Shown here piece by piece: positions 1 through 41,477 of a stretch of 41,477 bases of DNA (position 1 is its first letter; every line of letters begins with the position of its first letter). This DNA is from Bacteroidota bacterium (lineage in GTDB: Bacteria; Bacteroidota; Ignavibacteria; Kryptoniales; JAKASW01). The position numbers and the translations under genes are program-made. Location of the stretch: assembly GCA_021794075.1 (NCBI GenBank), contig JAJYRM010000025.1, positions 1 to 41,477 of the forward strand, given 5' to 3'. The notes under the pieces were generated by a model. It saw nothing but the letters and a program-made list of their open reading frames with translations. It was not told the origin of the DNA and made no database searches.

Positions 1-234
1 CGCGTCGCTCCTCTGGAACGTAAATGCCGTTCCACTGCTGAACGGATCAGGATAGTTATACACGTTCCTTATCGTTAGTGCCGTGTCCGTCTCCACGTCG
101 AAAGTCACGCTCGCCTGAGACTCGTTGAGGAGGCTTCCCACGAAGTGGAACCTCCTGCACCAGAGGTTAGCGTGTTCAGACAAATAGAACGGATAAAACT
201 GCGAGAAGTTTTCAAAGCGCCGCTCGGGGTTCAT
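1..234 (-). CDS. DUF962 N-terminus joined in frame to a PorU-like C-terminal segment (partial)
   Basis: The gene starts at ATG 232-234 behind a strong AGGAGG site and runs off the left edge, leaving 78 codons visible. Residues 1-36 look like the start of DUF962/Mpo1-like membrane proteins (FYPFYLSEHANLWCRRFHFVG). That family should continue into hydrophobic helices. Instead, from about residue 37 the frame reads NESQASVTFDVE and then RNVYNYPDPFSSGTAFTFQ. This resembles the C-terminal region of PorU-like C25 peptidases and FlgD-like Ig domains of type IX secretion organisms. The two halves belong to unrelated families. The junction lies near nt 120-135. It is either a natural fusion after a deletion or an assembly join. 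I recognise both halves from memory of the families; no search was run. Confidence 0.6.
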   Translation of the reverse strand, partial: MNPERRFENFSQFYPFYLSEHANLWCRRFHFVGSLLNESQASVTFDVETDTALTIRNVYNYPDPFSSGTAFTFQRSDA

Positions 235-343
235 GATCTCCTCCTGAACGGGAATATACCAGCAAGAAAAATCAGAATCGACAAGAAACTCGAACTGGTA
301 GAATCCTGATTCCAATTAGCATCGTTCAGAAGAGCGGTCATTT

Positions 344-375
344 AACCGCCAAGAACGCTAAGAGACGCAAAGAGC
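344..375. repeat. Short tandem CGCCAAGAA-like dispersed repeat
   Basis: Three imperfect units of 9-10 bp occur in a row here (CGCCAAGAA, CGCTAAGAGA, CGCAAAGAG). Related units, in both orientations, occur at 20514-20576. Both copies are intergenic. This looks like a dispersed non-coding repeat. The rest of 235-480 shows no gene. Confidence 0.5.
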
Positions 376-480
376 TCCCCTGAAATAAACGACTTGGTGT
401 TTCTTCGTGCTCCCGGAGGTCCATTTCAACCCCTCTCACAAAGGAAGTCAAGCCCGGACACTGCCCTCGAACTGGGAAGG

Positions 481-556
481 TGGCGTCCCCAAGGGGATTT
501 GAACCCCTGTTACCGCCGTGAAAGGGCGATGTCCTAGGCCGCTAGACGATGGGGAC
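481..556 (-). tRNA. tRNA-Glu (anticodon TTC)
   Basis: Read on the minus strand, the acceptor arm GTCCCCA pairs with TGGGGAC. The anticodon loop is CTTTCAC, giving anticodon TTC (Glu). The T arm contains GGTTCAAATCC. The discriminator is G and the 3' CCA is encoded (the TGG at 481-483 of the + strand). The total is 76 nt with all arms intact. The 235 bp between this gene and the hydrolase gene at 791 show no convincing coding sequence. Confidence 0.95.
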
Positions 557-790
557 AGACTTGCTCATGACATGCGCATACATTCAACTCACCGAAAAAA
601 ATGCCGCCATGAGATTGCCAAGAGATACTTTCTTGGCTTGTAATTTATCACTCCGAAGCCGGTTTTGCAAGAAATTCTCGGTAATTGGATTATGTGCCGG
701 CCATACATGGCACACTTGTGTCGCGAGCTCGAACCGGGCTTCCACGATCACAGATTCATTCAATTCCGGCCCTTGGCAATCCCAGCTTTT

Positions 791-1543
791 CTATTTCTCG
801 AGATGCTTCTGAAGAAAAGAGTACATCCTCTTCCACGCAAGCTTCGCGTCAGATTCGTTATATATACCTGGATTGTTCGGATTCATGAAGGCGTGATTGA
901 CTCCCGGGTACTCATGGAACTCGACAAGTTTGCCGTCCGCATTCATCGCGGCCTCGAAGGCTCTTCCCATTTTCACCGTGTAAGTCTTGTCAAGTCCGGC
1001 AAAGTTGCAGAGGACCGGGCAATTAATCGGCTCGACTTCCGCCTTGGTCGTCCCGACATTGCCGTAGTTTATCACGCACGCGGCAAGCCTGGGAAGATTC
1101 ATCGCGGCAATATAAGAGTAAGAGCCACCCATGCACCAGCCGATCGATCCGATCTTTGATGGATTCACTTCCTTCATACCTGAGAGATAAGCAAATGCCG
1201 CTTTCAGGTCGGTGATAGCCCGCTCGCGGGGTACGGACATCATAAGCTTATAAGCCTCCTGCGGGTTATCGGTTATCTTTCCGCGATACAGGTCGATCGC
1301 AAGCGAGACATAACCGTGCCTCGCCAGATCGCGGGCGTCTTGTCTGATCCAATCTCGGAGTCCCCACCATTCGTGAATAACGATGAGAGCCGGGTGCTTT
1401 CCGCCGGACTTGGGCATAGCCAAATATCCCGAAACGGTGTCGGTCCCGCTCGGGTAACTCACAGTCATAGTGGTGATGCTTTGCGCGACAGCTAACCCCA
1501 TGAAGGCCAGCCAGGCAGAAATTATGATAACAATTTTATTCAT
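791..1543 (-). CDS. Secreted dienelactone hydrolase-family protein
   Basis: This 250-residue alpha/beta hydrolase begins with a Sec-type signal peptide (cleavage after AVA near residue 20), so it probably acts outside the cytoplasm. The family triad is complete: Cys137 in the nucleophile elbow GWCMGG, Asp185 in AGLDKTY and His217 in GVNHAF. Members hydrolyse dienelactones and other small esters, and the natural substrate here cannot be read from sequence. ATG 1541-1543 follows GGGAGGAGAAG, a good ribosome site. It is the last gene of a co-directional minus-strand run, 87 bp after the glutaredoxin-like gene. Transcription may be shared, but a separate promoter is possible. Confidence 0.88.
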   Translation of the reverse strand: MNKIVIIISAWLAFMGLAVAQSITTMTVSYPSGTDTVSGYLAMPKSGGKHPALIVIHEWWGLRDWIRQDARDLARHGYVSLAIDLYRGKITDNPQEAYKLMMSVPRERAITDLKAAFAYLSGMKEVNPSKIGSIGWCMGGSYSYIAAMNLPRLAACVINYGNVGTTKAEVEPINCPVLCNFAGLDKTYTVKMGRAFEAAMNADGKLVEFHEYPGVNHAFMNPNNPGIYNESDAKLAWKRMYSFLQKHLEK

Positions 1544-1630
1544 CTTCTCCTCCCGCTCACTTGTGAGAATGAATTGGGAATAGACACGGGACGAATTGAC
1601 GTCGCGACCCGGCCGCGAGTGGTGCTCCAG

Positions 1631-1882
1631 CTATTTTATGTTTAGCGCCTTGGCCAGTTCAGTCAAAGGGGGATTGAATAAATACTTGCCATCCGCGTCA
1701 ATCGTTGGGATCACTCGTCTCCCTCCACTCGCCTTGATCACGAAGGCCTCCGCTTCAGAATCCTTGTCTATGTCTATTTCCTGGTAACTTATGTTATGCT
1801 CATTCAGGAATCTCTTGGCGACCCGGCAATCCGGACACCATGACGTTGTATATATCTTCAAATTTTTGGTCTGGTCATCCAC
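1631..1882 (-). CDS. Glutaredoxin-like / mycoredoxin-type protein
   Basis: This is an 83-residue thioredoxin-fold protein with redox motif CPDC at residues 16-19, cis-proline motif VIPT near residues 57-60, and a C-terminal helix. Its length and the conserved GGRRVIPT segment fit the small glutaredoxin/NrdH/mycoredoxin group. That group reduces disulphides, or mixed disulphides with low-molecular-weight thiols, in the cytoplasm. The actual thiol partner is unknown. It lies 90 bp downstream of thioredoxin on the same strand, so the two probably form a redox pair. Confidence 0.85.
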   Translation of the reverse strand: MDDQTKNLKIYTTSWCPDCRVAKRFLNEHNISYQEIDIDKDSEAEAFVIKASGGRRVIPTIDADGKYLFNPPLTELAKALNIK

Positions 1883-1918
1883 TGCATGTATCTCTCTTCC
1901 AATTTAGGTTCTTCTCAA

Positions 1919-1941
1919 TTAAGGCTGCCGCGCGGCCTTAA
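1919..1941. other. Intercistronic hairpin between thioredoxin and glutaredoxin-like genes
   Basis: TTAAGGC at 1919-1925 pairs perfectly with GCCTTAA at 1935-1941 around a 9-nt loop. An internal palindrome, GCCGCGCGGC, spans 1927-1936. No U-run follows on the minus strand, so this is more likely an RNA-processing or stability element than a strong intrinsic terminator. Confidence 0.35.
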
Positions 1942-1972
1942 GGGACGCGCGGTCAAGCCGGTCAGCCAAAAC

Positions 1973-2302
1973 TCAATTCTTCTCAAGCACCCTGGTAATC
2001 TTGTCTACTAGCATCGACTTCGGCACCGCGCCGACGAGTTGGTCCGCCACGCGCCCCCCGTTGAAGATCAACAACGTCGGGATGCTCATAATGCCAAAGT
2101 TCTGGGCTATCTCTCTGTTAGCATCCACATCAAGCTTTGCCACCTTGAGTTTACCGTCATATTCTTTGGCGAGTTCCTCGACCACGGGAGCGATCATCTT
2201 GCAGGGTGCGCACCACGACGCCCAGAAGTCCACCAGGACAGGAATGTTGCTCTTCACCACTTCGGACTCAAAATTTTGAGTGCTCACAACTACTGGTTTC
2301 AT
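1973..2302 (-). CDS. trxA: Thioredoxin
   Basis: A full-length 109-residue cytoplasmic thioredoxin, a general protein disulphide reductase fed by thioredoxin reductase. The active site is WCAPC (Cys31, Cys34). This is a small departure from the canonical WCGPC and may shift the redox potential slightly. The buried Asp in LVDFWASW and the cis-proline in SIPT are present. The start is preceded by AAGGAAATTTCCCG. It begins 25 bp after dnaE on the same strand and is probably cotranscribed with it. Confidence 0.95.
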   Translation of the reverse strand: MKPVVVSTQNFESEVVKSNIPVLVDFWASWCAPCKMIAPVVEELAKEYDGKLKVAKLDVDANREIAQNFGIMSIPTLLIFNGGRVADQLVGAVPKSMLVDKITRVLEKN

Positions 2303-2327
2303 CGGGAAATTTCCTTTTGGGTTTGTT

Positions 2328-5300
2328 TTACGAAAGCAATTTTATATTGTCACTGCCAAACAGTTCAAAGAGCGCTTCCAAAAGCTGTCGATCAGGTTTG
2401 ACGCTGTATGAGTTCGACCTGTAAATCGTAGGTTTGGAATCTCCATTAGTAACACTGAAAAATATCGTGCAATTCCCGCGGGGATGTTTAGCCAACATTT
2501 GTTTAAGAAGCGCGAGTTGGTCCTTCGATTTTCCTCCCGTGTCTATGGAGACCGCGATGCTTTTTGTGAGCTTCTGTGCGGCCTCCTCAAGCGGATACGC
2601 TTCGTTCGCCATGATGCGGACCGAATCGCCGTTAGACTCCGCCTTCCCCGAAACTATAATAATTGAATCTGGGAAAAGGACCTTCTGGAATTTCGAAAAC
2701 GCATCTGAGAAAAATATCAGCTCGCCCTTGCCTGTAAAATCTTCCAACTGGACAAAAGCCATTGTGTTCCCCTTGCGGTCAATCTTACGCCTGACGTCGA
2801 CAACTATACCGGCAGCCCTCGCGGCGGCTCCTTCGACGACAGTGCTGGCGTCGCCAAGGCGGATATTAGTGAACGCGTTATATTCCTGCTCGAACTTCAG
2901 GAGGGGGTGGCCGGAAATGTACACGCCTAGAAGCTCCTTCTCCCTGTTAAGCTTCTCTCCCTGGCTCCATTCCGCAGTTTCGACAAGCGTGGGATAAGTC
3001 GCAATTCTTTTCTGCTCGCCGTCGAGCACGTCGAACAGCGACGATTGCGAGCTGTTCCGGCTCTCCTGCGTCGACTGTCCAAACTGGGCTATTCTCTCAA
3101 GCGACGCGTGAAGCTCGGCTCGTTTGTGGCCGAGCGAGTCGAAAGCGCCCGCCTGGACCAGCGCTTCGAGGGCGCGTTTGTTCACGGCCCTCATGTCAAC
3201 GCGCGAAACGAAATCGAACATGCTCTCGAACTTTCCCTTATCTTCCCTCTCTTGCGTAATCGCCTCGGCGGCGCCCACGCCGACGTTCCGGATCGCGCTC
3301 AACCCGAACCGTAGCATACCTTTGACGACAGAGAATGTCGCGACACTTTCGTTGACATCTGGGCCGAGAACGGTTATCCCCTGCTTGCGGCATTCATCCA
3401 AGAGGAGCGTCATTTTGTTTATGTCGCCGATTTCGCTGGTCAGCGTCGCCGCCATGAACTCTGCGGGGTAATATTTCTTTAGATAAGCTGTCTGATACGC
3501 GAGAACGGAGTATGCCGCGCTGTGCGATTTGTTGAACCCGTACGAGGCAAACTTGTCAATCTGGTCGAATATTTCGCCGGCGAGTTTCCTGTCTATCCCC
3601 CTGGCCTCGGCTCCATCGACGAACAGCTTTTTCTGCTCCGCCATCAGGATCAGGTCTTTCTTTCCCATCGCGCGGCGCATCATGTCTGCCTGCGCGAGGG
3701 TGAATCCGGCGATCTCGCTCGCGATTTGCATAACCTGTTCCTGGTACACCATCACGCCGTAAGTAGGCTTGAGAATCTTTTCCATGTCCGGATGCAGGTA
3801 CTCGATCGGCTTCTTTCCCAGCTTCCTGTCTATGAAGTCGTCGATCATATCCATCGGGCCGGGACGATAAAGAGCGTTCATCGCTATGATGTCGTCGATG
3901 GACGTCGGCTTCAGCTTCTTTAGGTACTCCTGCATCTTCGAACTTTCAAACTGGAACACTGCAACAGTCTGACCGTTCGCGAACAAGTCGTAAACTTTCG
4001 GATCATCATATGGAATCTGATTCAGATCGATATCTCTTCCGTGATTCTCCTTGACAAGCCGAAGAGTATCTTCGAGCACGGTCAGAGTCCTCAGTCCGAG
4101 AAAATCCATCTTCAGAAGGCCGATATCTTCGAGACTCTTGTACTCGTATTGAGTAATCACCTCCGTCGAGGGAGTCTTGTAGAGCGGGACGTAGTCCGTT
4201 ATTATCGCCGGAGCGATCACGACGCCCGCAGCATGCATACCGACATTACGATTCGTCCCTTCAAGCACAAGCGAGTATTCGATGAGCTGTTTTATCTTCG
4301 GGTCATTGCTCTCCTTCACCCAACGCAGCTCCGGTATCGTGTCGATAGCTTCCTGCAGAGGAGTGACCCTTCCGAGAATTACGGGAATCTGTTTGGTGAT
4401 CGAGTCTATCGTCGACAGCGGGATGCCGAGGACTCTTCCGACATCTTTAAGTACTGCTCGCGAGGAGAGAGTACCGAACGTGACTATCTGGCATACCGAG
4501 CCCTCACCGTATTTCGACTTCACATAATCTATGACCTTGTCGCGTTTGTTATCGGCAAAGTCTACGTCTATATCAGGCATCGACACACGTTCAGGGTTCA
4601 AGAACCTTTCGAACAACAGCCCATACTTCAGCGGATCGACGTCGGTGATCCCAAGCGAGTACGAAACGATGCTTCCTGCCGCGCTTCCCCTTCCCGGTCC
4701 GACGCGAACCCCCATTCGTTTCGCGGTGTTTATGAAATCCTGGACGACTAGAAAATAACCGGCAAATCCCATTTTCTTGATCGTCTTAATTTCATGTTCG
4801 AAACGCTTCTCGATTTCCGGCTCAAGGTCAGGATATCTCTTCTCTAGTCCTTCACGCGCGAGTTTCTCGAAATACTCTTCCGGTCCGGCGACTCCGGCAT
4901 CTTCCGGAATCGGGAATCTAGGCATGAGGTCCTGCTTCATTTCCATCTTGAGGTCGCACTTATCCGCGACCTCGAGGGTGTTGTCCATAGCCTCTGGACC
5001 GAAATCATAAGCCGCGAATGCCTTCTCCATCTCTTCGGGGCTCTTGAAGTAAAACTCAGGGACCTTGTAACGAAGCTCAGTCGGATCGACGGCGCCGTTG
5101 CTTGACTGTGAGATGTTCAGGAGGATGTTATGAGGAACGGCGTGCTCGCGCCTTATGTAGTGTCCGTCGTTCACCGCCACGAGTTTGGCTCCGATTTCTT
5201 TCGCGATCCTCGGCATATTGGCCAGTACGCGTTTCTCTTCCTCCAAACCGTGGTTGTGTACTTCGAGGTAGTAATCTTCGCCGAAAAGGTCCTTGTACAT

Positions 5301-5765
5301 GCGTGCGGCATTGCGAGCGCCATCAAGGTCTCCGTTTACTATCGACTCGGAGACCGGACCGCTGAGGCATCCGCTCAGTACTATGAGTCCGTCGTGATAT
5401 TCTTTCAGCAGCTCGAAATCAATTCTAGGCTTATAGTAATATCCTTCAAGATGGGAGAGCGAGACCAGCTTGATGAGATTCTTGTAGCCTGCCAAGTTCT
5501 TTACGAGAACCGTCAGGTGATTGTAACCGTTCTTTTCAGTTCTCTTTCCTTTGGCGACGTACATTTCGCAGCCGACGATCGGCTTGATGCCGGCTTTCTT
5601 CGCGTGTTTATAAAGCTCGATGGCGCCGAACACAACGCCGTGGTCGGTAAGCGCCAGAGCAGGCATCTTGAACTCAACAGCGCGCCCTATCATGTCGTCT
5701 ATTTGGCTCGCGCCGTCAAGGAGACTATAATGAGAATGGTTATGTAGATGAACAAACTGTGGCAT
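2328..5765 (-). CDS. dnaE: DNA polymerase III subunit alpha
   Basis: This is the replicative polymerase catalytic subunit, 1145 residues and full length for DnaE type 1. The N-terminal PHP domain keeps the metal-ligand motifs HLHNHS (residues 6-11) and LTDHG (39-43), so it may keep intrinsic phosphoesterase or proofreading activity. The palm contains GPGRGSAAG (356-364) and the catalytic aspartates of PDIDVDF (397-403). Downstream are the fingers, the tandem helix-hairpin-helix region and an OB-fold segment (about 970-1080). ATG 5763-5765 has no clear ribosome site of its own. The stop codon of the upstream lipoprotein gene ends 2 nt before it, so translation is probably coupled. Confidence 0.98.
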   Translation of the reverse strand: MPQFVHLHNHSHYSLLDGASQIDDMIGRAVEFKMPALALTDHGVVFGAIELYKHAKKAGIKPIVGCEMYVAKGKRTEKNGYNHLTVLVKNLAGYKNLIKLVSLSHLEGYYYKPRIDFELLKEYHDGLIVLSGCLSGPVSESIVNGDLDGARNAARMYKDLFGEDYYLEVHNHGLEEEKRVLANMPRIAKEIGAKLVAVNDGHYIRREHAVPHNILLNISQSSNGAVDPTELRYKVPEFYFKSPEEMEKAFAAYDFGPEAMDNTLEVADKCDLKMEMKQDLMPRFPIPEDAGVAGPEEYFEKLAREGLEKRYPDLEPEIEKRFEHEIKTIKKMGFAGYFLVVQDFINTAKRMGVRVGPGRGSAAGSIVSYSLGITDVDPLKYGLLFERFLNPERVSMPDIDVDFADNKRDKVIDYVKSKYGEGSVCQIVTFGTLSSRAVLKDVGRVLGIPLSTIDSITKQIPVILGRVTPLQEAIDTIPELRWVKESNDPKIKQLIEYSLVLEGTNRNVGMHAAGVVIAPAIITDYVPLYKTPSTEVITQYEYKSLEDIGLLKMDFLGLRTLTVLEDTLRLVKENHGRDIDLNQIPYDDPKVYDLFANGQTVAVFQFESSKMQEYLKKLKPTSIDDIIAMNALYRPGPMDMIDDFIDRKLGKKPIEYLHPDMEKILKPTYGVMVYQEQVMQIASEIAGFTLAQADMMRRAMGKKDLILMAEQKKLFVDGAEARGIDRKLAGEIFDQIDKFASYGFNKSHSAAYSVLAYQTAYLKKYYPAEFMAATLTSEIGDINKMTLLLDECRKQGITVLGPDVNESVATFSVVKGMLRFGLSAIRNVGVGAAEAITQEREDKGKFESMFDFVSRVDMRAVNKRALEALVQAGAFDSLGHKRAELHASLERIAQFGQSTQESRNSSQSSLFDVLDGEQKRIATYPTLVETAEWSQGEKLNREKELLGVYISGHPLLKFEQEYNAFTNIRLGDASTVVEGAAARAAGIVVDVRRKIDRKGNTMAFVQLEDFTGKGELIFFSDAFSKFQKVLFPDSIIIVSGKAESNGDSVRIMANEAYPLEEAAQKLTKSIAVSIDTGGKSKDQLALLKQMLAKHPRGNCTIFFSVTNGDSKPTIYRSNSYSVKPDRQLLEALFELFGSDNIKLLS

Positions 5766-5767
5766 TT

Positions 5768-6394
5768 TTAAAACATCGATACCGGGTAAAGGTCAAATTG
5801 AGTTATTGTGTAATTGTCGAACAAAGTTCTGTAATGAAGCTGAACGTGATCGAGCGGGCTATAAATATCTATCGTGTGCCAGCCCGGTGCAACCGTCGTC
5901 CACGGAGGCGTCAGAACCATATCGCTTCCGTCAAATTTAATGGCCGGCTGATAATTGCAGCCATAACAATTCAAAGAGATCACAGGATAGAACGGATACT
6001 GCACACTCTTCTCCTGATACGAATTGAAAAAAGTTCTCCCATTTATATCAAGGTAATTGTGCGCTACAACAAACGAAATAGAGTCCGCTCCAGTCAAGTA
6101 CACCGGGACATTTCGAACCCATGTCTCAGCGCCGACTATGTCGAAGTAATACCAACCGGCATGTACTCCTTCCGCGATAAGATCCTCGTCGCCCGGCTTA
6201 AGGGGAACAGTGTTGGAGCCGTTCAAACGAAATTGCGCAGACATGTTGCTGCTTATCGACAAAATCTCTTTTGTAGTATCGGAGGAGCTGAGACTGTAAT
6301 CCAACGGGACTCCCGTAATATGAACGCTAGCCGTCGGCACGAACAGCGCGCACGACGATATTACGAACGCTAGAAGAAGATACGCAGCTCTCAA
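5768..6394 (-). CDS. Small putative lipoprotein of unknown function upstream of dnaE
   Basis: No family is recognised. I place the start at TTG 6392-6394 because GGAGG sits 5 nt upstream. The in-frame TTG at 6406 has that purine run inside its own codons. With this start the protein is 208 residues and opens MRAAYLLLAFVISSC, a short lipoprotein signal with the lipobox ending at Cys15. The rest is beta-rich, with two similar halves carrying AGWYYFDIV and PGWHTIDIY, which suggests a duplicated small beta domain on the cell surface or in the periplasm. The next gene is dnaE, 2 nt away. Lipid anchoring is an inference from the lipobox. Confidence 0.7.
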   Translation of the reverse strand: MRAAYLLLAFVISSCALFVPTASVHITGVPLDYSLSSSDTTKEILSISSNMSAQFRLNGSNTVPLKPGDEDLIAEGVHAGWYYFDIVGAETWVRNVPVYLTGADSISFVVAHNYLDINGRTFFNSYQEKSVQYPFYPVISLNCYGCNYQPAIKFDGSDMVLTPPWTTVAPGWHTIDIYSPLDHVQLHYRTLFDNYTITQFDLYPVSMF

Positions 6395-6439
6395 ATCCAC
6401 CTCCAAAATCCGGACAGTCCACCCCGGTACGTCAAGGGT

Positions 6440-7858
6440 CTATTGGGCGTTCAGCGCAAGGAGTTTCGGTTCGGTCATTTCTTCGATAGCATATCGAATA
6501 CCTTCGCGGCCGAATCCCGAGTCCTTAATGCCTCCATAAGGCATGTTGTCGATCCTGAAAGTAGGATAGTCATTTATTATCACACCACCAACTTGAACTT
6601 CGTCAAACGCCCTGAAAATTTTTCGCGCGTCGTTTGTGAAGATGCCCGCCTGTAATCCGAACCGGGTGTCGTTCACTTTCGTAATTGCCTCATCAAATTC
6701 GGAATAAGATTCGAGAATTGCCACAGGCGCGAACGCTTCTTCGCAATAAAGTTCTGCGTCCGCCGGAACCATTTCCAACACGGTCGGCTCGATGAGATTC
6801 CCTTCCCTCTTCCCTCCGGCCACAACGACCGCGCCGCGCTCTCTGGCCCGTGTTATCCAGCTGAAAGCGCGGTCAGCTTCCTTAGCGTTTATCATTGGGC
6901 CCACAACCGTATCCGGTTGCATCGGATCGCCGACCTTAACATTCTTGGTTTCCAAAGAAAAGAGATCGCGGAACCTTTCGTATACGTCCTTCTGCACGTA
7001 GATGCGTTGAACCGAGATGCAGATTTGCCCGGCGTTCGCAAACGCTCCGGCCGCGAGTCGCTTCGCGACCACATCGAGCTTCGCGTCACGTTCCACGATG
7101 ACCGCTGCGTTGCCTCCGAGTTCGAGAATTACTTTTTTCTTGGGGGCCTTCGATTTCAGATACCAGCCCACCCGCGGGCTGCCGGTGAAACTCAAAATCT
7201 TCACTCGCGGATCCACGACAAGTTTTTCCGCGAATTCATTTGAGCAAGCGACAACATTCACCGCGCCAGCCGGAGCGCCAGACTCCCTGATAATTTCCGC
7301 CAATAGGGCCGAAGTCAGCGGAGTCTGCGGAGGCGATTTGTGGACCACGGTGTTTCCCGCGGCGAGCGCGGGACCAATCTTGTGCGCAACAAGATTGAGC
7401 GGGAAATTGAAGGGGGTTATGCTCGCGACGGCCCCGACCGGATATCTCCTGACGACGCCCCACCTTCCCTCAGTTCCGTCGGCTAAATCGAGTGGGATCA
7501 CTTCGCCGGGAATCCGTTTGGCCTCTTCGGCGGAGATTGAGAATGTCATGACAGCCCTGTCGACTTCTCCAAGCGTGAGCTGAATAGGCTTGCCCGATTC
7601 GAGCGTCATCGTCCGGGCGATTTCTTCTCTTCGCTCGCGGATCTGCGACCCTATGCTCTCGATGATGGCGGCGCGCTTGTAGGACGGAAGCTTCCTTGTA
7701 ACATGGAAGGCTTTGTCCGCCGAATCGACCGCTCGCTCTAGCTCCGGCTCGCCCGCCAGACAGACTTCTCCGACAACTTTTCCGTCATACGGACTCGTTA
7801 CCGTCGCTACTTCTGTGGTGTCAACCCATTCACCGTCGATGAATAACATGTGTTTCAT
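6440..7858 (-). CDS. Aldehyde dehydrogenase (NAD(P)-dependent, ALDH superfamily)
   Basis: A full-length 472-residue ALDH from ATG 7856-7858, which has GGAG 7 nt upstream; an adjacent in-frame TTG at 7861 is less likely. The catalytic residues are present: Asn151 in PFNFPLN, Glu246 in LELGGN and Cys280 in GQICIS. The NAD-binding SFTGSPRVG motif and the C-terminal PYGGIKDSGFGREG are also there. By overall look it falls near the lactaldehyde / non-phosphorylating glyceraldehyde-3-phosphate group, but substrate cannot be assigned safely. It oxidises an aldehyde to the carboxylic acid in the cytoplasm. It lies between proS and the dnaE-linked lipoprotein, all on the same strand. Confidence 0.93.
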   Translation of the reverse strand: MKHMLFIDGEWVDTTEVATVTSPYDGKVVGEVCLAGEPELERAVDSADKAFHVTRKLPSYKRAAIIESIGSQIRERREEIARTMTLESGKPIQLTLGEVDRAVMTFSISAEEAKRIPGEVIPLDLADGTEGRWGVVRRYPVGAVASITPFNFPLNLVAHKIGPALAAGNTVVHKSPPQTPLTSALLAEIIRESGAPAGAVNVVACSNEFAEKLVVDPRVKILSFTGSPRVGWYLKSKAPKKKVILELGGNAAVIVERDAKLDVVAKRLAAGAFANAGQICISVQRIYVQKDVYERFRDLFSLETKNVKVGDPMQPDTVVGPMINAKEADRAFSWITRARERGAVVVAGGKREGNLIEPTVLEMVPADAELYCEEAFAPVAILESYSEFDEAITKVNDTRFGLQAGIFTNDARKIFRAFDEVQVGGVIINDYPTFRIDNMPYGGIKDSGFGREGIRYAIEEMTEPKLLALNAQ

Positions 7859-7917
7859 CAAGCCACTCCAACCTCAAATCAAAAAACTGCACAACCGACA
7901 TAACCTGCGTGCCGCGT

Positions 7918-7944
7918 CGGGAACGCGGCGGGAACGCGGCGGGA
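7918..7944. repeat. 11-bp tandem repeat between proS and the ALDH gene
   Basis: Two complete copies of CGGGAACGCGG are followed by the first bases of a third, in the short intergenic gap downstream of proS. The repeat is GC-rich. No function is evident. Confidence 0.6.
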
Positions 7945-7952
7945 CCTTGGCG

Positions 7953-9647
7953 TTAACTCGCTAGAAACTTCTTTATCTCTTCGATCACATCCGCGGCTGG
8001 GACCACCTTCCGTTCGCCGGTGCTCCTGAATTTCAGTTCTATGTTGCCCTGTTTGAGGTTTCTTTCGCCGACAATCACCTGGACTGGCATCCCGAGAAGA
8101 TCTGCATCTTTAAACTTGAACCCCGGGCTGACTCCCTGCCTGTCGTCATAGAGGACGTCTATCCCCGCATCCTTGAGCTCGTTGAACACCCTCTCGGCGG
8201 CGGCAACAACTTCCTTGTTATCCATGTTGACTGAAGCAAGATGGACATCAAACGGAGCAATCGATTTTCCCCACTTGATTCCGTTCGCATCGTTGTTCTG
8301 CTCAATGTGGCACGCGATAATACGCTCCACTCCAATTCCGTAGCTTCCCATGACTATCGGCTTCTCCGCGCCCGCTTCGTCCAGGTAGTTCGCGTGGAGG
8401 GCAGCCGAGTACTTCGTTCCAAGCTTGAAGATGTGCCCGATCTCTATCGCGTTTACAATGCGGAGCTTGTGCCCGCAATTCGGACACCCCTCGCCCGGCT
8501 CGACGGTGCGGAGATCATAGTAACCGTCTATCTTAACGTCGCGCTTGAAGTCGATATGCGCCAGATGATAATCGTCTTTGTTCGCACCACTGACGAGCTC
8601 GTTGGCGTCCTCGAGCCGCTTATCGGCGATGATTCTAAAATTCTTTAGCCCGACCGGACCGATTGAGCCCGCGTTAGCCCCTGTAAGTTTCACCAGATCC
8701 TCAGGCTGCATCGCGTATGCCGTCTTGCCGAGCGCCGTTGCGAGCTTCGACTCGTTCAGCTGGTCGTTTCCCGACATGAGGACAAGTACCGCCTCGCCGT
8801 CGGCGCTGTAAACCAGTGACTTCGCCAACCGCTCAGTCGACATCTTGAGAAATTCCGCCACCTGATCGATCGTCTTTATGTTAGGAGTGTGAATCTCCTC
8901 GACGGGCCTAGAATCGCCGACTCGGCCGACAGGCTCCTTCTTGCTCGATGCGACTTCAAGGTTAGCGGCGTAGTCGCAGTTGTCGCAGACGGCGCAGGTG
9001 TCCTCGCCATCGGTAGACTCGACCATGAATTCCTGAGAGCCCGTTCCTCCCATCGCGCCGCTGTACGCGCCAACGATGAAGAACTTCAACCCGCTCCTAG
9101 AATAGATTTTCTTGTAGGCTTCCCTGTGGAGGCCGTAGCTCTTGTCGAGCTCCTCGAAGCTCCTGTCGAATGTATAAGAGTCTTTCATGAAAAACTGTCT
9201 TCCGCGGATGACGCCGGAGCGCGGGCGCGGCTCGTTGCGGAATTTCGTCTGTATCTGGTACCAGATCTGCGGGAGGTCGCGGTATGACTTTATGTTATCT
9301 TTCGCGATCGTCGTGAAAATTTCCTCGTGTGTCGGCGCGAGGACGAGCGGTCTGTTCTTCACGTGGAAGAGCGTATCTCCGAAAGCCTCTACGCGTCCAG
9401 TCTCCTCCCAGATTTCAATCGGGTTAAGCGCGGGGAGTTGAAATTCCTGGGCGCCGATCGCGTCCATCTCTTCGCGGATAATCTCCATGACCTTCTTCAT
9501 GACGCGCCAACCCATCGGGAGCCATGAATATATGCCTGCGGCCAGCGGACGAATGAGACCGGCCCTGACCATCAGTCTGTGGCTGGCCATCGTCGCGTCG
9601 GCAGGATTTTCTTTCAATGTCGGAAGGAAATAGGTACTGAGTCTCAT
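7953..9647 (-). CDS. proS: Prolyl-tRNA synthetase (bacterial type with editing insertion)
   Basis: A class II aminoacyl-tRNA synthetase of 564 residues that charges tRNA-Pro. Class II motif 2 is seen in FRNEPRPRSGVIRGRQF, with TxE-type proline-site residues in LAPTHEE. An insertion of about 150 residues (roughly 230-380) between motifs 2 and 3 resembles the YbaK-like editing domain that clears mischarged alanine. Motif 3 is GSYGIGVERI. A C-terminal anticodon-binding domain follows. ATG 9645-9647 lacks an obvious Shine-Dalgarno, and its leader lies inside a GAAATCCGA-type repeat. It is probably the first gene of the long minus-strand run. Confidence 0.97.
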   Translation of the reverse strand: MRLSTYFLPTLKENPADATMASHRLMVRAGLIRPLAAGIYSWLPMGWRVMKKVMEIIREEMDAIGAQEFQLPALNPIEIWEETGRVEAFGDTLFHVKNRPLVLAPTHEEIFTTIAKDNIKSYRDLPQIWYQIQTKFRNEPRPRSGVIRGRQFFMKDSYTFDRSFEELDKSYGLHREAYKKIYSRSGLKFFIVGAYSGAMGGTGSQEFMVESTDGEDTCAVCDNCDYAANLEVASSKKEPVGRVGDSRPVEEIHTPNIKTIDQVAEFLKMSTERLAKSLVYSADGEAVLVLMSGNDQLNESKLATALGKTAYAMQPEDLVKLTGANAGSIGPVGLKNFRIIADKRLEDANELVSGANKDDYHLAHIDFKRDVKIDGYYDLRTVEPGEGCPNCGHKLRIVNAIEIGHIFKLGTKYSAALHANYLDEAGAEKPIVMGSYGIGVERIIACHIEQNNDANGIKWGKSIAPFDVHLASVNMDNKEVVAAAERVFNELKDAGIDVLYDDRQGVSPGFKFKDADLLGMPVQVIVGERNLKQGNIELKFRSTGERKVVPAADVIEEIKKFLAS

Positions 9648-9781
9648 TGTGAATTTCGGATCTCGGATTTCGTATTTCGGATTTAAGGACTAAAGCTTTG
9701 TATTTACAAGGCAACGATTGAAATAGCGCGTCAAGATTTCGGAACCCAAACCTGTAAACCCGCAATTCGAAATCCGAAATC
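9648..9781. repeat. Inverted GAAATCCGAAATCC-type repeat
   Basis: The left part (about 9653-9681) is built from TCGGATTTCG-like units. The right part (about 9761-9781) holds the complementary ATTCGAAATCCGAAATCC. The two arms can pair across about 80 nt. The element lies between tRNA-Arg and proS and forms the proS leader. It is non-coding and low-complexity. Confidence 0.6.
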
Positions 9782-9786
9782 CCTCG

Positions 9787-9860
9787 TGCCCCCGGCGTGA
9801 CTCGAACACGCGACACAGAGTTTAGGAAACTCTTGCTCTATCCAACTGAGCTACGGGGGC
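9787..9860 (-). tRNA. tRNA-Arg (anticodon CCT)
   Basis: On the minus strand the acceptor GCCCCCG pairs with CGGGGGC. The D arm is AGCTCAGTTGGATAGAGC. The anticodon stem AGAGT/ACTCT encloses the loop TTCCTAA with anticodon CCT, reading AGG. The T arm GTTCGAGTC is present. The discriminator is A, and CCA is not encoded, unlike the tRNA-Glu in this window. Confidence 0.95.
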
Positions 9861-9874
9861 GAATTACCATGTAT

Positions 9875-9903
9875 AATTTATTCGGTTGGGCGAAGATTTA
9901 CAA
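9875..9903 (-). promoter_or_regulatory. Putative promoter of tRNA-Arg
   Basis: Minus strand: TTGTAA (9903-9898), a 17-nt spacer, then TAAATT (9880-9875), ending 14 nt before the tRNA 5' end. This is a reasonable primary-sigma match by eye. Confidence 0.45.
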
Positions 9904-9985
9904 TGATGGGAATGTTGGAATGGTGGAATAATGGATTGTTAGATTAATGGGGTTTTGGAAGGGATTGGTGGATTTATGGATCGAG
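9904..9985. repeat. Low-complexity GGAATGNTGGAAT-type repeat tract
   Basis: Purine-rich degenerate direct units (GGGAATGTTGG, GGAATGGTGG, GGAATAATGG, GGATTTATGG) fill this stretch upstream of the tRNA-Arg promoter. No gene is visible between 9861 and 10229. Confidence 0.5.
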
Positions 9986-10162
9986 GGCACACTGAATATT
10001 CCGAGCAGTCTTCCAGCCGATGTCGCCAATTAATTAATTGCAGATTGTAGGAAGGCGAAATTCCCCGAGCCGTCAACTCACAGGTCCACAGGCTTCTCTT
10101 CTCCTCGCCCCGCAGTCACCCCTTGTCCGCGTCTCCGGTCACCTTCTCCCCCTACACCTACC

Positions 10163-10191
10163 TTGTTTCTTGAGACATGCGCGGGTAAATT
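10163..10191 (+). promoter_or_regulatory. Putative promoter of the DUF2723 gene
   Basis: TTGTTT (10163-10168), a 17-nt spacer, then TAAATT (10186-10191), about 38 nt before the ATG at 10230. The -10 is identical to that proposed for tRNA-Arg. Support is by eye only. Confidence 0.35.
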
Positions 10192-10229
10192 GTGCGGACA
10201 TAAATTCCAATAAGTCAGGCGGGCTAACC

Positions 10230-12989
10230 ATGAACTTTAGGAAGTTAAACATTTACATCGCCGCGGCGATATTTGTCGTGACGTTGATTATGTATGCTGC
10301 AACCACACAATCGTCGGTTGCTTTCTGGGACTGCGGGGAGTTCGCGGCGACGGCGTACTCTATGGAAGTACCTCATCCCCCGGGCGCGCCGCTCTTCACG
10401 TTGATCGGACGCGTGGCGATGATGACTCCATTCGTCAGCGATCCTGGTTTCAGAATAAATCTGATTTCAGCGCTCGCGAGCGCGCTTACCATCATGTTCC
10501 TTTATTTGACGGGGGTGAGAGTAATTTCCCGGTGGAAGAATTTCCCTTCGAACACGATGGGCGCGATCGTAGTATTCGGCGCTTCGGCAATCGGCGCGCT
10601 CCTCTTTTCTGTTACGGACACATTCTGGTTCAACGCGGTTGAATCGGAAGTCTACGCGCTAAGCATGTTCATCGTGTCGTGCGTCATCTGGCTCGGCCTG
10701 GTCTGGTATGAAAAGGCCGACGAGCCCGGCAACGAGAAATACCTTCTCCTGATTGCTTATATGATGGGACTCTCCATCGGCATACATCAACTAAGCTTGC
10801 TCGCTTATTTTACGGTTGCTCTGTTTGTATACTTCAGGTATAACGAATTTAATCTCAAACGATTCATCTACTTCGGCGCCATAACCGTCCTTTCGTTCGG
10901 CATCATATACCCGGTTATAGTTGAGTGGCTGCCGGGAATACTGGACGGCGATGTCGAAATTGGTCCGTTGCATATTACGGAAAGCTTTTTGCTGCAGATC
11001 CTTCCTGTTGTGGTAGTGCTCGCGGCAATCTATGGCATATACAGATCGGAGAAAGAACACAGAAAGATTCTCAACGTATCACTTCTCGCCGTATTGTTCG
11101 TCATCCTCGGGTATTCCACCTACACGCTGATCATAGTACGCGCGAACGCCCACCCGCCCATAAACGAAAACAATCCGGACACGCTTGAAAGGCTCGTCAG
11201 CTATCTGAACCGCGAGCAATACGGCGTGCAGCCGTCCATATTCAACAGACGCTGGGATACCAACGATCCGTCTCACATGCAAAATTACCAGAACTATTCC
11301 TCTGACTGGGATTTCTTCGCGAAGTATCAGTTCGATCACATGTTCCTTCGCTATGTTGGCTGGAATTTCATTGGGCGGTCGGGAGACATTCAGGATGCGC
11401 CCGTGGCATTCGTGAATTCGCCTCAGGGATGGTTCGACGGGACGCGCGGTTACCCCGCCAGGTATTTTGCGATTCCGCTTTTCATAGCGCTTTTCGGCTT
11501 GTGGTACCATTTTAGAAAAGATTGGAAATTCGGACTCGCATTCCTAACGCTATTCATAGTCATGGGCCCCGCGCTCGCACTCTATTTCAACATGGCCCAA
11601 CCGCAGCCCAGGGAGCGTGATTATTTCTTTGTAGGCGCTTTCTTTGTCATGGCGCTCTGGATATCTATCGGCGTGTCGGGCATCCTTGAAATGATCGCTG
11701 ATTATCTCAAAGACAGGAAGACAAAACTCTACGCCACCGCGGCCCTCTCGCTCATCTTCTTCCTGATTCTCCCTTTCAACATGTTCGCGGAGAACCGTTT
11801 CAGTCACGACAGGAACGGCAACTATGTTCCGTTCGATTATTCATATAACATTCTCCAGTCCTGCAAAAAGAACGCGATCCTCTTTACGAACGGCGACAAC
11901 GATACGTTTCCTCTCTGGTACTTGCAGGAAGTAATGGGTGTAAGGACCGATATCAGAATAGTAAATCTCAGCCTCCTGAACACCGACTGGTATATACTGC
12001 AATTGAAAAACGAAACTCCGCATGGGGCAATGAAAGTACCCATAAGCATAAGCGACGGAACCATAAGAAGCATGGCGCCCGTTCAATGGAGCCCGACAAC
12101 GGTGCGCGTGCCCGTTCCGAAGGAAGTGTACGCCCAATTCGGCGTCACCGATACGTCGATCACCAACAAGGGTGCGATACAGTTCGTAATGAACCCGACA
12201 ATCGGCGGAGAAAACGTGGGCGGTGTCCGCGTTCAGGACCTTATAGTAAAGGACATCGTCGAAACCAGTAAATGGCAAAGGCCACTCTATTTCTCTGTCA
12301 CCGTTGCCAACAGCAATTTCATCGGGCTGGACAGGTACCTGCAGATGCAGGGGATGGCCTTGCAGGTAATGCCGTTCGAAATGCGATCTCCTGACGGGCA
12401 GTACCCGATTAACGCGCCTATAATGCGCCAATGTCTCTTCGATACTCCTTCAAAAGTATATATCGAGCCGCACTACGGGTTCAGGTTCACGAACCTGACA
12501 AATCCGAACGTGTATTACGACGACAACGCGCGCAGGCTGAGCCTCAACTACCGCAACCCGTTCATGCGCCTGGCTGTTTACGATCTCCAGCGCGGAGACA
12601 GCGCTGGTACAGTGGCAACGCTCAACCAGATGGAAGCGAAGATTCCAATAGAAGTTCTCCCAATAGATTACCGGATCCTTTCCGATGTCGCGAGGATTTA
12701 TCTGGTCGCAGGCGACAGGAAACAATATGAGAGGTACTCGGCCATCGTGGAACGCGATGCCCTGGCAGCGATAGAAAGGAACCCGATGGATGTCAGTTCA
12801 GCTTACAACCCGTACCGGATCCTCCTCGACATGTACGACATGCGACAGGATTATGGTAAGGAGATCGCCCTCTTGTCGAAACTGCAGTCGATTTTCCCTA
12901 ACGAGAAGGGCATCGGCTCGAGGATAAAACAGCTTCAGGCTCTGATGGCGGGAAGCGGCAAAGCGGAGGTTGACTCTCTCGGCAAATAG
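10230..12989 (+). CDS. DUF2723 membrane protein (TMEM260/O-mannosyltransferase-like)
   Basis: I start at ATG 10230. The reading frame extends 64 codons upstream, but that part is proline- and arginine-rich with no membrane character and overlaps the proposed promoter. The 919-residue product begins with the family signature: a first membrane helix, then SVAFWDCGEFAATAY and VPHPPGAPLF, resembling the catalytic Asp/Glu region of GT-C glycosyltransferases. About ten further hydrophobic helices reach residue ~520 (including NMAQPQPRERDYFF). A large soluble domain and a TPR-like C-terminus follow. The family is related to TMEM260, a protein O-mannosyltransferase; lipid-linked sugar transfer at the inner membrane is therefore an inference here. 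The methyltransferase and GT4 genes downstream are consistent with a glycosylation locus. Confidence 0.88.
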   Translation: MNFRKLNIYIAAAIFVVTLIMYAATTQSSVAFWDCGEFAATAYSMEVPHPPGAPLFTLIGRVAMMTPFVSDPGFRINLISALASALTIMFLYLTGVRVISRWKNFPSNTMGAIVVFGASAIGALLFSVTDTFWFNAVESEVYALSMFIVSCVIWLGLVWYEKADEPGNEKYLLLIAYMMGLSIGIHQLSLLAYFTVALFVYFRYNEFNLKRFIYFGAITVLSFGIIYPVIVEWLPGILDGDVEIGPLHITESFLLQILPVVVVLAAIYGIYRSEKEHRKILNVSLLAVLFVILGYSTYTLIIVRANAHPPINENNPDTLERLVSYLNREQYGVQPSIFNRRWDTNDPSHMQNYQNYSSDWDFFAKYQFDHMFLRYVGWNFIGRSGDIQDAPVAFVNSPQGWFDGTRGYPARYFAIPLFIALFGLWYHFRKDWKFGLAFLTLFIVMGPALALYFNMAQPQPRERDYFFVGAFFVMALWISIGVSGILEMIADYLKDRKTKLYATAALSLIFFLILPFNMFAENRFSHDRNGNYVPFDYSYNILQSCKKNAILFTNGDNDTFPLWYLQEVMGVRTDIRIVNLSLLNTDWYILQLKNETPHGAMKVPISISDGTIRSMAPVQWSPTTVRVPVPKEVYAQFGVTDTSITNKGAIQFVMNPTIGGENVGGVRVQDLIVKDIVETSKWQRPLYFSVTVANSNFIGLDRYLQMQGMALQVMPFEMRSPDGQYPINAPIMRQCLFDTPSKVYIEPHYGFRFTNLTNPNVYYDDNARRLSLNYRNPFMRLAVYDLQRGDSAGTVATLNQMEAKIPIEVLPIDYRILSDVARIYLVAGDRKQYERYSAIVERDALAAIERNPMDVSSAYNPYRILLDMYDMRQDYGKEIALLSKLQSIFPNEKGIGSRIKQLQALMAGSGKAEVDSLGK

Positions 12990-12999
12990 CCGCAAATTT

Positions 13000-13072
13000 G
13001 TTGGTCGAAAATGTTCCGGGGACTTGATTCCTCAGAGTTTTCGGCGCTTGTTCACCGGAACACCTAACCAAC
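13000..13072 (+). other. Nested inverted repeat in the leader of the methyltransferase gene
   Basis: GTTGGT (13000-13005) pairs with ACCAAC (13067-13072). Inside it, GTTCCGG (13013-13019) pairs with CCGGAAC (13055-13061). The structure closes 12 nt before the ATG at 13085 and has no U-run. It could be a read-through hairpin or a translation-control leader. Confidence 0.4.
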
Positions 13073-13084
13073 AGAGAGTATCTA

Positions 13085-13885
13085 ATGAAGATAGATGATG
13101 CCGCAACGGCACCCGTTCAAAAAGAGTCCACAAAATCTCATTGGGAAAATTTCTGGGAAAATAAAAAGGAAGTACGCGAGGTTTACTCCAACAACAACCG
13201 CGTACTCCGCAATCTACTGAAGGTCACCGATCTCAGAGGCAAGAATGTGCTGGAAGTCGGCGCCGGGACGGGCCGGGATAGCTTCAAGTTGACCGACCAC
13301 GGAGCGAACGTGTTCATGCTCGACTATGCCGCCGGCTCGCTCAAGATTATCAAGGAGATCGCGGTCGAGGAGAAGGTCGACGTGAATATGATCGGCGGTG
13401 ACGCTTTTCGTCTCCCATTCGATGACGGCAGTTTCGACGTCGTATTTCACCAGGGGCTTCTCGAACACTTCCGCGAAAACGACGCTCTGCGTCTTCTTAA
13501 GGAAAACGTCCGAGTCCTGAAGAAGGGCGGACTTCTGCTGGTAGACGTCCCGCAGCGGTACCATGTTTACACGGCGATGAAGCACACCCTGATCTCGATC
13601 GACAAGTGGTTCGCGGGGTGGGAAAGGGAATTTTCCGTCGGCGAGCTTTCGGATATTCTGAAAGGCCTCCAACTCGAACCCATATACAGATACGGAGAAT
13701 GGATGTACCCAAGCCTCGCTTACAGGGTCATGAGAGAGGGGTTAATGAAACTCGGCTTGAAACTGCCCCTTTATCCGAAAGTCTCGAACTTCACGTCAAA
13801 TTTCCGCGGCAAGCTGCGGGCCCGTTTTTCGACCAGCCTTGCGCTTCATACAGGTATCTCGATCGGGGTCATCGCGAGAAAATGA
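13085..13885 (+). CDS. Class I SAM-dependent methyltransferase
   Basis: A 266-residue cytosolic methyltransferase with the Rossmann fold. Motif I is VLEVGAGTG (residues 55-63), acidic motif II falls in FMLDYA, and motif IV is in GSFDVVFHQGLLEHF. That order matches Methyltransf_11-type enzymes. The C-terminal ~90 residues are basic and partly hydrophobic and may dock to the membrane or the acceptor. The substrate is unknown. Its position between the DUF2723 protein and a GT4 glycosyltransferase suggests a sugar, lipid-linked glycan or polyprenyl acceptor, which is inference. The leader carries a nested inverted repeat, and the ribosome site is weak. Confidence 0.85.
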   Translation: MKIDDAATAPVQKESTKSHWENFWENKKEVREVYSNNNRVLRNLLKVTDLRGKNVLEVGAGTGRDSFKLTDHGANVFMLDYAAGSLKIIKEIAVEEKVDVNMIGGDAFRLPFDDGSFDVVFHQGLLEHFRENDALRLLKENVRVLKKGGLLLVDVPQRYHVYTAMKHTLISIDKWFAGWEREFSVGELSDILKGLQLEPIYRYGEWMYPSLAYRVMREGLMKLGLKLPLYPKVSNFTSNFRGKLRARFSTSLALHTGISIGVIARK

Positions 13886-13930
13886 TCGAAGGTTCCGCTT
13901 GTTGATTTTTGTCAGAGGCGTTTCAACGTT

Positions 13931-15061
13931 ATGAGAATCCTTGTCATCAATTGGCAGGACATCAAGAATCCACTTGGTGGAGGCGCTGAAGTGCACATGC
14001 ACGAGATATTCTCCAGACTCGCCTCGAAGGGACACGAAGTTGATATGATCGTGTCTCAATTCCCCGGTTCGCCGAACGAGGAGGTAATCGACGGCATTAA
14101 CGTGCACAGACGAGGAGGAAGAAATCTCTTCAACTTTTACGTCAGGGGAATGTACAGACGGCTTCGAGCATCAAAGGAATTCGACGTCGTCGTCGATGAT
14201 ATAAACAAGATACCTTTCTTCACCCCGTCTTTCGTCAAGGAGCCGCTCGCGGCAATAGTGCATCATTTCTTCGGGGGAACGATTTTCAAAGAGACCAATC
14301 CTCTCTTTGCTGGTTATGTCTACCTGACGGAAAGCATGGTACCTTCGATTTACTCCCGAATTCCCTTCGTGGCTGTTTCAGAGAGCACCAGGAAAGAACT
14401 CCTCCGCAAAGGCATAAAAGGATCCATGATCGAGGTCGTCTCTAACGCCGTCGATTCTTCCCTTTACCGCCTCTCCCCCGTTCCACCTGATAAACAGACT
14501 ATCGGATATCTGGGAAGGATCAAGAAGTACAAGAGCGTGGATCATCTGATTAAGGCCTTCGCTATGGTGGCAGGGAAATTCCCCGGCGCGGAACTGCTTA
14601 TAGTCGGAGACGGAGACAATATCGACGGCCTCAAAGAGCTGGCCCGCAAACTGCGCGTCGAGTCTCGCGTGAAATTCACAGGCAAGGTTTCGGACGAGGA
14701 AAAAGTCAGGCTGCTACAGAGAATGACTTTCCTTGTAAATCCATCCGCGAAAGAAGGATGGGGATTGACAGTCATCGAAGCCAACGCGTGCGGCAGACCG
14801 GTCATCGCTGCCGATGTTCCCGGACTGAGAGACAGCGTCCTTGACAACAAGACGGGGTTACTGTACGAGTACGGAAACATAGAGGCGCTGGCGAACAAGA
14901 TAGAGTCCTTTCTTTCAAGCGAACGTTCCACGCGAGAGTTCGGCGAGGTAGCAACCCAATGGGCATCCCGGTTCACCTGGGATAACTCCGCGGACAAGAT
15001 GGAAAGCTTTCTTGAAAAGGTGGCGGCCAAACAATTCTCTAGCAAGGTTCAGTCAATATAG
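13931..15061 (+). CDS. Glycosyltransferase family 4
   Basis: A 376-residue GT-B retaining glycosyltransferase. The N-terminal domain opens with MRILVINWQD and GGGAEVHMHE (residues 16-25), the glycine-rich acceptor/donor loop. The C-terminal Rossmann domain has IGYLGRIKKYKSVDHLI and the family E-x7-E pair Glu275/Glu283 in KEGWGLTVIEANACG, which contacts the nucleotide sugar. It transfers a sugar from an NDP-sugar to a lipid or glycan acceptor on the cytoplasmic face; donor and acceptor are not predictable. It is 45 bp after the methyltransferase, probably in the same operon as the DUF2723 gene. Confidence 0.9.
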   Translation: MRILVINWQDIKNPLGGGAEVHMHEIFSRLASKGHEVDMIVSQFPGSPNEEVIDGINVHRRGGRNLFNFYVRGMYRRLRASKEFDVVVDDINKIPFFTPSFVKEPLAAIVHHFFGGTIFKETNPLFAGYVYLTESMVPSIYSRIPFVAVSESTRKELLRKGIKGSMIEVVSNAVDSSLYRLSPVPPDKQTIGYLGRIKKYKSVDHLIKAFAMVAGKFPGAELLIVGDGDNIDGLKELARKLRVESRVKFTGKVSDEEKVRLLQRMTFLVNPSAKEGWGLTVIEANACGRPVIAADVPGLRDSVLDNKTGLLYEYGNIEALANKIESFLSSERSTREFGEVATQWASRFTWDNSADKMESFLEKVAAKQFSSKVQSI

Positions 15062-15159
15062 TTTCATTCGGCCCGATCGGGGACGGCAATTCACGGGAAA
15101 AAGTTGGGGAGGACTTGGCTTAACGTTGACTATGAGGCTTGAGTATTTGAAATTTATCC

Positions 15160-16074
15160 ATGAATAAAAGCCGGCCGATACAACGGAAGCTCTTCTACTC
15201 AATTTTCCTGAACGGCTTGATAGCGGTGACCGAATTGGTGGGAGGCGTCTTCTCAAACAGCTTCGCGCTGATCTCCGATGCTTTGCATAATTTCAGTGAC
15301 TTCATCGCCCTGATCGCAAGCTTCATCGCGTCGAAGATGATGTACTGGCAGAACAACGAAAAGAAATCGTACGGCTATTCCAGGGTCGAGATTCTTGCCG
15401 CGTTTTTGAACGCGATAGTGCTGGTCCTGATCGGCGCTTACATCATATACGAAGCACTGGCGAGACTATATTCACCGCAGGTTATCGAAGCAAGGCTCAT
15501 GGTTATCATTGCGGCAATCGGCTTCTTGGCCAACCTGATATCCGTTCTGCTCCTCCGCCCTCACAAAGACGAGAATCTCAACGCCAGGAGCGCGTTCCTT
15601 CATCTGGCCACCGACGCTCTGGAGTCCGCCGCGGTTATCGTAACGGCGATCCTTATTTCGATCTTCAAGGTTCATTACCTCGACGCGATTGTCTCAATCG
15701 CAATTGGGCTGCTGGTAATCAAGAGCTCATGGGATATACTGCTCGAATCCGCCAACATACTCACCGAGGGATCGCCTAAAGGGATCGACTTGAACGACGT
15801 GGCCGATTTCATCCGAGGGTTCCCGGAAGTGAAAGGAATTCATCACCTTCACATATGGAGCCTTTCCACCAACTTCAGAGCTCTCTCCGCGCATATTGTC
15901 GTGGAAGACACGCACATCAGTCGCACGATCGATCTTACCAACAAACTCGACAGCCAGCTGTACGACCGTTTCGGCATTAATCATCCTACGTTCCAGCTCG
16001 AAGCGAATCCATGCGAAGACACCCTCATATCACAATACCACGATCGCGAGCCACATGGAACCGACAAGAGATGA
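15160..16074 (+). CDS. Cation diffusion facilitator, zinc-type efflux transporter
   Basis: A 304-residue CDF antiporter of the ZitB/CzcD/ZnT type, exporting Zn2+ (possibly Co2+ or Cd2+) in exchange for protons. Six membrane helices are visible. The metal site is His43/Asp47 in SDALHNFSD and His148/Asp152 in LHLATDALES. The H-D-H-D arrangement is linked to zinc preference in this family. The C-terminal cytoplasmic domain begins near residue 205 (VKGIHHLHIWSL) and has further histidines typical of metal sensing. Its stop codon overlaps the start of the next gene by 4 bp (ATGA at 16071-16074), so the two are translationally coupled. Confidence 0.93.
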   Translation: MNKSRPIQRKLFYSIFLNGLIAVTELVGGVFSNSFALISDALHNFSDFIALIASFIASKMMYWQNNEKKSYGYSRVEILAAFLNAIVLVLIGAYIIYEALARLYSPQVIEARLMVIIAAIGFLANLISVLLLRPHKDENLNARSAFLHLATDALESAAVIVTAILISIFKVHYLDAIVSIAIGLLVIKSSWDILLESANILTEGSPKGIDLNDVADFIRGFPEVKGIHHLHIWSLSTNFRALSAHIVVEDTHISRTIDLTNKLDSQLYDRFGINHPTFQLEANPCEDTLISQYHDREPHGTDKR

Positions 16075-18971
16075 TAGATGAACCGCATGCAGTAGCGTCC
16101 GATCTAAGGAAGCGGGTTTCGGGGGAAATCCTTTTCGACGACATTTCCAGATCACTCTTCAGCACAGCGGCGTGCATGTACCAGGTGAGGCCGATGGGCA
16201 TCGTCGTACCTCGCTGCGTCGAGGACGTCGTGGAAACGTTGCGATACTGCAACGAACGCGGGATTCCGATAACGGGGCGCGGAGCCGGGACAAGCCTGGC
16301 AGGCCAATCGATTGGGAGCGGAATCATAATCGTCTTCAACAAGTATTTCCGCGACATAATCGAAATCGACCAAGATACGCGGACTGCTCGTGTTCAGCCG
16401 GGAGTAGTCCTTAGCGATCTAAACCGGTCGCTGGCAGGGCACAAACTTATGTTCGGCCCGGATCCATCGAGCGGCAAGCAATGCGTCATCGGAGGCATGA
16501 TCGGAACTAACGCCGCCGGCGCGCACACCGTCAAGTACGGCGCGACGAAGGACAACGTCGTCAGCTTGAGAGCCGTGACCGCCGATGGCGACATTATCGA
16601 AACGACACAGGCTGCAACCGACAGGTTTACTAAACAGCTTTCACCCCTCCTCGGGCCTTACCGCGATATAATTCTCAGCAAGTGGCCACGCTCGCCTAAG
16701 AACTCCTCGGGGTACAACCTTCGTGACGCGATTGGAGGGGCCGGCGTCGACCTCACCAAGCTTCTCTGCGGAAGCGAGGGGACGCTTGCTATGACGGTTG
16801 AGGCCACCCTGAAGCTGCTCCCCGCTCCTGTCGAGAGGAGAAACCTCATCGCGTACTTCCCCTCCTACGAAGCGTGCGCCGTCGCCGCAAGCGAGTCGTT
16901 GCAGTTCAATCCCGCGGCTGTGGAGATGATCGACAAAACTTTCGCTTCCGCCGCAATGGGGCTCGACCCGCTTATAGACCAAATACTCGGCGAAGATTTC
17001 GTATCCATAATCATATATGAGTTTGAAGAAGAAGAGAAAGGACTTGGCGACGACAAGGTAGTAAAACTCGCCGCGCACCTCAAAACCTTAGGCCTGCCGA
17101 GCAAAGTGATACATCCAAGGGACACAACGGAAGCCGCGAAACTTTGGCGAGTCAGGAAAGAAGCGTCGGCGATTTTCTATAAGATCGAAAAACCGGGCAA
17201 GAAGACCTCCTTCGTCGAAGATGTGGCAGTCCCGGTTGACAGATTGTCCGATTACCTCGCGATGGCGCAGAATATATTCAATAAACACGACGTGAAGTAC
17301 GCGCTCTATGGCCATGCCGGAAGCGGTAATACGCACGCGATCGTCCTGCTGGATCTCAAGGATAAGCGTCATCTCGCAAAGATCGACCCGATCGCGCGGG
17401 AGATCTATGAACTGTCGACGTCGCTGGGTGGCACGCTTAGCGGTGAGCACGGCGACGGCTTCCTGAGGACGCCTTTCCTGTCAAATTTATACGGCGATGA
17501 AATCTATTCCCTCTTCGGGAAGGTAAAGAATATTTTCGACCCAAACGGAATAATGAACCCAGGCAAGGTGGTCGGCGAGCAGGGCGCTTCCGTCGTCCAC
17601 GATCTGAGGTTCGGCGAGAGCTACCATAGGATTCAAACCGGAACTGCGCTCGACGAAGAGTCGACAGCCCACGAAATAGAAAAGTGCCACGGCTGCGGGA
17701 CATGCCTTAGCTATTGTCCGACCGCTCTAGTCACATTCGACGAACGCGCCACTCCGAGAGCGAAAGGAAACATACTTCGATCGATCATCGGCGGGGACCT
17801 CGACGCCTCTTACCTGGAAAAAGAAGATTTCAAGAGTGTTCTTGACTACTGCTTCAACTGCAAGATGTGTCTAACCGAGTGCCCGACACAAATAGACATC
17901 CCGGGAATTGTAATCGAGGCAAAAAACACTTTCCATGAAAAGACGGAGCCGAAGGCCCAGGACAAGTTTATTGACAGGCTCCCCACCCTCTCGGCCCTAG
18001 CCTCGATCACGCCGACGCTCGCAAATATCGCCTCTAGCATGAGCGTTGTCCGAAAGCCGCTCGAGCGATTCTTCGGAATTGACAGCCGCCGTAAGCTCCC
18101 TCATTTTCATAAACCTCTTTACAAACGAGTCAGGATAAACAGAGATACTCCGGACGCACAAAGAAGAGTAATCTATTTTTCGGGATGCTTTGCGAACTTC
18201 AATGACCCGATGGGCGAAGGGCTCTCCACAATCGAGATACTCAGGCGCAACGGCATAGACGTTCGCGTCCTTGACAGCCTGCGCTGCTGCGGCATCGCAA
18301 AGATAACCACTGGCCATAGAGACGCTGTAGTTGATGACGCCACGTGGAACGTTGCCGAACTCGCTAATTATGTCCGGCAGGGGTTTGACATAATTGCATC
18401 CGCCCCAAGCTGCGGACTGGCACTGAAGGAAGATTACCCGGATATCGTCGGCAATGAGGACGCGAGGCTGGTTTCGGATCATATTTTTGACCTTGCGGAC
18501 TATCTTTGGAGGCTTGCGGACGAAGGAAAATTGAATATGAACTTCGGTGAGGTGAAAAAGAGGGTCACGTACCACAACGCCTGCCATTCCACTCCAATGA
18601 ATGTGGTGCACCAGCCGATAGCCTTGATGAAGCTGGTTCCCGGTCTTGAAGTCGTTGAGCTTCAGGAGGACAGTTGCTGCGGCATGGCGGGAACGTTCGG
18701 ACTAAAGAAGCAGTTTTATGATATGTCTATGAAAGCGGGCGGGAACTTGTTTGAGCAAATCAGAGAAGCGAAGATCGATTCAGTGGTTACGACTTGCGGG
18801 ACTTGTAACATGCAGATCGTGCAGGGGACAGGCCAACATGTCGAGCACCTGGCAAAGATCCTCGGCGATTCATACCGCGCCTACGACAGATTGGGAGCGC
18901 CGCGATCTCCGCGAAACATCCAAAAGGTTGAAGAGGCACCTGCAAACGGCGGCGCTGGAATGATAGAATAA
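16071..18971 (+). CDS. FAD-linked oxidase fused to Fe-S/CCG domains (D-2-hydroxyglutarate/D-lactate dehydrogenase-like, YdiJ type)
   Basis: The start is ATG 16071, overlapping the transporter stop by 4 bp; an in-frame ATG at 16011 lies inside that gene. The 966-residue protein has a PCMH-type FAD domain (GRGAGTSLAGQS near residue 69, GGMIGTNAAGAHTVKYGA near 143-160), then an FAD-oxidase C-terminal domain with GEHGDGF. Two 4Fe-4S motifs begin near residue 538 (CHGCGTCLSYCP and CFNCKMCLTECP). Two cysteine-rich CCG modules follow (CCGIAK near 739, CCGMAG near 869). This matches the YdiJ/GlpC-fusion class, which oxidises a D-2-hydroxyacid and passes electrons through Fe-S centres to quinone or another carrier. 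The exact substrate (D-lactate, D-2-hydroxyglutarate or glycolate) is not decidable from sequence. Confidence 0.93.
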   Translation: MIDEPHAVASDLRKRVSGEILFDDISRSLFSTAACMYQVRPMGIVVPRCVEDVVETLRYCNERGIPITGRGAGTSLAGQSIGSGIIIVFNKYFRDIIEIDQDTRTARVQPGVVLSDLNRSLAGHKLMFGPDPSSGKQCVIGGMIGTNAAGAHTVKYGATKDNVVSLRAVTADGDIIETTQAATDRFTKQLSPLLGPYRDIILSKWPRSPKNSSGYNLRDAIGGAGVDLTKLLCGSEGTLAMTVEATLKLLPAPVERRNLIAYFPSYEACAVAASESLQFNPAAVEMIDKTFASAAMGLDPLIDQILGEDFVSIIIYEFEEEEKGLGDDKVVKLAAHLKTLGLPSKVIHPRDTTEAAKLWRVRKEASAIFYKIEKPGKKTSFVEDVAVPVDRLSDYLAMAQNIFNKHDVKYALYGHAGSGNTHAIVLLDLKDKRHLAKIDPIAREIYELSTSLGGTLSGEHGDGFLRTPFLSNLYGDEIYSLFGKVKNIFDPNGIMNPGKVVGEQGASVVHDLRFGESYHRIQTGTALDEESTAHEIEKCHGCGTCLSYCPTALVTFDERATPRAKGNILRSIIGGDLDASYLEKEDFKSVLDYCFNCKMCLTECPTQIDIPGIVIEAKNTFHEKTEPKAQDKFIDRLPTLSALASITPTLANIASSMSVVRKPLERFFGIDSRRKLPHFHKPLYKRVRINRDTPDAQRRVIYFSGCFANFNDPMGEGLSTIEILRRNGIDVRVLDSLRCCGIAKITTGHRDAVVDDATWNVAELANYVRQGFDIIASAPSCGLALKEDYPDIVGNEDARLVSDHIFDLADYLWRLADEGKLNMNFGEVKKRVTYHNACHSTPMNVVHQPIALMKLVPGLEVVELQEDSCCGMAGTFGLKKQFYDMSMKAGGNLFEQIREAKIDSVVTTCGTCNMQIVQGTGQHVEHLAKILGDSYRAYDRLGAPRSPRNIQKVEEAPANGGAGMIE

Positions 18972-19074
18972 CGACTGACCTACTCGATCACACAAATCCC
19001 CCCTCCCCGGTCCTTTTGAGAAGCTGAAGATAGGGTTGGAATGGGCTCATGCTTAAAGGCAAAAATAAACTCGT

Positions 19075-20325
19075 TTGAACAGCGCAGGGCATTTAGATAA
19101 TCCGCATCACAATTTGTACGTCAAGAGACCGGACGGCGCGAGCGGACTAAGCGGCAAGATCGTTTTCATCATGGCCGTGGCTTGCGGTATCAGCGTGGCG
19201 AACCTGTACTGGGCACAGCCGCTGCTCGACACAATCGGAGGAGCGTTCCACGTCGGCACCACCGTCGCGGGCATGATCGTCACTTTCACGCAACTTGGTT
19301 ACGTCATCGGGCTTATCTTCATCGTCCCGCTCGGCGACCTGCTCGAACGGAAGAGGCTGATCGTATCCATTTCTCTTCTGATATTCGTGGCGCTTGTAAT
19401 CGCGGCGGTAGCACCTACGATACACTTTTTCCTCGTTGCCTCACTGATTGTTGGTGTAACTTCAGTGGTAGTCCAGATACTCGTCCCGTTCGCCGCCACC
19501 CTTGCGATGGATCACGAGCGAGGCAAAGTGGTAGGACAGGTGATGAGCGGGACCCTTCTCGGGATACTTTTCGCAAGAACGGTGGCAGGCTTGGTGTCGG
19601 AGGTCGCGGGCTGGCGGGCGGTGTTCGGACTGGCCGCAATCCTTACACTTGTGCTAACTGTGATTCTCGCGAGATCGCTGCCGAAGTATGAACACAGTCT
19701 CGACATAAGTTACCCGCGGCTTCTGCATTCAATCGGACACCTGGTCAGGACGGAAAAGACTCTCCGCTTGAGATCGGTATATGGCGCGCTCGTATTCGCG
19801 GACTTCAGCGTCTTATGGACAAGCTTGACATTTCTTCTGGCAGGGGCACCGTACCATTATTCCGATGCAATCATCGGTCTTTTCGGCCTGGTCGGCGCGG
19901 CGGGAGCAATTGCCGCGAACGTCGCAGGGCGGCTCGCCGACAAGGGATTCGCCAACAGAACCACGATCGTGCTTCTTTTAATAAACGTGATCGCCTTCAT
20001 CCTGATGATCCCAGGAAGCACGCACATCTTCCCCATCATCATCGGTATTCTAATACTCGATGCCGGTGTGCAGGGAACGCATATCACGAATCAGAGCGAA
20101 ATATACCGCCTCAGACCGGAGGCCAGGAGCAGGCTCACCACAGCATACATGACGAGTTATTTCACCGGCGGCGCGATTGGCTCCGCGACGTCGGCAGCGA
20201 TATATGCTTCACACGGCTGGTTGGGCGTCTGCATCCTCGGCGCGGCCTACGCCATCGCGGCGGTCATTTTCTGGATATTCGAGCAAACAGCGTTCAAAGA
20301 AAAGCCTCGAGCACCTACTGTCTGA
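19075..20325 (+). CDS. MFS transporter
   Basis: A 416-residue major facilitator with about 12 membrane helices. Helix 1 carries the ANLYWAQPLLDTIGGAF signature of the YnfM/YgaY-like drug/metabolite group. The loop 2-3 motif is GDLLERKRLI, and the second half has a matching GRLADKG. The only upstream in-frame start is TTG 19075, without a good ribosome site; a TTG at 19114 is possible, so the N-terminus is uncertain. The substrate is unknown. It is 103 bp downstream of the dehydrogenase, so it might move a related acid, but nothing in the sequence proves that. Confidence 0.88.
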   Translation: MNSAGHLDNPHHNLYVKRPDGASGLSGKIVFIMAVACGISVANLYWAQPLLDTIGGAFHVGTTVAGMIVTFTQLGYVIGLIFIVPLGDLLERKRLIVSISLLIFVALVIAAVAPTIHFFLVASLIVGVTSVVVQILVPFAATLAMDHERGKVVGQVMSGTLLGILFARTVAGLVSEVAGWRAVFGLAAILTLVLTVILARSLPKYEHSLDISYPRLLHSIGHLVRTEKTLRLRSVYGALVFADFSVLWTSLTFLLAGAPYHYSDAIIGLFGLVGAAGAIAANVAGRLADKGFANRTTIVLLLINVIAFILMIPGSTHIFPIIIGILILDAGVQGTHITNQSEIYRLRPEARSRLTTAYMTSYFTGGAIGSATSAAIYASHGWLGVCILGAAYAIAAVIFWIFEQTAFKEKPRAPTV

Positions 20326-20646
20326 TCCAGAGACCCGGCGCCGATACTCTGTGCGGAGCCGGGTGTGTCGAACCGACGCTGAAAGACGCAGACGAGGCGG
20401 GCATTCACAACGTTCGGCTGCAACAGTGGCGGATACCAAAAAAGTTATCGAGCCCGAAATGAATCTCTGACTGAATATCTTTGCAGGAAGTACTTACTGA
20501 TAGACTGTTTACGCCAAGAACGCGGGCAAAAGCGATCAATTCTTTACCCTCTTTGCGCCTTCTTTTGCGCTCTCTTCTGTCGGAAGCATCGACCGGGCTG
20601 ACTTGCGGGTAGGCAAGGGGGACACAGAGAAAGAGTTAGTTCCGGG
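20326..20646. other. Intergenic region with hairpin and dispersed repeat, no gene seen
   Basis: The gap lies between convergent genes (MFS + and chemoreceptor -). ACCCGGC (20333-20339) pairs with GCCGGGT (20358-20364) around an 18-nt loop. It has no U-run and may weakly end the MFS transcript. The remainder carries the 20514-20576 repeat. No credible reading frame is seen. Confidence 0.5.
20514..20576. repeat. Inverted copy pair of the CGCCAAGAA/CGCAAAGAG dispersed repeat
   Basis: ACGCCAAGAACGCGGGCAAA lies at the left. CTTTGCGCCTTCTTTTGCGC lies at the right, and its complement reads GCGCAAAAGAAGGCGCAAAG. The arms are related to each other and to 344-375. Confidence 0.5.
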
Positions 20647-23178
20647 TTATGTTTCGCTTTCGATCTTGAACTGTGCTGTAGATGCCTGTATCTCATCCGC
20701 AAGCTCGGAAAGTCCAGTCGCGATTGACCCAACTTCCTGAGCTTCCCTGGCAGCCTGGACCGTATTGCCGGATATTTCATTTATGGTGTCGGCATTCGCC
20801 TTGCTTATCTCGGCAACGTTGTTAATCATCTCAACCGTGTGCTTCACACCCGAGCTGAGCTCCTCCGTAGCGCTCATGTTCTGGTCCACGACGGCAGATA
20901 TTTTCTCGATTGATTTCAATAGCCCCGCCATCGTCTTGACAACGACATTGTTGGCCGTGGCAAGCACATCAACCTGCTTATTCATGTTTTCTGAAGAAGA
21001 GAGAAGCTTGCTTATCGCTTTGCCGGATTCGGTTGCGAGCCTGCTACCTTCATTAACCTTCTCGACGATGGATTGCACAGACTTACTCGCGTCCGCTATA
21101 TCCTCTTCGACCTTGTTTATCAAACCGGACGTTTCTTTCGTTGCGGCAGCGGAGCGCTCCGCAAGGTTTCTTACCTCATCGGCGACAACGGCGAAACCGC
21201 GACCGTGATCCCCGGCCCTGGCAGCTTCTATGGCGGCATTGAGGGCCAGAAGGTTAGTTTGTTCCGCTATCTCCTCGATATTTTCTATAATTCCCTCGAT
21301 CTGTGCAGACTGCCTGGCCATCCCCTCGATCTTCGATGCGAAGGCAGCTACGGTCTCCTCGATCCTCTTCATTTGTTCGAGATTCTCCATCACGGCGCTC
21401 GCGCCCGCTTTCGACACGCTTATAGCTTCTGTCGCGGCAGATACCACTGTGTTGGCGCTCGAGTTTGCCGAATTTATTGCCCTAGATATTTCTACAGCGG
21501 AGAACGAGACGTTGTCTACAGCGAGTTTCTGATCGTGAGAATCTCTCGCGATTGTGTCGATGGCAGCGGCGATCTGCTCCATATTCGCGTTCGCATTGCT
21601 GATCGACAGCGCTTCGTCGTTAAGGCTCTTCGCCATCGTTTGAATCGTGCTGGAATTGTAATTGGTTACGCCCGCGGACTGCTGCGCGGTACCCGCAAGA
21701 TCGTGGCTGAGGCTCAGAAGTTTCTTCGATCTTCCTGCCAGCGTGCCGAATATCCCGCGCAGACTGAGAGGCTCGCTGTTAAACGTCGAAACCACTATCC
21801 CACTCTCCACTGCCCCGTTGAGGTACGGGACGACATTCCTGTCAAAAACGCCGACACTTATCGCATCATATCTCTTCCTGATGCAGTCCTCGATTGCCGG
21901 CCTGTAGATGTCCGCGCTCACGTTGACGACACCGTTTACAAATTGGCCTTTGGGAATGATCCAATCGACAATGCCGTTGAAGTTCCTAAGCTCTCTTGTC
22001 GCCAAGTCCACACCTGCTTTGAAAGTGTCCCAAAATCGATCACCCTTCCTTCCCAACACGGCTATGTGGATTATCCTGTCCGATTTTTTTATCGGCTTAG
22101 GTCTTCTTGCGGCCGTGGCCGGCGTCTCTATAATTCCCCTCCCTGGCTCCCAGAATTGAGAATAATTTTCAGGAGTCACCAGGTCCATGTTTGTAAGAAG
22201 CCTCGGCTGCTGCGGAGCCCAGTTTGCAGTAATTTTGTTGAACATGTGTATTACCGGGTCATGCCCCTGTGCAAACACGTCCTGAGAAAGGGTCACAGTA
22301 ACGATACCCTTTTTAACGTATTCCATCGTTTTGTCGACGAGGTCGTGACAAACTATTTTCACCGATCCGGATTTACCCGATTCTTCGACGGCTTTGGCAA
22401 CGGGCGCGCCTCCATAGGTTATATAGATTCCCGCGAGATCGTGGTGTCTCTTCAACAAACTCTTTGTTAGATCGCACGCGACTTCAAAGTTCAAATTCGT
22501 CTCGAGCACTTCCTCGATCGAGATTGACGGATACTTTTCGCGCAGCAGATTCTGGAATCCCTTCCGCCTCAGGTCGTGTCCGATAATGTTAAACTTCTCG
22601 ATGAGTATTGCTACCTTGCCCTTTCCCTTGAGGGCCTTCCCCATCGCCTCGCCGCAAGCCTGTCCTTCCAGATAAGAGTCGGCGCCGACGTAGACAAATC
22701 TCTGCAAAGGCTTATCCGTTGCCGTGTTCAACTCTTTGCTCGCATCGCCGAGATGCCCGATTATTGAATTCAAGCCGCGTACCACTTCGCCCACGTGGCC
22801 GTTCACCGAAGAATTCAGCGGGTCCGTTTCAAGTTTGATGCTCGCGGTAAGATTGCCATGAGCCATCTCTGTCAATGCGGCCGATAAGGAAATGAAATCT
22901 CTTTCGGCCATTTTCTTAACCTTGCTTGAAAGGAGTTTCAAAGGAACGACAAGAGTCGAGTTTAGGTAAACTGCAAGTGCAACGACAACAATCAAGCTCC
23001 CCAGGATCCCGGCAGTGAGCATCAATCTGGCATCTGAGCCGTAGCTCGCGCCCGACTTGACGAGAAGAGCCGTAAGCTCCCAGTACCCTGTCACCTCCAC
23101 CAAGAAAAGTGCGAGGATAAGGATTATTCCCGCATGAAGGGAGTATTCCTTTAAAAGCTTGCTAATTGATTTCAGCAT
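20647..23178 (-). CDS. Methyl-accepting chemotaxis protein with an internal, apparently circularly permuted sugar-binding-protein-like domain
   Basis: An 843-residue chemoreceptor. Two membrane helices (about 14-36 and 52-72) are joined by only ~15 residues, so there is no periplasmic sensor. A HAMP-like linker (about 73-156) follows. Residues 159-345 look like the second lobe of an RbsB/LacI-type binding protein ([40 protein letters not shown] at its usual C-terminus). Residues 367-474 then look like the first lobe ([30 protein letters not shown]). The lobes are in reversed order, a circular permutation cut at the hinge. The signalling hairpin is at 628-665 ([20 protein letters not shown]). 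The sensor should face the cytoplasm. AAGGTG precedes ATG 23178. The ligand is unknown. Confidence 0.88.
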
Positions 23179-23796
23179 ATTACACCTTCACCTGGGATTC
23201 ATCAAAATCCGTTAACTATAGTTTCGTATGCTGCGCGCCCGGAAATTTTCATTCCGCCACGGGGAGCCACTTCCCGTGGGTACCCGGAAGACAACGGTAA
23301 ACCCTCTCATTTCTTTCATCGGATTTCTCAGCTTGGACTTAAATAAGTCTTATCTTGATCCCAAGAAGATGATTTTTGGCGCGCCCTTTCACCGTTTCGG
23401 GCTGCACAGCAGAATCTCCGTCACTAACGATCTTAAGTCTTTGTTGAAGAGAGCTCTCCTTGATGAACTCCGGGCACATTGGCTTCAGGCCGCGATATCG
23501 GGAATCCCTTCTAAAATGGAGCAAATCTAGCATTGTGTAAGGAGCTCGGGTTAATGAAGGTTGCACACTTCAGGGAGGTTAGACTGCAAAATCAACAGGT
23601 GATTCAATGTGTAGCACTGGCAACACATTGTATAAAACAACAAGGAAACAGCTTCAAAATTAAGAGTGTCATTGCATCACTTATCGTTCTGGCCAGGGCG
23701 GGTCGCGCGTCGATATGAGTCAGGCAGGATTTACGGCAGCATCATAGACAAGGAAACTTTTGCATTCACGGCCCGCATCATCTAACTTAAGGCATC
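23179..23796. other. 618-bp divergent intergenic region, no convincing gene
   Basis: This separates the divergent chemoreceptor (-) and VIT-type transporter (+) genes and should hold both promoters. CCACGGG (23257-23263) pairs with CCCGTGG (23273-23279) as a 7-bp hairpin. A 54-codon frame at 23554-23718 follows AAGGAG with 9-nt spacing but resembles no known family. A 100-codon frame at 23228-23530 has no ribosome site. I consider both doubtful. Confidence 0.5.
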
Positions 23797-24744
23797 ATGG
23801 AACAGGAGCTTGGAAGGCAGCTCGTCCTGGACGAGCTGTTTGACCTTACACTTTACAAGAAGATCAGGCAGATCGTGTCCGAAGATCTCAAGCCTCTGTT
23901 CGATGAACTCATCCCGACCGAAGCAAAGCACCTGAGATTCTGGCAGGAGTTCTACTCACTTAATATCAACGAACTCGATTTCAGGCGAAGGGTGAAGTTG
24001 TCGGTGCTGGTTTCGGTCGCGCGTCTCTTCGGGAATCTAGGAACTCATCTCGTGCTCGAAGCCATCGAAGTCTACGGTGTGAGGAAGTACGTGACCGTCT
24101 GGAACAAATACAAGGGAACGCCAACAGGCAACGCGGTGCATAAAATTCTTGAGGATGAATTCCAGCACGAGGATGAAATCGTCTCATCGGCGAGCAAAAG
24201 GCTGATCCATCCGGAACGTGTAAGAGATATTTTTCTAGGACTTAACGACGGACTCGTCGAGATTCTCGGGGCGGTATCCGGTTTCTTCGCGGCGTTATCG
24301 AGCGTACCCGCGGTCATGGCCGCGAGTGTCGCTGTGGCGGTTGCCGGCTCGATCTCCATGGCGGCGGGCGCATTCGGCGCCATCAATTCGGAAAAGGAAG
24401 TCGAGCGGGTCGACGCGGCAAAGAAGGAATTCATCGATGGAAAACCAGGCGAGATCTCCGCTTCCTCCTCAACCGCCGCGGAATCTGCCCTCGTCGTCGG
24501 CTTGTCGTACTTTTTCGGCGCTCTGGTGCCGGTGCTCCCGGTGTTATTGGGAGCGGTCAATATCTGGTGGTCCCTCGGCTTCGCGGCGGTTGTCATGGTC
24601 TTCATCTCTACCGTAATTGCGTTCCTGTCCGGAATGAAGATGCGGCGAAGAATCGTGACGAACCTAATCATCCTGCTCATTGCCGTGGCTGTAACCTACG
24701 GTGTCGGCCTTCTCGCAAGGTCGATCTTCGGAATAAGCATCTGA
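23797..24744 (+). CDS. Ferritin-like domain fused to VIT1/CCC1-type iron transporter (MbfA/EVIT-like)
   Basis: A 315-residue protein. The N-terminal ~130 residues form a rubrerythrin/ferritin-like helical domain with likely iron ligands Glu42/His45 (TEAKHLRFW) and Glu121/His124 (EDEFQHEDE). The C-terminal part is a VIT1-family transporter starting at RVRDIFLGLNDGLVEILGAVSG (its first 20 residues are diagnostic), with five membrane helices. Fusions of this type (MbfA, erythrin-VIT) export Fe2+ or Mn2+ and protect against iron-driven oxidative stress. ATG 23797 follows AAGG with 6-nt spacing. The gene stands alone; 199 bp downstream is the convergent cfa gene. Confidence 0.9.
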   Translation: MEQELGRQLVLDELFDLTLYKKIRQIVSEDLKPLFDELIPTEAKHLRFWQEFYSLNINELDFRRRVKLSVLVSVARLFGNLGTHLVLEAIEVYGVRKYVTVWNKYKGTPTGNAVHKILEDEFQHEDEIVSSASKRLIHPERVRDIFLGLNDGLVEILGAVSGFFAALSSVPAVMAASVAVAVAGSISMAAGAFGAINSEKEVERVDAAKKEFIDGKPGEISASSSTAAESALVVGLSYFFGALVPVLPVLLGAVNIWWSLGFAAVVMVFISTVIAFLSGMKMRRRIVTNLIILLIAVAVTYGVGLLARSIFGISI

Positions 24745-24943
24745 GCCTGGTTAGCGTTCTTTTCCCCGTTGCAATCTTAACATCACCTATGGAATCGTCG
24801 TATTGTCCGCGCCCCCACGTTAAGACAAATCACAATCTCGAACGGCCTGTAGAGGCTACATACAAGAAGATTTTCACCGACCAGGCGAATAGAGCTCCGG
24901 CGGAGTAACGCCATCTCTAAGACATTCTTTCCCGGGCGGGGCA

Positions 24944-26065
24944 TCATCTGACAGAAACGTACCCACCAAGCATCCCTTTTTTAGAAAGCACTATCTGCCA
25001 CAGCTGATTGCTCCTCGCCCTGAATGCGCCTGCGCTCGATAGAAGAAAATATTCCCACATCTTGTAAAACATATCGTCATAATTACCTCTCAGCGCATCC
25101 CAGCTTCGTTTGAAGTTAGCGTGCCACGCCATCAGAGTCTTGTCGTAATCGGCGCCAAAGTTGTGCCAATCTTCCATCACGAACAATCCTTCAAATGCCT
25201 TTCCCAACTGAGCGACGGACGGGAGCATCCCGTTCGGGAAAATATATTTGTGCGTCCATGCATCCGTGCTTTTCGCCGACACTGGATTGCCGATCGTATG
25301 GAGAAGAAAGAGTCCGTCATCCTTCAGGCATCTGTCAGCCACGCGGAAATATTCGCGGTAATTCTTATATCCGACGTGCTCGATCATCCCGACAGAGACT
25401 ATCCTGTCAAACTTTTCATTCATCTCCCGGTAATCCAGCAGCCTGAATTCCACAGGAAGATCTTTACAGAGTACCATTCCCAAAGCGACTTGTTCTTTCG
25501 ACACGGTAATCCCAGTTACTTCCACGCCGTATTTCTCTGCGGCGTATTTCCCAAATGCGCCCCACCCGCAACCGATATCGAGCACCTTCATTCCTGGTTT
25601 GAGATAGAGTTTCTCGCAGATCAGCTTGAGCTTGTTCTCCTGCGCCTCGTCAAGATTCCGAGCACCCTTCCAATATCCGCAACTGTAGTTCATCCGCTTG
25701 TCGAGCATCTTCCGGAACAGGTCGTTCCCAAGGTCATAATGGCGTTCGCCAACAAGAAAAGCCCGTCTTCTCGACTGCATGTTCAATAATTGAAATCCGA
25801 TAAGCTGCATCATGATCTTCAGATTGCGACGTACCTTCGCTTGTAAATTGGCACGAGCTACCCTGAAAATCATTTCGTCGACTCTTCCAGCGTCCCACCA
25901 ACCTGCCATGTACGATTCGCCGAGACCGAGCTCCGCTTCGGTTACCGCTCGTTTGTACACCCTATCGTCGTGGACTTGGATATCCCAAGGTTGCTTTCCG
26001 TTCAGATCGACTCCGGCGAGTTCCAATAACTCCCGGACTATTGCCTTGTACTTGTTTTCTGGCAT
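24944..26065 (-). CDS. cfa: Cyclopropane-fatty-acyl-phospholipid synthase
   Basis: A full-length 373-residue SAM-dependent enzyme that adds a methylene bridge to unsaturated fatty acids of membrane phospholipids. Family marks are GERHYDLGNDLF (residues 106-117) and the active-site Cys129 in NYSCGYW. The SAM motif is VLDIGCGWG (161-169). GMIEHVGYKNY carries the catalytic Glu, and WTHKYIFPNG is the bicarbonate-site region. The protein is peripheral to the inner membrane. The start at ATG 26065 has a weak GGTGAG site. It is monocistronic in this window and usually induced in stationary phase or acid stress in other bacteria, though no control site is seen here. Confidence 0.95.
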   Translation of the reverse strand: MPENKYKAIVRELLELAGVDLNGKQPWDIQVHDDRVYKRAVTEAELGLGESYMAGWWDAGRVDEMIFRVARANLQAKVRRNLKIMMQLIGFQLLNMQSRRRAFLVGERHYDLGNDLFRKMLDKRMNYSCGYWKGARNLDEAQENKLKLICEKLYLKPGMKVLDIGCGWGAFGKYAAEKYGVEVTGITVSKEQVALGMVLCKDLPVEFRLLDYREMNEKFDRIVSVGMIEHVGYKNYREYFRVADRCLKDDGLFLLHTIGNPVSAKSTDAWTHKYIFPNGMLPSVAQLGKAFEGLFVMEDWHNFGADYDKTLMAWHANFKRSWDALRGNYDDMFYKMWEYFLLSSAGAFRARSNQLWQIVLSKKGMLGGYVSVR

Positions 26066-26389
26066 TTTCTCACCATTTGAATGTTAAATGCCGAATACCT
26101 ACTTCAACCGTCCCCCATCTCAACTTATCGACTTGTCGGATTTCAGTCAACTCCGCCACGTTTGGAAAAGAGACTTGCGATTCGTAGAATAGTCCGTCAG
26201 GGCGCCTAGCCGTGTTGCAACCAGGGATGCTGTTCCTTTCATTCTCCACCTTCCTGAATATTTGCAAAATGCACAAGGAAATACTTATCAGTGTGCAGCA
26301 TACCAACTCCCATCGAAGGGCGGATCGCCCTGGCATCAGCTGAAGCTTGAAGACAGGATGAATAACTAAATGTCTTGGAGGAAAAAGCA
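26066..26389. other. Divergent intergenic region with a compact hairpin, no gene seen
   Basis: This separates cfa (-) from the Tat oxidoreductase gene (+). AGGGCG (26317-26322) pairs with CGCCCT (26326-26331) around a 3-nt loop, about 60 nt before the oxidoreductase start. This could be an operator or a leader hairpin. No reading frame is credible. Confidence 0.45.
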
Positions 26390-28027
26390 ATGGGCAAGAA
26401 TGGGATCGACAGACGGGATTTTCTGAAGTACGTAATGGGCAGCGCCGGACTTCTCGCGCTCGATTGGAATTCTCTCCCCCGAAGAGTCGAGGCGCTCACG
26501 AAAGATGACGAATACGACGCAGTGATAATCGGTTCGGGGCTCGGGGGACTGAGTTGTGCTGCAGCATTCGCCAGGCAGGGATTCAAAGTACTCGTCCTCG
26601 AGCAACACGACAAGCCGGGGGGATATGCTACGGCATTTCAAAGACCCGGCGGATTTAAGTTCGACGTTTCGCTTCACTCCACAGTAATCGAGGAGAGGAA
26701 CGGTTTACATAATTTGATTCCGGGCTTTCCGGAAATCACCGAGGTGGAGTTCGTTCCGCACCCAAACCTCTACAGAGCAATTTACCCGGACTACGACATC
26801 ACCGTGCCTCAAAGAGATCTAAAAGCGTATACTGCAAAACTTGTCTCGCTCTTCCCCGACGAAAAGGAAGGAATAGAGGGACTCATTGGAGACATGCAGG
26901 GGCTATTCGAAGAAGTCCAGAAAATGTCGCGGGCGAACGGAAATATAGACATGGAACACTTCGCAACAGATTACCCCTTGATGTCAAGACTCTACAACAG
27001 GACATGGAAGGAGATGCTCGACGCACGATTGAAGAATGAGAAACTCAGGACGATAGTCTCCGCGCAATGGGCTTACTACGGGCTTCCACCGTCCAGGCTT
27101 GTCAGCTTCTACTACGCGATCCCCGCCATCGGGTACCTGACAGGCGGCGGTTACTACCCGATAGGCCGGTCGCAGAAAATCAGCGACGCGTTGGCTAGAT
27201 TTATCGAACTGAACGGCGGCAGGATTATGCTTAACACACGTGCGGGAAGGATCTTGACCAAAAACCACGCGGCATATGGTGTTCAGACAAGCGAAGGCGA
27301 AAGCTTTAAATCGCGCGTGGTAGTGTCCAACGCGAACCCGTTCGACACGTTTCGCAAGCTGACCGATGAAGACAAATTCTTATCCGCGTATCTAGATCAG
27401 CTCGACCGTTATAGCGTCAGCCTTTCCTCGTTCCAGATATTCCTAGGCTTAAGCGACGATATCGTCGGGAAGAGCGGCATCAAGGATTCAGAGATATTCT
27501 ACGAAACCGGCTACGACATGGAAGGATCGTACCTTGCCGCCAAGAGAGGAGATATTGGAAACGGCGGTTACGCGCTCACGCTGTATGATAATATTCATAA
27601 GGGCTATTCTCCCGCCGGAAAGAACACCGTCAACATCATCACTTTCACCGGCTACGATCACTGGAAGAAGTTTGAGCAAGACTACTTCGCCGGCAATAAA
27701 GATGGGTACCGCAAAGAAAAGGAGCGGCTGGCCGACATCCTGATCGACAAGGTCGAGAAGACACTGCTCCCCGGACTTTCGTCGACAATAGAAGTAAAGG
27801 AGATTGGAACCCCGCTAACGAATGTCAGGTACACCAGCAACTACCACGGAGCTATTTACGGGCTCGATCAAACTGTTGACAACTCCGGTCCGAGCAGGCT
27901 CGGCCATGACACACCGATAGATAACCTCTACCTGGCAGGCGCGTGGACAAAGCCGGGCCATGGCTACGGCAGCGTGCTCTCAAGCGGTATCGAATGCTTC
28001 GGGGAGATAATGAAAAAGTGGGGATGA
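26390..28027 (+). CDS. Tat-exported FAD-dependent oxidoreductase, phytoene desaturase/retinol saturase-like
   Basis: A 545-residue flavoprotein of the CrtI/COG1233 superfamily. I start at ATG 26390 because GGAGG sits 8 nt upstream; the in-frame TTG at 26375 lies on that ribosome site. The N-terminus has a twin-arginine signal (Arg8-Arg9 in DRRDFLK, then a hydrophobic stretch), so the folded holoenzyme is predicted to be exported. The FAD dinucleotide fold is IIGSGLGGLS (residues 46-55) with EQHDKPGGYA. The C-terminal FAD motif is DNLYLAGAWTKPGHGYGSV. Relatives desaturate or saturate polyprenyl or retinoid bonds. Here no carotenoid genes are nearby, so the substrate is open. A strong terminator follows 31 bp after the stop. 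Confidence 0.88.
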   Translation: MGKNGIDRRDFLKYVMGSAGLLALDWNSLPRRVEALTKDDEYDAVIIGSGLGGLSCAAAFARQGFKVLVLEQHDKPGGYATAFQRPGGFKFDVSLHSTVIEERNGLHNLIPGFPEITEVEFVPHPNLYRAIYPDYDITVPQRDLKAYTAKLVSLFPDEKEGIEGLIGDMQGLFEEVQKMSRANGNIDMEHFATDYPLMSRLYNRTWKEMLDARLKNEKLRTIVSAQWAYYGLPPSRLVSFYYAIPAIGYLTGGGYYPIGRSQKISDALARFIELNGGRIMLNTRAGRILTKNHAAYGVQTSEGESFKSRVVVSNANPFDTFRKLTDEDKFLSAYLDQLDRYSVSLSSFQIFLGLSDDIVGKSGIKDSEIFYETGYDMEGSYLAAKRGDIGNGGYALTLYDNIHKGYSPAGKNTVNIITFTGYDHWKKFEQDYFAGNKDGYRKEKERLADILIDKVEKTLLPGLSSTIEVKEIGTPLTNVRYTSNYHGAIYGLDQTVDNSGPSRLGHDTPIDNLYLAGAWTKPGHGYGSVLSSGIECFGEIMKKWG

Positions 28028-28058
28028 CTTGCTAAGAGAACAAGCTCACAGAAACGTG

Positions 28059-28091
28059 AAAAAGCCGCGGCGATTTCTCCGCGGCTTTTTT
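28059..28091. terminator. Bidirectional intrinsic terminator
   Basis: AAAAAGCCGCGG (28059-28070) pairs perfectly with CCGCGGCTTTTT (28079-28090), with an 8-nt loop and a U-run on both strands. It ends the oxidoreductase transcript (+) and the tricorn-remnant transcript (-). Confidence 0.93.
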
Positions 28092-28123
28092 CTTTCGAAC
28101 GTAATCCGGGCTGTCTTCCAAGC

Positions 28124-28396
28124 TCACCTCTTCTGGTAAGGCGGCTGCTCAGGAGCGACGAAAGGATGGACATTAAGCGTCCGCATCACGACCTCGATCG
28201 CCTTTTCAAGTTGCCCATTTACGCCGGAGGCCAGCTCAGCCGGGTTCTCCACCACTTTGAAGTCGGGAGTCACTACGGTCCTCTGCGTACTTGATACTGA
28301 GGGATACCGCATCAGCCTCGCGTCAATTTGCGCCGCAGCCTCCCGAACCATTCCAGCGCAAACGAGGAAAACGAAAACCACGGATACTCTCTTCAT
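28124..28396 (-). pseudogene. Tricorn-like protease remnant: N- and C-terminal ends joined by internal deletion
   Basis: A 90-residue open frame. Residues 1-23 are a Sec signal peptide and IDARLMRYPSVSSTQ matches the opening of the beta-propeller of tricorn-like S41 peptidases. From about residue 40, VVTPDFKVVENP, GQLEKAIEVVM and PPYQKR match the extreme C-terminus of the same family, which normally lies about 1000 residues further on. Propeller, PDZ and catalytic domains are all missing. The frame is intact and has a purine-rich GGGGGCGGG leader, so a small exported peptide might still be made. No protease activity is possible. Family matches are from memory; a profile search would test them. 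Confidence 0.7.
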
Positions 28397-28444
28397 ACCC
28401 GCCCCCTTTCGTGATCGAGTCTTTTGTTAGATGATCAAAAGCCG

Positions 28445-28462
28445 AACTCGCACGACCGAGTT
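28445..28462. other. Perfect small inverted repeat
   Basis: AACTCG (28445-28450) and CGAGTT (28457-28462) form a hairpin with a 6-nt loop upstream of the tricorn remnant and downstream of the fluoride operon. On the minus strand CGGCTTTTG follows it. It may be a secondary terminator or an operator. Confidence 0.3.
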
Positions 28463-28537
28463 GTTAACAGGCGCGGAATAGACAGCACACGTTTGACTAC
28501 TCACCGGCAGGTGGATTGTGTCCCCCGCCGAACTTTT

Positions 28538-28560
28538 GAAAAAGCCTCCCTGACGGCTTC
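28538..28560 (-). terminator. Intrinsic terminator of the crcB-DUF190 operon
   Basis: Read on the minus strand, GAAGCC, an 8-nt loop and GGCTTTTTC form a 5-6 bp stem ending in a U-run, 46 bp after the DUF190 stop codon. Confidence 0.6.
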
Positions 28561-28606
28561 TAGGACTTTGAATTAAGCAGGTTCCGGCTAAAGAGCACTC
28601 ATTTTA

Positions 28607-28960
28607 TCACGGGTTTTTCCCGTGGGTATAATGGATCACGTTTACCTTTTCCTCGGTGATCATGCCGCCGCATCCTGCCTTCTCGAAAAGGTCTTCAACG
28701 ATCGGCAGAAAGGCGTCGATCTTTTCTTCAGTATCCACAAACTCAATTACCATCGGCAGGTCTTCGCTTAGTTCAAGAAGCTTTGCCGTGTGGATCATGC
28801 TCCCCGCCCCAAAGCTTTCCACGCCTCTCAAGACCGTGGCACCCGCCATTCCAATTTCACGAGCTTTCTCCACGAAGACATTGTATAGGGGCCTCTTGTT
28901 CAGGTGATCGTCCTCACCGATGAAAATTCTCAAAAGCTTTCCTGTTCCTTCTAATTTCAT
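28607..28960 (-). CDS. DUF190 (PII-like fold) protein of the fluoride operon
   Basis: A 117-residue protein of the DUF190 family, small alpha/beta proteins with a PII-like ferredoxin fold. Characteristic segments are LLRIFIGEDD near residue 9, RPLYNVFVEKAREIGMAGAT, and LPMVIEFVDTEEKI. Many genomes place this family directly next to crcB, and the context here is the same, so a role in fluoride tolerance is likely though its biochemistry is unsettled. AGGAGG overlaps the crcB stop codon and lies 6 nt before this ATG, so the two genes are coupled. It shares the riboswitch-controlled transcript. Confidence 0.92.
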   Translation of the reverse strand: MKLEGTGKLLRIFIGEDDHLNKRPLYNVFVEKAREIGMAGATVLRGVESFGAGSMIHTAKLLELSEDLPMVIEFVDTEEKIDAFLPIVEDLFEKAGCGGMITEEKVNVIHYTHGKNP

Positions 28961-28969
28961 ATTCGCCTC

Positions 28970-29347
28970 CTATATGACAAGTTTTCCCAAAAGTGTTCCA
29001 AGCCAAGCGGCCAGCAGCGCTACCACAATTGACAGCACGATATTAGTCGCACCGATAAAAAATGAACCATCCCTGAACAGACCGAGCGTCTCGTAAGTGA
29101 ATGTTGAAAAAGTCGTGAAACCTCCGAGTATCCCGATCGCGACGAACGCCCTGAGTTCAGGGCTCACGAGAAACCGGTCCTCAGCAATTGTAAGGAAAAA
29201 ACCTATTATCAGACTTCCGATTATATTGACCGCGAATGTCCCGAAAGGAAAATCGGGGCCGAGAAGCGCGTACATCCAGCCGGATACAAGGTATCGGAAT
29301 ACCGAGCCGATGCCGCCCCCGATAAAAATCACTAAAGTCTTTATCAC
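28970..29347 (-). CDS. crcB: Fluoride ion exporter CrcB/Fluc
   Basis: A 125-residue inner-membrane protein with four helices that dimerises in antiparallel fashion and lets F- leave the cell. Family residues are present: GGGIGSVFRY (residues 10-19), pore Asn41 in FAVNIIGS, and the phenylalanine/threonine track GGFTTFSTFTYE (75-86) that lines the fluoride path. The start is GTG 29345-29347 with AGGAG 5 nt upstream. A fluoride riboswitch with its own terminator occupies the leader, so expression should be switched on by fluoride. Confidence 0.95.
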   Translation of the reverse strand: MIKTLVIFIGGGIGSVFRYLVSGWMYALLGPDFPFGTFAVNIIGSLIIGFFLTIAEDRFLVSPELRAFVAIGILGGFTTFSTFTYETLGLFRDGSFFIGATNIVLSIVVALLAAWLGTLLGKLVI

Positions 29348-29386
29348 TACAACTCCTGTTCACTTTGTTGACCCTATATAATGACA

Positions 29387-29429
29387 CAAAAAAAAACTCC
29401 TGCCATAAGACATCTTTCACGGCAGGAGT
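29387..29429 (-). terminator. Expression-platform terminator of the fluoride riboswitch
   Basis: On the minus strand ACTCCTGCC (29429-29421) pairs perfectly with GGCAGGAGT (29404-29396) and is followed by a run of eight U. The 5' arm contains the aptamer's pseudoknot strand ACTCC, so folding of the aptamer and of the terminator exclude each other. It ends 40 nt before the crcB start. Confidence 0.88.
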
Positions 29430-29481
29430 CATCATTCTTGAAATCAAGAAACTTGTTTAAACTGGCGAACTCCATCGCCAG
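29421..29481 (-). ncRNA. Fluoride riboswitch (crcB motif) aptamer
   Basis: The minus strand shows the hairpin GGCGATGGAGTTCGCC (29479-29464), the AAAC segment, a short second stem (CAAGTTTCTTGA / TCAAG), and the conserved 3' end TGATGACTCCT. Loop bases GGAGT (29473-29469) can pair with ACTCC (29429-29425), the pseudoknot that closes the fluoride site in this class. With fluoride bound, ACTCC is held in the aptamer and the terminator cannot form. Without it, transcription stops before crcB. The downstream gene is the fluoride exporter. Confidence 0.92.
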
Positions 29482-29542
29482 GACGTGACAAACTAATAAT
29501 CAAAAGACTGACGAACAAGGTACAACGCGGACTGACATATGG

Positions 29543-29950
29543 TCAGTTGTTCTTCGCGCCCTGATTGATCCAGCTCCTTATGGTGGCGATCTGCGCTGAA
29601 TCGAGCGGAGTGTGGTTGAGCGGCATTCGAGTGCCGGCCTGTCCCGTTATCTTGAGATAGAGGTAGCTGCTGTCCGCGTCGTACGGTTTTACTATAACGT
29701 AAGGCGGCTGTTCAATACTCGGAGCATTAACTATATCCTTGTAAGCGAATCCTGCCTGGAGACTCATCGGTGCGATGCCGCCCGTGACGTGGCACCCCGG
29801 TATCGCGCAACTGTTGGTGAATATCGGCTGGACCTGGCTTGAAAAGCTGATGGTTGTATCGGAGGGCGACGGCCCAGTCGGACTAAGTGCCGCCGTCTTC
29901 GAGCAAGCAGCTAAACCGATCGCCATAAGAATTACGACCACTATCTTCAT
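29543..29950 (-). CDS. Small lipoprotein with CxxxxCH haem-type motif
   Basis: A 135-residue lipoprotein: signal MKIVVVILMAIGLAAC with lipidated Cys16, then a Ser/Pro-rich tether. The main domain has VQPIFTNSC...GCH with Cys48, Cys53 and His54 in the spacing C-x4-C-H, a cytochrome c-like haem site seen in many FCB-group proteins, and a possible axial Met in TRMPLN near residue 108. The C-terminus IRSWINQGAKNN is typical of class I c-type domains. It would carry electrons at the outer face of the inner membrane or in the outer membrane. Covalent haem attachment at C-x4-C-H is not certain. Its divergent neighbour at 30311 is a paralogue. AAGGAT precedes the start. Confidence 0.78.
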   Translation of the reverse strand: MKIVVVILMAIGLAACSKTAALSPTGPSPSDTTISFSSQVQPIFTNSCAIPGCHVTGGIAPMSLQAGFAYKDIVNAPSIEQPPYVIVKPYDADSSYLYLKITGQAGTRMPLNHTPLDSAQIATIRSWINQGAKNN

Positions 29951-30310
29951 AGATATCCTTTTTAAGCCACAACAATACCTGGCATCTTAAGAGTTTCAGG
30001 ATCATGGATGAAATTGTTGCCGACTCAGTGCCCCACACATGGAATAATCACTGTTCCGGCACTGGCACCTGAGCGGCGCAGAATCAGTCAGCGATGCGGA
30101 TGCGCGAAAGGTTAGAGCAGCGACGTCGAGGGAGATTCAGACGTTTTCTCGGCATTACATACACTATGGCCGGAGGATCGACCGGCCTTGGATCTATGTT
30201 TGAGATCGCCATGTAGAAACTAAATGCGAAGAAAAACACTACGGCTTTCATGCAAACAATCTAAACAATCTTTAAATTCTATTAAAGCATCACCGGCAAG
30301 ACACAATTTG
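29951..30310. other. Divergent intergenic region between two CxxxxCH lipoprotein genes
   Basis: The region should hold both promoters; none is clear by eye. A GC-rich inverted repeat GGCCGG (30168-30173) / CCGGCC (30182-30187) with an 8-nt loop is present. The reading frame of the downstream gene extends to an ATG at 30224, but that part lacks a ribosome site and signal-peptide character. Confidence 0.45.
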
Positions 30311-30754
30311 ATGCCATTGATTAAGATCGACCGATTGTTAAATTGCTCCGTGAAATATTTGAGCCTAATAATACTTCTCGCGATCATCGCCGTGTCATTG
30401 GAGGTTTCTTCCTGCAAGAATGTGCTTGGACCGACATCCGGCCAATCGACAATAGTCTTCCCCGACTCCAACGTTAGTTACTACAGACAGGTCCTTCCTC
30501 TTTTCGAGGAATCGTGCGACTATTCCGGCTGTCACGATGATGGTACACAGGCCGGAGGGCTCAGCCTTACCAATTACGCCGGCCTCTTCACTGTTGCCGG
30601 AGTTCTCACGCCTAAAGACACAGTACACAGCATTCTCGTTCAGCGCATCCAGGGTATAGGGCCCATAATGCCTCCACCTCCGCTCTCCGCGCTAAACAGT
30701 AATCAGATCCAAGGGATCAAGACATGGGTAATGGAAGGAGCCCCGGCGAACTAG
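30311..30754 (+). CDS. Second small lipoprotein with CxxxxCH haem-type motif
   Basis: A paralogue of the divergent gene at 29543-29950. From ATG 30311 it has 147 residues. The lipobox ends VSSC at Cys35. Starting instead at GTG 30350 would give a signal of 22 residues, which is more usual, so the true start is open (30224, 30311 or 30350). The domain shows YYRQVLPLFEESCDYSGCH with Cys69, Cys74 and His75 (C-x4-C-H), a candidate axial Met in GPIMPPPP, and the ending IKTWVMEGAPAN. A role in extracytoplasmic electron transfer is inferred from the motif. Only 25 bp separate it from the convergent DUF3857 gene. Confidence 0.72.
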   Translation: MPLIKIDRLLNCSVKYLSLIILLAIIAVSLEVSSCKNVLGPTSGQSTIVFPDSNVSYYRQVLPLFEESCDYSGCHDDGTQAGGLSLTNYAGLFTVAGVLTPKDTVHSILVQRIQGIGPIMPPPPLSALNSNQIQGIKTWVMEGAPAN

Positions 30755-30779
30755 CGCGTTACACGCCTCTCGCCACGTT

Positions 30780-32918
30780 TCATCTCTTTCTTTCAAAAAG
30801 TACAGGTTCACCTTTTGCCGTGCTGACAGTATCTAAGAAGGAGACGGCTTGATCATACCGATTCGGTTCGAGCAGCCTGCTCTTTGATGCAAGCACCTCA
30901 CTGAACTTAATCATCCCCGGTGTCTCGCTCGCATAAGACGACGAATACTCAAAATCGGGATTTGTGATATCGACTTCGCCGGGCAAGTGTTTCACGAGCA
31001 TGGAGTCACCTTCGAACAGCACGTCTACTCTCTCGGTAAGGACGTATGGATATTCAAACTCCACCGGATATTCCCTTAAGCCAGTAGTGAGCCAGCCAAG
31101 GTTCTCAAACGCAGGAAACGGTTCGACGTACAATGAATACAAGGTTGAATCGTTAGGGACGGCATTCGTGGCGCTAAATTCAAACGCCAGCGTAAACGGA
31201 GAGTGAAGAGAATCGGGTGACGTGGTCCGACAGGAGATGAGGTCAGGAGAGCGGAACGCGCCGGATAATAACGACTTGGAGTAAGAGGCGATTGTCTGAC
31301 TGTCCGACTTCGCGAGCTTATTTCGCATGACAATTCCAGCCTCGCCGCCATACGCAATTGTCGCGTGAAAGACGCTCGGCGTTGTCACGTATTCCGTGAC
31401 TTTGACAGTAATATCTATTGGGTTATTCCACGCATGCGATCCGGGGGTTACTATGAAGAACGACGTTCCGTCGTCATTCATGACAAGGGCTACTGCCGCC
31501 TCGTCCTCCGGCGGAACTTCACCCACGCCGCAAAATCGCGCCGCCGCGTCGAACCATACTATTCGGTTTCCGGGTATGAGAGCGCCCACGAGCATCCTGT
31601 GAAAACGCCAGCACGGAAAATGAGTGTCAAGATGACTGTTCGAGCGCGCTACGACCACCGCAGGCTTCGCATAAATTCCGACCGCTTTGAGAAGCGCAGT
31701 CAGAAGGAGAGACTTCCCCCTGCAATCCCCTTTGCCACTCTCCATAACCTTCTGTGGATACTCTGGCGCGAGATCTCCCAACAGTCTCTTGCTTTCGACA
31801 TAGCGAATTCCCTGAACGTATTTCAGAATTCGACCTAGGGAGTCGATTTCCGATGAAGCCCCGTTGACCAACATTTCGGCCTTCTTTCTGACGGCGTCAC
31901 TAATGATAAGCCGAGGCTTGATAAAATCGTCATAATACCATTTTGATACGTCATTCCATGATTGCCAGAATGAAGGCGCAAACTGGACATAACCACGATA
32001 CCAATCCTTAGGAGGCATATTAGGTTCTGAGTGAAAAGCCGGAACGTCTTTTAGTGTCCACGTAAACTCATCCAAGTTTCGATCATATTTTTCACCTTCC
32101 CCCTCCGAATCTAAATCGCCGCTCAAGGTCCACGAAGCCAGATTGTGCCAGTTTCCTCCAGAACCTTCCGATTTATAATGCCGCTTTACAGTAGGCTCCC
32201 CAATGTCAGGATAATTGTATGTCACATAATTCCATTGCCAATCCTTTGCGTCTTTTTCGGTCCCACCTATTATGAATGACGGGACCGTAAGACTGTAAAT
32301 GCTCCTCATCACGGGGAGATGACGCTGGATCACCCATTCTCCCGCCGGAAACGGCACGCTCTCCTTATAAGCGTACGCGTATTCCAGTATCGCTCCGCTC
32401 GTAACGCGACGAAACACGAATTTCAACTGAGCCGCATCGGCAGGAAAGACCGATCCCGCTCCCCTGTTTCCGTAAGTCGTGAGGAAATCTCTCGCCCGGA
32501 CGTACAAGGTCTTTCCATTCGGCTCTATTGTGCGGGCTCTGATTGCGAGCAAAGTCTGTCCCGGACGGAGTCTAATCGTGACTGGCGCATCCTTCTCGAA
32601 ATTTGAGAAGACGCGCTCCACACGATGGACAGTAACTGTCGTGTGATAGTTATAATTCGTATCTACTTCCGTAACAACGTTCGTGCGATCCAAGATGATA
32701 ACCCCGTCGGCGCCCGGGTAATCCGATGCGACAGGGAGACTCTTAATACCGAGACGGTTCTGCAACGAAGTTATACTCTCAAATGACAGTGTGGCGCAAG
32801 AAGAGATTAGGAGAGACAATGAGATGAGGATAACTGCTTTTATCCGGATAATAATGCGCCTCCTCCGAAATTCTGTCTCCAAACGACGGTCCCGCCAACG
32901 GGAAGAACCAATCATCAA
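30780..32918 (-). CDS. DUF3857 / transglutaminase-like lipoprotein
   Basis: A protein of about 712 residues with an N-terminal basic stretch, then a lipoprotein signal ending LLISSC. Next comes a DUF3857 beta-domain (VTVHRVERVFSNFEKDAP is its typical region). The central transglutaminase-like domain has the Cys of GKGDCRGKSLLLTALL, the His of WRFHRMLVG and the Asp of VWFDAAAR. A C-terminal beta-domain follows. These proteins are common, surface-anchored and of unknown substrate in the FCB group. The start is uncertain: ATG 32918 and nearby TTG codons have no good ribosome site. GGAGGAGGCGC lies directly before an ATT ATT ATC run at the base of the signal peptide, so an ATT start is a possibility. 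Confidence 0.82.
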   Translation of the reverse strand: MMIGSSRWRDRRLETEFRRRRIIIRIKAVILISLSLLISSCATLSFESITSLQNRLGIKSLPVASDYPGADGVIILDRTNVVTEVDTNYNYHTTVTVHRVERVFSNFEKDAPVTIRLRPGQTLLAIRARTIEPNGKTLYVRARDFLTTYGNRGAGSVFPADAAQLKFVFRRVTSGAILEYAYAYKESVPFPAGEWVIQRHLPVMRSIYSLTVPSFIIGGTEKDAKDWQWNYVTYNYPDIGEPTVKRHYKSEGSGGNWHNLASWTLSGDLDSEGEGEKYDRNLDEFTWTLKDVPAFHSEPNMPPKDWYRGYVQFAPSFWQSWNDVSKWYYDDFIKPRLIISDAVRKKAEMLVNGASSEIDSLGRILKYVQGIRYVESKRLLGDLAPEYPQKVMESGKGDCRGKSLLLTALLKAVGIYAKPAVVVARSNSHLDTHFPCWRFHRMLVGALIPGNRIVWFDAAARFCGVGEVPPEDEAAVALVMNDDGTSFFIVTPGSHAWNNPIDITVKVTEYVTTPSVFHATIAYGGEAGIVMRNKLAKSDSQTIASYSKSLLSGAFRSPDLISCRTTSPDSLHSPFTLAFEFSATNAVPNDSTLYSLYVEPFPAFENLGWLTTGLREYPVEFEYPYVLTERVDVLFEGDSMLVKHLPGEVDITNPDFEYSSSYASETPGMIKFSEVLASKSRLLEPNRYDQAVSFLDTVSTAKGEPVLFERKR

Positions 32919-33160
32919 ATCTGTTTAGCCGGGTACACTTTCCGCCGACTTGCAATCTCGATGCAAGGGAAAGTGAGTTCGCCATGCACTAGGCTAACCT
33001 GAAATTAAAAGCCCAACTCCCACTTTGCAAATCATTGGATCCACATCCACATCGCAGGCAAGGAGAATGTCCTTTATTTTGAGCTAATTTTCCTTTTTAC
33101 AACGTAAGTTAGAGCCCGGGAGGATGCGCCTGGGGAAGAATCAATATTCACAACTCAATA

Positions 33161-33194
33161 TCCTGCTGGAAGCACACAAGTACTTCCGGCAGGA
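33161..33194 (-). terminator. Hairpin downstream of the Kor/half-ferritin operon
   Basis: TCCTGCTGGAAG (33161-33172) pairs with CTTCCGGCAGGA (33183-33194) over 12 positions with one wobble, 15 bp after the half-ferritin stop. The following minus-strand tract TATTGAG is only weakly U-rich, so it may need Rho or act as a stability hairpin. The surrounding 32919-33209 region has no gene. Confidence 0.45.
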
Positions 33195-33209
33195 GACGGC
33201 GCGGAACCG

Positions 33210-33458
33210 TCAGATGAACATCTCGTTCATCTCGCCCACTATTGTCATCTGCGCCCTTAACTCTTCCAGCTGCGCCGTAAGTTGGACCTTGTGTTCTCGC
33301 TCCATCTTCGCGAGAGAAATAAAGAAATCTTTCACTCTAGTGTCGCATGCCAGTTCCGCCGCGTGAAGATACTTTTCTTCGGACTCGATTTCGCTCTTGA
33401 TGGCATCTTCCAGAATCGAAATTATCGCGTCTCTGATTTCAGGTTGATCCTTAGCCAT
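33210..33458 (-). CDS. Two-helix ferritin-like (half-ferritin) protein
   Basis: An 82-residue protein from ATG 33456-33458, preceded by GAGGAGAAGAAG; a longer in-frame start at 33488 overlaps the upstream gene. It contains one helix with EIESEEKYLHAAEL (Glu23-Tyr30) and one with MEREH (Glu53, His56). That is exactly one half of a rubrerythrin/ferritin four-helix bundle. Two copies would have to pair to build a di-iron site, as in encapsulated ferritin (EncFtn), which has a similar length and Glu...ExxH pattern. No encapsulin gene is in the window. It follows the Kor fusion gene by 10 nt and is cotranscribed, suggesting iron or oxygen handling for the Fe-S oxidoreductases. Confidence 0.75.
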   Translation of the reverse strand: MAKDQPEIRDAIISILEDAIKSEIESEEKYLHAAELACDTRVKDFFISLAKMEREHKVQLTAQLEELRAQMTIVGEMNEMFI

Positions 33459-33468
33459 CTTCTTCTCC

Positions 33469-34815
33469 TCAGATCTCCCCCATGACATGTTCCAAGATTG
33501 AAAGTAGCTCTTCCGCTCTCTTTTGACTTACAGCCACATCTTGGAATGCGAGGGGAGGCAAAATTCCAGTGGTTTTGACTGCGGTAAGTATTCCAGCGAA
33601 TGCGGCTCCCTCCGGCAAATACTTCCGCCTGAGCGGCTGTCTGAGCACACGACCACGACAAGATGGTATAACCAAAGTTTCATCGGCGATTATCAGTGAT
33701 TCGTCATTCGTCGCATCGAACACACCTTTCGCGGTTAAATCCTTGACTCCATCTTCGGACACTACTACCACAACATCCGGGACATCTATGCCGGTATAGA
33801 GTATCTTTTCGCGCGAAAGCACGACCTCTGCGGTAGAGAAGCCTGTTCCCTGCGTTACCGGATTGTCGTTCTTCTGAGTCGCGTTCGCTCCCGAAAGTAC
33901 GGCGGCCTGCACGAGCATATAAGCAGCTGATTGAACTCGCTCCCCTGCCGTCCCCGCAATGATGAAGCCTGTTTTCTTTTCAAGCGCGTTTTCGTAACGC
34001 GGCTCGATCCCGACTCCCTTAGTCTCTTCTTTTTGCACTTTCAGCTTTTCTTTGTAGACCACGCCAAGCTCCTTTCTGTCATGCCGGTTCACGATGATTC
34101 CAAGATCAGCCGTTGGCCCCGCGCCGAGTTCAGCGAGCTTGTTGCCGCGTATCACATTGCCCCGCAGAGCGTATTCAGTGCAAAGTTCCAGCACCTCAAC
34201 AAGCGCGAAACCTGGATAGGAAATCGCGTCAGCGATGATCTCGGCAAGGTCAGCGTCGGTTGCCGTCTTCCGTGCGAGGAAGCCGGCGTTCGCTCCTTTT
34301 AAGACGTCTATGATATTTACCGGCGGGACTATGTTTCCCCCCGGAGTCGTAGCAGTGACAAACCCAAGAGGTGAAAAGCTCGAGTTCTGCCCTCCCGTCA
34401 TGCCGAAAAGGAAATTGTTGTAGAGTATCACTGTAACGTCGACATTCAACTGCGCGGCATTGACAAGGTGCAGGAGGCCGATCATCGCTCCGCCGTCTCC
34501 GATTACCACGAGGTTCTTAAGCTTTGAGTCGCCAAGTATGGAGTCGGCAATCTCCACCCCCGTTGCGAAGGCCGTGGACCTTCCATGCGTCGTATGAAGC
34601 GAATGGACATCCTGGAATAACGAATCGACGAGACCGACACATCCTATGTCACTAGTTATGTTGATGTTGCGCGGGTCAAGATTGAGACGAACAAGCGCAC
34701 CGTCGATCGCCTTCGTTATTTGATGGTGACCGCACCCCTTACAGAACGGAAATTTCTGAGTCACCTTCAGGTAACTGTTTCCCTTCACCGACTTCGGAGT
34801 CATTACAACCGACAT
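33469..34815 (-). CDS. 2-oxoacid:ferredoxin oxidoreductase, beta-gamma fusion subunit
   Basis: 448 residues. The N-terminal half is a thiamine-diphosphate beta subunit: FCKGCGHHQI (residues 24-33), TSDIGCVG, the ThDP-Mg motif GDGGAMIG (106-113) and YNNFLFGMTGGQ. From about residue 280 a gamma-subunit-like domain follows. Its usual glycine loop GxGGQG is replaced by GTAGER (288-293), so nucleotide or CoA-type binding there may differ. With the alpha subunit 10 bp upstream it would decarboxylate a 2-oxoacid oxidatively, passing electrons to ferredoxin. It may act on 2-oxoglutarate, branched-chain 2-oxoacids or another acid; sequence alone does not tell. No ferredoxin domain is encoded in this module. 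Confidence 0.88.
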   Translation of the reverse strand: MSVVMTPKSVKGNSYLKVTQKFPFCKGCGHHQITKAIDGALVRLNLDPRNINITSDIGCVGLVDSLFQDVHSLHTTHGRSTAFATGVEIADSILGDSKLKNLVVIGDGGAMIGLLHLVNAAQLNVDVTVILYNNFLFGMTGGQNSSFSPLGFVTATTPGGNIVPPVNIIDVLKGANAGFLARKTATDADLAEIIADAISYPGFALVEVLELCTEYALRGNVIRGNKLAELGAGPTADLGIIVNRHDRKELGVVYKEKLKVQKEETKGVGIEPRYENALEKKTGFIIAGTAGERVQSAAYMLVQAAVLSGANATQKNDNPVTQGTGFSTAEVVLSREKILYTGIDVPDVVVVVSEDGVKDLTAKGVFDATNDESLIIADETLVIPSCRGRVLRQPLRRKYLPEGAAFAGILTAVKTTGILPPLAFQDVAVSQKRAEELLSILEHVMGEI

Positions 34816-34825
34816 TTATGCTCCA

Positions 34826-35959
34826 TTAGTTTTTCGACAAGATTTCCTTTTCAATATCGCCGGGGGTAATCATCTTCCCGACCGCATTTACGCCCGAAAC
34901 TTTTTTATCCGGGAACAATCGTTCGATCTGAGTCCTGTACAACCCCACGATATTCTCTTCGACAACCACGACTTTCTTCGCGTTCCCAGCCGCCTTTTTG
35001 ATTTCCTTTTCCGGAATCGGGAAAAGCGTACGCAGATTGCAGAACGAAACACGTTCGCCCTTAGCGCGTAATGCCGCCACGGCCTCTATCGAAGTGCGGG
35101 CGCTAACTCCGTAGCTGATCACAATTACATCAGCTCCGTCAACCGCATCAATGTCGAGCCGGATGATTTCCTCCGAATTAGCGACCACCTTCTCATGAAG
35201 ATGCCTGAGGACTTCAATTGTCTCAGGAGAATTTTTCTGAAGCCGCCCGCTTTTGTCATGCGCGGAGCCGGTGACGGTCACCTTCTCTCTCCCGCCGATC
35301 GGCGCGAATTCCGGTACCTCATCAGGAAGTAAGAATCGATAACTTCCGTATGTTTCGCCGTTGCTTCGCACAAAGAGCTTCCGGTCGACGATACCTGATT
35401 GCGGAAGCGCCGAGTAATCGACATTCTCGGACGTCATCCCGACTTCTTTGTCGGTCAGCAAAATGACCGGAGTGCGGAGCCTCTCGGCGACATTAAAGGC
35501 ATGGATCGTAAGCTCGAAAGATTCGACCGGTGTGGACGGGGAGAAGACGGGTATGGTGTAACCGCCGCCGATGGCGTTCCCCGCCAGCAGGACGTCGCCC
35601 TGTCCTCCCTGAGTTGCTCCACCAGTCGATGGGCCAAGTCTCTGGACGAGAGCGATCACAAGCGGCGTTTCGGTCATCACCGCGTACTGGAGCGTTTCAA
35701 TCATCAAGGAGAATCCAGGTCCCGATGTTGCCGTCATCGCCTTGAAGCCGCGCTGAGAAGCGCCGACGCAAAAGGCGAGGGCGGAGATTTCATCAGGGGC
35801 GCCTATGGCGACATCGCCGCGTTTCGGAAGTTCGTCTATCATGGATTTGTAAATTCCCGACGCGGGGGTGATCGGGTAACCGGCAAAGAACTTGCAGCCG
35901 GCAGCGATTGCTCCCTCGGCGATCATCTGATTTCCATTCCTTATCTTGAACTTCGGCAC
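34826..35959 (-). CDS. korA: 2-oxoacid:ferredoxin oxidoreductase subunit alpha
   Basis: A 377-residue alpha subunit carrying the YPITPAS signature (near residue 29) and the pyrimidine-binding/transketolase-like domain, with GPSTGGATQGGQGD in the middle, typical of 2-oxoglutarate/2-oxoacid oxidoreductase alpha chains. It forms the ThDP site with the beta-gamma partner encoded 10 bp downstream. ATG 35957-35959 has GGAGG with 4-nt spacing. Upstream, a TTG (36010-36008), 18-nt spacer and TAAACTTG (35989-35982) resemble the Bacteroidota-type -33/-7 promoter with one mismatch; this is only suggestive. The gene follows porB by 162 bp on the same strand. Confidence 0.88.
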   Translation of the reverse strand: MPKFKIRNGNQMIAEGAIAAGCKFFAGYPITPASGIYKSMIDELPKRGDVAIGAPDEISALAFCVGASQRGFKAMTATSGPGFSLMIETLQYAVMTETPLVIALVQRLGPSTGGATQGGQGDVLLAGNAIGGGYTIPVFSPSTPVESFELTIHAFNVAERLRTPVILLTDKEVGMTSENVDYSALPQSGIVDRKLFVRSNGETYGSYRFLLPDEVPEFAPIGGREKVTVTGSAHDKSGRLQKNSPETIEVLRHLHEKVVANSEEIIRLDIDAVDGADVIVISYGVSARTSIEAVAALRAKGERVSFCNLRTLFPIPEKEIKKAAGNAKKVVVVEENIVGLYRTQIERLFPDKKVSGVNAVGKMITPGDIEKEILSKN

Positions 35960-36121
35960 GCTTCCTCCAATTGATTCACTGCAAGTTTATTCTGAAGAAC
36001 TTCGAGACAACCTCCGGATATACTGGGCCTACTAGCTTGTTAGGCAGTGACCGACCCTCTTCATATCACGGAGTCAAGCACGAAAAAGGCCGCAGCATCA
36101 CGCTCATTTTTTGACTGCAAA

Positions 36122-37123
36122 TCATCCACGCGATTTTTGAGCTCTCTTCCTGGCGTTCTTTGTCCGCGTGACGTTTCGTGTTTGAGACGATTTGTTTTCG
36201 CCTGTGGACTCATCTCTCCTTGAACGACTAACTTTTCTTGTCGGCGCAAATTTCGCTCGCAACCTTTCCCAGTCCTCGGTGACGTTCGCCTGAATTATCC
36301 CGATCTGCTCGTCGTTGAGGTGGCGGAACCTTCCCTGCATCTTAATGTAATCACGAACGGGAATGCCGTCGGGTTCTTTTGACAGCGCGTAATCTATTCC
36401 GTCGATTATTTCAATCAAGGGAAACACCTTGCTTTCGATCGCCATCCGGGAAATCTTTATTGAATCTTCCGGCTCAAATTTCCAACCGGGAGGACACGGC
36501 GAGAATACATGTATGAATTTGAACCCGCGGATATCTTTCGCTTTCCGGATCTTCGCGATCATGTCGTCTGGATAAGCGACGCTAGCGGTAGCGAGATATG
36601 GTATCCGGTGAGCGGCAAGTATCTCTATTATGTTCTTTTTCTTTTCCGCCTTCGGGGATACGGCGGGTGTTGTCGTGGTCCACGCGCCGAACGGCGTCGC
36701 AGAGCTCCTCTGAATTCCGGTATTCATATAGGCTTCGTTGTCATAGCATATATAAATGAAATCTTCGTTCCTTTCCGCCGCTCCTGACAACGCCTGCAAA
36801 CCAATATCAAATGTGCCTCCGTCGCCCGCAAAGGCAAGGACGGTCGTTTCATGGTCGCCCTGAGCGTCAAGCCCCGCTTTGACGCCACTCGCTGTGGACG
36901 CCGCAGTCTCGAACGCCGTGTGAAAGACAGGTACTCCGGCCGCGGAGTACGGCACCGGCCCGTCAATGACGGACCAGCAGCACGCCGGAATCACCACTAC
37001 CGTCTTCCTCCCGAGGGCCTTAAGTGCATATCTCATAGTCAAAGTCGCTCCGCATCCCGGACACGCAAAATGCCCCGGAGCCAGGACCTCGTCCGGAGGC
37101 AACTGATACTTTATCTGTCCCAT
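36122..37123 (-). CDS. porB: Pyruvate/2-oxoacid:ferredoxin oxidoreductase subunit beta with basic tail
   Basis: 333 residues. The ThDP-binding beta subunit has the 4Fe-4S cysteines of FACPGCGATL (Cys21, Cys24) and PACCW (Cys48/49), the ThDP-Mg motif GDGGTFDIG (100-108), and the later cysteine in FSPCPPGW. It interconverts pyruvate (or a similar acid) plus CoA with acyl-CoA, CO2 and reduced ferredoxin. The last ~38 residues (from about 295) are an unusual Lys/Arg/Ser/Thr-rich tail not expected in the family. ATG follows the porA stop with no gap (TAAATG), and a GAGGGAG ribosome site lies inside the end of porA. Confidence 0.92.
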   Translation of the reverse strand: MGQIKYQLPPDEVLAPGHFACPGCGATLTMRYALKALGRKTVVVIPACCWSVIDGPVPYSAAGVPVFHTAFETAASTASGVKAGLDAQGDHETTVLAFAGDGGTFDIGLQALSGAAERNEDFIYICYDNEAYMNTGIQRSSATPFGAWTTTTPAVSPKAEKKKNIIEILAAHRIPYLATASVAYPDDMIAKIRKAKDIRGFKFIHVFSPCPPGWKFEPEDSIKISRMAIESKVFPLIEIIDGIDYALSKEPDGIPVRDYIKMQGRFRHLNDEQIGIIQANVTEDWERLRAKFAPTRKVSRSRRDESTGENKSSQTRNVTRTKNARKRAQKSRG

Positions 37124-38413
37124 TTATTTGACTCCCTCTGATCTTCGAATTCCGGCACCCGTCTCAGGAAAGGGCCGCGCTCCCTGATCTGCATCGGATG
37201 TCTTCAGACTTACCCAAACGGACTCACTTTCAGGCTCGTCGTGATTCATCAGGTATGAAAAAATCTCCTTAATCGTTTCAGGAGTTATGTCGCGTCCGCC
37301 GAGTCCCGCGATGAACCCGAACACGCTTGGCCTGTCAGCCGCGTTGTACAAGACCGCTTTCGTCTCCTGGTAAATAATCCCTGTCGCGCCGAACGACACG
37401 TTGCGGTCCATGACGCCGATCTTCCTGACATGTTTCGCGAGCTCCCGTACTTCATCAACAGGGAACGGTCTGAAGACGCGTAACTTCATGAGCCCGACAG
37501 GAAACCCCATGCTCCTCAACTCATCGACCGCGATCCTTGCGGTACTGACGGCAGTCGCGGAAGTAATCAGGACCGTTTCGGCATCTTCAGTCATATACTC
37601 TTCGACCAGTCCGCCGTATGAGCGGCCGAACTTCTCGGCAAAATCACGGTCCACTTCCCTTATGACGCTTCTCGCGTCCTCCATGGCCCGGTACAGCTTG
37701 TAGCGCATTTCCATGTACGCTTCCGGACCAATCAGCGCCCCGAAAGCCTTAGGATCCGACGTATCTATCTTGAATGAGGCTTTCCTCGCCGGCAGAAACT
37801 CGTCAACGATCTCCTGTTTAGGAAGAGCCACCGGCTCGGAAGTATGACTCAGCACAAAAGCGTCAAGGTTGATCATAACCGGCAGAGAAACAGTCTCGGC
37901 AATCTTGTACGCCTGCAATACCGTGTCTGTAACTTCCTGATTGCTTTCCGCATAGAATTGGAGCCAACCGGTATCGCGCTGCGAAAGGCTGTCGTTGTGG
38001 TCCACATATATGGACCACGGAGGAGCCATCGCGCGGTTTACATTGACCATGACAATCGGGAGTCTGCTCCCCGCCGCCCAATGAAGAAGTTCGTGCATGA
38101 GCGCGAGACCCTGGGATGACGTGGCCGTGAAGGCACGCGCGCCGCTGATCGAGGAACCGATGCAGCACGCCATCGCGGAATGCTCGGATTCGACTTTTAT
38201 GAATTTCGCATCGAGATCGCCGTCGCTTACAATTTCTGACAGTTTTTCGACAACGCTTGTCTGAGGTGTAATGGGATAAGCGGCTATCACCTGCACTCTG
38301 GCGAGCTTCACCGCGTGTGAGGCAGCGTGAGTACCCTCGATGACCACGACCTTGTCAATAGAAGGATGCAGCAAGCCGTCTCTTTTTGTATTTGCCACAT
38401 TTTTCTCCATCAT
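37124..38413 (-). CDS. porA: Pyruvate/2-oxoacid:ferredoxin oxidoreductase subunit alpha
   Basis: A 429-residue alpha subunit with AAYPITPQTSVVE (residues 44-56), KVESEHSAMACCIG and TATSSQGLALMHE, all diagnostic of PorA-type chains. RAMAPPWSIYVDHNDS forms part of the substrate pocket. It pairs with PorB to form the catalytic core. The start overlaps the stop of the upstream NAD(P)H subunit in ATGA (38413-38410), and its own stop abuts the porB start, so translation of the whole module is coupled. Confidence 0.93.
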   Translation of the reverse strand: MMEKNVANTKRDGLLHPSIDKVVVIEGTHAASHAVKLARVQVIAAYPITPQTSVVEKLSEIVSDGDLDAKFIKVESEHSAMACCIGSSISGARAFTATSSQGLALMHELLHWAAGSRLPIVMVNVNRAMAPPWSIYVDHNDSLSQRDTGWLQFYAESNQEVTDTVLQAYKIAETVSLPVMINLDAFVLSHTSEPVALPKQEIVDEFLPARKASFKIDTSDPKAFGALIGPEAYMEMRYKLYRAMEDARSVIREVDRDFAEKFGRSYGGLVEEYMTEDAETVLITSATAVSTARIAVDELRSMGFPVGLMKLRVFRPFPVDEVRELAKHVRKIGVMDRNVSFGATGIIYQETKAVLYNAADRPSVFGFIAGLGGRDITPETIKEIFSYLMNHDEPESESVWVSLKTSDADQGARPFPETGAGIRRSEGVK

Positions 38414-40113
38414 ATGTGTTCCACCTCCTCAACCGCTTCCCTCGCCCCTTCAGGAACGAGCTCCATCGCCCCACGCGGACATTCGTTGACACAGATTCCG
38501 CAACCTTTGCAATGCTCGTAATCGATCGTGTATTCACCCGATTCATCCTTGCTGATAGCGACATCGGGACAGAAAGTCATACATACATCGCAGTGGAGGC
38601 AGGTGCCGCATGTGAAACACCTCTCTGCCTCGGTGAGTGCCTGCTCCTCCGTCAATGTTTTGTTGACCTCCGAAAAAGTCGTTTTACTTTTTTGTACAGT
38701 TATCCTCGGAACTTCGACGCGGCCCTCATGTGGAAAATAAAATGTGTTTACCTCTTCCGGCTTGACAGCGTCGTGAGATACGCCATTCGATCTTGAGCGC
38801 CATCCGAGAAACTCGTGAATAGAGATAGCCGCTTCTTTCCCCGCCCGGATCGCGTTTACGACCGTTCCGTTCGGATTTGTGGCGGCGTCTCCGCCCGCAA
38901 AAATACCGGGGACTCCGGTTGTATGCTCATCATCGACAAATAGTCTTATACCCTTCCTTAGAAACGAATACGGAAGAAACGACAGATCCGGTTCTTCGCC
39001 AATCGCGGATATGATCGTGTCGGCCCGCATTGAAAAATTAGATCCTATGACCGGAACTGGTCTTCTTCTCCCGCTTTCATCCGGCTCGCCGAGCTGCATC
39101 TTCATCAGCTCAATTTCAGACGCTTTGCCTTTGCTCCCTGATATTTTGACGGGAGTGACCAGAAATTCAAAATGCACGCCTTCCTTTTCTGCCTCTTCGA
39201 TTTCCTCCGGCACAGCGGGCATCTCCACCCTTGTCCGCCGATAAAGAACCGTGACACGCTTGCCGAGGCGCAACGCACTCCTCGCAGCGTCTATTGCCGT
39301 ATTGCCGCCGCCGAGCACCAGCACTTGGCGTCCGACCTTCGGTACATTCCCTGTGCTCAGCTCCTTGAGGAAGTCGATGCCGGTGTAGACACCTTTCAGG
39401 TCCTCGCCGGGTGCACCAATCTTCCGGCTGTGGGTAGCGCCGACCGCGACAAATACGGCATCATATCTCTCAAGTTCGCTCCATGCCACATTGTCGCCGA
39501 TTTTCGAATCGACCATTATTTCGACGCCGAGAGCTTCTATGTCCTTAATCTCCTTATCGAGAATTTTTTTCGGCAGCCGGTAATCAGGAATCCCATATCT
39601 CAACATCCCTCCTGGCTCATGGTCGGCCTCATAGATGACTGATCGATATCCCAATCTCGAAAGCTGATAGGCGCATGAGAGACCGGCCGGCCCTGAACCG
39701 ATTACGGCAACCTTCTCGCTCTTCCGGGCCTCTACCGCTGCGGGAAGTTTCCTGTTCTTAAAATTCTTGTCCGCGACGAAACGTTCGATGTTGTGTATTG
39801 CGACAGCGCCGTCATAGCCCGCTCTATTGCACTGTCCTTCACAAGGATGGTAGCACACTCTCCCCGTAACGCCGGGGAGTGGATTATCCTCGAGTATCTT
39901 GTACCATGCTTCTTTGTATTTTTTTTGCCGAACGAGTTCGAAATAATCGGGTATCTTTTCGCCAGCCGGACAAGTGACATGGCAGGGTGAATTCTTGTCT
40001 CTATAGACCGGACGGACATGGCGCCAGCTTCCGGTCGGTATCTCGCGAGTCGATTCGAGAGAGAACGCCAGTGGTGGCATCTCTTCGACAGTAGTGAATT
40101 TATATTTGGTCAT
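38410..40113 (-). CDS. NAD(P)H-binding FAD/Fe-S subunit with PorD-like ferredoxin domain
   Basis: 567 residues. The N-terminal Fer4_20-type Fe-S domain has Cys44/48 and Cys87/91/95. A GltD/dihydropyrimidine-dehydrogenase-like flavin domain follows, with FAD motif VIGSGPAGLS (137-146), NAD(P)H motif VLGGGNTAIDAA near 267 and GIFAGGDA. The C-terminus carries two 4Fe-4S clusters (CFTCGTCLHCDVC and CKGCGICVNECP) resembling PorD. It should pass electrons between the Por core or ferredoxin and NAD(P)(H), so this Por complex may exchange electrons directly with pyridine nucleotide. It lies between porG (11 bp) and porA (ATGA overlap). Which nucleotide is used is not decided by sequence. Confidence 0.9.
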   Translation of the reverse strand: MTKYKFTTVEEMPPLAFSLESTREIPTGSWRHVRPVYRDKNSPCHVTCPAGEKIPDYFELVRQKKYKEAWYKILEDNPLPGVTGRVCYHPCEGQCNRAGYDGAVAIHNIERFVADKNFKNRKLPAAVEARKSEKVAVIGSGPAGLSCAYQLSRLGYRSVIYEADHEPGGMLRYGIPDYRLPKKILDKEIKDIEALGVEIMVDSKIGDNVAWSELERYDAVFVAVGATHSRKIGAPGEDLKGVYTGIDFLKELSTGNVPKVGRQVLVLGGGNTAIDAARSALRLGKRVTVLYRRTRVEMPAVPEEIEEAEKEGVHFEFLVTPVKISGSKGKASEIELMKMQLGEPDESGRRRPVPVIGSNFSMRADTIISAIGEEPDLSFLPYSFLRKGIRLFVDDEHTTGVPGIFAGGDAATNPNGTVVNAIRAGKEAAISIHEFLGWRSRSNGVSHDAVKPEEVNTFYFPHEGRVEVPRITVQKSKTTFSEVNKTLTEEQALTEAERCFTCGTCLHCDVCMTFCPDVAISKDESGEYTIDYEHCKGCGICVNECPRGAMELVPEGAREAVEEVEHI

Positions 40114-40124
40114 AACAGCCGCCC

Positions 40125-40736
40125 TTATTTTACGGTTATAGTTCCATTATCCTCCGAAGGAAAACTTCCATTGGCCGGTGCATCGGCCACGGACTCCACC
40201 GAATCGTAAGCCTCAAGAGCCGCTGCCGCGTTTTCATCCCGCTTCATAGGGACCCCTTCCCTTATCGCCTCGACGATAGCCTCTATCCCTACGAGACCCG
40301 AAAACTTCGCGAACGCTCCGAGAATCGCCGTGTTCACGATCGGAATGCTTCTCGTCCCAAGCCCGTGCCTGACGGCTATCGCGGCGGCATCCACTGAAGC
40401 GGCCGGATAATCGTACGGGAAGTTGAAAAGACTAACGGGACCGGCTGAATTGACCAGGATGGTCCCTCCTCTTTTGAGACCTGAGAAGACGTTCGTGGAT
40501 TTGATTAGAGTCGCGTCGAGAATGATTAGATGGTCCGGCTCATAGATCGCTGTCCTCAATCTGATAGGCTTGTCATCGACTCGGGTGAAGGCGAGAACCG
40601 GCGCGCCCCTTCTCTCGACTCCAAAGGATGGAAATGACTGAGCGAACCTTCCCTCTTTGAACATAGCAGATGCAAGAATCTTCGCGGCAATCACCCCGCC
40701 CTGACCGCCTCTGCCGTGCATCCTGATTTCAATCAT
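40125..40736 (-). CDS. porG: Pyruvate/2-oxoacid:ferredoxin oxidoreductase subunit gamma
   Basis: A 203-residue gamma subunit. The N-terminus has the intact family motif MHGRGGQGGVIAAKIL (residues 6-21), then QSFPSFGVERRGAP and ILVNSAGP. The last ~30 residues are a variable acidic and Ser/Pro-rich tail. GGGAGGAG lies 7 nt before ATG 40734-40736. This is the first gene of the porG / NAD(P)H subunit / porA / porB module. The promoter should lie in 40737-40830, but no clear match is visible. Confidence 0.92.
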   Translation of the reverse strand: MIEIRMHGRGGQGGVIAAKILASAMFKEGRFAQSFPSFGVERRGAPVLAFTRVDDKPIRLRTAIYEPDHLIILDATLIKSTNVFSGLKRGGTILVNSAGPVSLFNFPYDYPAASVDAAAIAVRHGLGTRSIPIVNTAILGAFAKFSGLVGIEAIVEAIREGVPMKRDENAAAALEAYDSVESVADAPANGSFPSEDNGTITVK

Positions 40737-41209
40737 CCTTGTTCTCCTCCCGCATTGTGTGCTAAAGGCAAGTTTGTCCGCCGGTTTCGTCCGAAGGATC
40801 TCTTCGTGGGCCCGCCAGACTTAGTTTGAACCGAGGAATTCATAAGGAGGTACGTCAAATGCCGTGCCTGCAATTATCAGATATTCTGGCGAAATTGGGC
40901 CGTCATGGTCGGATTATTACACGTTCGAGTGCGACAACTTGCCACACAGCCTCCATAATGTGGACAAGTTATCATGAAGACAAATTAGTAGAAGAGGCAG
41001 CTATTTTCCCAAAAACCTGAAGCGGAGCCGGTGAATTTTTCGCATGTTTTAGCGAAATTGATAAAAGCCTAAAGGGATGACGATGCAGCTTCGCCTTGGA
41101 AATGAGTCCACGAAGTTGAAGTCAGCAGGCACTTATTCTTGTAAATAGAAAATTCATTGACTTATTATCATAAATCTCGCGCACTTCCATCAACGGATAG
41201 CAGGCAGAA
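40737..41209. other. Divergent intergenic region with hairpin and a doubtful small frame
   Basis: This lies between porG (-) and tatD (+). AACTTGCCACA (40936-40946) pairs with TGTGGACAAGTT (40959-40970) over 11 bp with one bulged A and a 12-nt loop. A 53-codon frame at 40859-41020 has a well-placed AAGGAGG. Nothing else is recognised, and both promoters should be here. Confidence 0.5.
40859..41020 (+). CDS. Possible small protein, unknown
   Basis: A 53-codon frame starting MPCLQLSDILAKLGRHGR. AAGGAGG sits 8 nt before the ATG, which is better than most starts here. Against it, the composition is not clearly coding, no family is recognised, and an 11-bp hairpin lies inside it. It may instead be part of the tatD leader. 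Confidence 0.22.
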   Translation: MPCLQLSDILAKLGRHGRIITRSSATTCHTASIMWTSYHEDKLVEEAAIFPKT

Positions 41210-41477
41210 ATGACTTACTTAGTCGATACTCACGCGCATCTCAACCATGATAAATTCCAGGACATTGAAGAGACCCTGAAGAGGTCATCGGGCGCTGGCG
41301 TGGATCATGTCATCGTCCCGGGTTGGGATCTCCCTTCCAGCGAAAAGGCCATCGCGCTCGCCGAGAGATTCGAGAGAGTTTATGCCGCAGTTGGATTCCA
41401 TCCTCATGACGCGGCCGGCGCCGACGATGCATCGCTCGCCAGGATCGCCGACATGTCTTCTCATCCAAAGGTGGTGG
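41210..41477 (+). CDS. TatD-family metal-dependent DNase (partial, runs off right edge)
   Basis: 89 codons are visible from ATG 41210. The frame opens MTYLVDTHAHLNHDKF, with the first metal-binding His-x-His, and continues to VYAAVGFHPHDAA, the second conserved TatD motif. The TIM-barrel metal ligands further on are outside the window. Members are cytoplasmic 3'-5' exonucleases or deacylase-like hydrolases linked to DNA repair and DNA fragment breakdown. The upstream AGCAGGCAG is only a weak ribosome site. Confidence 0.88.
   Translation, partial: MTYLVDTHAHLNHDKFQDIEETLKRSSGAGVDHVIVPGWDLPSSEKAIALAERFERVYAAVGFHPHDAAGADDASLARIADMSSHPKVV

Follow-up and report, generated by a model that had tools for sequence, protein, structure and literature searches.

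The 41,477-nucleotide stretch of DNA analysed here (the window) probably encodes a chemoreceptor with a cytoplasmic, circularly permuted Venus-flytrap sensor, which follows a HAMP-like coil, precedes the MCP hairpin and works as proposed below. The open reading frame starts with ATG and encodes 843 amino acids; its coordinates, strand and length agreed between the preliminary description and the ORF list. The domain layout and the putative pocket residues are collected in Table 1. The MCP signalling coil that had been placed at the end of the protein was recovered by Pfam (MCPsignal, PF00015, aa 589-763, 137 bits, E 8e-40; cut-off 34.6).

Table 1. Predicted features of the receptor gene, with positions in the window
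Feature	Residues	Positions	Strand	Basis
Whole gene: probable chemoreceptor, circularly permuted type-I binding-protein domain in the cytoplasm		20647..23178	-	ORF list and Pfam
TM helix 1	~9-34	23077..23154	-	Kyte-Doolittle windows
TM helix 2	~52-73	22960..23025	-	Kyte-Doolittle windows
HAMP-like linker and entry helix	~84-152	22723..22929	-	Sub-threshold PF00672 matches; helix in AlphaFold2 model
First permuted piece	159-348	22135..22704	-	PF13407 profile 94-244; 2qvc 91-257; model
R204 (RbsB R141 / MglB R158)	204	22567..22569	-	Invariant, 29/29
H278-D279 (RbsB F214-D215 / MglB D236)	278-279	22342..22347	-	Both invariant, 29/29
Q299 (RbsB Q235 / MglB N256)	299	22282..22284	-	28/29
Inter-lobe linker (native C-terminus to native N-terminus)	~349-366	22081..22134	-	MglB/RbsB alignment
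Second permuted piece: N-lobe strands 1-4, ending in conserved FNSEP at the pocket	367-471	21766..22080	-	PF13407 profile 5-89; 2qvc 3-92
F382-W383 (RbsB F15-F16 stacking pair)	382-383	22030..22035	-	F 29/29, W 28/29
N467 (RbsB D89 / MglB N91)	467	21778..21780	-	N in 28/29
Exit helix and N-terminal arm of MCP hairpin	472-641	21256..21765	-	Model; family alignment
MCP hairpin tip ([15 protein letters not shown]...) and C-terminal arm	642-843	20650..21255	-	PF00015, E 8e-40

RbsB/LacI-type proteins normally run from the N-lobe to the C-lobe. In the receptor, the Peripla_BP_4 profile (PF13407) matched in two stretches (E 4e-30, 106-113 bits over both lobes; Pfam cut-off 35.1) and in reversed order, with profile positions 94-244 at aa 159-306 and positions 5-89 at approximately aa 376-470. 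The same order was obtained when the halves were searched singly, as aa 153-344 matched profile positions 95-244 (E 1.5e-25) and aa 364-490 matched positions 5-89 (E 4e-6). Re-joining the two pieces in the normal order yielded a single PF13407 match covering positions 5-244 (120.3 bits), whereas in the same control the native order left the match split in two (113.0 bits). We regard this control as strong evidence for circular permutation of the sugar-binding-protein fold, as the preliminary description had proposed. Furthermore, a family profile of 15 members was aligned with the Thermotoga glucose-binding protein (2qvc/2h3h) at an overall E of 3e-38 for 2qvc. Residues 3-92 of the 2qvc chain corresponded to the second half of the domain (i-E 1.3e-6) and residues 91-257 to the first half (i-E 7.5e-29), and the earlier assignment of aa 367-474 to the N-lobe agrees with both the Pfam profile and this alignment. 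The complementary coverage meets at residues 91-92 with practically no residue lost at the join, which indicates that the new ends are neighbours in the parent chain.

The structure of aa 155-482 was predicted with AlphaFold2 using 15 family sequences. One compact domain was obtained (mean pLDDT 90.7, pTM 0.87), rather than two separate complete folds. A longer run (aa 95-540) returned the same domain, with flanking helices that were of low confidence and poorly defined. Foldseek and VIA-align, which are sequential aligners and not permutation-aware, placed model residues 1-203 on the last two thirds of the chain in ordinary sugar-binding proteins, including 2h3h 73-302 (Z 25.9) and 3c6q 94-301 (rmsd 2.2); the best fit among the ordinary binding proteins covered 188 residues (Z 27.5, rmsd 2.0). 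A sequential fit limited to about the first 200 residues is what a permuted chain predicts. TpMglB-2 (Tp0684) of Treponema pallidum, a naturally permuted type-I sugar-binding protein assigned to 'type Ic / cluster Bc' (PMC4990184; PDB 5jx2, 6bgc, 6bgd), was matched over nearly the full length of the model (366 columns, TMq 0.58, TMt 0.53, rmsd 5.6). The model confidence, a pocket shared by both pieces and the match to TpMglB-2 support the prediction that the two pieces assemble as one two-lobed domain.

To locate the cut, re-joined family sequences were aligned with RbsB and MglB as encoded in the E. coli K-12 genome. The cut lies between the strand that ends in FFNKEP in MglB (TFNSEP here, aa 465-470) and the strand AYYVGTDS of MglB (FVYVGADS here, aa 161-168). 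We take the first lobe crossing of the fold to come at the end of the latter strand. By this alignment, the cut falls outside the hinge, in the loop that connects strands 4 and 5 of the N-lobe and shortly before the first lobe crossing, so the entry and exit helices would both attach to the N-lobe and leave the C-lobe free to move. The preliminary description had set the cut at the interlobe hinge, with both coiled coils leaving from there; this part has to be revised, as both emerge on the side of the hinge that belongs to the N-lobe. With both helices on one lobe, lobe closure would not simply pull the coils apart, as pictured previously. The composition of the first piece also needs adjustment. 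It comprises N-lobe strand 5, the C-lobe, the last N-lobe strand and the native C-terminal ending, which is MglB-like (PENYSQFW versus KDNLAEFSKK) and is followed by approximately 18 linker residues to native strand 1. Its description as a C-lobe with a normal C-terminal ending (aa 159-345) is therefore right about the ending, but the piece begins with an N-lobe strand that precedes the first lobe crossing.

MCPs are dimers, and a linker of approximately 18 residues joins the lobes while both helices sit on the N-lobe. These features would suit a trans arrangement in a parallel dimer, in which each C-lobe closes on the N-lobe of the partner chain to form swapped flytraps, with the inter-lobe linker serving this purpose and the sensor reading the state of the dimer as well as the ligand. 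However, the lobes come together in cis in the single-chain model, which has high confidence (as a monomer prediction it is blind to trans pairing), and we consider a trans arrangement improbable.

The permuted plan recurs in at least 29 relatives across several groups of bacteria. When homologues were counted by domain order, all 29 aligned members, drawn from the genus of the window, Melioribacter, an Acidobacteria MAG and one further phylum, showed C-lobe piece, linker, N-lobe piece and MCP hairpin in the same permuted succession. A scan of the genome collection recovered 14 full relatives (40-74% identity in the best segment) from Bacteroidetes/Kryptoniota-labelled MAGs, two Melioribacter, one Acidobacteria MAG (three loci) and one unclassified bacterium. 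The receptor was present in 8 of 13 genomes of the genus of the window and in 3 of 395 genomes in the sample of its phylum, all three within that genus. Further samples yielded it in 12 of 390 genomes in the class of the Melioribacter genome, in one genome, which has four copies, among the 396 from the phylum of the Acidobacteria MAG, and in 10 of 82 genomes in the phylum of the unclassified bacterium, with up to four paralogues per genome. Receptors of this last phylum (loci L077, L080, L084, L085, L087, L089 and others) have a hairpin that is four heptads shorter per arm. No relative was found in the viral contigs searched, and we found no published study of any of the relatives. In a tree with 11 ordinary type-I domains, the 29 members formed one side of a branch with support of 100/99, which is consistent with a single origin of the permuted family.

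Two unrelated half-domains that were fused by chance and fold separately would give two separate Pfam matches when the native order is read, as is seen here. Nevertheless, the two halves cover complementary parts of a single profile and of the same known proteins, one PF13407 match is restored on re-joining, the model is a single compact domain and the order is kept in every aligned member. A chance fusion thus appears very improbable.

The position of the domain relative to the membrane was assessed from hydropathy. The two N-terminal helices are separated by approximately 17-20 residues in Kyte-Doolittle windows, in agreement with the earlier observation that they have almost no periplasmic loop; judged from its length, the loop offers no room for an outside sensor. 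No TM-like hydropathy occurs after TM2 in any of the 29 members, and lysine-rich stretches flank the pair, one upstream of TM1 and one downstream of TM2. Furthermore, two receptors from the Acidobacteria MAG (L041:2949-5192 and L042:3707-5929) have no TM helix and are fully soluble versions. The MCP tip must contact CheA/CheW in the cytoplasm. Given that no TM segment lies between the sensor and a tip that must meet cytoplasmic CheA, we conclude that the sensor is cytoplasmic, as previously suggested. The stretch ahead of the sensor weakly resembles HAMP, although its matches to PF00672 (E 0.003-0.2; 15.1 bits for the window protein and 18.2 for the best relative) stay below the Pfam cut-off of 25, and we therefore retain the term HAMP-like only. 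Binding proteins of this family usually occur outside the cytoplasm (PMC9602780), which would favour a periplasmic sensor. We consider such a location scarcely conceivable here, since both TM helices precede the domain and none follows, the domain shares its side of the membrane with the MCP tip, and the lysine-rich stretches and the two relatives without TM helices argue against it as well.

The genome of the window contains six CheW-domain matches, two of them in CheA-sized ORFs, and two flagellin matches. Outside the window, it carries a further chemosensory cluster (G000:C210:22956-31441) with a CheW domain in a 718-aa (CheA-sized) ORF, CheW, a 612-aa ORF that resembles an MCP and, at 1108 aa, an ORF containing an MCP domain. 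In the neighbourhood of the receptor gene are genes for an MFS transporter, an FAD/Fe-S oxidoreductase, a VIT-family protein and a cyclopropane synthase. Only the VIT-family and cyclopropane-synthase-like genes are common to the relatives, and only among close ones. The neighbourhood gave no ligand clue, with no sugar genes adjoining, and a promoter scan did not find a sigma-70-type site. The VIT-family protein (23797-24744, plus strand) has an N-terminal extension of approximately 140 aa, and its gene adjoins the receptor gene only in close relatives. At 16011-18971 (plus strand), the window encodes a 986-aa protein in which an FAD-linked oxidase (FAD_binding_4, FAD-oxidase_C) is fused to a 4Fe-4S domain and two CCG cysteine-rich domains, and a 983-aa TMEM260-like (protein O-mannosyltransferase-like) protein is encoded at 10038-12989 (plus strand), upstream of a methyltransferase and a glycosyltransferase.

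Pocket positions were mapped with a contact list that we took to be that of the RbsB ribose complex. The conserved positions (Table 1) come from both pieces and are kept down to 39% identity, and the letter at W383, N467 and H278 differs from that of RbsB. About half of the RbsB/MglB ligand contacts are kept and invariant and the rest are lost; the family varies at the equivalents of RbsB N64, F164, I132 and N190. Conservation exceeded that of random positions for the RbsB contact set (p 0.011) and marginally for the MglB set (p 0.058). MglB N91, the equivalent of N467, is a glucose contact (PMC4990184 Table 2). Together, the sequences suggest that a small polar ligand is likely, and the loss of the N64, N190 and F164 equivalents means that it may not be a typical sugar. 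We infer that the receptor senses a sugar or polyol on the cytoplasmic side and signals to CheA. These lost positions and the absence of sugar genes next to the receptor gene would also fit a permuted domain that no longer binds a small ligand and acts as a structural or protein-docking module, e.g., for a cytoplasmic enzyme or transporter subunit. Such a module seems unlikely, as F382, W383, N467, R204, H278, D279 and Q299, contributed by both lobes, are invariant or nearly so at the identities covered.

No indel was found at the entry (aa 128-163) or at the exit (aa 440-505) in the 29 members; length varies elsewhere, in domain loops, in the inter-lobe linker (1-2 residues) and in the HAMP-like connector. 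N467 is separated from the hairpin tip by exactly 175 or 147 aa, and the tip from the C-terminal Phe by 195 or 167 aa, with one member ending early at a contig end. The hairpin arms of the two subgroups thus differ by the same 28 aa, i.e., four heptads, and symmetric arm indels are a known signature of functional MCP hairpins. In the model, the exit helix begins at aa 472, approximately four residues after N467 and immediately behind the strand at the pocket edge, with low confidence along the helix. Direct coupling from the pocket to the hairpin is plausible because the junctions are free of indels and N467 is close to the exit helix.

Starting from the observed domain order, its conservation across the family, the position relative to the TM segments, the fixed junction lengths and the conserved pocket positions, we propose how ligand, closure, helix shift and CheA output might be connected. 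The native ends would have been joined by a short linker and new ends opened in the strand 4-5 loop beside the pocket. The entry and exit helices would then lie side by side on the N-lobe, such that a single loop suffices to splice the flytrap into a parallel coiled coil and the C-lobe hangs free. A small molecule from the cytoplasm, probably a sugar, a polyol or a related metabolite, would bind between the lobes, and the free C-lobe would close on the N-lobe, onto strand 4 (N467). Since both helices sit on one lobe, the signal would have to arise either as strain at the edge formed by strands 4 and 5 or where the C-lobe touches the coil or the partner chain. The strand that carries N467 and FNSEP (strand 4) may move relative to strand 5, by which the exit and entry helices would shift mutually or the exit helix would rotate. 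This shift might run down the hairpin and change CheA activity, with the TM pair serving as an anchor and not as a sensor.

Several known systems resemble parts of this receptor. In TpMglB-2, a new connection links the native C-terminus to the native N-terminus, and the protein binds glucose and changes shape on binding (PMC4990184). It shares the permuted type-I fold with the present domain, but is cut before N-lobe strand 4, with the equivalent of MglB N91 at N19 near its N-terminus (PMC4990184), whereas the receptor appears to be cut after strand 4, with N467 in the C-terminal piece. Natural permutation of the fold is thus already known, and the alignment places a second cut site here, one strand later. 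In addition, TpMglB-2 is an extracytoplasmic lipoprotein, probably an ABC-transporter component, with no receptor part and no close sequence relation to the receptor. Ordinary CUT2-type proteins (2h3h/2qvc, RbsB and MglB; PF13407) have the fold, the family profile and several pocket residues in common with the receptor domain, but they run from N-lobe to C-lobe and are separate periplasmic proteins, which dock on the outer side of a receptor or ABC transporter.

Binding-protein domains are known as sensors of signalling proteins (PMC9602780). In BT1754 (2x7x), a hybrid two-component sensor that was among the fold matches of the model, a type-I fructose-binding domain is likewise fused to a signalling protein, although this domain is periplasmic and unpermuted. 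Cytoplasmic sensors, e.g., PAS domains, are known from membrane-anchored and fully cytoplasmic MCPs (PMC9680633). These MCPs also have the sensor on the cytoplasmic side, an MCP hairpin as output and soluble variants; in the present receptor, by contrast, the sensor is a permuted two-lobed flytrap, with the HAMP-like coil on one side and the hairpin on the other. In the open-access papers searched, we found no chemoreceptor described as having a permuted binding-protein domain.

It is an even call whether the permutation is an adaptation for in-line signalling, in which a flytrap, with both ends moved to one loop at the edge of the pocket and set into a continuous receptor coil, would pass the ligand contact at strand 4 (N467) directly and at a fixed heptad phase into the MCP helix. 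Such receptors would form a class of chemoreceptors that sense metabolites in the cytoplasm. As a rule, chemoreceptors receive the signal of two-lobed binding proteins from outside the cytoplasm, and chain rearrangements of this kind are used by protein engineers for biosensors. The receptor family described here appears to place the flytrap clamp inside the cell and within the receptor itself. The fixed distance from a pocket residue to the tip would offer a simple case for how ligand binding becomes helix movement. If the clamp binds a metabolite, these bacteria would steer by an internal sugar-like signal.
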